DNA of 60,499 bases, from the NCBI GenBank assembly GCA_027021445.1, contig JALUUH010000032.1, forward strand, positions 1 through 60,499. The letters are read 5' to 3'. The stretch comes from Gammaproteobacteria bacterium (GTDB lineage: Bacteria > Pseudomonadota > Gammaproteobacteria > S012-40). The notes beneath the pieces are model-generated. The model did no database searches and was not told the origin of the DNA. It saw nothing but the letters and a program-made list of their open reading frames with translations. This document shows, piece after piece, positions 1 through 60,499 of this stretch. Both the position numbers and the translations under genes were made by a program. The first letter of the stretch is position 1. Each line of letters starts with the position of its first letter.

Positions 1-62
1 TCCCCGAAAGGGGTCAGCGAAAGGGGTCAGCGAAAGGGGTCAGCGAAAGGGGTCAGAGCCCT
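1..62. repeat. Four tandem ~13-bp copies of 'gaaaggggtcagc', ending in 'ggggtcagagcccttta'
   Basis: Direct reading of bases 1-62; the GGGGTCAG core is shared with the repeats at 3707 and 55424. Confidence 0.85.
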
Positions 63-289
63 TTAATATGCTCTAACATGAAATCGTCTACCGCCAGAGA
101 ATGAGATTAAATCAGATTTATAAAACCAGCATCAATACCCGCATCAGAAAATGCTACATAATTTATTTTTCATGTTTATTCATAGCTTGCTCCCCTGTTG
201 ACAATACTGCTTGCTCTCAATTATGCCTCATTGTTTACTCAAAGGTTGTGGTTCGTGCGCTCACACGAACCCATCCTTATTCGTTATGT

Positions 290-1267
290 TTATATTTCTA
301 TCACGATTTTACCACCGGAATTATTACTTTCCATAAGCTGATGTGCTTTTGAAATCTCATTGAAGGAAAATACATTTGATGGCTTGATTTTGTACATGCC
401 TTGTTCCGCATTTTCAATTATTTTCTGCATTGGAATATTCTTAATCGGAAAATCATCCGTTCCAAACTGGAAGCTTGCGAAAAAATTAAGATTGACAGAG
501 GGTGGCATATCTACCAGAGGATTAAAAGAGATCGGGTCGCTTCCACCAAGAAATCCAGCATTACAAACTGCGCCATTCTTTTTAACCATTTTGAGTGAAT
601 CCAGCAATGTAGTGTTGCCAATAATATCCATTACACTATCTATACCTGCTGGGTATTGTTCCCTTATTTTTTCATTTAACATGCTATTTTCAACAAATAC
701 TTTTGAGCAACCTAATGCCTTTAATTCATTAATACGCTCAATTGATCTTGTTGATGAAATGATCGTTACCCCTTTTATATTTGCGGCAATATTGATAGCT
801 GCTTGCCCTAGTGCCGAAGTTCCGCCTCGGATAAAGATAGTTTCATTTTCTTTGATATTCATATTTTCATGTAGGCAACTCCATGCGGTCGCATACGACT
901 CTGGAATTGCCGCAAAATCAACCCAACTTAGGCTTGTTTCAACTGGAAATACATTTTGTGTTGATAAGCAGGTGTACTCAGCATAACTACCATTCCTGGT
1001 AAGCCCCATTCCTCCCATGATAGCCGCTACTTTTTGACCTTTACTCAATATACCTGAAGGATCATTCTCGACTAAGCCCACGCACTCGATGCCACTCACT
1101 TCCGCTACATCACCCCAAAGCCCCTGGCGCATATATATTTCCGCACGATTAATCCCAAAGGCTTTAATCTTGATAAGGATCTCATCGGGTTGTGGAACGG
1201 GTGTAGGAATATCTTTAATAACTAATTGATTTGTATCACCATCTTTATTAATAACAATAGCTTTCAT
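290..1267 (-). CDS. Zinc-binding alcohol dehydrogenase / quinone oxidoreductase (MDR) family protein
   Basis: MKAIVINKDGDTNQLVIKDIPTP...; GIECVGLV and GGTSALGQAAINIA nucleotide-binding motif; GGAG RBS upstream of the ATG at 1267. Confidence 0.9.
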   Translation of the reverse strand: MKAIVINKDGDTNQLVIKDIPTPVPQPDEILIKIKAFGINRAEIYMRQGLWGDVAEVSGIECVGLVENDPSGILSKGQKVAAIMGGMGLTRNGSYAEYTCLSTQNVFPVETSLSWVDFAAIPESYATAWSCLHENMNIKENETIFIRGGTSALGQAAINIAANIKGVTIISSTRSIERINELKALGCSKVFVENSMLNEKIREQYPAGIDSVMDIIGNTTLLDSLKMVKKNGAVCNAGFLGGSDPISFNPLVDMPPSVNLNFFASFQFGTDDFPIKNIPMQKIIENAEQGMYKIKPSNVFSFNEISKAHQLMESNNSGGKIVIEI

Positions 1268-1358
1268 GTTTTTCTCCAATAATTTGATTGAGAAAAGATA
1301 TTAGCTATCTAAAGTGTTGTATAATAGTACATTGTTTTTACATACAGTGTAATATATA

Positions 1359-1422
1359 CGAACATACGAACATACGAACATACGAACATACGAACATACG
1401 AACATACGAACATACGAACATA
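1359..1422. repeat. Microsatellite: 8 perfect tandem copies of the octamer CGAACATA
   Basis: Direct reading. Confidence 0.97.
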
Positions 1423-2306
1423 TAAATATAACGCTTCATCAAATAAACGCATTTGTTGCAGTCATTGAGCAGGAAAGTCTCCAGGCTGCTGCCAATAAGC
1501 TGCATAAAACACATCCAAGTATTGTCACTTCGCTAAAAAAACTAGAAACGGGGCTGGGATTTTCTTTGTTTGATAGATCAGGTTACCGTTCTGTACCCAC
1601 GGAACAAGGGAAAGCTTTTTATCGACAATGCTTGCAAGTATTAAATGAGGTTGATGACTTAAAAGGACTTTCGATACATCTACAGCAAAACAAAGAAACA
1701 GAAATTTCTATTGCTATTGGTGATACAACACCATTACCGCCCGTATTATCACTATTGCGTGAATTTACTGAGAATTATAAATCAACCCATCTCAACTTGT
1801 TGTTTGAAAATCTTGAAGGAGCAAACGAACGTTTATTTGAAGGCAAGGCAAATATAATCATACACTATATAGATAAGTCAGATATTAGATATAATTATCA
1901 TGATTTTTGTAAAGTAGCGATAGTTCCAGTTGTGGCAAAAGGTTTTTTAAATACGGCCATTACACCTAGTCTAAAATATGATGACTTAAGAAAATATACG
2001 CAATGTATTGTTCGCTCAACTGTGCAAACTACCTCCTCTAATGATTATTTTATTCTTAAAAATACACCCTATATAAGCGTTGGAGACCAACACACCAAGA
2101 AAGAAATCATTTTGCAAAAAATGGCTTGGGGTCATATGCCGCTTTTTCTTGTAGAAAAAGAGCTAGAATCAGGAGAACTTCAATCTATTGAGGGAAAATA
2201 TATTAAAAGTACAACACTTGATATTGTTGTTGCTCGTTTGCAAAGCTTTCAACATGGGTTGATAACGGAGCATCTTTGGAAAAAGTTGACCAATGCTAGT
2301 TTTTGA
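1422..2306 (+). CDS. LysR-family transcriptional regulator; start codon uncertain (ATA at 1422, no in-frame ATG/GTG/TTG before the HTH)
   Basis: Frame extends upstream of the called ORF (1566): ITLHQINAFVAVIEQESLQAAANKLHKTHPSIVTSLKKLETGLGFSLFDRSGYR is a LysR winged HTH. Confidence 0.7.
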   Translation: MNITLHQINAFVAVIEQESLQAAANKLHKTHPSIVTSLKKLETGLGFSLFDRSGYRSVPTEQGKAFYRQCLQVLNEVDDLKGLSIHLQQNKETEISIAIGDTTPLPPVLSLLREFTENYKSTHLNLLFENLEGANERLFEGKANIIIHYIDKSDIRYNYHDFCKVAIVPVVAKGFLNTAITPSLKYDDLRKYTQCIVRSTVQTTSSNDYFILKNTPYISVGDQHTKKEIILQKMAWGHMPLFLVEKELESGELQSIEGKYIKSTTLDIVVARLQSFQHGLITEHLWKKLTNASF

Positions 2307-2378
2307 GCATAACGCTGAGATGACTGGAGTTAAGATACAAGGACTTTTTAAAATAAGCCCCTCTGCTGTTGTGCTCTA

Positions 2379-2428
2379 GGAAACAGAAATACAGAAATAG
2401 CAGAAATAGGAAATAGGGGACAGACCAC
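2379..2428. repeat. Left inverted-repeat arm 'ggaaataggggacagaccac' with degraded tandem copies upstream
   Basis: Reverse complement of the gtggtctgtcccctcttttcc units at 2658-2760. Confidence 0.8.
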
Positions 2429-2474
2429 GATTAGATGTTATATTGGGGTTTTTCAGTATTGCGGAAGATGTTTA

Positions 2475-2654
2475 ATGCCGCGCAGGGCACGTATCTCAAT
2501 ACCAGAAATAACCTGGCATATAATCCAACGCGAGAATAATCGCTCGGTTTGCTTTTTCACGGAGGAAGATGATTTATTGTATTTAGATCATCTTATAAGA
2601 TCAAACGGATGTGATATTCACGCCTATGTTTTGATGAACAATCATGTGCATTAA
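2475..2654 (+). pseudogene. Truncated REP-associated tyrosine transposase (RAYT, Y1/HUH superfamily), N-terminal 59 aa
   Basis: MPRRARISIPEITWHIIQRENNRSVCFFTEEDDLLYLDHLIRSNGCDIHAYVLMNNHVH*; typical RAYT N-terminus ending at the HxH motif; just below the ORF-track size cutoff. Confidence 0.85.
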
Positions 2655-2760
2655 TAGTGGTCTGTCCCCTCTTTTCCTTCTGTGTGCATTAATAGTGGTC
2701 TGTCCCCTCTTTTCTGTCCCCTCTTTTCCTGCTGCCTCTTTTCCTGTCCCCTCTTTTCCG
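2645..2760. repeat. Right-side repeats: a 32-bp perfect direct repeat (2645-2676, 2683-2714) followed by shorter tgtcccctcttttcc units
   Basis: Direct reading. Confidence 0.9.
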
Positions 2761-2811
2761 CCACCACGTGTAGCCTGGAAATGGAGTTACGGTAATTGAT
2801 TTAACAAATCG

Positions 2812-3642
2812 TTATTTTGCGTCATTAAGATCCCAGTTATATTCGTAATCGATATCGCCATCATGCTTGGTCAAGCGCTTTGCTAATGCGGGCTCGGCAT
2901 ATTTAGCCAGCTCTTTTAGCAATTCTTTTTCGTTGCCACCAAAATCGACTTGATACCACTCGAATATCTTGGACAACAGCAGATCTTCACCTTCCACTGT
3001 AATTCCTCTTGGATTATTCACATAGACTTTGGCAGACTCGGTCAGTTGATTATCGATATCCTTAGCAGTAAAGACTTTAGCTCTAAGATTTGGGCAACTA
3101 TAACTGGCGCAATTGACGGCATAATGAATTCTGGAATCCTTCCATATCGGGCGTAAAATACGATGCTCAACGTCATTCAAACTGAGTTGCTGTCCAGAAA
3201 TATTGAGATACTTCTCATTCCATGGGCCAGGGGAAAAAAGAGAGCCACCAATTTTAAGTATGGATTTCACCGGATAGGCATCCAATACAATATCAACAGT
3301 GAGCGCATTATAAAGATTAATCCAATAAGCCATCTGTTCATTGCGATTATATTGGCGCGGATCAATAGCTTCCAATGTTTTTATATAGCGTTTAAGTACT
3401 TTTCGGTCGGCGTCAATTGCACCATACTTAAATCGATTAATCCCATTGGAGTCTCTAACAAGGTACTTATCGAGTAAATCTTGCCAAGCGTCATGACTTA
3501 TAGTTGTCGAGCTTGCCTCATCGCTATCCATCCAAAATGTGAGCACTTTTGCAGCAGGCGCTGCGTAACCGACTTGCGCCAGAAAGGAAAAACAGAAAAT
3601 ACTCAGTAGTTTCCCTAGTTGCTTTGTAGTGAGTGAAAACAT
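2812..3642 (-). CDS. DUF547 domain-containing exported protein
   Basis: Signal peptide; NEQMAYWINLYNALTVDIVL...HYAVNCASYSCPNL. Confidence 0.9.
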   Translation of the reverse strand: MFSLTTKQLGKLLSIFCFSFLAQVGYAAPAAKVLTFWMDSDEASSTTISHDAWQDLLDKYLVRDSNGINRFKYGAIDADRKVLKRYIKTLEAIDPRQYNRNEQMAYWINLYNALTVDIVLDAYPVKSILKIGGSLFSPGPWNEKYLNISGQQLSLNDVEHRILRPIWKDSRIHYAVNCASYSCPNLRAKVFTAKDIDNQLTESAKVYVNNPRGITVEGEDLLLSKIFEWYQVDFGGNEKELLKELAKYAEPALAKRLTKHDGDIDYEYNWDLNDAK

Positions 3643-3706
3643 TATGCCTCCAGTAATATAAATGAGTGATAATTACTTAGTTATTCAAAAAACATTAGAA
3701 ATATTA

Positions 3707-3835
3707 GGGTCGGACTCGATATAAGCTGATAATTATATCGAGTCCGACCCCATTTGTTACGGACCCCATTTGTTACGCGACCCCATTTGTTACGACCCCA
3801 TTTGTTATTTGTTCTCATTTGTTACTTGCATATTC
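3707..3835. repeat. 17-bp perfect inverted repeat gggtcggactcgatata/tatatcgagtccgaccc (10-nt loop) followed by ~4 tandem gaccccatttgttac units
   Basis: Direct reading; arms 3707-3723 and 3734-3750. Confidence 0.93.
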
Positions 3836-3846
3836 TATTCTTTTAT

Positions 3847-4695
3847 TTACTCGATGGGTAAATAAATTTCAGTTTTAAGATTTTCGGGTTTGGTTTTTCT
3901 TGGGTCGCGGTTTAGATAAATTTCGAAACAAGGCTCGTCACGTAATTTGTGATCGCTTTCAGGAAGCCAGGAATTAAATATCATAGAGTATGTATCGTTT
4001 AATTTGTCGTATGCGCCTTTATGCATAAATACTGCGTAATTTCCTCCAGCAATAGTTCGGGCTTGAAGGTCTTCTTCATTGCGAATATCTGCAGAAATAT
4101 CTACACATGCGTCATAACGTATATGATTGCTTTCGGTGACATTAGGGTCATCGTGGGCAATGCCTATCATTCTGACAGACTTATCCATGAGCTTATTGGA
4201 ATAGGTAAACTTCATCAATTTTCCCCAAGCTTCGGCTGAAGCTTCTTTATAGTCACCTTTACCCCTTGCACAAATAACAGGAATACTTTCAATACTTTCA
4301 ATTGTTGGTTGCATAATATTTCCTTCAATAAGTTTAACTTTAATTGCGGTTTTTTTTATTGAAACCTTTTGTTTTCGAACTTGATTTGGCGCACAAGAAA
4401 ATTGTTTCTTAAAAGCTTTGTTAAACGAAGACTGATTATCATACCCACTTTTAAAAGCAATTTCGGTGATGCTGTCATCGGAGTAAAGCAATTGTTTGAC
4501 TGAACGCTCAAGCAGTAGCCTTTTTTTATAAGAGTGAATACTCTCACCAACATACAACCGAAATAATCGATGAAAATGAAATTCCGAATAGCAAGCAATT
4601 GATGCCAATTGAGAAATATCTGTTTCTAGATTGAGATTATGTTCAATGTGTTCAACGACTTTATTCATTCTTTCATGATGTAATCTTTTGCTCAT
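3847..4695 (-). CDS. AraC-family regulator with GyrI-like small-molecule-binding domain
   Basis: AraC HTH (DISQLASIACYSEFHFHRLFRLYVGES...) plus C-terminal GyrI-like domain; GAGGAAGTCC RBS upstream of 4695. Confidence 0.88.
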   Translation of the reverse strand: MSKRLHHERMNKVVEHIEHNLNLETDISQLASIACYSEFHFHRLFRLYVGESIHSYKKRLLLERSVKQLLYSDDSITEIAFKSGYDNQSSFNKAFKKQFSCAPNQVRKQKVSIKKTAIKVKLIEGNIMQPTIESIESIPVICARGKGDYKEASAEAWGKLMKFTYSNKLMDKSVRMIGIAHDDPNVTESNHIRYDACVDISADIRNEEDLQARTIAGGNYAVFMHKGAYDKLNDTYSMIFNSWLPESDHKLRDEPCFEIYLNRDPRKTKPENLKTEIYLPIE

Positions 4696-5016
4696 GGACT
4701 TCCTCAACAAATGGTTCGAGGGAATATTACTGTTTTGGCTCGACGAATACTTTTCCATTCCTGCTATAGAGTAATTCGCTTGTATCACACAAAAGAGGGG
4801 CGGGCCTTGTTCCGTGCATTTTTCGCTGCTCGCCGGAAAATTCTATTCGGAGAGGTCTGACCATAAGATCGAGTGTAAACCGAAATTAGACACGAAACAA
4901 AAAGACTTCGTGCAGGTTGGGATAATAATTATCTTATAAAAGTAATTTCAGGGATGTCTGCATAGAGCGATTGCCCTGCCAATATACATGACCTAGAACC
5001 CACCTATACCGACTCG

Positions 5017-5363
5017 ATGAAAGAACGAGTCGATAGCGACAAAGAAAAGTAGATATACAGCGATAAGACCTGGCATTTAAATTGCGTTTAAGTGCTGGGA
5101 ATTGATAAAAAGACGGGCGACTATACTCGTTTAACCCATTTTAAACCGGAGACTGATACAAAGCCATTCCGATCGAAAAGTCACGATGATCCTGAAGAAA
5201 TTATAATTATAAAAGGCAGTCTCTATGTGAAGCATTTAATCAATGGCTAAAGGTCGGTGATTACGCAAGTCGTCCAGCAGGAGAATTACACGGCCCATTT
5301 AGAACTGATGCCGGGTGTGTGGTGTTAGAAATATCATATCCAAGCCTGTCGCTAAAGAAATGA
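5017..5363 (+). pseudogene. Degenerate cupin (ChrR-like) domain gene with in-frame stops and a frameshift
   Basis: Residual translation VLGIDKKTGDYTRLTHFKPETDTKPFRSKSHDDPEEIIIIKGSLYV / WLKVGDYASRPAGELHGPFRTDAGCVVLEISYP. Confidence 0.75.
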
Positions 5364-5416
5364 ACCTCTTAATGCCAAAAAACTGTAATTTACGACTCAT
5401 AACATAAGGAAAAAGC

Positions 5417-6556
5417 ATGAAAATGTTACACAAATTAATGGTTTCAATTGCAGTACTGCTCACGGTCTCAGCATGCAGCAACGAAGATGGAGTTTCTATT
5501 GCAACCGGTCAATTTAAAGATAGCAATACGTCGGGAATTAGCTACGTATCAGGTGGCCAGTCTGGCACTACCGACTTAAATGGCAGTTTCAACTATGAAA
5601 CGGGCAAAACAGTTACATTTTCAATCGGCGGAGTCACTTTAGGAACAGCTAATGGAAAATCAGTTATTACCCCTGTTGACTTGATACCAAACGGCCGCTC
5701 AAGTTCTATTGAAGTACTGAATATTACGCGTTTTTTATTGATGCTGGATGCTGACGGAGACCCGTCTAATGGCATACATATTCCGGCAGAGGTGCAAACC
5801 GTTGCAAATGATTGGACACAGGTTAATTTTGGCATGACTGATATATCTACAGGGTTAACAACTATTATTTCTAATGCTATATCAGCAAGTGGAGGTGTTC
5901 ATGCACTGCCAAATGCAAGTACCGCACAAGGACATTTAGAAACAACACTACTCTGCTCTTATGCCGGTGCTTATACGGGGACATATTCCGGTGGTGACAA
6001 TGGAAATTTTGGATTTTTAGTAAACGCAGCTACTGGAAACATAGAAGGTGCGGCATATAGTATTCCAGAAAAAGAGTATATCAACCTGACTGGCACAACC
6101 CCCATTAGCTATGATCAAAATGTTGCATTCGTCAGTGGAGACGCTTCTAAAGATGCCACATTTAGTGGTGCATTTTCCTCTGTAAATGAAGTAGCAGGGA
6201 CATGGGAGAATACCACCCTTTCAATTAATGGTGATTTTTCTGGCGCAAGAATAGGCGGAGTAGTAAATGCACTACATCGTTTTACGGGTAACTATATCGG
6301 TGGTGACTTTGGTTTATTCTCCTTTGATATCGATGATTCTAATGCTGTAACCGGCATTGCCTATAGTATTGCTGATGCCGAAATGTTTACGCTGAGTGGC
6401 TCGGTTACTGGAACAACCTTGACCGCAAGTATAACGGGAGGCGCTACAATTACAGGAACATTGAATACCGAGACAGGCGCGCTTGATGGCACATGGAATA
6501 ATTCAGCAGAAAACTTGTCAGGTACATTTTCCGGCAACGGCTGCCAACTCAACTAA
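5417..6556 (+). CDS. Lipoprotein with two internal GTYxGGDxGxFxF...AYSI repeat domains
   Basis: Lipobox LTVSAC; internal sequence duplication. Confidence 0.8.
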   Translation: MKMLHKLMVSIAVLLTVSACSNEDGVSIATGQFKDSNTSGISYVSGGQSGTTDLNGSFNYETGKTVTFSIGGVTLGTANGKSVITPVDLIPNGRSSSIEVLNITRFLLMLDADGDPSNGIHIPAEVQTVANDWTQVNFGMTDISTGLTTIISNAISASGGVHALPNASTAQGHLETTLLCSYAGAYTGTYSGGDNGNFGFLVNAATGNIEGAAYSIPEKEYINLTGTTPISYDQNVAFVSGDASKDATFSGAFSSVNEVAGTWENTTLSINGDFSGARIGGVVNALHRFTGNYIGGDFGLFSFDIDDSNAVTGIAYSIADAEMFTLSGSVTGTTLTASITGGATITGTLNTETGALDGTWNNSAENLSGTFSGNGCQLN

Positions 6557-6693
6557 AGCTACCTAATAGCGATGGGAGGAACGCTTGCTCTTAGCAAAAA
6601 GTTTTTTGCGCCGGAGTAATGGAAGATGGCAAGCCTAAATTTCGCAGTCGGCCGCTATGCAGTGTTATTGCCGTTCAACTGCGGATTCTAGGA

Positions 6694-8013
6694 TCAGTTC
6701 TTACCATGCTTAATCTTCGGCCAATATGTTTCAAACTTGAAATCAGGACTGTGTTTTTGCACATGACATTGCGCGCACATTTTTTCAGGCTTCCAGTTAA
6801 TATTAGTCACTTTTATTTGGCCTGCACTCGCAGCGTGTTCTTTTGCAGCCCCATGGCAGTTTTCACACTGAACATGTTTTAGATTTTCGGTCAGTGATGG
6901 ATCAATGAAGCCGCCTTTTTTTTCAAAACCCAACACATGGCAAACAATGCAATTTGGATCAAAAGCCTTGTTCACATCTTGCAGTTTATAAAAGGCTTCG
7001 GCATGCGGCGTGTTAAACCATTTACTATGCTCTTGCTGATGACATGCTTTGCAGGTGCTTTCTCCCGCATAGGGTGAATCGCCGGTCATTAACGCTTTCT
7101 TCTGGGCAACACGTTGTTCATAATCTGCTTTTACTTTAGCATTGTATTCCTCATACCAAGCATCCATGCGTGGTGGATCGAGAACTTCAGGTGGTAATAC
7201 GTGAATTTGATGCTGCCAGTTTTTTATTCTATGCTTATCCAGATCAAAACTTAATTCACCTAAACGCATACCGCGTGAGCCTGGCTGCAACACAATTGTA
7301 TTCGCTATTTTTTTCGGCTCACCTATTTTTTCATATTTAGCTTTTATTAAGACAATATCAATATTATCGAATGGAAAGTTTTCTTGTAGTGTTTTGAGTG
7401 TTAAATTTGTACCCAAGATGGTTACGAGTCCATTCTTTTTGTTGTTGGCCAATGCATTAAGCAGCCACTCTTTTTGCTGCGCAAAGGCGTTACGGGTATC
7501 GCCAACCATATTTGGATTTTTTTTGGGATCCAGCCAATGAAAATATACAAATTTTTGCTTGGCTCTTTTTATAATTATTTTATGCGGAAAGTATTCATTA
7601 TAGGCCGTAAATGGAAGTTTTTGGGCATTTAGAAAGTCAGCACCGAAGGCTAAGTCCTGCCATTGAATACCGATAGCATCATAGTTAACAGCCTTTAGTC
7701 CCTTGAGTATATATTCGCTTTTTAATCTATCTTGCGGAATTTCGCTAACGATAAGACCACCTGCAGATAGCAATATTAAGTCTTTATCTTTAGTACGCAA
7801 CTCGTCGATTTTAGTTACCCGGCGTTTGATGCCACCCTTATTGCCTCCTTCACTGCAACCACAGGGCTCTAATTCACCATCTAAATTACCTGAATATACA
7901 AGTGTATATTTCTGGGCTTCAGCGACCGCGCTGCTAGTAAAGAATATTGAAAAAAATGCAAAGGGAAGTATTAATAGATAGCAACGAAAGTTCATTATTT
8001 CATCCTTTGTCAA
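6694..8013 (-). CDS. Multiheme c-type cytochrome (c554-like) with N-terminal 5'-nucleotidase/UshA-like domain
   Basis: Four CxxCH motifs (CKACH, CIVCH, CENCH, CAQCH); N-terminal YSGNLDGELEPCGCSEGGNKGGIKRRVT. Confidence 0.85.
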   Translation of the reverse strand: MTKDEIMNFRCYLLILPFAFFSIFFTSSAVAEAQKYTLVYSGNLDGELEPCGCSEGGNKGGIKRRVTKIDELRTKDKDLILLSAGGLIVSEIPQDRLKSEYILKGLKAVNYDAIGIQWQDLAFGADFLNAQKLPFTAYNEYFPHKIIIKRAKQKFVYFHWLDPKKNPNMVGDTRNAFAQQKEWLLNALANNKKNGLVTILGTNLTLKTLQENFPFDNIDIVLIKAKYEKIGEPKKIANTIVLQPGSRGMRLGELSFDLDKHRIKNWQHQIHVLPPEVLDPPRMDAWYEEYNAKVKADYEQRVAQKKALMTGDSPYAGESTCKACHQQEHSKWFNTPHAEAFYKLQDVNKAFDPNCIVCHVLGFEKKGGFIDPSLTENLKHVQCENCHGAAKEHAASAGQIKVTNINWKPEKMCAQCHVQKHSPDFKFETYWPKIKHGKN

Positions 8014-8060
8014 TCAATTTAATTGTTTTTTTAATGATTTACAGTGCTGAATGATAAAAA

Positions 8061-8987
<927 letters not shown>

Positions 8988-8990
8988 TCA

Positions 8991-9581
8991 CTATGCACTG
9001 CGAATAATTTCGTCGCTGAGTGCATTTTTTATGACTGTCGGTTTTTTGTGATTCTGGATTTCACCCGGAACCACAAAATCAATGGCGCTTAATAAACGAA
9101 GTCGAATTTGCATTGTCGTTTTACACGGTGTTCTTCCAGCTTTATTTGCACTGGTGGATACCAGCGGGCCTCCAAATGCTGCGCACAGCTGCGCAGCAAT
9201 CGGATGGGCCGTCACTCTAACCGCAATTCCTTCATGGTCGCCCATTAACCATTTTGGAGCATGACGACTAGCGGGCAAAACCCAAGTATGCGGCCCCGGC
9301 CAAGTGTTATTTACTTTGGCAAGAATGTCAGTATCTAATGGTGAAATATAAGCACTGAGTTGATTAAAATGACTCGCGATCAGGATGAGTCCTTTGGCCA
9401 CAGGGCGTTGCTTAATCGCGAGTAATCGTAGCACCGCTGATTCATTCAAAGGATCGCAACCTAGACCAAAAACGGCCTCGCTGGGATAAGCGATAACTCC
9501 TCCGTAATTTAAGAGACCTACTGCTTTTTTTAAAACAAAATTATCCAAGCTTGGTTTGCAGTTCTGCGTCTTTCTTTTCAA
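8991..9581 (-). CDS. tsaC: L-threonylcarbamoyladenylate synthase (Sua5/YrdC family)
   Basis: GGVIAYPSEAVFGLGCDP...KQRPVAKGLI...STSANKAG. Confidence 0.93.
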   Translation of the reverse strand: MKRKTQNCKPSLDNFVLKKAVGLLNYGGVIAYPSEAVFGLGCDPLNESAVLRLLAIKQRPVAKGLILIASHFNQLSAYISPLDTDILAKVNNTWPGPHTWVLPASRHAPKWLMGDHEGIAVRVTAHPIAAQLCAAFGGPLVSTSANKAGRTPCKTTMQIRLRLLSAIDFVVPGEIQNHKKPTVIKNALSDEIIRSA

Positions 9582-10044
9582 TCGCTAACGCATTTGCCGC
9601 ACGCTCATCAGCAACACGTTTTGCGAGATCTTTATCACTAATAGCGAGCATTTGCGCGGCTAAATACGCTGCATTTTTAGCACCCGCTTTGCCGATGGCG
9701 ACACATGCGACCGGAACACCGCCCGGCATTTGTGCCGTAGACAATAATGCATCCATACCTTGTAATGGACCAGCATCAATGGGAACACCAATGACAGGTT
9801 TAGTTGTCATGCCAGCAACCGCACCCGCTAAATGTGCCGCCAAACCTGCTGCTGCAATAAATATTTCACAACCACGCGCGCTGGCATCATTAACATATTC
9901 TTTGGTTCTAACCGGTGTTCTATGCGCTGAAGTGACTTTCACCTCGTACTTCACACCTAACATTTTCAAGATATCCAAAGTGGATTGCATGATTGGCAGA
10001 TCTGAGTCTGAACCCATTAAAACAGCGACAAACGTATTACTCAT
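9541..10044 (-). CDS. purE: 5-(carboxyamino)imidazole ribonucleotide mutase
   Basis: MGSDSDLPIMQ...SAHRTP...AAGLAAHLAGAVAGMTTKPVIGVP. Confidence 0.97.
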   Translation of the reverse strand: MSNTFVAVLMGSDSDLPIMQSTLDILKMLGVKYEVKVTSAHRTPVRTKEYVNDASARGCEIFIAAAGLAAHLAGAVAGMTTKPVIGVPIDAGPLQGMDALLSTAQMPGGVPVACVAIGKAGAKNAAYLAAQMLAISDKDLAKRVADERAANALAIEKKDAELQTKLG

Positions 10045-11339
10045 AATTTGTTTCCTTCCTTCTCTCTATTGACAGCGCGATAAGCGATATCGGTTCGATA
10101 ATAAACATTATTCCAATGAATTTTTTTGGTTAACACATAAGCTCGATGCTGCGCCTCGGTAACCGTATCACCCAGTGCAACAGCGCATAAAACCCGCCCA
10201 CCGGCGGTCACAATATTTTCATTATGAATGGCCGTTCCCGCATGAAATATTTTAGCGCTAGCTGATTCGGAATTTTCTAGGCCCGTTATAATTTCACCTT
10301 TTTTGTAAGCATCAGGATAACCTCCCGCTGCGAGCACTACACCAACAGCAGACCGACTGTCCCACTTAGTTTTTTGCTTATCAAGCTGTTGATCCAAAGC
10401 CGCATTACACATTTCTACGATATCAGACTGTAAGCGCATCATAATCGGTTGGGTTTCCGGGTCGCCGAAACGACAATTATATTCTAATACTTTTATTTGG
10501 CCATCCGGCGATATCATCAAACCCGCGTATAAAAAACCCGTATAGTCATTACCTTCGCTCGCCATGCCTTGCACAGTGGGGTAAATAACTTCAGACATTA
10601 TGCGATCATGTAAATCAGACGTAACCACTGGAGCAGGGGAATAAGCACCCATCCCACCGGTATTTGGCCCTTGGTCACCATTTTCCTTCGCCTTATGATC
10701 CTGCGATGTTGCTAAAGGCAATACATTCTTGCCATCAACCATGACAATAAAGCTCACTTCTTCACCCAGCAGAAACTCTTCAATAACGACTCGATGCCCA
10801 GCATCGCCAAACGCATTCCCCGCGAGCATGTCTTCGACCGCATCAATGGCTTGTTGTTCGGTTTGCGCAAGAATAACTCCCTTGCCCGCCGCAAGGCCAT
10901 CCGCCTTGACAACAATAGGCGCTCCCTGTTGCTTGATATAAGCAACCGCGCTTTCAATCTCAGTAAAGTTACCGTATGCCGCCGTCGGAATATTATGGCG
11001 TGCCAGAAAGTCCTTAGTGAACGATTTAGAACCTTCTAGCTGTGCCGCATTTTTTGTCGGCCCAAAACAACGCTGTCCCGCTTGCTTGAAGGCATCAACA
11101 ATACCCATCACCAAAGGAACTTCCGGGCCAACAATGCTGAGAGAGATATCATTTGATGATACAAACGCCAATAAACCGGGAATGTCAGTGACCTCAATGG
11201 GTATGTTTACCAGCTTGTGTTCTAAGGCAGTACCCGCATTACCAGGAGCCACAAATACTTTTTCCACTTGGGGCGATTGCGCAGCTTTCCAAGCTAGCGC
11301 ATGTTCGCGTCCACCACTACCTATGACTAATATTTTCAT
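10041..11339 (-). CDS. purD: Phosphoribosylamine-glycine ligase
   Basis: MKILVIGSGGREHALAWK...DQGPNTGGMGAYSPAP. Confidence 0.97.
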   Translation of the reverse strand: MKILVIGSGGREHALAWKAAQSPQVEKVFVAPGNAGTALEHKLVNIPIEVTDIPGLLAFVSSNDISLSIVGPEVPLVMGIVDAFKQAGQRCFGPTKNAAQLEGSKSFTKDFLARHNIPTAAYGNFTEIESAVAYIKQQGAPIVVKADGLAAGKGVILAQTEQQAIDAVEDMLAGNAFGDAGHRVVIEEFLLGEEVSFIVMVDGKNVLPLATSQDHKAKENGDQGPNTGGMGAYSPAPVVTSDLHDRIMSEVIYPTVQGMASEGNDYTGFLYAGLMISPDGQIKVLEYNCRFGDPETQPIMMRLQSDIVEMCNAALDQQLDKQKTKWDSRSAVGVVLAAGGYPDAYKKGEIITGLENSESASAKIFHAGTAIHNENIVTAGGRVLCAVALGDTVTEAQHRAYVLTKKIHWNNVYYRTDIAYRAVNREKEGNKL

Positions 11340-11627
11340 TGCTAATAACGCCTACATTATTGTTTTTCATGAATTTAATTAGAGATTCTCACATATATAT
11401 CCGTAGCGATTGAATTATATTCCAATACAACTCATAAAAATAAGCCGCGAACCATGACCGAAATGCGGTGTTGTAATCTTGAATGCTCTTATATCGCGAA
11501 GACCTAGCAAGGGCAAGCAGGAATTTCATACAGGATTGAACAACTGTATATAAATATGTACTAATATAATATTGGAATTCATCTTAGACTTATGCTTGTA
11601 TGCGTCTTAACCACAAAGGGAATAATC

Positions 11628-11918
11628 ATGTCAAAAAAATTCATTTCAGTAAGCTCCTTGGCACTTGCACTAAGCCTAACTTCGGGCTTGAGCTTTGCGT
11701 GCGGCGGTGAGGATTCAGGAAAACACATTGGTAATGTTACCGCAATTAATAAAACCGATAACACTTTTACCATCCGTGATATGGAAACCAGACAAAGCAT
11801 GACCTTCAAAGCCAATCCTAAGACCATGGCTAATATACAACAGGCTTCCGGGCACATTGTGGTTAACTATGAAGAAGATGACGAAGGTGCCCTCGTTGCG
11901 GTTGCAGTTGAATTCTAA
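11628..11918 (+). CDS. Small exported protein of unknown function
   Basis: MSKKFISVSSLALALSLTSGLSFACGG signal peptide; internal ATG preferred over 11592. Confidence 0.7.
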   Translation: MSKKFISVSSLALALSLTSGLSFACGGEDSGKHIGNVTAINKTDNTFTIRDMETRQSMTFKANPKTMANIQQASGHIVVNYEEDDEGALVAVAVEF

Positions 11919-11926
11919 TATCAGCC

Positions 11927-11959
11927 CAGCACCTCTCGCTAAGTTAGCGGGAGGTGCTG
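11927..11959 (+). terminator. Strong hairpin downstream of 11628 CDS
   Basis: cagcacctctcgct-aagtt-agcgggaggtgctg; no clear T-tract. Confidence 0.5.
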
Positions 11960-12135
11960 ATGTCGGCTGCTGATATTATGATGGGTAAATTCTGATCGCA
12001 TAAGTCCCTGCTAATACCAGAGAAACCATTACAAATACATAACAATACAAAGACTTACTGTTTTGTAAACTCCGTCACGATTTACCTAATGTGATTATTC
12101 TGGCGCTTAATCTTTCTATCCACAGAACGATACCC

Positions 12136-12192
12136 TAAGAGCTTGTCCGAGAATAGCGATCGTTGCGCACGCTGTTCTCGGACAGGCTCTTA
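12136..12192. repeat. Hairpin repeat, family B copy 1
   Basis: taagagcttgtccgagaatag...ctgttctcggacaggctctta inverted repeat. Confidence 0.88.
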
Positions 12193-12219
12193 GCTGAGTA
12201 ACTAAAGAGGTCATTCAAA

Positions 12220-12426
12220 ATGGATATAGGTGCAAGTAGTGTCATGGCCGCTGGCGGAGTTAGCGGACAAGCCAGAGTTGGGGATGCAGTTGGAATCACC
12301 GTAATGAAAAAAGCGATGGATATCCAAAGTAGTTCAGCCACACAACTCGTAAGCTCAATTCCAGAGTCTACGGCAACGCCTGCAAGCGAATCACATCTAG
12401 GAAATAAATTCGATGCACGCGCTTAG
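12220..12426 (+). CDS. YjfB-like small putative motility protein
   Basis: QARVGDAVGITVMKKAMDIQSSSATQLVSSIP...HLGNKFDARA. Confidence 0.75.
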   Translation: MDIGASSVMAAGGVSGQARVGDAVGITVMKKAMDIQSSSATQLVSSIPESTATPASESHLGNKFDARA

Positions 12427-12450
12427 CCGGTATTTATAGCAAAACTCCAA

Positions 12451-12482
12451 AAAGTCGTTTTCATTGAAAACGGCTTTTTTCT
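12451..12482 (+). terminator. Rho-independent terminator
   Basis: aaagtcgttttc-att-gaaaacggctttttt. Confidence 0.85.
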
Positions 12483-12738
12483 TTGTGAGCTAAAAATCCG
12501 AGTACCGAAAAGCAGTAAAAAATCATCTAAAGCATCCAATACTAATGCAAACTTTATTAGAAACAAGTGTCTGTAAAATGGATTCTGGTGTATTTTTAAT
12601 TGATACAATAATATCCCTTAGCTTTGATAAAACGAGTGTAATGATTATTATAGTATCTATATTTTTTTAGAATAATAGCGCAATATTGTCCACAGATTAA
12701 AAATACTTACTAACTACTAACCTTACAAGGAATACAAA

Positions 12739-13755
12739 GTGACGGAACAACCATCACCTTTAGTTGCAGCACAATTGAAATTCCAACAAGCCCTTCCTAA
12801 AAACGTTCTAAGTTCCGAGACAGTGAGTCTTGCTCACGCCACAACACGAGTACTCGCACAAGATATAGAAGCCCAAGCAGACTCTCCGCCCTACCCCAGA
12901 TCCATTGTAGAGGGGTTTTTGGTAGTTACTGAAGAAACACAACCTGCATGCAATGAGACCCCTATTACGTTTAAAATTAAGGGGAAAATATCGCCCAATG
13001 ACGAACACGTCATTATTCCTGAGCCAGGTGAAGGGGTAGAGGTTGCGACCGGAAGCATCCTACCAGAAGGCTCTTATTCAATCGTTAGAATGTGGGAAGC
13101 CAAATTAGATAAAGACAGCTTTACCATAACACGAGCCTTTCCGCCTCGTTTCTTTATCGAAGAACAGGGCTGTGACATTAAAAAAGGCGATATCTTTATC
13201 ACGGCCGGAACTCGCTTAACGGCATCACACATTGGAGCCTTGGCCAGCCTCGGCATTAATGAAGTAATGGCCGTCAAAAGCCCAAGGGTTGCTATCTTTG
13301 CTTCTGGAGACGAAGTAATCCCTCACACTTCTCCTGCCAGAAAAGGTGCCATCTTCGATTGCAACTCACCAATGCTTGCAGCAGCCGTCACAACTTCCGG
13401 TGGCCTTGCGAGCTTACAAGGTATACAGAGTGATGATTTTGCCACTTTTGTTGCTAATGTAAAAAATGCCTTGGCCAGCTCAGACATGATTCTCATTTCC
13501 GGAGGTACAGCGGTTGGCGGCAGAGACTTTATATCTGACCTGATCAAGGAAGTGGGCGAATTGATTGTTGATGGTGTTCAAATGCGCTCTGGTCGACCTT
13601 TAATTATGGGTCTAGCGGGGAATAAACCTATTATCTGCGTAGCAGGACATCCCCCGGAAGCCTTGCGCGGATTTAAGCTGTTTGGCATATTGGCACTGGA
13701 TAAAATATCGGGGATTAACGCAGCATTGCCGACAGAGAACAGCCCGGAAAATTAA
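12739..13755 (+). CDS. Divergent MoeA-like molybdopterin molybdotransferase family protein
   Basis: VSLAHATTRVLAQDIEAQADSPPYPRS...RVAIFASGDEVIP...GAIFDCNSPMLAAAV...SGGTAVGGRDF. Confidence 0.8.
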   Translation: MTEQPSPLVAAQLKFQQALPKNVLSSETVSLAHATTRVLAQDIEAQADSPPYPRSIVEGFLVVTEETQPACNETPITFKIKGKISPNDEHVIIPEPGEGVEVATGSILPEGSYSIVRMWEAKLDKDSFTITRAFPPRFFIEEQGCDIKKGDIFITAGTRLTASHIGALASLGINEVMAVKSPRVAIFASGDEVIPHTSPARKGAIFDCNSPMLAAAVTTSGGLASLQGIQSDDFATFVANVKNALASSDMILISGGTAVGGRDFISDLIKEVGELIVDGVQMRSGRPLIMGLAGNKPIICVAGHPPEALRGFKLFGILALDKISGINAALPTENSPEN

Positions 13756-14546
13756 GTTATTTGATATATGTCATAGCGAGTATTCTTACTCGCTATTGCA
13801 TAAGAAGGTTTCGGCCCTGGAAGCAAATCAGCCGATTTAGGCCGTTTTACCACTACTCTTTTTTGACTGCGCTGCAAGGCCATATTCAACAATGCTGCCG
13901 AGTCCAAATCATCACCTACCATGGCACGGATAAAACGCAGCTCCTTTTTTACCAGCGCTGACTTGCTGCGCGCAGGATACATGGGATCGAGATAAATGAC
14001 TTCTGGATAGTCTATGGATTGCAGACCCGTCAGATACTCAATAGCATCGGCATAAACCACGTTAAAACGTAAGCTGAACCAATCAGAGAGCGCCTCGTAC
14101 TCTATTGCGCGATTAGCCGCATCCCATAGTAAAAAATACATAACCCGTGAGCGCTCAATTAAGGTTACCGTGCAGCCAAGCGTGGCCAATACAAAAGCAT
14201 CGCGACCCAAACCTGCCGTTGCATCTATTACCGTTGGTTTATCTAACTTCCTGACACCGACTGCTTTTGCCAGTGTTTGCCCTTGCCCCTCACCTTGCAG
14301 CCTACGGTATTCGGATACCCCGCGCGTGAAATCCAGGCACATTTCGCCAGGCAAGCCTTGCGCTTGAGAAATAAGAGATACTCCAAACTCTGAGTGAGTT
14401 AGGATTAACTTATCACTGGATTTTAACGAATTAATAATTTGAATTTCAAGCTCTTTCAGCTTGTGGACGATATGCTTATTAACAGAACTCTCAGAGTAGA
14501 AGTTTATCTTAAGATCGCGAAAATCACTGTCTTGTTTCATTACCAC
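13752..14546 (-). CDS. rsmJ: 16S rRNA (guanine1516-N2)-methyltransferase
   Basis: LDFTRGVSEYRRLQGEGQGQTLAKAVG...VIDATAGLGRDAFVLATLG...YLDPMYP. Confidence 0.93.
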   Translation of the reverse strand: MVMKQDSDFRDLKINFYSESSVNKHIVHKLKELEIQIINSLKSSDKLILTHSEFGVSLISQAQGLPGEMCLDFTRGVSEYRRLQGEGQGQTLAKAVGVRKLDKPTVIDATAGLGRDAFVLATLGCTVTLIERSRVMYFLLWDAANRAIEYEALSDWFSLRFNVVYADAIEYLTGLQSIDYPEVIYLDPMYPARSKSALVKKELRFIRAMVGDDLDSAALLNMALQRSQKRVVVKRPKSADLLPGPKPSYAIASKNTRYDIYQIT

Positions 14547-14614
14547 ACCTACACACTGACTTCTGGTTTGATATTTGCGTTGTTAATTTCAGCCCCCCGT
14601 GAAGGAGTACCCCA

Positions 14615-15256
14615 ATGGAAAAACCAATTGCCTCACCCACGCCGCCCAGCCTGATTTATCGCACTAAGCTCGCACTCATTATTGTTGCGTTATTAATGAT
14701 AAGCGTTGACAGTGCACGCGCACAACCAGAGAGTGAAAAAACGATTACCAAAGGCTCTTTTTTAATCGCCACTGAAAAACTGGATAATACCGATTTCAAA
14801 CACGCTGTAGTTTACGTTACCCAAGCAGGTAATTTTGGAACCTATGGCTTAATTATCAATAAGCCTACATTTATTCCCATAAAAGAAGCCATGCCAGAAA
14901 ACCATAAAAGTGCTGACCCTGAAAAATCCATCTATTTTGGCGGGCCCGCACACCTGCAATATCTTTTTGTATTAACCCAAAACAAAAAACATAAAAAACT
15001 ACATCAAATTACCGACAATATTTATTTTGGCGCAGGCCGAGAGTCAGTGATCAAGTTAAATACGGGTGACGATCAAATCGGCACTCGCACTTACATTGGT
15101 TACTCAGCCTGGGCGCCCGGACAGCTGGATGAAGAAGTTCAATCAGGCGCATGGATAATCGCACCCACTGAAGACAAGCAAAATAATGTTTTTTCTGAAG
15201 ATCCAAAATCAGTTTGGCAAAAACTTTATAAAAAATGGTCAGGTGACTGGACTTAA
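14615..15256 (+). CDS. YqgE/AlgH-family protein with N-terminal signal peptide
   Basis: KGSFLIATEKLDNTDFKHAVVYVTQ...GLIINKPT; hydrophobic N-terminus ending SARAQ. Confidence 0.85.
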   Translation: MEKPIASPTPPSLIYRTKLALIIVALLMISVDSARAQPESEKTITKGSFLIATEKLDNTDFKHAVVYVTQAGNFGTYGLIINKPTFIPIKEAMPENHKSADPEKSIYFGGPAHLQYLFVLTQNKKHKKLHQITDNIYFGAGRESVIKLNTGDDQIGTRTYIGYSAWAPGQLDEEVQSGAWIIAPTEDKQNNVFSEDPKSVWQKLYKKWSGDWT

Positions 15257-15336
15257 ACCTAGAAACATTGCTTTAAATCTTCCAACGAACCGGTTAACCT
15301 TACGCACTTAAATTTGCAATATTAATCGGTTTTTTT

Positions 15337-15879
15337 ATGCACAGATCTTTCTTACTTGGGCTGTTATCACGTTATAAAACACATATTTCCGCCGAAGTGG
15401 AAATGCAAAACCGTTTGACTCTTTTTGTTGAACAACATCCTGACTGCTTTGCAAGAACATTGAGTATTGGACACATCACCGGATCCGCCTGGGTGGTTAA
15501 TAAAGCCCGAAATCGGGTTTTTCTATTACACCATCGCAAGCTCGATAAATGGCTACAACCCGGAGGGCATTCAGATGGTGATTCAAATACTTTAAACGTG
15601 GCCTTACGTGAAACTCAGGAGGAATCTGGTGTATCAGCAGATTTTATTTATCCTGTCACATCAGAAATATTTGATATTGATATTCACCAAATTCCAGAGA
15701 GAAAAAATGCAGCCGCACATCTTCATTATGATGTAAGGTTTTTATTAGAAATGGATGACAAACAACAACTTATCATTAGTGATGAGTCCAATGAACTGGC
15801 CTGGATTGAGCTGGCTAAAATTCAAAACTATTCCAATGAAGAATCAATTTTACGCATGGTTAATAAAGTAGCTACATAA
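15337..15879 (+). CDS. NUDIX hydrolase
   Basis: GGHSDGDSNTLNVALRETQEESGV Nudix box. Confidence 0.93.
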   Translation: MHRSFLLGLLSRYKTHISAEVEMQNRLTLFVEQHPDCFARTLSIGHITGSAWVVNKARNRVFLLHHRKLDKWLQPGGHSDGDSNTLNVALRETQEESGVSADFIYPVTSEIFDIDIHQIPERKNAAAHLHYDVRFLLEMDDKQQLIISDESNELAWIELAKIQNYSNEESILRMVNKVAT

Positions 15880-15948
15880 TTCGAAATGAACACTGAAAAA
15901 AACTTTTATTGAATGACTTATAAACGCTACGACATAAGCTGCTCACTT

Positions 15949-17286
15949 TCATTCACCTGCCACGGTCATTTCATCTAAAAGAATAGAACCCGTTTTAATA
16001 TTCTTTCGTTCATCCACATCGTTGCCAATTTCAAGCATAGTCGAAAACATGGTTTTTAGATTCCCAGCAATGGTAATCTCTTCTACAGGATACTGTATTT
16101 CACCATGATCAATCCAAAACCCCGCTGCACCACGAGAATAATCACCCGTTATGCCATTCACTCCTTGGCCCATAAGTTCAGTAACAAGTAATCCTTTGTG
16201 CATGGTTTTAATTAATTCGGTTAACGACTTGTCACCGGTTTTGACCATAAGGTTATGCAAGCCTCCCGCATTCCCTGTTGTTACAAGACCTAATCGACGT
16301 GCTGAATAACTACTTAGAATATAGGACTTCAGCACACCCTCTTTAACAAACTCTCGCGAACTCGTTACCACACCCTCACTATCATAAGGCGCACTACCAA
16401 GACCCATTTTTAAATGCGGATCTTCGCAAGCATTAAACCATTCTGGAAATATCTGCGTATCGATCGCGTCCAGCAAAAAAGAGGTTTTACGATAAAGACT
16501 CCCTCCTTTTATGGCTGCTATAAAATGTCCAATCAAGCTCGACGCAACATCAGCGGAAAAAATAACGGGGTACTTATTCGTTGCTATTCTCCGACCATTC
16601 AATCTTGCTAAGGTTCTTCTCGCAGACTCTTCTCCAATCGCCTTCGCCGCTTGCAAGCGATTGGCATCTCGACTAACCGAATACCAATAGTCACGTTGCA
16701 TCACATCACCATCTTGTCCAATCATAGAGCAACTAACGCTATGCCTCGTCGTTGGATAGCTACCGATAAAACCATGACTGTTGCCGTATACATGCAAGCC
16801 GCCATGACTACTCACCGATGCACCTTCAGAGTTGGTAATGCGCTTATCAAAATGACGTCCAGCGTCTTCACATTCTAGCGCCAAATCCACTGCAGAATTT
16901 GAGTCAATATCCCAAGGATGACTAAGATTAAGATCGGGATAATTCCACGCCATGAGTTCTTTATCGGCTAATCCTGCGCAATTATCTTCCGCTGTATATT
17001 CCGCAATCCTACATGCCGCTTTGACCGAATCTCGAACCGCATTTAAGGCAAAATCAGAGGTGCTCGCCGAGCCTTTGTGGCCACCTTTATAAACCGTTAT
17101 ACCGAGTCCTTTATCATGGTTATACTCCAGGGTTTCTACTTCACCCATTCGTGCCGAAACAGACAATCCGGTTTCAATACCTAATGAAACCTCTGATGCA
17201 GTTGCTCCCATCTTTTTTGCTTCGGAGATAACCGTTTCAATAATCGATGAGTATTCATTCGCATCTTTATCTATAGCTTCTGACAT
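15949..17286 (-). CDS. pmbA: TldE/PmbA metalloprotease subunit
   Basis: GVNGITGDYSRGAAGFWIDHGEIQYPVEEITIAGNL. Confidence 0.95.
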   Translation of the reverse strand: MSEAIDKDANEYSSIIETVISEAKKMGATASEVSLGIETGLSVSARMGEVETLEYNHDKGLGITVYKGGHKGSASTSDFALNAVRDSVKAACRIAEYTAEDNCAGLADKELMAWNYPDLNLSHPWDIDSNSAVDLALECEDAGRHFDKRITNSEGASVSSHGGLHVYGNSHGFIGSYPTTRHSVSCSMIGQDGDVMQRDYWYSVSRDANRLQAAKAIGEESARRTLARLNGRRIATNKYPVIFSADVASSLIGHFIAAIKGGSLYRKTSFLLDAIDTQIFPEWFNACEDPHLKMGLGSAPYDSEGVVTSSREFVKEGVLKSYILSSYSARRLGLVTTGNAGGLHNLMVKTGDKSLTELIKTMHKGLLVTELMGQGVNGITGDYSRGAAGFWIDHGEIQYPVEEITIAGNLKTMFSTMLEIGNDVDERKNIKTGSILLDEMTVAGE

Positions 17287-17413
17287 GGCTATGACATTCC
17301 TTCATTGTAATTTTCATATTTTTTTTAAACAGACCCGTTTGCAGCAAAACGATTAAGCAAAGTTTGTCGGTGTTTTGAATACAACGTGTAGTGACACCAC
17401 GCCCCATCAATCA

Positions 17414-18862
17414 TTAAGTACTCGTACCACCGACGGTAATCTCATCAATTTTTAGCGTAGGTTGACCAACACCTACGGGCACACTTTGGCCTTCTTTGCC
17501 ACAAGTGCCTACCCCATCATCCAGCTTCAAATCGTTACCCACCATACTCACACGCGTTAATACATCAGGGCCATTACCTACCAGCGTTGCACCTTTAACC
17601 GGCACAGTTACTTTTCCGTTTTCAATTAAATAGGCCTCGCTCGCAGAAAACACAAACTTCCCTGAGGTTATATCTACTTGCCCACCGCCAAAATTAACTG
17701 CAAAAAGTCCATTTTTAACCGTCGATATAATTTCTTCTTGTGATTGCTTTCCTGCAAGCATATAAGTATTTGTCATTCGGGGTAGTGGAAGATGCGCATA
17801 AGATTCACGTCGGCCATTGCCTGTTGGCGACATCCCCATTAATCTCGCATTCATTTTATCCTGCATGTAATTCTTCAGAATTCCATTCTCAATTAGCGTG
17901 GTATTTTGGGCCGGAGTGCCTTCATCATCGATGCTCAAAGAACCACGGCGATCTTCCAGCGTACCATTATCAACAACGGTACATAAATCAGATGCGACTT
18001 TTTCACCCATTCGTCCAGAAAATGCAGAGCTTCCTTTGCGATTGAAATCACCTTCAAGCCCATGACCAATCGCTTCATGTAATAAAACACCGGGCCATCC
18101 TGCACCTAATACTACGGTCATATTTCCTGCCGGAGCATCTATTGCTTCCAATTTCAATAAAGCCTGGCGCACCGCTTCACGTGCATAATTAAGCGCACGA
18201 TCTTGGTCTAGAAAATAACCATAAGCGACACGCCCTCCTCCGCCCGAAGAACCTTGCTCACGCAGACCCTTTTGCTCTACCACTACGCTGACACTCATTC
18301 TGACCATGGGTCTAATATCACCGGCCAATACACCGTCGGATGCAGCCACCATAATCACATCTTTAGAAGCTGCAAGACTGACAAAAACTTGAGTGACTCT
18401 CGCGTCCTGGCGACGTGCTTCCGCATCAACCGCCTCAAGCAATTCGATTTTTTCGTTTTCTTGCATGGATGACAACGGGTCAATGGGCTGATACAAGGCT
18501 GAGATTTTTTTAGACTTGAATGGTAATTGTATTTTTCCTTGCTCTCCTTGACGCGCAATCGCTTTAACGGTGGAAGCCGCATCCACTAAAGCCGATAAAG
18601 AGATATCATCGGAATAAGCAAAACCTGTTTTTTCTCCGCTTAATGCCCGAACTCCCACACCACGATCAATACCATAAGTGCCATCACGAACGATTCCATC
18701 TTCCAGCGACCAGGACTCATAGCGCGTATCTTGAAAATACAAATCCGCATTGTCCACGCCATGATGAGCGACAATATCGCTCAAGATGCTTGCTAGGTCT
18801 GCGTGCTTTAAACCGCTGGGCTCAAATAATACCTTTGAAGCTTTTTCTATATGTTGGCTCAT
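17414..18862 (-). CDS. tldD: Metalloprotease TldD
   Basis: [22 protein letters not shown] metal-binding motif. Confidence 0.96.
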
Positions 18863-18871
18863 TATTTTCTC

Positions 18872-19681
18872 TTACAATCTGCGATGCTCTATGGACGGGA
18901 AATTACGTCTTATACTGGTTAAACGATCTTCATCGAGATCAGCCACAACAATACCAGAACCTCGTTGTAAACGATCAAGCACCGTGCCCCAAGGATCAAC
19001 AATCATGCTATCTCCATGGGTTTCACGTCCGTTAATATGATAACCGCCTTGTGCTGCAGCAACCACGAAACTCAAATTTTCAATCGCCCGCGCCCGCACC
19101 AATGTCTCCCAATGAGCACGACCTGTGACAGCCGTAAAAGCCGAAGGAACGGCCATAATCTCTACTTGCTGATCAAGCAATTGACGAAATAATTCGGGGA
19201 AACGTAGGTCATAGCAAATAGCCAAACCGAGCCTACCAAAGGGAGTGTCAATAACGACGATTGAATCTCCGGGCTGGATAACTTCTGACTCGGTATAACT
19301 TTCAGAACTATCGACAATTTCAACATCAAATAAATGAATTTTGTCATAACGACCTACCTGAGCACCCTGATCATCATAAAGCAGGCACGAAGAGCGAATT
19401 TTTTCGCCATCATCACAAATAAGAGGAATAGTACCTGCAACAATCCAAAGACCATATTTGGAGGCAAGATCAGCTACAAAATTTTGAATTTCACCCTCAC
19501 CTTCATGCTCTTTTATTTTCAACATGTCACTATCGGAATGCCCCATTAAGGCAAAATTCTCGGGTAAAATAACTAACTTAGCACCGGCATCCGCAGCACG
19601 TTCAATGGAACGCTTAGCCTCGATCAAATTAGCGCCAACATTCGGGCCTGAAGCCATTTGTACAGCAGCAACTCGCTTCAT
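18872..19681 (-). CDS. Carbon-nitrogen hydrolase (Nit1-like, nitrilase superfamily)
   Basis: LVILPENFALMG...GLAICYDLRFPELFRQL. Confidence 0.93.
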   Translation of the reverse strand: MKRVAAVQMASGPNVGANLIEAKRSIERAADAGAKLVILPENFALMGHSDSDMLKIKEHEGEGEIQNFVADLASKYGLWIVAGTIPLICDDGEKIRSSCLLYDDQGAQVGRYDKIHLFDVEIVDSSESYTESEVIQPGDSIVVIDTPFGRLGLAICYDLRFPELFRQLLDQQVEIMAVPSAFTAVTGRAHWETLVRARAIENLSFVVAAAQGGYHINGRETHGDSMIVDPWGTVLDRLQRGSGIVVADLDEDRLTSIRRNFPSIEHRRL

Positions 19682-19745
19682 TTAACAACTCCTAAAACAC
19701 TGATATCAAAACCGGTTAACTTACAAGCAATTCAATATCTAAACG

Positions 19746-22700
19746 CTATTCCTCAAGTAAATCCTGAGGAGCTTCTACGGCTTTTTCAATTTTAGTAAAT
19801 TCTGGGTTTTCCCAAGTTCCGGCCACAGTATATTGCACTGCACTTATTTCATCTAATTGAGTTTGAAACAACTTCTGAAACGCATATAAGGTTGCTCCAA
19901 TTTGCGGCTGGATAGTCAGTGTAGCCAGCGATAAAGAGCCAATCAAAGGTATCATATCAAAGGTAGAAGGCACGAATGTAACCACTAAGTCATAGTCCGT
20001 TTTAGCTAAACCTACACGCCCTGCGATAGCTACCTTTGCCGTCGGCCCTTCGAGCAACAAGCCAGTAGTAAACGCATCCCCATTTTGCACGTCAAAACGA
20101 CCCGTCATACTATCGAATTTCATGCCTTCTTTTGTTACATCGGTAAAATCAAAAAATAATCTGCGTGGTAAAGCTTGTAAACTCAGCAGGCCGAGCATCT
20201 TCACTGCACCATATTCCATGTCCAGAAGCCGGGAGTTATTAATATCAATATCCAGTGAGCCAGTTAGTTTTTCGAATTCAAAATCGGCTGGACTGCCATC
20301 CCAGCGCGAGGCTATTTTTAGACTACCATCACCACCCGCCATCACCTTTTTATACTTCCAGTCTAATAGCGACTGACCTAAATCTGTGGTTTTAATATCT
20401 ATATTAAAATCTGAAATTTGACCTTCTTGCTGTACCACCCAGCTTCCTTTAGCTTCAATGGACGCTGTTTTAGATTTCATATTGAGTTGCTCAAGTTGCA
20501 AGCCATCTGCAACCTTTGTTGCGACTAAATCCAGCTCCCCGAACTGCATGCCGTTAAAACTAAAATCTGTACTTTTTATTTGGGTTTTTGGTAAATCTCT
20601 GGGATCGATCACATGACTGTCTTCATTTCCCTTTTTAATGTTGATATGCAGATGCTCCATATCCAGCGTTAATACATCATTATCCCAATCCGTTGGCAAA
20701 AACACAGTACCTGATAAATCAGGGCCTTGGGCCTTTAAAGTCCATCCTCTTGCTCCACTTTGTATATTCAAGCTTGCCTCAGAAAACAGCGAGGAAAAAA
20801 TATCCAACTGTGAAACTTTCAAATCAAAAACCTGTGGTGTACTTTTGCGCGCAGAATCATGGCTTTCAATTAATGCCCGCTGCCCTTCGGGGGGAATAAG
20901 CAAGGGCTGCCATTCAGACCATGAAAAATGACTTAACTCACCCGAAAAATAATAGCTATCTTGCTCGGGAAGCAACGGAGTTAACCCAAAACCAATGGCT
21001 CCCTTCGATATATGTGGTTCTTCCGTTGCTGCATTAAACTGAAACACCGACTGAAGCTCTCCAAGCTGAATTCTCAAGCCACGCGTTTTTCCAACAATGT
21101 CATAACCTAACTTAAACAGTCGATTTTCACTAGCATTCTTGCGCAATGGATAAGGCAGCAAAATATCTAACCCTGAAAGCTCTGACTCTAGTTCCAATCT
21201 TGTCAAATCATTTTCGCGATCCGTCGCAAGTGGTATAACAAAGCGGGCGCTCATCAAAGCTTCTCCATCAAGGTATTGCGCCCAGTGATCTAACGACAAA
21301 AAATGATCAAACACATAGGAATAATGAGCTTCGGTGACGTTCAACATATCTGAAAATACAATATGCCTCTGTTGTTCATTCTCTATCGTTTCAATGCCAA
21401 CATTTAGCTTAAAAGGCCCTAAGTCAGCAGAAATATTCTCTGCGCTAATTCCTTTTGCATTAACTGCTAACGCTCCATTTACGTTTGTAAAATCAAGTTT
21501 TAAATCCGGCGCAAAAAATCGATTGCCGTCTAGCTGCAATAATCCATCGACTTGCAATTCACCATTTTCTGCTAAAGGTAGCTGCAAACCTAAGGATAAA
21601 TAACTCTCACCTTCCACGCTAAAGTCTCTAAGGTTTTTCGCGAAAACCTCTTCTAATGGGCTGGCATGAATATATCGTAACTTGTCAGAAGTTGGCCCAT
21701 TTATCTCACCTTTTATTGTTAACATAAGAGAGTCCGCCCTAAAGTCTGACAACCCAATTTTTGTATTGCTTAAATGATTAGAAAAAATTTCGCCTTTTTC
21801 TGCAGTAAACTCAAAACTATTTCCATATAAATTCAACTCTCCATCAATATTATTTATATCAGACCAATCGTCTCGGAATCTCAAATCAAGTTTTTCAACA
21901 GGCAATGAAACTAAAAATTTTCCTTGATTTTGACTGAACGGGTACTCGTCCATTTTCCCATAATAAACGAGACCTCCATTTAAAACCTTGCCCGCTAATA
22001 ATGCTTGATCAAGCCAACGAACTATACCGGACTGCATGATCACATCAGGAATATATTGCTCAGTATGTCCAACATCAGTGGCATTAATGCCTAATGCTAA
22101 ATCTAAAAATGGCCTAGAATTTTTTGCTATCTCGGCACGAAAACTTCCTTTTATTTCTGCATCTTTAGTACGAGCATGCAAGCCCTCTCCTTGGATAAAT
22201 AGGCCATCGTTATCTGCGTGCCAATACAAATCTCCCGTCGCTTCCTGAAGAGAAAATTTATTACTAAACATTTTCGGGATAGACACAAACCCATTTTTAC
22301 TATCGATACGTGCAAAACCATCATGATTAGACAAAAACAATTCACCGTCTAAATTATCAAACCCTGGAAATTTCTTCCACGGCCTCACACTCATATTGTC
22401 TAATTTGCTAGTAAGCGCATATTTAATATTTTTTTTATCTTTTGCATTCCAATAAAGAGAGAACTTCTCCAGCTCTCCTCCCAGTTTCAAACGCTGAAAC
22501 TCTTGCATGCTTTTATTGGAAGGATCTACAAACACAGTCAAGAACCGATTAATATCTCCTATATTCAGGTAGGAACTTTCAGCTTCGACTATACTCTGTT
22601 GCTCCTTAAGCAAAACATCCAGTCTTGTTTGTTGCCATGCTTTATCATTTAAAACAGGAATAAGATGATCCAAAGTAATACGTAAATTATCGCCTCTATT

Positions 22701-23630
22701 CTCAACTAAAAAATCACCTAATAGTGCATCCAACATGACAACACTCGCACTTTTATGAGAACGAAGGCCTAGCCTCGTTATATTAAACTCACCTCGTGCT
22801 TCCTCCATTTCGGCTTTTTGCCAGCGCGTCCAAATCGAGAAGCTACCTCTACCTCCATCAATAGTAATATCTTCAGGCAGATAAGAGGAAATCCAGTTTT
22901 TTAATGACAAACTTGCGCCATTCAAAAAAATATTACCAGACCAATTTTTTCCGGAGAAAAAATTTCCTCGTATATCTAAAAACAAAACAACTTGGGTTCC
23001 TAAAGAACCCGGAAGATTGACCGAACCATCAATTTGATGACGTTGACCCGAATTACGTAATGTTAAGTTTACATTTTCAAATTTCCATTTAGCATCTCTT
23101 TTTTTATCAATCCAGGTGAACTCACAACGCTCAAGCTTTAAAATACGCTGGCTTAAAATCCAGCTTGACAAAAAATCATTTTTATTTTCCGTAGTCCCTT
23201 GCTTCACTAAACCTAAACCTTGCAAAGAAATACTTCCATCATCATTTCTTTGCACAACCAGTCTTGCTCCATCCACAACTAAAGCACCCGGAACAATAGT
23301 GCCCTGAAGTAAGGATTGCCAAATATCGAAACCTATTCGTGCCCGTTCAAACTGCACAGTTGCTTGATTATTATCAGAAGAAAAAAATTCTACTTGGCTA
23401 AAAACAAGCTGTGGCTCAATGCCATGCCAATCGGCATCAAGCTTATCAATTTTAATTTTCTGACCGATGACATCACTCACCCACATTTCGATGTCAGACT
23501 TATAATCACCGGCAGAAGGAAGCAGAATACGTGCAACACTCAGCATAACCGCGGCCGTAACCAATAAAGAAACCGTCACATACCAAGTTGAGTACCAGAG
23601 ATATTTAAGAAATTTTTTGAGTTTTTTCAC
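19746..23630 (-). CDS. yhdP: YhdP family protein (AsmA-like, large envelope protein)
   Basis: ~1290 aa, N-terminal TM helix, YhdP/TIGR02099-type C-terminus; GTG at 23630 preferred over 23684. Confidence 0.88.
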   Translation of the reverse strand: MKKLKKFLKYLWYSTWYVTVSLLVTAAVMLSVARILLPSAGDYKSDIEMWVSDVIGQKIKIDKLDADWHGIEPQLVFSQVEFFSSDNNQATVQFERARIGFDIWQSLLQGTIVPGALVVDGARLVVQRNDDGSISLQGLGLVKQGTTENKNDFLSSWILSQRILKLERCEFTWIDKKRDAKWKFENVNLTLRNSGQRHQIDGSVNLPGSLGTQVVLFLDIRGNFFSGKNWSGNIFLNGASLSLKNWISSYLPEDITIDGGRGSFSIWTRWQKAEMEEARGEFNITRLGLRSHKSASVVMLDALLGDFLVENRGDNLRITLDHLIPVLNDKAWQQTRLDVLLKEQQSIVEAESSYLNIGDINRFLTVFVDPSNKSMQEFQRLKLGGELEKFSLYWNAKDKKNIKYALTSKLDNMSVRPWKKFPGFDNLDGELFLSNHDGFARIDSKNGFVSIPKMFSNKFSLQEATGDLYWHADNDGLFIQGEGLHARTKDAEIKGSFRAEIAKNSRPFLDLALGINATDVGHTEQYIPDVIMQSGIVRWLDQALLAGKVLNGGLVYYGKMDEYPFSQNQGKFLVSLPVEKLDLRFRDDWSDINNIDGELNLYGNSFEFTAEKGEIFSNHLSNTKIGLSDFRADSLMLTIKGEINGPTSDKLRYIHASPLEEVFAKNLRDFSVEGESYLSLGLQLPLAENGELQVDGLLQLDGNRFFAPDLKLDFTNVNGALAVNAKGISAENISADLGPFKLNVGIETIENEQQRHIVFSDMLNVTEAHYSYVFDHFLSLDHWAQYLDGEALMSARFVIPLATDRENDLTRLELESELSGLDILLPYPLRKNASENRLFKLGYDIVGKTRGLRIQLGELQSVFQFNAATEEPHISKGAIGFGLTPLLPEQDSYYFSGELSHFSWSEWQPLLIPPEGQRALIESHDSARKSTPQVFDLKVSQLDIFSSLFSEASLNIQSGARGWTLKAQGPDLSGTVFLPTDWDNDVLTLDMEHLHINIKKGNEDSHVIDPRDLPKTQIKSTDFSFNGMQFGELDLVATKVADGLQLEQLNMKSKTASIEAKGSWVVQQEGQISDFNIDIKTTDLGQSLLDWKYKKVMAGGDGSLKIASRWDGSPADFEFEKLTGSLDIDINNSRLLDMEYGAVKMLGLLSLQALPRRLFFDFTDVTKEGMKFDSMTGRFDVQNGDAFTTGLLLEGPTAKVAIAGRVGLAKTDYDLVVTFVPSTFDMIPLIGSLSLATLTIQPQIGATLYAFQKLFQTQLDEISAVQYTVAGTWENPEFTKIEKAVEAPQDLLEE

Positions 23631-23650
23631 AGAAAAATTACAAGACTTTC

Positions 23651-23827
23651 GGGATGGGCATGCAATAACTTCCCAGCTTAGCACTCAGATTTAGTTCGTC
23701 TTCGTTCGTTCTAACTGAGCAAAACCACAGGAATAGTTGTTCTATTTCGAGGCTTTGTGATTGAAGAACGGGCAAAGACGGGCTGAAGATGGGATACCAA
23801 ACGGGGAAATTATTGCGTGCCCATTCC
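23651..23827. repeat. ~177-bp element with 24-bp terminal inverted repeats (21/24 match)
   Basis: gggatgggcatgcaataacttccc (23651-23674) vs gggaaattattgcgtgcccattcc (23804-23827). Confidence 0.88.
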
Positions 23828-23843
23828 TTATTTAGGAGATACA

Positions 23844-25316
23844 TCATATCAACACAACATCAAATAGCTCTTGTGTATATTGCTGTTCAATTTGAAATTT
23901 AATCGACTTACCAATAAACTCCTCAAGCTCGGCAACACTTGTAGACTCTTCATCAAGCATTATGTCAACCACATTAGGGGATGCTAAAACCAAAAATGTT
24001 TGCGCATCAAACTGTCTCGCTTCACGCATCAATTCTCTAAAAATTTCATACACTACAGTTTCCGGAGTCTTTACTGTTCCACGACCAGAGCATACCGGAC
24101 ATGACTCACACAGTACTCTCTCTAAACTTTCACGCGTTCTCTTACGCGTCATTTGCACCAAACCTAAAGCGGATATTTCACTTATTGTCGTTTTTGAATG
24201 GTCTTTTTCCATCGCTCGTTCTAATAAACGTAACACTTGTAATTTGTGCTCTTCTTCACGCATATCAATAAAATCGATCATAACCATTCCACCGAGGTTA
24301 CGTAAGCGTAATTGTCTGGCAATAGCATGCGTTGCTTCTAAGTTTGTTTTAAAAATGGTTTCTTCTAAATTACGATGACCTACAAAGGCCCCCGTATTTA
24401 CATCAATCGTCGTCATTGCTTCGGTTTGATCTATGATTAAATACCCACCTGATTTTAATTGAACTTTAGGTTGCAGCGCTTTTTGTATTTCATCTTCAAC
24501 TGAATACAAATCAAAAATGGGGCGAGGACCTGAATACAACTCAATTCCTGGAAGCAACTCAGGAATAAATTTAGCAACAAACTGACTGACTTTGCTAAAA
24601 TGCTCTTTGGAATCTATGCGAATTTTTTCTACATCCGTGCCAACAATATCGCGTATAGCACGCATGGCTAGGGGCAGATCTTCATGTACAATTTCACCCG
24701 CTGCCGTAACCGCTTTTTTTTCACTAATCGCATTCCATAATTTATTCAGATATTTCATGTCGGCACGTATTTCATTTTCCGACACTCCTTCAGCAGCCGT
24801 GCGAACAATAAAACCACCCGCCATATTATCGCTAGAAAGTGACTCAACGAGTGTCTTGAGACGTTCACGCTCCTCTTCCTCTTCAATCCGTTGAGACACC
24901 CCGATATGATTTATTCCTGGCATATATACTAAAAATCGCGCGGGAATCGTAATCTGGGTGGTTAATCGTGCACCTTTAGTTCCTAGCGGGTCTTTGATCA
25001 CTTGCACCAGAATATCTTGACCGTCTTTAACCAAACTCGTTATCAAAGGAATTTCCGGCTTTTCAGATGAGCTTCCACCGATGTCTTCTCTAGCCACAAA
25101 ATCAGAGGCATGCAGAAATGCCGCACGCGCTAGTCCAATATCTACAAAGGCGGCTTGCATACCCGGTAAAACACGACAAACTTTGCCCTTATAGACATTG
25201 CTCACAATCCCACGCTTTCGTGTTCGCTCAATAACAACTTCTTGTAAGACGCCATTTTCTATCACCGCAACACGCGTCTCGTGCGGAGTAACATTGACGA
25301 GGATTTCTTCACTCAT
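23844..25316 (-). CDS. rng: Ribonuclease G
   Basis: MSEEILVNVTPHETRVAVIENG...YKGKVCRVLPGMQAAFVDIG...LPGIELYSGPRPIFD. Confidence 0.95.
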   Translation of the reverse strand: MSEEILVNVTPHETRVAVIENGVLQEVVIERTRKRGIVSNVYKGKVCRVLPGMQAAFVDIGLARAAFLHASDFVAREDIGGSSSEKPEIPLITSLVKDGQDILVQVIKDPLGTKGARLTTQITIPARFLVYMPGINHIGVSQRIEEEEERERLKTLVESLSSDNMAGGFIVRTAAEGVSENEIRADMKYLNKLWNAISEKKAVTAAGEIVHEDLPLAMRAIRDIVGTDVEKIRIDSKEHFSKVSQFVAKFIPELLPGIELYSGPRPIFDLYSVEDEIQKALQPKVQLKSGGYLIIDQTEAMTTIDVNTGAFVGHRNLEETIFKTNLEATHAIARQLRLRNLGGMVMIDFIDMREEEHKLQVLRLLERAMEKDHSKTTISEISALGLVQMTRKRTRESLERVLCESCPVCSGRGTVKTPETVVYEIFRELMREARQFDAQTFLVLASPNVVDIMLDEESTSVAELEEFIGKSIKFQIEQQYTQELFDVVLI

Positions 25317-25397
25317 AGGTCTTTCCCTAGGGGGTGTTTTCAATCATTTTGTCAATCGTGCCCAAAACACTCACCACATTCGCGGGCAGGCTCGCAC

Positions 25398-26003
25398 TCA
25401 TTTAGAATAACCAAAATACGGACTCAGCAGCTCATTAGTTTCGAACAATGGCAAGCCCATTACTCCGCTATAACTACCTGCTAAATGCGAAATATATACC
25501 GCAGCCAGGCCTTGTATAGCATAGCCTCCCGCCTTACCGATGGGTTCACCCGTATGCCAATAGGATGCTGCTTCAGCGGATGTTATTTGACACATGCGTA
25601 CAATGCTCTCGTTGACTTGCACGTTTTGTTTGCTATTCGATAAAACGGCAACACCTGTTAACACTGAATGCTCCCGCCCAGACAAACGCATGAGCATATC
25701 CACAGCATGAGCTTTACTTTCTGGTTTACCCATAATATCACCATCTAGCACAACAGAGGTATCCGCACCAATGACCACAGGTGAAGCCCCATCATTGTCG
25801 ATCTGCAATAAACCCGCACTAGCCTTACCAACGGCTAAACGCGCAACATATTTTTTTGCCGACTCATTGAATAACGGGGTTTCATCGATATTGACACTAA
25901 CAACATCAAACTGAAAACCCAGCTGCGCCAATAACTCCTTGCGGCGTGGAGAGAGCGACGCTAAATACAACTTATATTGCTTATAATCTGGACAACTTTG
26001 CAA
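25398..26003 (-). CDS. maf: Maf-family nucleoside triphosphate pyrophosphatase
   Basis: YLASLSPRRKELLAQLGF...VIGADTSV; conserved domain begins near TTG 26003, upstream extension overlaps rlmH. Confidence 0.92.
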   Translation of the reverse strand: MQSCPDYKQYKLYLASLSPRRKELLAQLGFQFDVVSVNIDETPLFNESAKKYVARLAVGKASAGLLQIDNDGASPVVIGADTSVVLDGDIMGKPESKAHAVDMLMRLSGREHSVLTGVAVLSNSKQNVQVNESIVRMCQITSAEAASYWHTGEPIGKAGGYAIQGLAAVYISHLAGSYSGVMGLPLFETNELLSPYFGYSK

Positions 26004-26028
26004 TTTGAATATCCTTGGAACCCTTTGA

Positions 26029-26499
26029 TTAAGCTCGATGATAAGGATGATTATTAAGCATTGTCCATGCTCGATAAATTTGTTCTGCGAGCACAACTCG
26101 AACGATAGGATGCGGAAAAGTCAGCTTTGATAACGAAACCTTTAGGTGCGCCGCTTGTAATATTTTTTCATCCAAACCATCTGGCCCACCGATGAGTAAT
26201 GACACGTCCATTCCAGCAGACATCCAGTCCTTAAGATTGCTCGATAAATCCTCAGTTGACCACGCCTTTGCATGGACGTCTAAAGCAATTATTTTGGATT
26301 TTTTAGGCAGCGCCAACATAATACGCCGTGCTTCCTCTTGCTTTAATTTATCAATATTCTTAGATTTATGACGTTTTGCAGGCTCTATCTCATGCAGCAC
26401 AAGCGCGCACTCTTTGGGCAATCGTTTGACGTATTCCGCATAAGCCTCTTGCACCCATTTAGGCATTCGCGTACCCACTGCGATGACATGAATACGCAT
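26029..26499 (-). CDS. rlmH: 23S rRNA (pseudouridine1915-N3)-methyltransferase
   Basis: MRIHVIAVGTRMPKWVQEAYAEYVKR...LLIGGPDGLD...LSKLTFPHPIVRVVLAEQIYRA. Confidence 0.97.
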   Translation of the reverse strand: MRIHVIAVGTRMPKWVQEAYAEYVKRLPKECALVLHEIEPAKRHKSKNIDKLKQEEARRIMLALPKKSKIIALDVHAKAWSTEDLSSNLKDWMSAGMDVSLLIGGPDGLDEKILQAAHLKVSLSKLTFPHPIVRVVLAEQIYRAWTMLNNHPYHRA

Positions 26500-26503
26500 T
26501 ACC

Positions 26504-26554
26504 CTAGGAGCCTGACTGACCTACTGCGATCGCTGTTCTCGGACAAGCTCCTAG
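26504..26554. repeat. Hairpin repeat, family B copy 2, filling the rsfS-rlmH junction
   Basis: ctaggagcctgactgacctactgcgatcgctgttctcggacaagctcctag. Confidence 0.9.
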
Positions 26555-26931
26555 CCCTGCGTTCTAATATGTTTAGATATCGTATCTCGGTCTTCGGTCT
26601 CTCCGGGTTTGGGGGTATTCCATAATTTTTCTAACTGATAAAAATCTCGCGTTTTTTTCTGCATAATGTGAACAATCACATCTCCTAAGTCTACCAATAC
26701 CCATTCGCCGACATCTTCCCCTTCCACACCTAAGGGTATAACCCCAGCTTGTTTAACATTCACTGTCAAAGATGCGGCCAAACTCTTAACTTGACGATTA
26801 GATGTACCGGTCGCAATAATCATGTAATCAGTGACATTGCTAACTCCAACTACATTAAGACATACCACATCTAGTGCTTTCATCTCGTCGAGACTTTTAA
26901 CAACAATATTTTTTAATATTTCAATCTGCAT
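26551..26931 (-). CDS. rsfS: Ribosomal silencing factor
   Basis: VSNVTDYMIIATGTSNRQVKSLA...GVEGEDVGEWVLVDLGDVIVHIMQ. Confidence 0.96.
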   Translation of the reverse strand: MQIEILKNIVVKSLDEMKALDVVCLNVVGVSNVTDYMIIATGTSNRQVKSLAASLTVNVKQAGVIPLGVEGEDVGEWVLVDLGDVIVHIMQKKTRDFYQLEKLWNTPKPGETEDRDTISKHIRTQG

Positions 26932-26934
26932 TTT

Positions 26935-27573
26935 TTACTCACTATATAACTTTTGTTCTAAAATGGTTTCCAATACGGAATCTGGCAATAAATATCTCGC
27001 TGTATCTCGGTGAGAAATAAGTGAACGAATCAGCGTCGCAGAAATATCTAACGAGGTTACGTTAAGCGAAAATATTTTTCCGCAAGCATGTGTATTAAGA
27101 TCACTACACGCGTATGTCACATGACGCTTTAGTAACTTCTCCATGTAATCCTGCTCCAGCAGATCGCCCCCTGGACGATGAACAATAATAATATTGACCA
27201 GGTCAAGTATTTCCGACCACCGATGCCAGGTATCAAATTCGGCAAATGCATCAGAACCCACAATCAAACAGAGTGAAACATTTTTTCCTAACTCAGCACG
27301 AATTTCTACCATTGTATCAAAGGTATAAGAAGGACCAGGCCGATTCTGCTCCCTATCATCAATATCGAAAGTAGGCTCAGTCTCAATCGCCAACTCAAGC
27401 ATCTTTACCCGCTGCATAAAAGACGCGTTCGCTGGCTCACGATGCGGAGGATGCGCGCAAGGTATAAATCTAACACTCGCTAAATCCAGCGCTTGGCAAA
27501 CCTCGAGTGCAATTCTTAAATGCCCGTAATGAATGGGATCAAAAGTACCGCCTAATAAGCCGATGGCTTTCAT
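26935..27573 (-). CDS. nadD: Nicotinate-nucleotide adenylyltransferase
   Basis: GLLGGTFDPIHYGHLRIA...SLDISATLIRSLI. Confidence 0.96.
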   Translation of the reverse strand: MKAIGLLGGTFDPIHYGHLRIALEVCQALDLASVRFIPCAHPPHREPANASFMQRVKMLELAIETEPTFDIDDREQNRPGPSYTFDTMVEIRAELGKNVSLCLIVGSDAFAEFDTWHRWSEILDLVNIIIVHRPGGDLLEQDYMEKLLKRHVTYACSDLNTHACGKIFSLNVTSLDISATLIRSLISHRDTARYLLPDSVLETILEQKLYSE

Positions 27574-28832
27574 TACTTGCGGATGTGGCCGTCACCCAAA
27601 ACAATAAACTTCTGGGATGTCAAACCTGCTAAACCCACCGGGCCACGAACGTGAAATTTGTCGGTACTTATACCAATTTCTGCACCTAAGCCATACTCGA
27701 AACCATCCGCATAACGCGTAGAGGTATTGACCATAACTGAACTCGAATCCACTTCAGTTAGAAATTTACGGGCCCGCGTATAATCTTCAGTGACTATCGA
27801 TTCAGTATGCAGCGAACTATGCTCATGAATATGATCAATCGCCGCATCAATATCTGCAACGACTCGAACTGAAAGAATCGGTGCAAGATATTCCTCATCC
27901 CAGTCGGCAGTTGTTGCGGCAATCGCAAAATTTAAAATACCACAGGTTATCGCACAGCCTCTTAACTCAACACCTTCTTGTTGATACATATTACCTAATG
28001 GCGGCAAAACCTTGTGTGCCAACCCTTGCGCAACCAGCAAGGTTTCCATCGTATTACACGTACCATAACGCTGAGTTTTTGCGTTAAATGCTATCGCTAT
28101 CGCTTTTTCAAGATCGGCCTTATCATCCAGGTAAACATGGCATACACCATGTAAATGTTTGATAACCGGCACCCTAGCCTCTTCGCTAATCCGCTCAATT
28201 AAACCTTTACCACCGCGAGGAATAATCACATCAACGTATTCCTTCATTTTCACTAACTCACCTACCGCTGCACGATCCGTTAATTCCAGAACTTGAACAA
28301 CATCACTGGACAAGCCTGCAGTACGCAAACCTTGTTTTATACACTCAGCAATCGCTTGGTTCGAATGAATCGCTTCAGAGCCACCACGCAAAATAGCCGC
28401 GTTCCCCGATTTTAAACAAAGCGCAGCAGCATCCGCAGTTACATTAGGCCGAGACTCATAAATAATGCCAATGACTCCCAGGGGCACACGCATTTTTCCA
28501 ACTTGAATACCCGAAGGCTGATAGTTTAAATCAGATATTTCCCCAACTGGGTCTGCGAGTGCTGCAATCTGGCGCACACCCTCAACCATCGCTGCAACAC
28601 GCTGCGGGTTTAGTTCAAGCCGATCCAATAACGCAGCATCCAATCCCTTTTCCATGCCGGTCTGCATATCTTTTAGGTTAGCCTCAAGAATGCTTTTTTC
28701 GTTTGCAGCCAGCGTATTTGCCATAGCCATCAAAGCGTCATTTTTACGCAAAGTGTTCGTACGTGATAATTCTCGCGCTGCCTTGCGCGCGCGAAAACCC
28801 AGATCATTCATGTATTTTTTAATATCTGTCAT
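27573..28832 (-). CDS. proA: Glutamate-5-semialdehyde dehydrogenase
   Basis: [40 protein letters not shown]. Confidence 0.97.
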
Positions 28833-28845
28833 TATTTTCTCTCAA

Positions 28846-29868
28846 TTAGATAGGCTCTCTCAATAAATGGGTTCCGCTTATGGCAAGACTGAGCTTCAAT
28901 AACTCATCCCATGCGTTGCCGTCAGCTAAGCCTTTATTTAATCTATCCAGTTTTGCCGCACGCTTCAGCAAGCCTTGCCATTGAATGACATTTAACTGCG
29001 CAAGTGCCTGCTTCATCATGGGTATTTTGGTTTTCCAAATTCGCTGTGATTGCATTAAATCACTAAGATTTTTTCCTTGCGCTTGACCGGTGGCAAGCTG
29101 GGTCAATACACGTATTTCTCGCACCAAACTCCACGCAATTAACGTTGGCTCTGTGCCTGACGACTGCAAATTGGCCAGTATACGCACAACTCGGTCTGAT
29201 TTACCTAATAATGCAGCATCAACTAAAGCAAAAACATCAAATTTCGCACTATCCGTCACTTGACCCATCACCACATGCTCATCAATCACTCCCTCCGACA
29301 GCAAAGCAAGCTTTTCAATTTCCTGTGCCGCAGATAACAAATTACCTTCCGCTCTTGCTGCTAATAAATGTGCTGCATCAGGTGTAATACTAAGACCTTT
29401 CCGGCGCACCCTATTAGAAACCCAACCCTGTAGCTGATTCTCTGCAATCGGCCACACTTGAATGTTTACGCCAATCCGCTCAAGCGCTTTAAACCATTTT
29501 GTTTTTTGCGTGGACGAATCCAGTTTATCTGCGGTGATTAATAAGACATTATCACTTGATGGCGAAGACAAATAACTTACCAATGCTTTCGATCCCGCAT
29601 CACCTAGCTTGGTTGACAATAAACGTAACTCAATAATTTTCTTTTCCGCAAACAATGACAATTCATTCGCTGCTTGATATAGGCCCTGCCAATCAAAAGA
29701 TTTTTCCACGTGCATAATTTCACGCCCCAAAAAACCCTGCTCTCTTCCTGCTAAACGAATTTTATCGACGCACTCTGATAACTGTAATGGTTCGTCACCA
29801 CTCACAATGTATGCAGGTGATAATGGTTGCTTTAAATGCGCGGCAAGCTGCTCAGGTTTTAATTTCAT
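28846..29868 (-). CDS. holA: DNA polymerase III subunit delta
   Basis: [32 protein letters not shown]; synteny. Confidence 0.93.
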   Translation of the reverse strand: MKLKPEQLAAHLKQPLSPAYIVSGDEPLQLSECVDKIRLAGREQGFLGREIMHVEKSFDWQGLYQAANELSLFAEKKIIELRLLSTKLGDAGSKALVSYLSSPSSDNVLLITADKLDSSTQKTKWFKALERIGVNIQVWPIAENQLQGWVSNRVRRKGLSITPDAAHLLAARAEGNLLSAAQEIEKLALLSEGVIDEHVVMGQVTDSAKFDVFALVDAALLGKSDRVVRILANLQSSGTEPTLIAWSLVREIRVLTQLATGQAQGKNLSDLMQSQRIWKTKIPMMKQALAQLNVIQWQGLLKRAAKLDRLNKGLADGNAWDELLKLSLAISGTHLLREPI

Positions 29869-30358
29869 TTTTGGATATCACTGACATTAGTCGAAAAAAT
29901 CGTTCTACAAATTCATTGATCATAACAAGTTTCAGCGCTTCTTCTTCACGTGAAATGGCAAGCGCATTATTCACATCATTTAAATAGCTTCGTACAATCG
30001 TTATTTCAGCAGGCTGTTTAATCCGTTTCTTTTCAGCATTAAAGATTTCATATAAAACGCTATAACGTAGCTCGTATTCCTGAGCCTGTCCCATGCGATT
30101 CACCCTAATCACCTTTTTTTCCCAGTTTTCATTTAAAATAAGCAATTGGAACTCATCTTTTTTTTCAACGCTATAATCACCACTCAAATAGCTGAGGCTA
30201 TTAATGCGCTGAATAATCGGATGACCCGTTTGTACCCCAGTCACTATAATAGAAACAGGCATTTTTTCTTGATCCGAATCAAATCCACGCAGTTGAAAAC
30301 CACATGCAGTCAGGGAAATCATCAACAAACCTAATAAAAAGCTTCTTTTAAACAACAA
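29852..30358 (-). CDS. lptE: LPS assembly lipoprotein LptE
   Basis: Lipobox [10 protein letters not shown]; position between leuS and holA. Confidence 0.92.
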
Positions 30359-32798
30359 TATTTACCAATCGACCCGGCACTATAATGACCCGCCTTATTT
30401 TTTTGTCGGCAATACAGCGCAAAATATTTTCATCATTTAAGGCCATATTTTCTATACTTTGCTTATCCGCATTGGCGGCAACAGATAACTTAGAACGCAG
30501 CTTTCCATTCACCTGGATCACTAGTTCAATCGTATCGGAAACCAATGCCGACTCATCGACAACAGGCCACGGCTCATTTATTACTGCATTTTTATGACCC
30601 AGCGCAAACCACAAGGAATGGGTAATATGCGGCACGATAGGAGAAAGCAACAATACCGTACTGTTTAAGGACTCATGCCGCAGCGCACGACCTTGAGGCG
30701 ACAAATCATCAAACTTGCCTAGCGCATTCAGCAATTCCATAACAGCTGCGATTGCGGTATTAAACGTATGTCGCCGACCACAATCATCGGTTACTTTTGC
30801 AATCGTCTGATGGAGCAAACGTCGCAAGTCTTTTTGTGAGGAAGATAACGCCGCTTTGTCCAAGGCCACTACGCTGCCTTTACTCATATGCTCAGCAACA
30901 CTTTTCCACAACCGCTTGAGAAACCGTTGCGCTCCTTCAACACCTGCATCGGACCACTCCAAGGATTGCTCCGGCGGTGAAGCAAACATAATAAACAATC
31001 TCGCCGTATCTGCTCCGTATTGCTTAATGAGTCCCTGAGGATCTACGGTATTCCCTTTAGACTTGGACATTTTAACGCCGTCTTTTAATACCATGCCCTG
31101 GGTTAGCAAGTTTTTAAAAGGCTCATCGACCGTGATTAGACCAATGTCACGCATCAGCTTATTGAAAAAACGTGAATACAATAGATGCAAAATAGCATGC
31201 TCAATCCCCCCGACATATTGATCTACTGGCAACCAATAATCTGCACGTTCATCCAACATCGCTTGATCGTTATTCGCTGAAGCAAACCGTGCGTAATACC
31301 AGGAAGACTCCATAAACGTATCAAAGGTATCTGTTTCACGCTCCGCTTCCCCAGCACATTTTGGGCACTGGGTTTGGTAAAATTCAGGCATTCTTTTGAT
31401 CGGTGAACCAATACCATCAAATTCAATATCCGTTGGCAACACGACGGGTAAATCTTTTTCAGGAACGCCAACAACACCACAGCGTTGGCAATTAATAACG
31501 GGAATAGGCGCACCCCAGTAACGCTGGCGAGAAACACCCCAGTCTCGTAAACGATAATTTGTACGCTTCTGGCCTTTGCTTTTACGGGTCAAATAAGCCG
31601 CAATTTCCTCAAAAGCCTGCGCAGAGTTCAGCCCATTAAAATCACCAGAATGAACTAACTCCCCTTTTCCTGTATAGGCGGACTGGCTTAAGTCATATTC
31701 AATATCACCACTAGGTTTAATAACTTGCTTGAGAGCCAAATCATATTTTTTAGCAAACTCCCAATCACGCTGATCATGCGCAGGTACTGACATCACAGCG
31801 CCTTCTCCATAAGCCATTACTACAAAATTGGCGATATAAATGGGAATCTCTTCATGAGTAATAGGGTGAATCGCGTTCAAACCAAGCGCAAAGCCTTTTT
31901 TCTCCATGGTTTCCATTGCAGCTTCGGCCGTTTCCATGGCCTTACACTCTTCAATGAAAGCAGACAATGCCATGTTATTTTTTGCCGCTGCGAGGGCGAG
32001 GGGGTGCTCAGGTGCAATCGCGAGATAAGTAACACCTAACAAGGTATCTGGACGTGTTGTATAAATCTTAAGTGAGTCATTACTTCCGGTGACATTAAAT
32101 TCGATTTCCAGCCCCTCCGAACGACCTATCCAATTTTTCTGCATCGTCCGTACACGTTCAGGCCAGCCTTTTAATTGATCAATCTCATCCAGTAACTCAT
32201 CCGCATATTGGGTAATACGAAAAAACCATTGCGCTATTTCCTTACGCACAACTTGGCTATCACAACGCCAACAACAGCCATCAATGACTTGCTCATTAGC
32301 CAATACGGTTAAGTCATGTGGACACCAATTGACCGCCGCTGTTTTTTTGTAAACCAGGCCTTTTTCCAATAGCTTGGTAAATAACCACTGCTCCCAACGA
32401 TAGTAATCAGGGTCACAAGTCGCGAACTCCCTATTCCAGTCGTAGGCAAAACCCAGTCTTTGTAATTGCTCACGCATATAATCAACATTTGACTGTGTCC
32501 ACTTAGCAGGGGGAACATTGTTTTTTATCGCTGCATTTTCGGCCGGTAAGCCAAAGGCATCCCAGCCCATAGGCTGAAGCACGTTTCTACCTTGCATGCG
32601 CTGATAGCGACTAATCACATCCCCAATCGTGTAATTTCGCACATGGCCCATATGTAAGCGCCCACTAGGATAGGGAAACATAGCCAGACAATAATATTTT
32701 TCTTTGGCGGGGTCTTCTGTAACCGCAAAACACTGATGTTCGCGCCAATAAGATTGCGCTTCTTTTTCTACTACTTCTGGCTGATATAGCGATTCCAT
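30348..32798 (-). CDS. leuS: Leucyl-tRNA synthetase
   Basis: [33 protein letters not shown]. Confidence 0.98.
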
Positions 32799-32908
32799 TG
32801 TTAACCTTGGGTCTGCTTACGTTTGCGCGTATTATAAAGAAATAGGCCACACAAAAGAACGTGTTTGTCACAAACCGAGCTCCAAGCATAGGTATAGGAG
32901 ATAATAAA

Positions 32909-33412
32909 ATGGACACCAAAGAGAAAATAGCCAAGGCATACCACCAATATCTGTTTTATACACGGGATTTTTTGCATGACTCCAAGGAGGAAATCAAACC
33001 CAGCATCAAAAAAGCTCTGGACTATGCATCGGAGAAAACAGCGGATCTTGGGGAAATCACCAAAGAAGAGACCAAAATTTTAAGCACCTACGTGAGTCGA
33101 GATATTAAAGATGCCGCAGAATTTATTGCCGAAGGCGAACGCTCCATTGCGGATTGGCTTAGAACTGACCTAATGTATATCGAAGATCAGTTTCTCGAAT
33201 TATTTTCTGATGTAGTTACCGATATGGGTGCGGAACTTAAAGATATGGCCGGTTATGCCAATGCACATAGAGAATGGCATACCGGAGAAATTAATGGCTT
33301 AGGAACACTGGAATGCAAAGCCTGTGGGGAAAAAATCCACTTTAAGCAGCCTGGGCGCATTCCACCATGCCCTATATGTAATAAAAGCATATTTGTCAGA
33401 GAGTCCGTCTAG
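32909..33412 (+). CDS. YbeL/DUF1451 family zinc-ribbon protein
   Basis: CKACGEKIHFKQPGRIPPCPICN; divergent from leuS as in E. coli. Confidence 0.88.
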   Translation: MDTKEKIAKAYHQYLFYTRDFLHDSKEEIKPSIKKALDYASEKTADLGEITKEETKILSTYVSRDIKDAAEFIAEGERSIADWLRTDLMYIEDQFLELFSDVVTDMGAELKDMAGYANAHREWHTGEINGLGTLECKACGEKIHFKQPGRIPPCPICNKSIFVRESV

Positions 33413-33424
33413 ACTTAACGATGA

Positions 33425-33561
33425 CTAGGAGTCTGTCTGAGAACAGACTGACCTACTGCGAATAAACCTGATTGCTCTTTTGACCATGGATGGTCTTATG
33501 CAGTAAAGCACAGGAATGTGCGAGAGCGTGCGTGACGATCGCTGTTCTCAGACAGCCCCTA
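33425..33561. repeat. Hairpin repeat, family B copy 3 (longest, ~137 bp, terminal inverted repeats)
   Basis: taggagtctgtctgagaacag (33426-33446) vs ctgttctcagacagccccta (33542-33561). Confidence 0.9.
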
Positions 33562-35040
33562 ATTTTCATCCAAGCCTTCTGCCGCTAAGGAAGCTGCGCG
33601 GAAAACCGCACGCCCTTTATTCATTGTTTCATCCCATTCATTCCGTGGAATTGAATCATAAACAATGCCCGCACCCGCCTGAAGATAAAGTGTTTGGTTT
33701 TTAATAACCGCCGTCCTAATAGCTATTGCGGTATCCATATTGCCATTCCAGCCAATATAGCCCACAGCACCAGAATACACACCGCGCTTCACCGGCTCTA
33801 ACTCATCTATAATTTCCATGGCACGAACTTTCGACGCGCCTGACACGGTTCCAGCGGGGAAAGTGGCGCGCAAAACGTCCATTGCCGACATGCCCTCAGC
33901 TAACTCACCAATTACATTTGAAACAATATGCATCACATGCGAATAACGCTCGACGAACATCTTATCCGTCAGCTTTACACTGCCGATTTTTGATACCCGA
34001 CCCGCATCGTTACGACCCAAATCTATCAGCATTAAATGTTCGGCAAGTTCTTTTGGGTCAGCCAGTAAGTCCTTTTCTAGGGCTTTATCTTCCTCATCGT
34101 TTGCACCACGAGGCCGAGTACCCGCAATCGGTCGCACCGTTACTTCAGCACCTTCCAGGCGAACCAGTATTTCGGGGGATGAACCCACAATTTGAAAATC
34201 ACCCATATCCATAAAATACATATAAGGAGAGGGATTCAAACTTCTTAATGCACGATATAAATCTATAGGATCGGTATCAAAGGGTACTGAAAGCCGCTGT
34301 GACAGAACGACTTGCATTACATCGCCTTCGACAATATAGTTTTTTATCTTACGCACCGCATCCTCGAACCCTTCCTGGGTAAAACCAGAAACAAAATCGG
34401 CTTCAGATATCGGTGGCGCTGCTTTTACAGATAACGGAAGGTGAATGGGACGTTTTATTTGTGCCTCAATGGAAGCTAATCGAGACAAGCCAAAATCATA
34501 GGCATCATTAATAGCAGGGTCAACATATACGATAATGAAAAGCTTTCCTTTTAGGTTATCAAAAACAATAACCTCTTCAGAAACCAGCAGACAAATATCA
34601 GGATTTCCCAGCGGGTCTAGTGCCTTGGACTCTCCAAGCTTAGGCTCGATATAGCGCACTGTGTCATAACCAAAGTATCCAACCAACCCTCCAGAGAACC
34701 GCGGAAAGCCTTCTATTTCAGGTGCTTTATAACGCGCCTGATATTGCTCTATATATTCTAAAGGATCATCAACAGTTAGAACTTTGGTCGGTGAGTCATT
34801 GACTAATTCAGTGATTTTTTTCGCATACACCTCTAAACGTGAGGAGCAAGGCAAGCCGATAATGGAGTAACGCCCCCACTTTTCTCCACCTTGAACAGAC
34901 TCAAATAAGTAAGAATAAGGGCCAGCCGCAACTTTGAAATAAATGCTTAATGGCGTATCTAAATCCACCCTCACTTCGCGTAAAACAGGAATTCGATTAA
35001 AGCCCTGTTTGGCATATTCACTAAATTTTTCTTTATTCAT
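33559..35040 (-). CDS. trpE: Anthranilate synthase component I
   Basis: [26 protein letters not shown]...[10 protein letters not shown]. Confidence 0.96.
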
Positions 35041-35188
35041 ATTGATCACTTTACATTAACGGAAAAACCTAAACTGAGTTACATCTGAAGATCTTTGCAG
35101 GAAAACTATTTTTTGTACAAAGACCTCATCTTGCAATCAGCTTCGCCAAGTCACGCGCATTTTTTCCATTAAATTGATCATAAAACAC

Positions 35189-35860
35189 TTATTTACAAAA
35201 CAAAGGGTCGATTTCCGAGAAACTATCCACCACGGCATCAGGACTTGCTGCTCTAATATCGACACCATGATTATAACCATAACTAACGGCCACCACAGCA
35301 AAACCCGCATTTCGTGCCGCTTCAACATCATGCATGGAATCCCCAATCATTAATGACTCATTAGGATTCACCGCAAAAAACTTTGCAGCGTGCAATAACG
35401 GTTCCGGGCGCGGTTTCTTATACTGCAAAGTATCACCACTCACGACCGTACCGAAGAATTCAAGAATTCCCAGAGCAGCAAGTAAAGGCAAAGTAAAGCT
35501 TTCTGCTTTATTGGTTACACAAGCCAACAAAAAACCTGCAGACCTAAGCTGCTCCAACCCAAGTTTTACGCCTGGAAAGAGCCGACTATACTTTCCATTT
35601 GCCTCGGTATAGTGTTTAAAAAAAATAGGGTAAGCTTTAGCAAACAAGTCTTCATCAGGCTCAGCATGTAAATCATCGGTTAACATCCGCTTCACCAAAC
35701 GCTCAACACCATTGCCAACCCAGTTTCGAACCTTATCTTCACCATGTACCTTAAGGCCAAGATCTATCATGGTCTTATCAACGGCAACGGCCAAATCGGG
35801 AACAGAATCTACTAAGGTTCCATCTAAATCGATTAATACCAGTTTAGGTTTTTTTATCAT
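35189..35860 (-). CDS. gph: Phosphoglycolate phosphatase
   Basis: HAD motif LVLIDLDGTLVDSVPDL; MIGDSMHDVEAARNAGF. Confidence 0.92.
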   Translation of the reverse strand: MIKKPKLVLIDLDGTLVDSVPDLAVAVDKTMIDLGLKVHGEDKVRNWVGNGVERLVKRMLTDDLHAEPDEDLFAKAYPIFFKHYTEANGKYSRLFPGVKLGLEQLRSAGFLLACVTNKAESFTLPLLAALGILEFFGTVVSGDTLQYKKPRPEPLLHAAKFFAVNPNESLMIGDSMHDVEAARNAGFAVVAVSYGYNHGVDIRAASPDAVVDSFSEIDPLFCK

Positions 35861-35865
35861 TACAA

Positions 35866-36861
35866 TTAAAATTTTTGCTTTAAACCTATCAACCATGCTG
35901 ATTCATTAGCAAGAACATCTTCCCCTGGCATGGCTAATCCCCCGCCCACATAGACCGTCGTTTTTTTAGCAAGCTTTTGCAGTAATGCAGCGCCAAATGA
36001 CAAGTCATTATCTCCATCATCATCCACTGTATAACCTCCAGTTACCGCAATGGTTAACATTCCCATCGTATAAGAAGCAGCCGTAAAAACTTTTTTGTCG
36101 TTATTAATGGCTTCACCCGTCTCAAACTGGCCGCTCAAACCCACTGAACCCATGCCAATACGGCCACCTAATTTGTACGCTGATTGATTGCTATTATCCG
36201 TCACATTGTAATTAGACACCGTTGCAGCAAACACATCAGCCGAACCCAGATTTAAGGTCACGCCACCGCCATAATTCGGGTTTTCGCCATTGGTTTGATA
36301 ATGAAAATTAATTTTAGCGACACCTGATATTTTGGGTGTATCGTAGCTAATGGTACCTGTGCTCCGCCCTTTGCCAATGCCTTGCCCCGAATGCAATCCA
36401 GACATGGTATTTAACATACCCCTACCTTCTAAAGCCGTTGTAAACATCGGATCTATCATCTTGCCCGTTGACTTATAAAGTGTAGACATTGTGCCAACTC
36501 GCACTTGCCCTATGCCAGACTTTATCCCAACCCAAGTATCTCTTTGATACACCGCGCCAGGAGAATATGCAGCTGGCTCGGCACTTGAGCCATCGGCTGC
36601 AACCAAGTACTTATCGGTATTTAAACCTAACTCCATTTTGTAATTTACTTTCACCGGACCAGTATCAACACCACCTTTTGCACCTAAGGCCGTCCCTTTA
36701 CTATAGCCACTATTAACATCCAAACTTGAATCCTTGCCTACCTTTTCCACCGCAACATGGACAAGCCCATATACTTTTACCATCTCTGGTTTGGCATAAA
36801 CGCTGGTTAACGGGGCGATTGACACAGCAATAACAGCGAAAGTTATCAGGCTTTTATTCAT
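35866..36861 (-). CDS. Gram-negative porin-like outer membrane protein
   Basis: Signal peptide; VKVYGLVHVAVEKV...; C-terminal WLIGLKQKF. Confidence 0.85.
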   Translation of the reverse strand: MNKSLITFAVIAVSIAPLTSVYAKPEMVKVYGLVHVAVEKVGKDSSLDVNSGYSKGTALGAKGGVDTGPVKVNYKMELGLNTDKYLVAADGSSAEPAAYSPGAVYQRDTWVGIKSGIGQVRVGTMSTLYKSTGKMIDPMFTTALEGRGMLNTMSGLHSGQGIGKGRSTGTISYDTPKISGVAKINFHYQTNGENPNYGGGVTLNLGSADVFAATVSNYNVTDNSNQSAYKLGGRIGMGSVGLSGQFETGEAINNDKKVFTAASYTMGMLTIAVTGGYTVDDDGDNDLSFGAALLQKLAKKTTVYVGGGLAMPGEDVLANESAWLIGLKQKF

Positions 36862-36930
36862 TATCTTTCCTCACAATAATTCTTCATAAATATTTCATGG
36901 CAGCATTCTAACCGCTCAGCGCACATAAAA

Positions 36931-36957
36931 AAAGGAGAGCATTATGCTCTCCTTTTG
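36931..36957 (-). terminator. Rho-independent terminator between the two porin genes
   Basis: aaaggagagc-attat-gctctccttt with T7 on the minus strand. Confidence 0.85.
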
Positions 36958-37011
36958 TTCGCATGTAGCAAAATTTACATTCTTATACAAGCATACCTTT
37001 AACGCTCTTTG

Positions 37012-38073
37012 TTAGAATGCATGGATAAGACCTAAAGCAATCAACATTTGGTCTTTGCCCTTAGCCGGCCCATCAATACGTCCACCCGTATCATAACCCG
37101 CCGAAGTGGCGTCAAACTTCGCGTTCTTTCCATTCATCGTCATCGTGTAAGTCACATAAGCCTTGGTCATTTTACCCAGCTTTTGATCCACACCTAGCGC
37201 TATTAGGGAACCGTCAGAATCAGCCTCTAAATCAGTATCGCCCGTTGCAAGATATTGTGTTTTAAGAGTTGTACCACCCATTTTATACGCCGCACCAGCC
37301 CCAAAAGAGGTACGCGTTTCATCAGCTACACCCGCTTGATCCGAAATTTGTTGAACAAATCCACCGACACTTATCGCACCCATGGAATATTTTGCCGCAG
37401 CACGAAGACCCGTTTCGTTTTCCGGTGCCGTATTATGCACTTCATAAGCAACACTTGCGAACAAGCTTTTACCCATTTTATAGACTAGGGCCGTACTTGC
37501 TAACGGAACCGCCTCACCATTTCCAGGTTCAGCTTGCGCATAAATAGACGCGCCAGAAAAACTGGGGGATTTGTATAAAAAGCCGTTGCCGCGCTCATCC
37601 CAACCCCTGCTGGTGGGAGTATGATTGGTTTTAGATTTAACTTTAAGCTTAACCAGTGTTCGCGAATCACCAGGCTGCTCTTTAAAAAAATCAACTTTAC
37701 TTCTTGCATCTTTAAAAGGCGTATCATAACGACCGGCCAACAAGGTACCAAAACCGCCACTCAGCGCTACATAGGTATTACGATAACCCCATCTTCCGCC
37801 CTCACCTGCTGCATTTTGCCCAAAATAAATAGCATTCTCAATTTGCCACGAGGCCTTAAGCCCCGCCTTTAAATCCTTACCGCCTTTTATCCCGATACGT
37901 GATGAACTCGTTGCTAAATAGATAGAATCTGCCGCATCTACGTCATCATCATTGTCAACATAAGCTGCAGATACATTAAACTTTCCATAAAGCTCAGCTT
38001 CATCAACCGCTTGTGCAGCAAATGGTAAGGCTATTGCGCTCAAAACCGCGACAGCTGTCAGACTTTTTTTCAT
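37012..38073 (-). CDS. Gram-negative porin
   Basis: MKKSLTAVAVLSAIALPFAAQAVDEAELYGKFNVSAAY...SSRIGIKGGKDLKAGLKASWQIE; terminal ALGLIHAF. Confidence 0.92.
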   Translation of the reverse strand: MKKSLTAVAVLSAIALPFAAQAVDEAELYGKFNVSAAYVDNDDDVDAADSIYLATSSSRIGIKGGKDLKAGLKASWQIENAIYFGQNAAGEGGRWGYRNTYVALSGGFGTLLAGRYDTPFKDARSKVDFFKEQPGDSRTLVKLKVKSKTNHTPTSRGWDERGNGFLYKSPSFSGASIYAQAEPGNGEAVPLASTALVYKMGKSLFASVAYEVHNTAPENETGLRAAAKYSMGAISVGGFVQQISDQAGVADETRTSFGAGAAYKMGGTTLKTQYLATGDTDLEADSDGSLIALGVDQKLGKMTKAYVTYTMTMNGKNAKFDATSAGYDTGGRIDGPAKGKDQMLIALGLIHAF

Positions 38074-38342
38074 TCCCTCTCTCCTCAGAGTTTTTCTTTT
38101 ATATCTTGACCGGACCTGTTAGCGCTTGAATTTCATAAAACGCAAACACAATAGATTCTACCAAGATCAAGCATTCGTACTTTAAATTAACAAGCCAAAT
38201 GTACCAGCTTTAACACTAAAGGCAAGTTACAATAATGTGACACCTAAAAAATAACCCTATAAATATTAACAACTTTCAATCTAAAAAAAGAAATGACATG
38301 TAGAAAAAACAAGGAAGGAAAAAAGAAGTAGATAAAGACTCT

Positions 38343-38362
38343 ATAGGAACTTGTCCGAGAGT
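38343..38362. repeat. Partial family B arm
   Basis: taggaacttgtccgagag. Confidence 0.5.
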
Positions 38363-38383
38363 CTTATCAAATGAAGAAAGTTA

Positions 38384-38776
38384 TTAACGCTTAGAGAATT
38401 GAGTAGCACGACGTGCTTTATGTAAGCCCACTTTTTTACGCTCAACTTCACGCGAATCACGAGTAACATAACCTGCTTTTCGAAGTAACGGACGCAAGCT
38501 TTCATCATAATCCATTAGCGCACGCGTAATACCATGCCGAATTGCACCAGCCTGACCCGAAATACCACCACCTCTAACGGTGATATGAAAATCAAACTTA
38601 TCAAGCATTTCAACACGCTCTAAAGGTTGACGAACAATCATGCGTGCCGTTTCCCGACCAAAGTATTGATCCAATGAACGTTTATTGATAACGATCTCGC
38701 CTTTACCCGGCGTCATAAAAACTCTAGCAGTAGAGCTTTTGCGGCGACCAGTTCCATAATTTTGCTGTTGAGCCAT
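38384..38776 (-). CDS. rpsI: 30S ribosomal protein S9
   Basis: [14 protein letters not shown]...[16 protein letters not shown]. Confidence 0.99.
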
Positions 38777-38786
38777 AATCTTACTC

Positions 38787-39215
38787 TTATATCTCTAAGG
38801 TTTTAGGTTGTTGTGCAGCGTGCATATGCTCTGAACCCGCATAGACTTTAAGCTTACGATACATTGCACGACCCAATGGGTTCTTCGGCAACATACCCTT
38901 TACTGCACTTTCTATAATTTTTTGAGGTGCTTGACCACGTACTTTATCAAGCGAAGTAGACTTAAGCCCACCCGGATATAAAGTATGTCGGTGATAAATC
39001 TTGTCAGATTCTTTCTTGCCCGTTACCTGCACTTTTTCTGCATTGACAATAACGATGTAATCACCCGTATCTACGTGAGGCGTATATTCGGCCTTATGCT
39101 TGCCGCGCAGTCGTGAAGCAACTTCGCTCGCCAGTCTTCCCAGAGTTTTCCCCGTCGCATCAACGACATACCAATCTCGTTTAACGGTCTCTGTTTTTGC
39201 ACTGAAGGTTTTCAT
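38787..39215 (-). CDS. rplM: 50S ribosomal protein L13
   Basis: [29 protein letters not shown]. Confidence 0.99.
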
Positions 39216-39437
39216 TGTTTATCCTATATTTGCCCTAAAATTAGGCCATACCTGAAAAGGGCCGTAATGGTAGTGATTCAGTCCCCGCATGTCAATAAAA
39301 ACCTTAGAGGAGTCGGTAACTCGAACAAGCTGTGACGGGTTAATTCTGGATGAGGTCAATTGGGCGCAGAAAAGACATGTGCCAATAGTCGGCGCGCTCT
39401 TTTGTCTATCCCATAAACAGGGGATGTTTGAATCTAG

Positions 39438-39566
39438 ATGAAATGTTTATCCTTTAGAATAATTGTCGCTGCAGTCGGCAGTAATGCTACTAATGCACAA
39501 AGCAAGACCCTACTTACCTGGAGCGAGGGTGAGGAATATGGGAATGTATATTCATATAAATTTTAA
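39438..39566 (+). CDS. Possible 42-aa leader/secreted peptide ORF upstream of the pilus operon
   Basis: MKCLSFRIIVAAVGSNATNAQSKTLLTWSEGEEYGNVYSYKF*; stop 10 nt before next ATG, overlapping its AAGGAGG RBS. Confidence 0.35.
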   Translation: MKCLSFRIIVAAVGSNATNAQSKTLLTWSEGEEYGNVYSYKF

Positions 39567-39576
39567 GGAGGATATT

Positions 39577-40122
39577 ATGCACAAATGGATTCGTTTATGT
39601 ATAGCCAGCGCAATAGGAGTTTCTCTAAGCGGCATCGCAATGGCCGAAGAAACAAGCACACTGAATGTGTCAGCACAATCAGTCGCGATTTGCAGTGTCT
39701 CGTCCGCCAGCCTGGCTTTTGGTGACTATCGTGGCGCAACCTTGAACACCTCGGGTACTATAGAGGTTAGTTGTACCGAAGGTGTGCCGTATGTGATCGG
39801 CCTAGGCGCTGGACTTAATCCGACGGGCGGCAATACAGGAACACGCCAGATGAGCAGATTCGGCTTGGATTTCATGCCGTACCAGCTTTATCTTGATGCA
39901 AGCTTGGGACAAGCATGGGGTGATGAATGTGCCAGTGCGGGCACCCTCGCGGGTTTTCCGTGTAAAACACTTTATAATGGCGATGGCGATGGTACTGCGG
40001 GTGAAATGATTGTGGGTACGGGCCTTTCAGAGACTCATACCGTTTATGGTGAAATCCCTGCAAGCTTAAGTGTGCCGCAAGGCACGTACTCTGATAATGT
40101 CGTCGTTACGTTTGTTTTTTAA
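39577..40122 (+). CDS. Spore coat protein U (SCPU)-domain pilus subunit
   Basis: Signal peptide; LNVSAQSVAICSVSSASLAFGDYRGA...YSDNVVVTFVF; AAGGAGG RBS. Confidence 0.9.
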   Translation: MHKWIRLCIASAIGVSLSGIAMAEETSTLNVSAQSVAICSVSSASLAFGDYRGATLNTSGTIEVSCTEGVPYVIGLGAGLNPTGGNTGTRQMSRFGLDFMPYQLYLDASLGQAWGDECASAGTLAGFPCKTLYNGDGDGTAGEMIVGTGLSETHTVYGEIPASLSVPQGTYSDNVVVTFVF

Positions 40123-40134
40123 GCCACTCTTAAA

Positions 40135-40166
40135 AACGCTGTTGCGGCGATAGTCGCAGCAGCGTT
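40135..40166 (+). promoter_or_regulatory. Intercistronic hairpin between pilus subunit and chaperone genes (possible partial terminator/attenuator)
   Basis: aacgctgttgcg-gcgatagt-cgcagcagcgtt. Confidence 0.6.
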
Positions 40167-40189
40167 AAACCCACAAAGCACCTAAGCAA

Positions 40190-40978
40190 ATGTTATCCTA
40201 TTTCCGGCTCATTCATGCGCTTACACTTGTGTATATGCTCTGTTTGCCGCTTTCCTCGTTGGCAGGATCGTTCACCGTGGTGCCTATCAAGCTGTATTTG
40301 AGCGGCGAACGCAAGACTGCGACTCTTGAGGTAGAGAACAATGGTAGCAAAGCGATCGCCATTCAGCTGAGCGCCAAGGTCTGGGATCAGGATGCTAATG
40401 GCCAGGATTATTATACGAATACTCGATCCATCATTTTTTTCCCTAAGATAGTACGTATCGAAGCTCAGGCCCGACAAATCATTCGGGTAGGCTATCGTCC
40501 CCCACAGAAGGCCGTCGTTGCAAATAACGAACTGACCTTTCGACTATTCCTACGTGAACTACCTAAGCAGATACCCGGAAGCAGCATGGTCAGCACCGCT
40601 TTGAATATCGGGATTCCGATCTTTGTCGCTGCCACGTCGCAAAGTGTGGCACACGCAACCCTGCATAACCCCCGTGTTAACAACGGGGCGATATTACAAC
40701 TCGATGTGCACAATCCGAGTAAGCAACACATTGTGGTCAATTCGATTTCAGCCTTGGCTAAGAATCTCAGAGGTGAAGTATTGTTCAACCGCGAGGTAAG
40801 AGGTTGGTATGTATTGCCGGGTATCACTCGGCCATTTCAACTCGAACTGCCAACGGCTGATTGCGCGGATACTGCAGAGCTAAATATTGCTGTTCGAATA
40901 GGAGAGCAAACCCTGACCCGGGTATTAACGAATGATCCGCTGTGGTGTTCACCTGCACTAATGGCTACCGGAGGGTAG
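40190..40978 (+). CDS. Fimbrial periplasmic chaperone (archaic/sigma type)
   Basis: SFTVVPIKLYLSGERKTATLEVENNGS...IIFFPKIVRIEAQARQIIRVGYR. Confidence 0.93.
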   Translation: MLSYFRLIHALTLVYMLCLPLSSLAGSFTVVPIKLYLSGERKTATLEVENNGSKAIAIQLSAKVWDQDANGQDYYTNTRSIIFFPKIVRIEAQARQIIRVGYRPPQKAVVANNELTFRLFLRELPKQIPGSSMVSTALNIGIPIFVAATSQSVAHATLHNPRVNNGAILQLDVHNPSKQHIVVNSISALAKNLRGEVLFNREVRGWYVLPGITRPFQLELPTADCADTAELNIAVRIGEQTLTRVLTNDPLWCSPALMATGG

Positions 40979-40999
40979 CACTGAATTATACGAACAGGG

Positions 41000-43321
41000 A
41001 TGAACACCGCCATAAAGATTTGCCTACACTGTGTTTTATTTGCTATAGCCGCAGTACACGCCGATAGTGAGACAGTAATCCTAAAAGTCTATGTCAACAC
41101 GGTGGATCGTGGCGATTACTTTTTTTATATTACACCAGACAACAGCTTATCGATTGGTCGTGAACAGTTACTAGACATGGGGCTGCGACAACTACCGGCT
41201 GATATGACGGGCAACGCTGATGGCGTTGCTTTAGATGATTTGCAGCAGGTGCAATACCGATTGGATATGGCTCAGTCGATGTTGCATATCGAAGCTCATC
41301 CTGATTTGCTCGCACACCATGTGGTGGATCTAGGTCGACGGCCAACCGAGACGCCAATGTTGTTGCGCGATACTACAGCTTACCTCAACTATAATATTCG
41401 CTATGACGAATTTGGATCCACATCAAGTAACAATAGTTATTCTATGCCGTTGGAGCTGGGTCTATCCTCGGGCACGGCTGTTTTGAGTTCGAGTGGATCT
41501 TATTACCGTACGGCTCGTGCGCAGCGGTGGCAACGTCATGCAAGCCGCTTAATCTGGGATGACCCGGGTCGGTTGAATCGCTGGATCGCGGGAGACTTTA
41601 GCGCGTTTTCTGGACTGCTAGGTGGCGGTGGTGCATACGCGGGGCTGAACCTTTCACGGCGATTTTCACTGCAACCTCAGGTGCGCCGTGGACCGGGATT
41701 GGACTTAACGGGTATGTTATGGGCACCATCAGAAATCGAAATTTATGTCGATGAACGCTTGGTCCGGCGCGAACGTTTGCCGCCAGGGCAGTTCACACTT
41801 AATAACGTACCGACTTATTCTGGGGTAGGTCAGACAACCATGGTGATCAAGGATATGCTGGGTCGCGAGCAACGCATCATTACTGACTTTTACCGTTCTG
41901 TGCAACTATTGGCGCCGGGACTGCATGATTACAATCATAGCCTGGGATTCCCGCGTCGCAACATCGGGCTAAGCGACCAATATGCGCTACGGCCGGTTTA
42001 TCTGGGATTCCATCAGTGGGGTATTACCCGCGCCTTGACCGCGGGAATGCGTGCCGAAGTAGCAGCATCAATGATTAACGCAGGACCGACGGTTGCTTTT
42101 GTTGCCGGCCCTCTCGGGGAAGTGGAGATGGCGCTTGCAGCAAGTCGAACACGCAACGAGCGCGGTGTAGCCGCCCATGTGTCACATTATTATCGTAGCG
42201 CCGGGTTCAGTACCCGTTTCTCATTGCGCGCGACCTCGCGGCGTTATGCGCATCTTAGCTTGACGCCGCAACAAAACCGGGCCGCGCTACAAGGCCTGTT
42301 CGGCCTCGGATATCATCACGCCAAACTAGGTTCTGTTGCGCTGACTTATAGTCAAACTCTTGGTTATGCGACGCCAACGCTTGCCAGTTATCGCTTATCT
42401 TTTGCGCGGCGTACGTTTGCTCGTAGCTTTATCTCTGCGAGTTTGTTATACAGCGATGGCCTTGGATCCCGTTACAGCGCAGATTTACGCCTGACCGTGC
42501 CGCTGGGTAAGCAACATAGCATGAGCGCCGACCGGCGTGTGGCAGCAAATGAAGAAACCGATACCGTCAGTTTACGCCAACAACTCCCGACAGAAAACGG
42601 CTTGGCTTATAATACGTGGTATCAGCGGCGCCGTGCTCAACAACGGTTAGTTAGTGATAACACACGGCTTGGCCTACGTTACCAGGCGTCCGTGGGTCGA
42701 TATACCGCAGACTATGAACGCAGCGATACACTGGCTCGCTCAACCCTGAGCGCTGCGGGTAGTTTCACCGTTGTTGGTGGTGTGTTACGGCCCTCGCGCA
42801 CGGTACGTGATGGTTTTGCATTGGTCAAAGTAGGACGTTTACCAGGCGTACGCGTGTATCGTCAACATCAACTCGTTGGCCGTACGGATAAACGAGGTGA
42901 AATTCTAGTACCGAATTTGATCTCATACCAAAACAACTTACTGTCGATAGAGGACAAGGACATACCCATCAACTACGCGCTGAGCAATACTAAGATATTT
43001 GCGTCGCCAGTCACCAAAGGCGGCGGCGTGGTCGAATTTAATCTTATCCGTTTGCAGGGATTTGTCGGTTATGTTTATTTCGATAACGGTAACGGATTTG
43101 CGCCGCTGGAATCAACTCCGCTACGTATCGCCAACGACAAGCGTGTGATCGATACAATCATCGGCTTCGATGGTGAGTTTTACCTCGAAAACTTGCAACC
43201 CGGCAACTATCAGCTCAGCGTGGATTTGGCCGCAGGTCAATGCGAGGCAACACTAAGCTTGCCCGACAGCGAGCAGATGATGGTTGACCTCGGTAAGATT
43301 CACTGTGAGATACCGGAATAA
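41000..43321 (+). CDS. Fimbrial outer membrane usher
   Basis: PAPC-type usher: VYVNTVDRGDYFFYITPD...; TDKRGEILVPNLISYQNNLLSIEDKDIPINY. Confidence 0.93.
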   Translation: MNTAIKICLHCVLFAIAAVHADSETVILKVYVNTVDRGDYFFYITPDNSLSIGREQLLDMGLRQLPADMTGNADGVALDDLQQVQYRLDMAQSMLHIEAHPDLLAHHVVDLGRRPTETPMLLRDTTAYLNYNIRYDEFGSTSSNNSYSMPLELGLSSGTAVLSSSGSYYRTARAQRWQRHASRLIWDDPGRLNRWIAGDFSAFSGLLGGGGAYAGLNLSRRFSLQPQVRRGPGLDLTGMLWAPSEIEIYVDERLVRRERLPPGQFTLNNVPTYSGVGQTTMVIKDMLGREQRIITDFYRSVQLLAPGLHDYNHSLGFPRRNIGLSDQYALRPVYLGFHQWGITRALTAGMRAEVAASMINAGPTVAFVAGPLGEVEMALAASRTRNERGVAAHVSHYYRSAGFSTRFSLRATSRRYAHLSLTPQQNRAALQGLFGLGYHHAKLGSVALTYSQTLGYATPTLASYRLSFARRTFARSFISASLLYSDGLGSRYSADLRLTVPLGKQHSMSADRRVAANEETDTVSLRQQLPTENGLAYNTWYQRRRAQQRLVSDNTRLGLRYQASVGRYTADYERSDTLARSTLSAAGSFTVVGGVLRPSRTVRDGFALVKVGRLPGVRVYRQHQLVGRTDKRGEILVPNLISYQNNLLSIEDKDIPINYALSNTKIFASPVTKGGGVVEFNLIRLQGFVGYVYFDNGNGFAPLESTPLRIANDKRVIDTIIGFDGEFYLENLQPGNYQLSVDLAAGQCEATLSLPDSEQMMVDLGKIHCEIPE

Positions 43322-43404
43322 GTTATTTCGCGCACGTTCCTAAGATGGTTTGGATACTGTCTTTTGTTTATACCTAATTATACAAGATACAAGGAGAGTA
43401 CATT

Positions 43405-43872
43405 ATGAAAAAAAATTGCCCGTTATTGGCAAATGTCATGCTGGTATTTGGCTTACAGCTGAGTGTTGTCAGTTTTGCTGCCGAAGAGAGCGTTGCGCTG
43501 GTGATTAGTGCAAACGTACCGACGCAGATAACATTAAGCGTTGAAGGTCATCCTGATCGGCTCGTCGTCGGATCCGAGGCTATCACTAAGCAACAACTCG
43601 ATTATGACGCAGTACTTACCGTACAGAGCAACAATCCCAATGGCTTTAGCCTAAGTATTGCGAGCACCGCCAAATCCTATTACCGCTGGGTGGAGTTAAA
43701 CATCGACGCACAGCATTACCTCTTGCTGCCTGGCGGCCAAGTCCATATTCCGGTTGCATATCTCGAATCGGAAACCTGGGTACATCGTCTGCGCTACCGT
43801 TTTGCTTTAGCGACCGGGGTGAGCAAGGGGCAACATTCCTGGCCGTTAGAGGTGAGCGTTGCGCCACTATAA
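43405..43872 (+). CDS. Exported protein, probable minor/tip component of the pilus locus
   Basis: Signal peptide; beta-rich; last gene of the cluster. Confidence 0.6.
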   Translation: MKKNCPLLANVMLVFGLQLSVVSFAAEESVALVISANVPTQITLSVEGHPDRLVVGSEAITKQQLDYDAVLTVQSNNPNGFSLSIASTAKSYYRWVELNIDAQHYLLLPGGQVHIPVAYLESETWVHRLRYRFALATGVSKGQHSWPLEVSVAPL

Positions 43873-43947
43873 AACAGAGCGTGTCACCGGGAGTATCGTA
43901 ATGGCGAAACCTAATATACCTGCACATTGGCAAAACCAACATGCCCT

Positions 43948-44265
43948 TTATGGCAGCAAGAGACGCTCTACCGTGCTGCCCTGTACAAGATGCTTTTCGA
44001 ATATCTCATCAATATCCTCGTGATCCACATAGGCATACCAAACGGCTGCAGGATATACCACGAGCACCGGCCCCTCAGAACAGCGGTTCAGACAACCAGC
44101 CGTGTTGATTCTAACGCCACCTTTACCCGCTATACCAAGTTCTTTTGATTTCTTCTTGGCGTAATCACGTATACTGGTCGCACCCGCATTTTCACAACAC
44201 TGCTTGCCACCATCACGTTTATTAATACAAAAAAACACATGGTATTTATAATATGACTCGTCCAT
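43948..44265 (-). CDS. (2Fe-2S) ferredoxin domain protein
   Basis: YKYHVFFCINKRDGGKQCC...GGVRINTAGCLNRCSEGPVLVVYP. Confidence 0.88.
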   Translation of the reverse strand: MDESYYKYHVFFCINKRDGGKQCCENAGATSIRDYAKKKSKELGIAGKGGVRINTAGCLNRCSEGPVLVVYPAAVWYAYVDHEDIDEIFEKHLVQGSTVERLLLP

Positions 44266-44316
44266 TATCTGCGCCAATTCTCTGATTGATAGAGCGCCAT
44301 ATTTTACTACGTGACT

Positions 44317-45624
44317 ATGAAAATAACTAACCCACAAATCGACATTGAACTTATCAAACAACAGACTTTGGCAGATACTCAACGCTGTGTCATGTGCGGA
44401 ATGTGTTCAGCACACTGTCCGACCTACGAACTGAGTCAAGACGAAAACGAATCCCCACGCGGGCGCATTGCTCTCATTCAATCCCTATTATCTGGCCGCA
44501 TCCAATCCAGCCCCAGCATTGAAAAACATCTCGATAATTGCCTGATGTGTCGAAGCTGCGAAACCATCTGCCCCTCTAAAGTCCCTTACAGCGACATATT
44601 AGCCTTTGGTCGCCATTATATAGAATCGCAAAAAACGCCCCCTGCCAAGCAAGGCTATAAGCAAACCTTGGGTTTATGGCTCATTACCCAAAACCACAAA
44701 ATCCAGCAACTCGCCTGGCTGATTAAGCTGTATCAACGTAGTGGATTACAACGACTCGTCAGAAAAACGCGTATTTTGAGACTCCTTGAATTAACGCCAC
44801 TTGGATTAGCACGACTGGAAAGGCTAATACCTAGCGCTTCAAGACTAAGCAAGCCGCATCCGGCTAGCAGTAGACCTAAAAACGACCATGAGCAAAATAT
44901 CAGTTTATTTACCGGCTGCTTGTCACCGATATTTGACCAACAAACCTTACAAGCCAGTAAAAACATCCTTGAATCTTGCGGCTACTCTGTCAATATCCCA
45001 AAAAATCAAACCTGTTGCGGCGCCATTCACGCTCATAATGGCGATCAAAAGACGGCAGGAAAATGCGCTCAACGCAATATCGATGCATTCACTCAACACC
45101 CTAGCAACAAGATTATTTATTCTGCAACGGGCTGCGGCGCGAGCTTGTCCGCCTATCAAAAAGAACACCCAAGCATCTCAAAAGTCGAAGTATTTGACAA
45201 TAATCTCGCCGACATTCTTGGTTTTTTAAGCCGTGAGTCCGCGCTTAAAAATATAAAATTTAGCGCCTTAGATAAAAAAGTGATGATTCATCGCCCTTGC
45301 CTAAGTCGGAATATATTAAAAATCACTGATCAAGCCGAAACACTTTTAAGCAACATACCAATGCTTGATATCCACTTAGCTCAAAGCAAAACCATATGCT
45401 GCGGGGCCGCAGGCAGCCACATGATCAGCCATCCTGAGCACGCGCAATCTATTCGCGAAAAACTATTAGCAGAAATCATTGCCGTGAAACCCGATATACT
45501 GGTATCTGACAACCTTGGATGTGTACTACATATCCAACAGGGCTTGCGATCAAAGGGACTAGACATCGAGGTCATGCATCCGGTAGTGTTATTGGAACGA
45601 CAAATATCCCTTAATCTAGATTAA
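44317..45624 (+). CDS. Glycolate oxidase iron-sulfur subunit-like (GlcF family) Fe-S protein
   Basis: CVMCGMCSAHCPTY, CLMCRSCETICPS and two CCG-type domains. Confidence 0.88.
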   Translation: MKITNPQIDIELIKQQTLADTQRCVMCGMCSAHCPTYELSQDENESPRGRIALIQSLLSGRIQSSPSIEKHLDNCLMCRSCETICPSKVPYSDILAFGRHYIESQKTPPAKQGYKQTLGLWLITQNHKIQQLAWLIKLYQRSGLQRLVRKTRILRLLELTPLGLARLERLIPSASRLSKPHPASSRPKNDHEQNISLFTGCLSPIFDQQTLQASKNILESCGYSVNIPKNQTCCGAIHAHNGDQKTAGKCAQRNIDAFTQHPSNKIIYSATGCGASLSAYQKEHPSISKVEVFDNNLADILGFLSRESALKNIKFSALDKKVMIHRPCLSRNILKITDQAETLLSNIPMLDIHLAQSKTICCGAAGSHMISHPEHAQSIREKLLAEIIAVKPDILVSDNLGCVLHIQQGLRSKGLDIEVMHPVVLLERQISLNLD

Positions 45625-45642
45625 ATTCAGAGAACGTATCAC

Positions 45643-46287
45643 ATGCTAAATCGTCAACTCAGTCCATTAGACCACCTACTCAGCAATTTCGACCAAGGAC
45701 TACGCACACTCATTGGTAAACCTGAAGGTACTGAACGAAAAAATCCCGCCGCAAAGATTGGTGAAAACACACTCAGCACACGTGAAAAAAAACGCGCGGC
45801 TAGCTTAATGCGGATTAACCATGCGGGCGAAGTCTCCGCTCAAGCGCTATACCAAGGACAAGCACTAACTGCCAGAAATAAAGACGTTAAAAAACAAATG
45901 GAGCGCTCTGCTCAAGAAGAGAATGATCATCTCGAATGGTGTGCACAACGACTACAAGAACTCGATAGCCATAAAAGCATATTAAACCCCGTATGGTATT
46001 CCGGCTCACTCATCATTGGTGCGCTGGCCGGAGTGGCCGGAGATAAATGGAGCTTAGGCTTTGTGGTTGAAACAGAAAAACAAGTTGAAAAACATCTTAA
46101 CGAACATCTCGAAAAACTACCCGAACAAGATATTAAAAGTCGTGTAATTGTAGAAAAAATGCGTGATGATGAAATTCAACATGCCACCAAGGCACTCGAC
46201 GCAGGCGGCGCCGAATTACCCACACCCATCAAGCACGCGATGAAAATTACAGCAAAAATAATGACCATCACCGCACATCGGTTTTAA
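45643..46287 (+). CDS. coq7: 2-polyprenyl-3-methyl-6-methoxy-1,4-benzoquinone monooxygenase
   Basis: LMRINHAGEVSAQALYQGQALTARN; di-iron ExxH motifs. Confidence 0.93.
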   Translation: MLNRQLSPLDHLLSNFDQGLRTLIGKPEGTERKNPAAKIGENTLSTREKKRAASLMRINHAGEVSAQALYQGQALTARNKDVKKQMERSAQEENDHLEWCAQRLQELDSHKSILNPVWYSGSLIIGALAGVAGDKWSLGFVVETEKQVEKHLNEHLEKLPEQDIKSRVIVEKMRDDEIQHATKALDAGGAELPTPIKHAMKITAKIMTITAHRF

Positions 46288-46470
46288 AAATCACCTAGAG
46301 TTTGTGAAAGACGATTAATCCGGAAAATGAGGAGGGCTACTGCCTATACCCATAAATACCAGCTTACCCGGTTACCTGCCTTATTATCCCGTATTCACGG
46401 GATAGACGCCGCTCGCATAAAACAGCAAAATAGTTAGCATTGAAAAATACCGCAATAGAAAGGCTGTAAC

Positions 46471-46893
46471 ATGCATTTAAAAAAAATATTGGCGATGATT
46501 TTAAGCCTTACCTTGGTATCTGCCTGCGGCGGTGGGGATGAGACGAGTCCGCCTCCTACACCCAATGGGGTTCTGCTGCTCGGTGTTGACGAAGACAATG
46601 CTGTCGCTAAAACCCTGTTACTATCTCCAACACCTGTTAATCCGAGCCAAATCAAGGTCGGTGGCCTGCTCAGCACCCGTCTGGATGCGGTCATTAACCC
46701 GGCTGCTACGGTCGCCGAAATAAATACCGCACTCGAAAGTGTAGGCGCCAAAATCGCCTATCAAGAAACACCTGATTTTTTCGGAAACTCAAATCTCCGT
46801 ACCATAACACTAGGCGGAACAAGCAAAATAATTGTCACCAAGAGCTTGTCAAAAAATAAACTGATTCATCATTCAGATCGTGGAACACAATAA
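46471..46893 (+). pseudogene. Lipoprotein N-terminus truncated by fusion to an IS3-family transposase fragment
   Basis: Lipobox LVSACGGG; C-terminus ends LIHHSDRGTQ (IS3 OrfB DDE-region motif). Confidence 0.75.
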
Positions 46894-46965
46894 TCATGAG
46901 CGGTTACATTCATCTATTGGTTATCTAAGTCCAGTAAATCATGAGGTCTTTATGGTTACGCACAG
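46860..46965 (+). mobile_element. IS3-family transposase (OrfB) remnant with internal deletion
   Basis: LIHHSDRGTQ followed in another frame by NNHERLHSSIGYLSPVNHEVF, both hallmark rve-domain segments. Confidence 0.82.
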
Positions 46966-47225
46966 TTTTTACAAATTTTTTATCGGATCAAGTTGAGATC
47001 GCATCGCTTTACTACACCACTTCCTTAAAAATAGGAGGATTTATATAAACTGTGACATTTACAAATTGACACCCAGTCTCATCACAAAGGCACTGCCAAC
47101 AAAACGAAGAAGCGGCCTCGCAGATTTCAAATCATATTCGTGATTTAGCACTATGAATCGATCGGGTTGTTAGGTAAGCTATAGCGGTAGCGAACGCTTT
47201 GGCTATATGTAAGCAGAGAAACTCT

Positions 47226-47672
47226 ATGACCATCGACAATTTAACATGGCATGCTAATTCAAGTGAATACCCACCAGATGTACCACGTGAAAACGGCTGT
47301 ACACATATTGGAGTTTTTTTAGCTTGGGCTATCATTAATGACTTAGTAAGCGAACAGTTTTTAAACACTCATGGTGACTTGATAGAACAAGTGCGTCATA
47401 AAAAAATAACCGGCAGGGAGTTATTACTCAAAGCCTGTAATGCGGAAATTCAAGAGAATTATTTCAATGAAGAAGGCCAACAGTTTGTAAAAAACTACTA
47501 TAATTCTGACAAATATATTAATGACTATGCAAAAACTATAGGCACCGCCCAGGTAAGCACGGTTTATCACGTTGTTGACTCTTGGAAATCCTATGATTTT
47601 ATCACCAAAAAAATAGATCAACGTTACTCAGACTGGAAGTCTGGTAAAAAGTGGTGGGAGTTTTGGAAATAA
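47226..47672 (+). CDS. DUF7832-like protein
   Basis: LTWHANSSEYPPDVPRENGCTHIGVFLAWAI...YHVVDSWKSYDFITKKIDQRYSDWK. Confidence 0.65.
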   Translation: MTIDNLTWHANSSEYPPDVPRENGCTHIGVFLAWAIINDLVSEQFLNTHGDLIEQVRHKKITGRELLLKACNAEIQENYFNEEGQQFVKNYYNSDKYINDYAKTIGTAQVSTVYHVVDSWKSYDFITKKIDQRYSDWKSGKKWWEFWK

Positions 47673-47709
47673 TCCAGTACTTTATCAAGGCTATTTTGAA
47701 GAGAGATAT

Positions 47710-48567
47710 TTAGCCCATTTCAGCCATTATTGCTTTAATCAATTCTGGAGTTTCAAAACTAATGCGGCCTAAGTTACCGTCCCGAATATCATGTAATAAA
47801 ACTTCTGACGCTTTATGCAAATCTATTCGACCTCCGGCACGCAAACCACCTCTCTTTTTTCCAATTTCCACAACGAGTTCATCCGCCGTTTGCGGTAATT
47901 CTTTTAGCTTATATCGGCGGTTCAATTCTTCTGGGTAAGCATGTAATAAATAATTCGCCGCAAACATGGCAATATCCTCAAATTCAATAGCTGTATTTTT
48001 TACCGCCCCAGTCACGGCCAAACGATAGCCGCAATCATGATCATGCATTCGCGGCCATAATATTCCTGGCGTATCAGATAACAAGATTCCATTATCTAAT
48101 CTTATTTTTTGCTGTGTTTTTGTCACTGCGGGTTCATTGCCCACCTTGGCAATGGTCTTTCCCGCCATGATATTTATTAATGTTGATTTTCCAACATTCG
48201 GGATACCCATAATCATGGTTCTAACGGGTTTATATTCCTTGTTTCGGTTCGGCGCTAAACTTTTGCATAGCTTAAATATATTTTTTATTTCTCCCACTTT
48301 ATTTTTACTAAAAGTAATCGCTTTCACGCCCTGCTCTTGCTCAAAATATTTCATCCATCTCGCGGCAACAATCGGATCTGCCAAGTCCATCTTATTGAGT
48401 ATTTTAATATGCGGCCGATGTTCACGTAACTCGGCTATGTGTGGATTTCCGCTGCTATACGGAATACGCGCATCCAAGACTTCAATCACGACATCAATCA
48501 GAGGCATCACCTCTTGCATTTTTTTGCGGGCCTTATGCATATGCCCTGGGTACCAATTTATGCTCAT
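47710..48567 (-). CDS. Ribosome biogenesis GTPase YlqF/RbgA-like
   Basis: MSINWYPGHMHKARKKM; circularly permuted G motifs NKMD, GIPNVGKSTLIN, DTPGILWP. Confidence 0.93.
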   Translation of the reverse strand: MSINWYPGHMHKARKKMQEVMPLIDVVIEVLDARIPYSSGNPHIAELREHRPHIKILNKMDLADPIVAARWMKYFEQEQGVKAITFSKNKVGEIKNIFKLCKSLAPNRNKEYKPVRTMIMGIPNVGKSTLINIMAGKTIAKVGNEPAVTKTQQKIRLDNGILLSDTPGILWPRMHDHDCGYRLAVTGAVKNTAIEFEDIAMFAANYLLHAYPEELNRRYKLKELPQTADELVVEIGKKRGGLRAGGRIDLHKASEVLLHDIRDGNLGRISFETPELIKAIMAEMG

Positions 48568-48672
48568 ACTATTTTTCTAATTCTCGAATTGACGCTTTAT
48601 TGACGAAGATCAACTATTCTACCACGTGAACCCTTTCACTGATCTAAAGAATGAGCATGCCTGATTAGCGTA

Positions 48673-48786
48673 GATTTTTCGATCAAATGAGGCGAATAGC
48701 CATTGCTATTTAACGAGTTTGATCGAGAAATGTATGCAATCAAGTTTGTTCGCAGTAGGTCAGTCTGTTCTCGGACAAACCCCTAG
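48673..48786. repeat. Family B copy 4 adjoining a long imperfect hairpin
   Basis: gcagtaggtcagtctgttctcggacaaacccctag (48752-48786); tttttcgatcaaa...tttgatcgagaaa inverted repeat. Confidence 0.75.
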
Positions 48787-48790
48787 CTCT

Positions 48791-49522
48791 CTAATCTTGC
48801 TTAAACAACCCTTGATAAGCTCGACTAACCTCTATTTTATGCGTGCCTATATTTATCAATAACCGACCGGACAACGTCTTGGTAATAGATTCTACCGCGT
48901 TAACACGAACAATCGAACTACGATGTACTCGCCAGAAATCATCAGGATCCAGTTGAGTTTCGAGTTTTTTCAAACTACTGCGTAATATGTATTCCTTCCC
49001 CTTTACATACGCAGAAGTATATTTTTCATTTGAATGAAAATAATCGATGTCCGCAACTTGGATTAATTTAACCTCTTCCTGAAAAGCGACTTTAAGCCAT
49101 TTTAAGTATGTGTTTTTAGTTTGCAGTTTTTCTAATAAATGACTGATATCTTGAGGAGATTTTCCCAAGCGTTGTTCAATTCTTTTTTTAGTTTCCAGTA
49201 AACGTATTTTGCTGACAGGTTTAAGCAAATAATCAAGCGCATTATTTTCGAATGCTGCAATCGCATATTGGTCATAGGCGGTGATAAACACGATATGGCA
49301 ATCATCTTTGCACTGACTCGCAACCTCAATACCGGTTAGCCCTGGCATATTAATATCAAGAAATGCGATACTTGGTTGATGTTCAATAATTCCCTTAAGG
49401 GCTTCAATACCATTTTCAACATCACTCACAATGTTGAGCTGTGGCCAGGTTTCTTTCAGCAAATCGATCAGATAAACTCTTAATAATTCTTCATCATCAG
49501 CAATGAGTGCTGTCATTTTCAT
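48791..49522 (-). CDS. LytTR-family response regulator
   Basis: DINMPGLTGIEV receiver; LytTR domain WLKVAFQEEVKLIQVADIDYFHSNEKYTSAYV. Confidence 0.95.
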   Translation of the reverse strand: MKMTALIADDEELLRVYLIDLLKETWPQLNIVSDVENGIEALKGIIEHQPSIAFLDINMPGLTGIEVASQCKDDCHIVFITAYDQYAIAAFENNALDYLLKPVSKIRLLETKKRIEQRLGKSPQDISHLLEKLQTKNTYLKWLKVAFQEEVKLIQVADIDYFHSNEKYTSAYVKGKEYILRSSLKKLETQLDPDDFWRVHRSSIVRVNAVESITKTLSGRLLINIGTHKIEVSRAYQGLFKQD

Positions 49523-50565
49523 AGCTCACCCAAGGGAATATGGAGTGTTACTTTTAAGCCTTTTGGTTCATTTTTTTCGATAAACAGATCCGCGTCTTCA
49601 GCGAATAGAGATGTTAGACGCTGCTTAATATTTTTTAGTCCAATGCCATCAGTGTCCATATTATTTGTGCCCTTCCCAGTATCAACAACGGTGACGGACA
49701 ATATTCCTGCTTTTTTATCTATATTAAGCATTATAGAGCCTCCGTCAATTTCTGATTCCAGACCGTGACGTATAGAGTTCTCCACCAATGGCTGAATCAA
49801 TAACGGTGGAAAACGTATTTCTTTCAGATCATCCGCGCAAGCAATATCATAATTCAGCCTTTTTCCCATGCGAATTTTTTGAATACTCAAATAGGCATTC
49901 ACAATATCGATTTCATCACCTAAGGTAGTATCACTTTCCCGAGTGCGCGACAGGCTTGCTCTTAAATAATCGGTAAAACTCTCGAGCATAACTTTAGCAT
50001 CATGGGGTCGACTATCGATGAGACTCAATATATTAGATAAAGTATTAAACAAAAAATGAGGTTCAATTTGCGCCTGCAAAAGCTTAAGATTATTATCAAT
50101 TAATGCACGTTCATATTCTATTTGTTTCAGTTTTTCAATATTCAATTGATTGCTGATTTCTTGATGCTTGGCAATCAACGAAAAATAATAAACGACAATA
50201 CAACCAATGATAATGGAATACAAAAAACTGGAAATCATAATGTCGCGATTTTTCTCGACCATTATCATTTCTTCACTCCCGGTCAAAAATGTGGCCAAAC
50301 TAATCCCAACCAAAACACCAAGAACGATCGCGATGCCCAATTGAAGGATATGTGGATTACGCTTTTTTTTCAGTGTTAAACTAATACATACAAAGCTCGC
50401 GACTGAAATTCCAATCGATTGGGAATAGATAAAATTTATCCAAAAATCAGTTTGCGTCACCAATGCCAAAAACACAGCAATGAAGGTATTGATTATCAGA
50501 AGTTTCAACCACTGCCGTTTTTCAAAACCAAATAGAAAAAACCCCTGATATTCTGAATTTGCCAT
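49519..50565 (-). CDS. LytS-like sensor histidine kinase
   Basis: TM segments; LQAQIEPHFLFNTLSNILSLID; HATPase domain. Confidence 0.94.
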   Translation of the reverse strand: MANSEYQGFFLFGFEKRQWLKLLIINTFIAVFLALVTQTDFWINFIYSQSIGISVASFVCISLTLKKKRNPHILQLGIAIVLGVLVGISLATFLTGSEEMIMVEKNRDIMISSFLYSIIIGCIVVYYFSLIAKHQEISNQLNIEKLKQIEYERALIDNNLKLLQAQIEPHFLFNTLSNILSLIDSRPHDAKVMLESFTDYLRASLSRTRESDTTLGDEIDIVNAYLSIQKIRMGKRLNYDIACADDLKEIRFPPLLIQPLVENSIRHGLESEIDGGSIMLNIDKKAGILSVTVVDTGKGTNNMDTDGIGLKNIKQRLTSLFAEDADLFIEKNEPKGLKVTLHIPLGEL

Positions 50566-51839
50566 TAATATTCACTCGACACGGTCATGTATAGCATACG
50601 ATCAATAATAAGCCCGCCATACACGGAATCTTTGCTTCCATTAAATGATCTCACCCCAGTTTCAATCTTGAGCAAATTATAGGTTCGCGAAACAGCGAGT
50701 GTTAACATACTACTGCTATCGACAGGAGACATAAGGATATTAATTGAAGGTTTCCAATAATCCGCATCATAGCTCCATTGTAACATTAGATTATGCATGG
50801 AAAGCATTGCTGATTGCGTTGCGCTGGCTGTCCACGCAATGTTGCCCAGAATATCTTCGGTCGGTAGTCCCGGCTGCTCGAGTAACTGCTGTTGTCGCTC
50901 GGCAAGTTGAAAGAGATTATCCCACTGTTGTTTTGAATACGCCATGTCATTATACCAATACTCCGCGATGATGCTATGTTTTGACGACGTACTCCAACTA
51001 AAGCCAATGAGTGCCTGGATACCACCTTTTTGAGTAATAGTCTCATATGGGTATTCACTGGCAAGCAACTGCGAGGTTTGACCCGCTAAGAAATGCAATT
51101 GTTTTTGGTATTGCTGACTAAGCAATAAAGAACTATGTACAGAAAATGCATCAGAGACTATCTGAATACCGCCAAGTCCTGCTTGCAATTTATTTTTTTT
51201 ATTGTAACGAATAAGTGTTTGCAAATCGCTGTTTTCCAGGCTAGTGGAATATTTAACGAGCAATGACTCTAATTGCGTATTATTATCCGTTGCTACACTT
51301 TCTTGTCGCGGATTAATCCATAACAAAGACCAGGATGACAATCCAGAAAAATATTCTAAACCTAACATGTTTTTGCCGATGAGTGATTGCCGCAAAGTAG
51401 ATTGTTGATCATATTGCTGAATAACATCCAAGGGACGAAAGCCATACCCAAAACCCCCACTATTAATCCGCCGACCCATAATGACTTCCCAATTATAAAA
51501 ACTCTGCGCAAGGTATAGCTCATTGGTGCTTATATTGGTTTGCGCGGAATCGCGATCATTCAGCGCAAGATAAGCGCTAAATAAATAATTAATCGTCGAC
51601 CATGGAATGGCATGATTTCCGGTCATTTCAATCGTCTGCTGGCTGGTGATTTCAGGCTTCTCAATATACTCATCGGGCACAGCAAAGAGTGTATCCGATG
51701 AGTAAGCATTATATTGAGGATTAATCAACACACTGATGGATGGTTCAGCAAATGTTGTTTTGCCTATTAACAATAGCAAAATAATACTTATGTAATGCCC
51801 TATTGGCACCCATATTATATTTTTATTAATAAACATCAT
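50565..51839 (-). CDS. Predicted outer-membrane beta-barrel protein
   Basis: Signal peptide; alternating amphipathic strands; position between LolA-like and LytS genes. Confidence 0.65.
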   Translation of the reverse strand: MMFINKNIIWVPIGHYISIILLLLIGKTTFAEPSISVLINPQYNAYSSDTLFAVPDEYIEKPEITSQQTIEMTGNHAIPWSTINYLFSAYLALNDRDSAQTNISTNELYLAQSFYNWEVIMGRRINSGGFGYGFRPLDVIQQYDQQSTLRQSLIGKNMLGLEYFSGLSSWSLLWINPRQESVATDNNTQLESLLVKYSTSLENSDLQTLIRYNKKNKLQAGLGGIQIVSDAFSVHSSLLLSQQYQKQLHFLAGQTSQLLASEYPYETITQKGGIQALIGFSWSTSSKHSIIAEYWYNDMAYSKQQWDNLFQLAERQQQLLEQPGLPTEDILGNIAWTASATQSAMLSMHNLMLQWSYDADYWKPSINILMSPVDSSSMLTLAVSRTYNLLKIETGVRSFNGSKDSVYGGLIIDRMLYMTVSSEY

Positions 51840-51872
51840 GAATTTTTATCACCCTATTAGCATTGATTTATC

Positions 51873-52601
51873 TCAAGGATTAACCGAGGGGTTACGAGCA
51901 AGATAAGACGGATTATAATATTTATCGGTTAATGAGTAGTCTTCAGTGGTAAGATACTCGATAACGGTATATTGATTTTTATTGATTCTATCGCGCAAAA
52001 TCATTTTACTTACCTGTAACAGCCCATTACGTTCGGAAAGTTCAAACTCCGCTATTTTTGCGAGCTTTCCAGATGCCAAATACAATTTGGCCCGGATGGG
52101 AATATGGCTCTCAGGGGCGAGTGAAAGATCGATTTTTTTATACGTCACACCTTTGCGTTTAGCAGTTAGTCTAAGCTCGTTGTTGCCACTGCCACTTGTT
52201 TTATAAGGCGCAATATATTCAGCATAATAATCTTCATTCCAGCGCATCGTCGCTACGTCACCCGTTGATGCTTCACCAATAAGTTTTTGCATCGGCGTTA
52301 TGCGAATAGGACGTTTGGTTTTTGGCAACAATAACCAAAAATTATCTGCCAACATCAATATTTTCTGCCCTTTTTCAGAGGGCGATTTTGATATTACCAA
52401 TGATTTCCGCTCGGGTCGGATATATACATCATACGCACGCTCTCTATCCAAGCTATCATTTTTATATAATTTAATAACCGTGCTCACCTTGAGATTATCC
52501 GCACTTTGGCGATATTTATCTGCCTGCAAAACGAGTTCATCAGCACTATTCGCCTGTGCAATAACAGGTAATAACAAAAGAACAAAAATAAACTTATACA
52601 T
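51873..52601 (-). CDS. Outer membrane lipoprotein-sorting (LolA-like) protein
   Basis: Signal peptide; RPERKSLVISKSPSEKGQKILMLADNFWLLLPKTKRPIRITPMQKLIGEASTGDVA. Confidence 0.85.
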   Translation of the reverse strand: MYKFIFVLLLLPVIAQANSADELVLQADKYRQSADNLKVSTVIKLYKNDSLDRERAYDVYIRPERKSLVISKSPSEKGQKILMLADNFWLLLPKTKRPIRITPMQKLIGEASTGDVATMRWNEDYYAEYIAPYKTSGSGNNELRLTAKRKGVTYKKIDLSLAPESHIPIRAKLYLASGKLAKIAEFELSERNGLLQVSKMILRDRINKNQYTVIEYLTTEDYSLTDKYYNPSYLARNPSVNP

Positions 52602-53811
52602 GAGATAGTGCTCCTACAATGGATTTTTTCGCAGCCTTATGACTGGATAACCAGGCAGCGACTATGCACAACATTGCGCTAACAAATGCAGTCACCAAGT
52701 AAAGATTATTAGGTATGCTGATAACCAGCGGATAACTGTTTGTTCTACCCGGTGGCGGTGGCATTTGAATATCTGCGAGTGATAAACCGAATGAAATCAA
52801 AAACGCAATAAGAATACCGACTATAGCCCCTATTATGCCGATTACCGCACCTTCTAGAATAAAATTTCGGGTCACTTCGCGGGAATAGGTACCGATCGCT
52901 CGCAGCGTTCCTATCTCTCGGGTACGCTCGACAACACTCATACTGACCGTGTTATAAATGGAAAAAAAGACCATCATTATAATAATAAAACCCAGCAACC
53001 CAAATATGCGGTTGTAAAGATTTTTAACTCCTACATAAAAAAACGCTTTATCCAACCAGGTTTGCCATGCTAAATCTGGATATTGCGATGACAACTCAGC
53101 ATATTTATCGAACGTGCTTTCAGTATCGCGAAGATGCAGCGCCACGCTGCTTACTTTTTGCGTCGCCATCAGGGATTGTGCGGTTTGCAAGGTCACCATG
53201 ATGCTACGTTTATCGACTTCCGGCACACCGGTGCTGAAAATCCCTTGTACGGTTACATCGATTGCATTTAGCCCGCCATCTACCGTGGTAGTAATCAGCG
53301 TTAAGGAATCATTGACTTTTGCCTTGAGTGACTTAGCCAATTTGTTACCCAGCATAATTTTGGGATCATCCTCTGTTTCACGCTTGCTTAATACGCTCCC
53401 CTCTTCGACGATCAGGAAGGGGCCCTTTACTCTAAATTCATATTTTGCATCCACCCCTGTGCCCATGAATATGGTCGACTTTTCGCCGTTACTAATAAGC
53501 CCCGTAAATTCAATTCGAGGAATCGCATAACGCACCTCTTTATCTGACTTAAACGTCTTCGCGAGCGCCTTATAGTCATCAAGACCATATTCCATTGGAA
53601 TGCTCTCTTCTCGCTCAAAATAATTTTTATGCGCAACAATTAAATGTCCCGACGAACGTGCAGCCATTTCTTTCAGCGACACATAGGTAAAGTTAGCAAA
53701 CCCACCCCCGACTAAAATCGCAGAAACGCCGACTGCGGTAATGAGCATCGTCACGATGGCACGACGACGATTTCTGAGTACATTTTTAATCGCGAGTTTT
53801 AACCATTTCAT
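52594..53811 (-). CDS. ABC transporter permease (FtsX/MacB/LolCE-like)
   Basis: LAIKNVLRNRRRAIVTMLITAVGVSAIL...ERTREIGTLRAIG. Confidence 0.94.
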   Translation of the reverse strand: MKWLKLAIKNVLRNRRRAIVTMLITAVGVSAILVGGGFANFTYVSLKEMAARSSGHLIVAHKNYFEREESIPMEYGLDDYKALAKTFKSDKEVRYAIPRIEFTGLISNGEKSTIFMGTGVDAKYEFRVKGPFLIVEEGSVLSKRETEDDPKIMLGNKLAKSLKAKVNDSLTLITTTVDGGLNAIDVTVQGIFSTGVPEVDKRSIMVTLQTAQSLMATQKVSSVALHLRDTESTFDKYAELSSQYPDLAWQTWLDKAFFYVGVKNLYNRIFGLLGFIIIMMVFFSIYNTVSMSVVERTREIGTLRAIGTYSREVTRNFILEGAVIGIIGAIVGILIAFLISFGLSLADIQMPPPPGRTNSYPLVISIPNNLYLVTAFVSAMLCIVAAWLSSHKAAKKSIVGALSHV

Positions 53812-54482
53812 AATAGAACTCCATCTTGAAGTTGATAAGACGATTCACAACGAGAAGACATGCGCTCATCATGGGTCGCAATGATAAATGAGGTATTAAA
53901 CGCTTGATGCATTTTATGCATGAGTTCAATAATATCTGTTGCGGTGCGAGTATCTAGGTTAGCAGTCGGTTCATCGGCAATTACCAAGTTTGGCTGAGTA
54001 ATCAAAGCTCGGGCAATAGCCACACGTTGTTTTTGTCCACCAGAAATTTGATCTGGCAGATGTTTTTTAAACTTCGAGAGCCCCACTTTTTCAAGCATGG
54101 CATTGACTCGCTTCGTTCTGGATTTTTTATCGATATCAAGCAGTATGAGCGGGTATTCTATGTTATCGTAAATACTCATCACCGGAATAAGATTAAAACC
54201 CTGGAAAATAAAACCCAGCTTGTTACGACGTATAGTTGTCAATTCTTGATCCGACACATTGCCAATATCCCTACCGCAAAAAAGAAATTTTCCGGCGCTA
54301 GGCTTATCAATTAAGCCACAAATATTTAACAAGGTACTTTTTCCGCTACCCGATGGACCGAGTAAAGCAGTGAATGCTCGATCCGGAATTTTGATATTAA
54401 TTTTGGTCAGAGCATTCACACTCAAAGCCCCTTGTTGATACTGCTTTGAGAGATTTTTTGTTTCGATAATATTCATTTCCAA
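53808..54482 (-). CDS. ABC transporter ATP-binding protein (LolD/MacB-like)
   Basis: GPSGSGKST, ISGGQKQRVAIARAL, LVIADEPTANLD. Confidence 0.96.
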   Translation of the reverse strand: MEMNIIETKNLSKQYQQGALSVNALTKINIKIPDRAFTALLGPSGSGKSTLLNICGLIDKPSAGKFLFCGRDIGNVSDQELTTIRRNKLGFIFQGFNLIPVMSIYDNIEYPLILLDIDKKSRTKRVNAMLEKVGLSKFKKHLPDQISGGQKQRVAIARALITQPNLVIADEPTANLDTRTATDIIELMHKMHQAFNTSFIIATHDERMSSRCESSYQLQDGVLL

Positions 54483-54520
54483 GGGTCTCCTATTTTTATA
54501 TTTTTTGGCTATACCCGTGG

Positions 54521-55099
54521 TTATTGAATTTTTCCCAAAAATTCAGCCTGTTTTTGCTTATCGCCATCCGCTTCAGCCATCAAAGCAGCCAGTCCATAGA
54601 GACTATTTTTGCTGTTAGTACTTGATTTTTTAAATTGAGCAGAGGCCAGAATATCGGCCACGAGTTCTTTTGAATCTTGATAGCGGTTCAAAAAACGCGG
54701 AAAACGGAAAAAGGTATGAGCGGCGATCAAGCGCATACGCACACTGAGCGCTGTTCCGCCTAGCGTTGTGCTATCGTGTTCCGCTGCAAGCTCATCGAGC
54801 GCATCATCCATCATTTCAGCGCCGAGTTCTGCATGTTTCATTTTGTTCCAAGGCATGAAAACATGTGCCGCCATTAATGTCTCAATCGAACCTCTGTAGG
54901 TTTTGACCAATAAATCATAGGGTGCGGATTCGTTAAGCCCGTCAAAATACTCGATGGCTCTTTCTACTTGATCTTCATCACCATCCACCGCCGACATATA
55001 GATAGCATCTGCTTCTTTAAAGAGACGCTCATCCATTGCATTAGCAGCACTGATAAAACCGAGTAAGAGGTAAAGCATAAATAAAAATTTGATTTTCAT
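54521..55099 (-). CDS. Exported helical protein of unknown function, first gene of the ABC/LytSR operon
   Basis: Signal peptide MKIKFLFMLYLLLGFISAANA; alpha-helical, TPR-like appearance. Confidence 0.65.
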   Translation of the reverse strand: MKIKFLFMLYLLLGFISAANAMDERLFKEADAIYMSAVDGDEDQVERAIEYFDGLNESAPYDLLVKTYRGSIETLMAAHVFMPWNKMKHAELGAEMMDDALDELAAEHDSTTLGGTALSVRMRLIAAHTFFRFPRFLNRYQDSKELVADILASAQFKKSSTNSKNSLYGLAALMAEADGDKQKQAEFLGKIQ

Positions 55100-55423
55100 A
55101 GATAATCCTTTGATTTAATGTTGTAGGTATAACAATCATCGGACATCTAATAGCTCTACACTGAAGTTTGCGACGAACAGCTGTTTTAGCGGATGAATGG
55201 GAAAGAAACGAGACCAAAAGGGGGGAGGTTAAACTAAATGGACAAAATGCCTTCGAGACTCCCATTCACCGAATTTTCGTTTGAAAGCACCAGAAATAGA
55301 AACATTCACAGAAAAATCGCTCAATGAAACACCTTATCAAATACACCTACAAAAAAAGCCTGTTTAACTGCAAATTATTGGGTTATGGTGAAAACCTACG
55401 TATAGCATTAATAGAGAAAACAG

Positions 55424-55595
55424 GAAAACAGGGGTCAGACTCGATAAGGAAAACAGGGGTCAGACTCGATATAATTCGATATAATTTAGAAACATATCGA
55501 GTCTGACCCCACTTATTGACTTGACCCCACTTATTGACTATTTAGAAACATATCGAGTCTGACCCCACTTATTGACTTTGCCCCACTTATTGACT
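55424..55595. repeat. GGGGTCAGACTCGATAT family element with iterated arms
   Basis: gaaaacaggggtcagactcgata x2; tatcgagtctgaccccacttattgac x2; additional truncated ccccacttattgac units. Confidence 0.93.
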
Positions 55596-55608
55596 GCATG
55601 GAATTGCC

Positions 55609-56088
55609 ATGTTGGTTTTGCTTTGGACGGTATCTGCTCAAGCAATATTACTCGATAATGGAGATGGTAGCTTGTGTCTTGGGCTTAACTGTACAAACAG
55701 TGAATTTGGTTCCCTTTATTATGACACTCTTGGCAATTCAGCAGGAGCATTAACCAACCCAGGTATATTTAGTTTTGATTTGGTAGATGGCAGCTGGTTT
55801 TGGACATCAACTTACACCGGAGAATTTTCATGCTTTGGCTGTGGTACTATTGATGTTGGTTATCAGTTTAGATTTGAATTCGGTGAGCAAAGAGGTTACT
55901 CAGACCTCTCTTTATATCCAAGTCCCGATCAGCCTGCTTTCGGATATGTGTGGGCAGTCCGCGATATACTGTCCAGTACTGACATACCTGAACCACACGC
56001 CTGGATGTTATTTGGTTTGGGGCTGTGTTTGATGAAGGTACGCAGAAACGCGTTCGCTACTCAATCAAACTTTACCAACAGTAGATAG
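55609..56088 (+). CDS. PEP-CTERM-like secreted protein
   Basis: C-terminal DIPEPHAWMLFGLGLCLMKVRRN: PEP motif, hydrophobic helix, basic tail. Confidence 0.7.
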   Translation: MLVLLWTVSAQAILLDNGDGSLCLGLNCTNSEFGSLYYDTLGNSAGALTNPGIFSFDLVDGSWFWTSTYTGEFSCFGCGTIDVGYQFRFEFGEQRGYSDLSLYPSPDQPAFGYVWAVRDILSSTDIPEPHAWMLFGLGLCLMKVRRNAFATQSNFTNSR

Positions 56089-56142
56089 AAACTTTTGTGC
56101 GCTACGCGGTAGTGTTTAGCAGCCAAGGGAAAAACATTCGTT

Positions 56143-58353
56143 TTAGCTGTCTTGAGATTCCATAAAGCGACGGTGATCGTAGTTTTTTATCCAGTCGTAT
56201 AATTCCATTTTGGGTAGTGCTTCGGAAAATAAATATCCTTGCGCATAATCACAATTATGCTCGAGCAACATATGTAGAACCTTTTTCTGATCTACACCTT
56301 CCGCACATATTTTTAGGTCAAGTGCATGCCCTAATTGGATCGCGGCTTTTACGATATCGATATTTTTTTCTTCTGAGAGCGTTTTTCGAATGATACCATC
56401 ATAAATTTTCAAGCCGCCGACTTTCAAATTTTGCAGATTAGATAGCGAAGTATAACTGGAACCAAAGTCATCAACAATAATATTGACATTTTGCTGCGAG
56501 AGTTTTTTAAGTGTATTGGCCGATTGCTCGCTGTTGATACCTATGATCTTTTCTGCAATTTCAAGCGTAATACATTGTGGTTTAACATTATTTTTTTTAA
56601 GTAAGTCTAATAAATATGTATTGAATCCTGGATCTTGTAGAGTAGCGATAGAAACATTTATTTGCATATGCTCGACTAAGCCACTTGAGAGAAACCCTGC
56701 AAAATCCTTAAGTGCTTGATTGAGGGTGAAGCTAGTTAATGATTTCATCAAGTCAGAATGCTCAGCTATCTGACATAAGATACGAGAATCAACCAGTCCC
56801 AAAGTCTGGTGCTGCCATCGAATGAGTGCTTCAATTGAATGAATTTTTCTCGTTTTTATATTGATAATGGGCTGATACCAAACATCCAAATTTCGCTGTT
56901 TTAACGACTCCCTTAGGTCGGTCGTTAATTTCAGTTTTTCGCGATTTTTTTTATCGAACTCAGTATTATAAGTAGCAATCGTGTTACCGCTTTTTTTGGC
57001 GGTATACATCGCGATATCTGCTTTTTGTATAAGTTGCTGGCTGTCACAGGCATGCGCTGGAAAAAGTGCAATACCAATGCTCGCAGACACATATAGTTTA
57101 TTTGAGTCAACTTCTACTACGCGCTCGATTGCCGATAATACTTTTTGTGCAAAGCTCTGTGCGCTCTCTAAGCTGACATTTTGCAAAATGATTGAAAACT
57201 CATCGCCACCAAGTCTAGCCACCGTGTCAGAACGACGAATTTCTGCCTTTAGACGTTGTGCCAAAGAAACTAATAATTTATCACCACATTGATGACCATA
57301 CGAATCATTAACTTTTTTAAACAGATTCAGATCGATAAATAATAAACCAACATGCGTGCGTGCACGTTCTGCGATTAATATCGCCTGCTCAAGTCGATCA
57401 GCCATCAATGCACGATTGGGAAGGTCGGTTAATGAGTCATGTAATGCTCGATATTTCAGCTTTTGTTTTTGATCGTTTAATTTTTCAAATAGTGTGGCCA
57501 GGAACTGCGTAAGCCAGATAGAAACCCAAAGTATGATTATCAAGGTAATAGCGATTGGAGCACCCAGGGTTGATAAAAAATTTTGTGCGTCGTTTACAGA
57601 AGTTTTATACAAAAAAACTAAACGATCCGAGGAATTGGAGATGGTCGAAATTCGCCAAGCATAGCTTTTACCATTTTTGAGTATCTCTCCAGATTCCTCT
57701 AGAGAAGAGGTTTTGATGTCAGCAATAAAATCATCCGTAATATCAGAAAAAGCGGACGTGTGATGTGTGAGCAATTGTCCATTGACGTTTAAGATCAACA
57801 TATCGAATGAACTATGTAAATATTTATTTAACCATGCCAGTTTTTCTGAATTCGAAAGCAAGCTAACATTTTCACTTTCGTAATGATGAACCATGTTTGG
57901 TATCACATTGCTCATAAGATTGTATTGTTTGTTCTCGAAATCTACGCTGGCTGCGCGAAAAGCGCCGTAAGTAAGCAAGAGAAACATAAAAGTCAGCGCG
58001 ACGGATATGCGGAAAAACAGTTTGAGGCGTATGCGTTCACCTGGTTGCGCTGTTTTTACCGGGTTATGCTGTTCTTGTAAGTACCCATCCTGCACTAACC
58101 CGTTGATAGGGCAGAATTCTGCTCTTTTCGAATTTTGTATTTCTTGTGCATACTTGTTTTTTTTTAACACGCGCAGAGAGAAAAATCGTGTAATGCTCAC
58201 ATATATGTTTATCGCGCCAAAAACCCCTAAAATTGTCGCGATGGGAACACCACCAAGTTGGCTTGGGTACAGAATTGCGACATATAGGCATGCACTACCG
58301 ATTAATAATTGTAAAGTCAGTCCGATGCCGCGTAATTTGCGCTCCAGTGCCAT
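56143..58353 (-). CDS. Membrane GGDEF/EAL cyclic-di-GMP protein
   Basis: ARLGGDEFSIIL; EALIRWQHQ; AEGVDQ; N-terminal TM helices and periplasmic sensor. Confidence 0.94.
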   Translation of the reverse strand: MALERKLRGIGLTLQLLIGSACLYVAILYPSQLGGVPIATILGVFGAINIYVSITRFFSLRVLKKNKYAQEIQNSKRAEFCPINGLVQDGYLQEQHNPVKTAQPGERIRLKLFFRISVALTFMFLLLTYGAFRAASVDFENKQYNLMSNVIPNMVHHYESENVSLLSNSEKLAWLNKYLHSSFDMLILNVNGQLLTHHTSAFSDITDDFIADIKTSSLEESGEILKNGKSYAWRISTISNSSDRLVFLYKTSVNDAQNFLSTLGAPIAITLIIILWVSIWLTQFLATLFEKLNDQKQKLKYRALHDSLTDLPNRALMADRLEQAILIAERARTHVGLLFIDLNLFKKVNDSYGHQCGDKLLVSLAQRLKAEIRRSDTVARLGGDEFSIILQNVSLESAQSFAQKVLSAIERVVEVDSNKLYVSASIGIALFPAHACDSQQLIQKADIAMYTAKKSGNTIATYNTEFDKKNREKLKLTTDLRESLKQRNLDVWYQPIINIKTRKIHSIEALIRWQHQTLGLVDSRILCQIAEHSDLMKSLTSFTLNQALKDFAGFLSSGLVEHMQINVSIATLQDPGFNTYLLDLLKKNNVKPQCITLEIAEKIIGINSEQSANTLKKLSQQNVNIIVDDFGSSYTSLSNLQNLKVGGLKIYDGIIRKTLSEEKNIDIVKAAIQLGHALDLKICAEGVDQKKVLHMLLEHNCDYAQGYLFSEALPKMELYDWIKNYDHRRFMESQDS

Positions 58354-58738
58354 CCCTGTTGTTTTCCTTCCCGATAATATTTAAACCTTAATACCATGAG
58401 AATATCGACATGTTTGCGCCATGTCTTAAACTAAACTGAGGTAAATAGCTAAGTGACTCCCTATAACCGAACTCCATAGTTGGACAATTCAGCGTGTAGC
58501 GGAACTGGCCCAAAACAAATCAAACCTAAAACAATAAAGCGGAGACAAACAGTTGTTGTATATACTATTTTTATAGACAAAGTTTTAACCTGGCTGATTT
58601 TTTTATACCCGCTTAAGTAAAATTAACTGCGCATATTTTTACCTATACTTGACCAACAGTGTTGGACTACGCACAGAGAGTCATTATATAATGTAGTACT
58701 TTATTCAGTAGTAGCTTCCGCTAAGGCAGTAATGATTT

Positions 58739-60499
58739 ATGAAAAGCTTAATTTCCCCTCTGTTTAAAATACGTGTCTTTATCTTTTCTTGTTTGCTCTT
58801 CTGGCAGTTACCGCTGAGTGCGGCAACGTTTACAGTCAATACCACAAGCGACCTTGTCGATATCAATCTCGCTGACGGCCTGTGCATAACCGTAAATGAT
58901 AACTGTGCATTACGGGCAGCGGTACAACAAGCTAACGCTTTAGAAGGTGCGGACAATATAACCTTACCACCAGGAGTTTATGACTTATCACTCACTGGCA
59001 CACACGAAGATGCGGCAGCCAGCGGTGATCTGGATATTACCGATACGCTGACCATTAATGGCGACGGCGCAGATCAAGTTTTTATTGACGGCCAGGCTGC
59101 GGATAGAGTCTTTCAGTTGTTACAAGGTGTCCACGCAGAGATTAATGGCGTAACGATTCGCAATGGTGTGGCGGACGGTCTGTCGTTGCGCGGTAATTCT
59201 AACGGTGGCAATTCTAACGGTGGTGGTTTTGGCGGCGGCATTAAAAGCGCGGGTAGGCTTAGCTTAAATGATTGCAATATCGATAGAAACAAAGCCTTTA
59301 ACGGTGGCAGCGGAATTCATGCGGCATACCGCGGTTTTCCGATCAGAGGCTCACTAACGGTTAACCGTTGCAATATCACGAACAACGGCTCGGGTGGCGG
59401 TACAGGCGGTTTCGGCGGCCACATCTATGCGGAAAACATCCCCATGACAATACGCGATAGCGTGCTTAACGGCAGCATCAGTTCGAGTACGTGGGGAGTA
59501 TTAGCCGGTGGTGGTATTTTTTATTCAAACAGCACTTATCCGTTCCCACCAAAAGCCTTGGTGCTTAATACGACGATTAGCAATAATAGAGCAATGTCAT
59601 CGGGGGGTGGCATTCATGTTTTTATGGGCGAGTTAGAGATCATCAATAGCACCATCAGTGGCAATACTGCCTATGAGATGGGAGGGGGATTGAATGTAGA
59701 GAACTCAGCTATTGTTAAAATAGTGAATTCTACGCTGACTGATAATTCTGCACCGAACGGCGGAGGTGGCGGCATTAATGATCGCAACCAAATGCCCGTA
59801 GTGACTATTATCGATTCTATCATTAGCGCAAATATTGGCGGCAATTGTGCAGTTACTGCGGCGGGCTTGAATGCTGTGGGCAGCAATCTTGATAGCGACG
59901 GAAGCTGTGGTTTTAATCTGGCAAACCTGGATCCCTTGTTGTTACCGCTGACGGATAATGGCGGGCCGGGTTTTACCCATGCATTAGCCGAGGACAGTCC
60001 CGCATTAGATGCTGCGGCATCTTGTTTAAGCACGGATCAGCGCAGTTATTTACGCCCTGCCAGCGGATGTGATTTAGGCGCGATTGAAATGGCGGCATTA
60101 CCTCCCGTCGTGCCCGTGGTAACTCCGGTTGAGAATAATCAAGTATCAGCAAGTGATATTGAAAATGCTGCGCCTGTTGCCTTTAATCTTCCTGCTGCGG
60201 TAATCGCGGGCGGGGTTTTGCACGGCATTATGAACGCTTATGATCCTGATGGTGATAGATTATCCTATGAGATTACCGAGCAAGCGCTAAAGGGTATTGC
60301 GGGTTTGCCGGTGCCTGGTTCCAATAATGACATTCCAGGTGGTTATACTTATACACCTCTGGCTGACGCCAGTGGTTTTGATTTTTTTAAGTTTCGTGCC
60401 TGTGACCCATACGATGCATGCTCAGATGAAATGACTATTTTTATCACGATTACTGACGGAGAGGTTGCTGATGAATTGAGCATAGATCTCACACCTGAC
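58739..60499 (+). CDS. Large exported parallel beta-helix protein (CSLREA-like N-terminus) with C-terminal tandem-Ig/cadherin-like domain; runs off window edge
   Basis: 587 codons read without a stop (MKSLISPLFKIRVFIFSCLLFWQLPLSAATFTVNTTSDLVD...NCALRAAVQQANAL...DPDGDRLSYEI); absent from the ORF track, which appears to require a stop codon. Confidence 0.85.
   Translation, partial: MKSLISPLFKIRVFIFSCLLFWQLPLSAATFTVNTTSDLVDINLADGLCITVNDNCALRAAVQQANALEGADNITLPPGVYDLSLTGTHEDAAASGDLDITDTLTINGDGADQVFIDGQAADRVFQLLQGVHAEINGVTIRNGVADGLSLRGNSNGGNSNGGGFGGGIKSAGRLSLNDCNIDRNKAFNGGSGIHAAYRGFPIRGSLTVNRCNITNNGSGGGTGGFGGHIYAENIPMTIRDSVLNGSISSSTWGVLAGGGIFYSNSTYPFPPKALVLNTTISNNRAMSSGGGIHVFMGELEIINSTISGNTAYEMGGGLNVENSAIVKIVNSTLTDNSAPNGGGGGINDRNQMPVVTIIDSIISANIGGNCAVTAAGLNAVGSNLDSDGSCGFNLANLDPLLLPLTDNGGPGFTHALAEDSPALDAAASCLSTDQRSYLRPASGCDLGAIEMAALPPVVPVVTPVENNQVSASDIENAAPVAFNLPAAVIAGGVLHGIMNAYDPDGDRLSYEITEQALKGIAGLPVPGSNNDIPGGYTYTPLADASGFDFFKFRACDPYDACSDEMTIFITITDGEVADELSIDLTPD

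Follow-up and report, generated by a model that had tools for sequence, protein, structure and literature searches.

A MITE-like derivative of a TIRYT element, probably dispersed in truncated form, in a gammaproteobacterial genome

TIRYT elements, or TIRtrons, are an already known family (Di Nocera et al. 2013, PMC3733652; Quentin et al. 2018, PMC6006769). In the sections of these two papers that deal with them, the terminal inverted repeats (TIRs) are given the consensus GGGGWSAS (PMC3733652) and are said to occur also as solitary copies, in dimers or in groups (PMC3733652, PMC6006769), while the elements fall largely in TnpA-Y1 subclass 2.1 (PMC6006769). A literature search for the repeat string of the present element and for truncated RAYT derivatives returned nothing relevant beyond these two papers on TIRYTs. 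How do RAYT and TIRYT enzymes multiply their repeats? The locus described below bears on that question.

The window is the whole stretch of DNA that was analysed, 60,499 nucleotides of contig JALUUH010000032.1. In it, inverted copies of AGGGGACAGACCAC enclose the N-terminus, 59 residues long, of an HUH tyrosine transposase. The left TIR (AGGGGACAGACCACGATTA, 2415-2433, plus strand), located by repeat search and by the comparable place of such a repeat ahead of the start in intact relatives, is followed by a 5' leader (2434-2474, plus strand) that can be aligned with the copies on contigs C138, C79 and C20 of the same genome and with the full-length relative L054. Then come the 5' 59 codons of the transposase gene (2475-2654, plus strand; MPRRARISIP...HAYVLMNNHVH*), which read MPRRARISIPEITWHIIQRENNRSVCFFTEEDDLLYLDHLIRSNGCDIHAYVLMNNHVH and stop at a TAA supplied by the right TIR. 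The right terminal repeat thus follows codon 59 directly: NHVH is kept, and everything after the HxH is missing, that is, the middle and the 3' part of the gene with the catalytic Tyr region, whose motif is YIELNP in the relatives. The first copy of the right TIR (TTAATAGTGGTCTGTCCCCT..., 2652-2674, minus strand) was placed by repeat searches and by the ends of the relatives. The two inverted arms, 2411-2433 and 2652-2674, are 23 nt long and 91% complementary; a 14-bp core, GTGGTCTGTCCCCT, recurs without a mismatch at 2415-2428 (minus), 2657-2670 (plus) and 2695-2708 (plus). When up to 3 mismatches are allowed, TGGTCTGTCCCCTCTTTTCC matches 5 times in the window, and 100 shuffles gave 0.00. A repeat family search showed that the 32-bp junction/right-TIR unit at 2645-2676, in which the stop codon (2652-2654) lies, is perfectly duplicated at 2683-2714 (minus strand). 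As DNA, the element is predicted by folding to form a long hairpin closed by the TIRs (z=-4.8). No target-site duplication was seen for the window element. At the junction (2650-2652, plus strand) the two sides overlap by 3 bp, ATT: the gene reads GTGC-ATT-TG in L054 (GTGCATTTG), and the right end reads GA-ATT-AATA in C216, at the 3' end of the gene (GAATTAATA). Such an overlap would suit a microhomology deletion. The truncated frame ending at the HxH, the inverted flanks and the duplicated unit with the stop codon had all been described in a first-pass annotation of this DNA, and they are borne out by the sequence and by the relatives.

What did the element look like when it was intact? In most of the intact close relatives GGGGACAGACCAC stands 57-95 bp before the start codon (in L030 the left repeat is at -158), and GTGGTCTGTCCCC stands 4-14 bp past its stop; the gene has 228-239 codons. 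L055, L056, L028, L058, L060, L061 and L064 are intact examples with both repeats, and in them GTGGTCTGTCCCC comes 6-14 bp past the stop. Since the gene of the relatives is bracketed by the same inverted repeats, the right repeat in the window is the element's native right end. The idea that a repeat had replaced the rest of the gene therefore gives way to an internal deletion. The full-length L055 matches Pfam Y1_Tnp at 2.2e-13, with NHVH and YIELNP present, and scores 79.8 bits against the NCBIfam model of REP-associated tyrosine transposases, just below the cut-off of 80; among solved chains TnpAREP (4er8) is its sole match, at E=0.00075. The stub alone stays under the curated cut-offs, with E=0.0029 for Y1_Tnp and E=0.026 for REP_Tyr_transpos, but relatives of the peptide occur in many proteobacterial genomes, and the closest of them span all 59 residues at 58-74% identity. 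GGGGACAG, a repeat of the GGGGWSAS type, flanks both sides in the window and in the relatives, as the long TIRs of TIRYTs do. Because the NHVH and YIELNP motifs and the protein length of L055, together with these terminal repeats, match TIRYT elements, the window element is, judged by sequence, a derivative of the TIRYT type (TIRtron, TnpA-Y1 subclass 2.1) and not a REP or REPIN; by the same comparison it consists of the left end, the first quarter of its own transposase gene and the right end.

The genome of the window (G000), whose assembly is 67% complete, was searched with L054 with the repeat ends added. Besides the window copy (C32) there are at least six left-end copies, on C20, C79, C138, C68 and C67 and, cut by the contig end, on C23. 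Right-end or internal (3') remnants were found on C216, C53 and C20 (1530-1796), and C23 and C216 break in or at the element. No intact gene of the cognate subfamily was found in the 67% of the genome that is assembled; there are two more distant full-length RAYTs, on C128 and C82, but no GGGGACAGACCAC lies within 300 bp of them. How are the left-end copies related? In the alignment C32 and C138 have in common a 10-nt deletion, several substitutions and the exit from the gene after CATGTGCATT, and they group in the tree with support 95 / 0.96. C79 and C23 have in common the junction ATGTGTGTTAATAG and an A at the third position of the start codon (which in C79 reads ATA), with support 96 / 0.97 (bootstrap values 95 and 96). 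The first pair thus has the left side of the cut in common and the second pair the whole junction. BLAST homology between the sister loci goes no further than the element borders, which rules out segmental duplication as the source of the copies. Common cut points with private mutations at unrelated sites, and homology limited to the element, show that forms already truncated were the ones that moved. The genome-wide copy check proposed in the first-pass annotation thus turned out in favour of a mobile derivative.

Similar derivatives exist in other genomes. In G033, a complete genome from a different family, one intact element is accompanied by three derivatives that all have the junction 124|769; they have diagnostic bases in common, show 97, 82 and 75% identity to the intact copy, and resemble one another only across the element, about 155 bp. 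Here as in G000 (C32/C138, C79/C23) dispersed copies have an internal deletion in common, which is a feature of a MITE, as are the retention of the inverted ends and the loss of the coding capacity for transposase in the window element. In G384 three copies have a breakpoint near element nt 167. Two of them, L216 and L218 (contig C79 of that genome, 320-492 and 1212-1378), consist of about 167 nt of a TIRYT left end and then a common unrelated tail, forming a dispersed chimeric non-autonomous family in which 309 bp are alike at 84%; another G384 copy is a 99|623 derivative that is present in G385 too. Pseudomonas composti and P. guguanensis have recent left-end stubs of 32, 63, 197, 204 and 218 nt whose identity to the intact copy is 98-100%, each with another TIR within a few bases after it; the sequence around the Pseudomonas elements looked variable. 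At P. composti L074, L189 and L190 and P. guguanensis L187, what follows the stub is either a REPIN-like hairpin made from the same TIR (AACAATAGGGGACAGACCACGATTAATTTCTTCGTAAATCGTGGTCTGTCCCCTATTG) or a TIR of a second type, GGGGACAGATTTATTT. The breakpoints thus lie at about codon 19 in G033, about nt 167 in G384 and codons 48-53 in Pseudomonas. Because they differ among lineages, the exact end at the HxH is incidental, and a function for truncation at this motif was rejected.

Could the 59-aa peptide be a small protein that has been kept, such as a piece of the transposase that binds DNA or acts as a dominant negative? The frame is open in the window, where a 1-nt insertion compensates for the 10-nt deletion that is shared with C138. 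In the sister copies, however, the start codon is lost (C79, and C23 with the same final A), the frame is shifted (C138, C20) or the gene breaks off after about 18 codons (C68); in most copies the peptide is no longer encoded. Selection on it was rejected for this reason; the peptide has no evident function, its maintenance is very unlikely, and we consider a retained protein extremely improbable. An assembly artefact of the MAG contig is just as hard to believe: the assembly is fragmented and two contigs break inside or at the element, but the same architecture stands on several G000 contigs and in independently assembled genomes. Ordinary decay, in which each truncated copy would be a separate full-length insertion that lost its 3' part in place, deserves somewhat more attention. 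The 3' and internal remnants on C216 and C20, the broken frames of most copies and the differing breakpoints of C20, C68 and C67 are all as it would have them. It is nevertheless unlikely, for it has to meet private deletions and junctions that are common to copies at unrelated sites, and three copies with one junction in G033.

A further explanation concerns the one-sidedness of the truncation. When likely sister copies among the matches of the G000, Pseudomonas, G033 and G384 searches were grouped by hand, there were about 16 independent left-anchored events against 2 right-anchored ones (p=0.0013; 23:2 by copies), and since the searches used whole elements, the bias does not come from the query. 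The ends also carry arrays of partial repeats. Read from outside inward, each array unit gives a locus-specific word first and then 0-25 nt of the TIR, and 34 of the 34 TIR fragments in arrays have the locus word before them. The words (GGAAATA, AACAATA, AAGAAATA, GAAAAGA and others) were taken from the arrays themselves, and what gives the pattern its strength is full agreement within loci together with difference between loci. In the window, sequence and array analysis place the left end array immediately outside the left TIR (2380-2414, plus strand); it is made up of partial repeats of GAAATA(G), with 4 units, including one at the TIR, that reach 0, 1, 2 and 13 nt into the TIR; the right end array (2662-2760, minus strand) has 5 units, each with GAAAAGA first, that reach 2-25 nt. 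The left bias and the arrays are not explained by plain deletion and give a hint, though unproven, of copying that starts at an anchor and ends prematurely. A nick would be made at a fixed point just outside the TIR, copying would end early, and the product would be joined to another TIR. Truncated stubs and locus-specific end arrays might then both come from one abortive replicative HUH reaction with a fixed start and an end anywhere, the stubs (28-240+ nt) being its long and the short arrays its short products; the TIR that trails each stub in P. composti and P. guguanensis is in line with this. On the other side, the stubs of G000 and G033 pass into the native inverted right TIR with overlaps of 2-3 bp, like plain deletion, replication slippage can also yield arrays, and the events were grouped by hand. 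We therefore hold start-anchored copying to be a tentative explanation, better placed than ordinary decay and still rather doubtful.

Some other repeats and stubs in the window may be put on record. At 3707-3830 there is a second, different TIR element with a perfect 18-bp inverted repeat, GGGTCGGACTCGATATAA/TTATATCGAGTCCGACCC, after which an array of CATTTGTTAC units has the same word-anchored build; its GAGTCCGACCCC occurs a single time in the assembled genome. A 45-aa ORF at 4727-4864 (minus strand) starts with MVRPLRIEFSGE, is reminiscent of the N-terminus of another RAYT group and breaks off after about 11 residues; profile searches gave no family match for it, and it is possibly another left-anchored stub. 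A short tandem repeat at about 1288-1425 gives EHTNIRTYEHTNIRTY in one frame and lies between two genes, one that we take to be quinone-oxidoreductase-like and one that we take to be LysR-like.

The preferred reading, which we hold to be probable, is that the feature in the window is a deletion derivative of a TIRYT, about 260 bp long, non-autonomous and MITE-like, which was dispersed as the truncated form. An internal deletion that arose at the short microhomology ATT would have joined the right TIR to codon 59, and a full-length TIRYT would have acted in trans on both inverted ends, moving them by single-strand HUH chemistry; the G000 copies may thus have been mobilised by the parent transposase. 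Some points speak against this reading. The assembled G000 sequence offers no intact cognate TIRYT for the step in trans; the slight difference between the junctions of C32 and C79/C23 calls for two similar deletions, or for one with conversion; and in C138 (L005) the stub ends exactly at the common CATGTGCATT junction, where the right TIR is lost. The window element is now probably immobile and decaying, because the 67%-complete genome yielded no intact cognate TIRYT, and to this extent the other option of the first-pass annotation, a decayed RAYT, also holds. Why do such remnants matter? Derivatives that share a genome with an intact gene, as in G033, are defined natural minimal substrates, and one-sided truncation with start-anchored arrays is a testable footprint of the reaction. 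There is also a caution for annotation, that a short ORF resembling a RAYT N-terminus can be element debris and not a protein.

How, then, does the element compare with known systems? In the literature searched, with most subscription journals outside it, neither TIRYT derivatives that keep the 5' end nor word-anchored arrays were found. The likeness to TIRYTs (PMC3733652, PMC6006769) lies, on the side of the full-length relatives, in the NHVH, W-E and YIELNP motifs and a length of about 230-240 aa, and, there and in the window, in long TIRs with GGGGWSAS, here GGGGACAG; the difference is that the window copy, though it has NHVH, lacks all that follows the HxH, the C-terminal HTH-like domain of TIRYTs included, and that the TIRYT sections of the two papers cover TIR repeats and not multi-copy derivatives keeping the 5' end or locus-word arrays. 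Like REPINs and REPs with their RAYTs (PMC3116915, PMC8049555), it is a short piece of non-autonomous DNA, and its inverted ends correspond to those around a related gene for an HUH tyrosine transposase. In contrast to them, it carries transposase coding sequence, has about 7 left-end copies and not hundreds, and does not end in GTAG-tagged REP palindromes. Membership among REPINs was rejected on ends of the GGGGACAGACCAC type without the GTAG tag and on the 18 core matches, with at most one mismatch, in the genome; of the earlier proposal of a REPIN-like non-autonomous derivative, the derivative that carries 5' sequence from its own transposase gene stands through the dispersed sister copies, and the REPIN likeness falls with the TIRYT-type TIRs. 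The E. coli TnpAREP (PDB 4er8) differs in belonging to subclass 2.2, in being bound to REPs and in being shorter (a 165-aa chain). With IS-derived MITEs the element shares the kept inverted ends, the internally deleted transposase gene and several dispersed copies, but its parent is a Y1 HUH element, and its left side keeps far more than its right.
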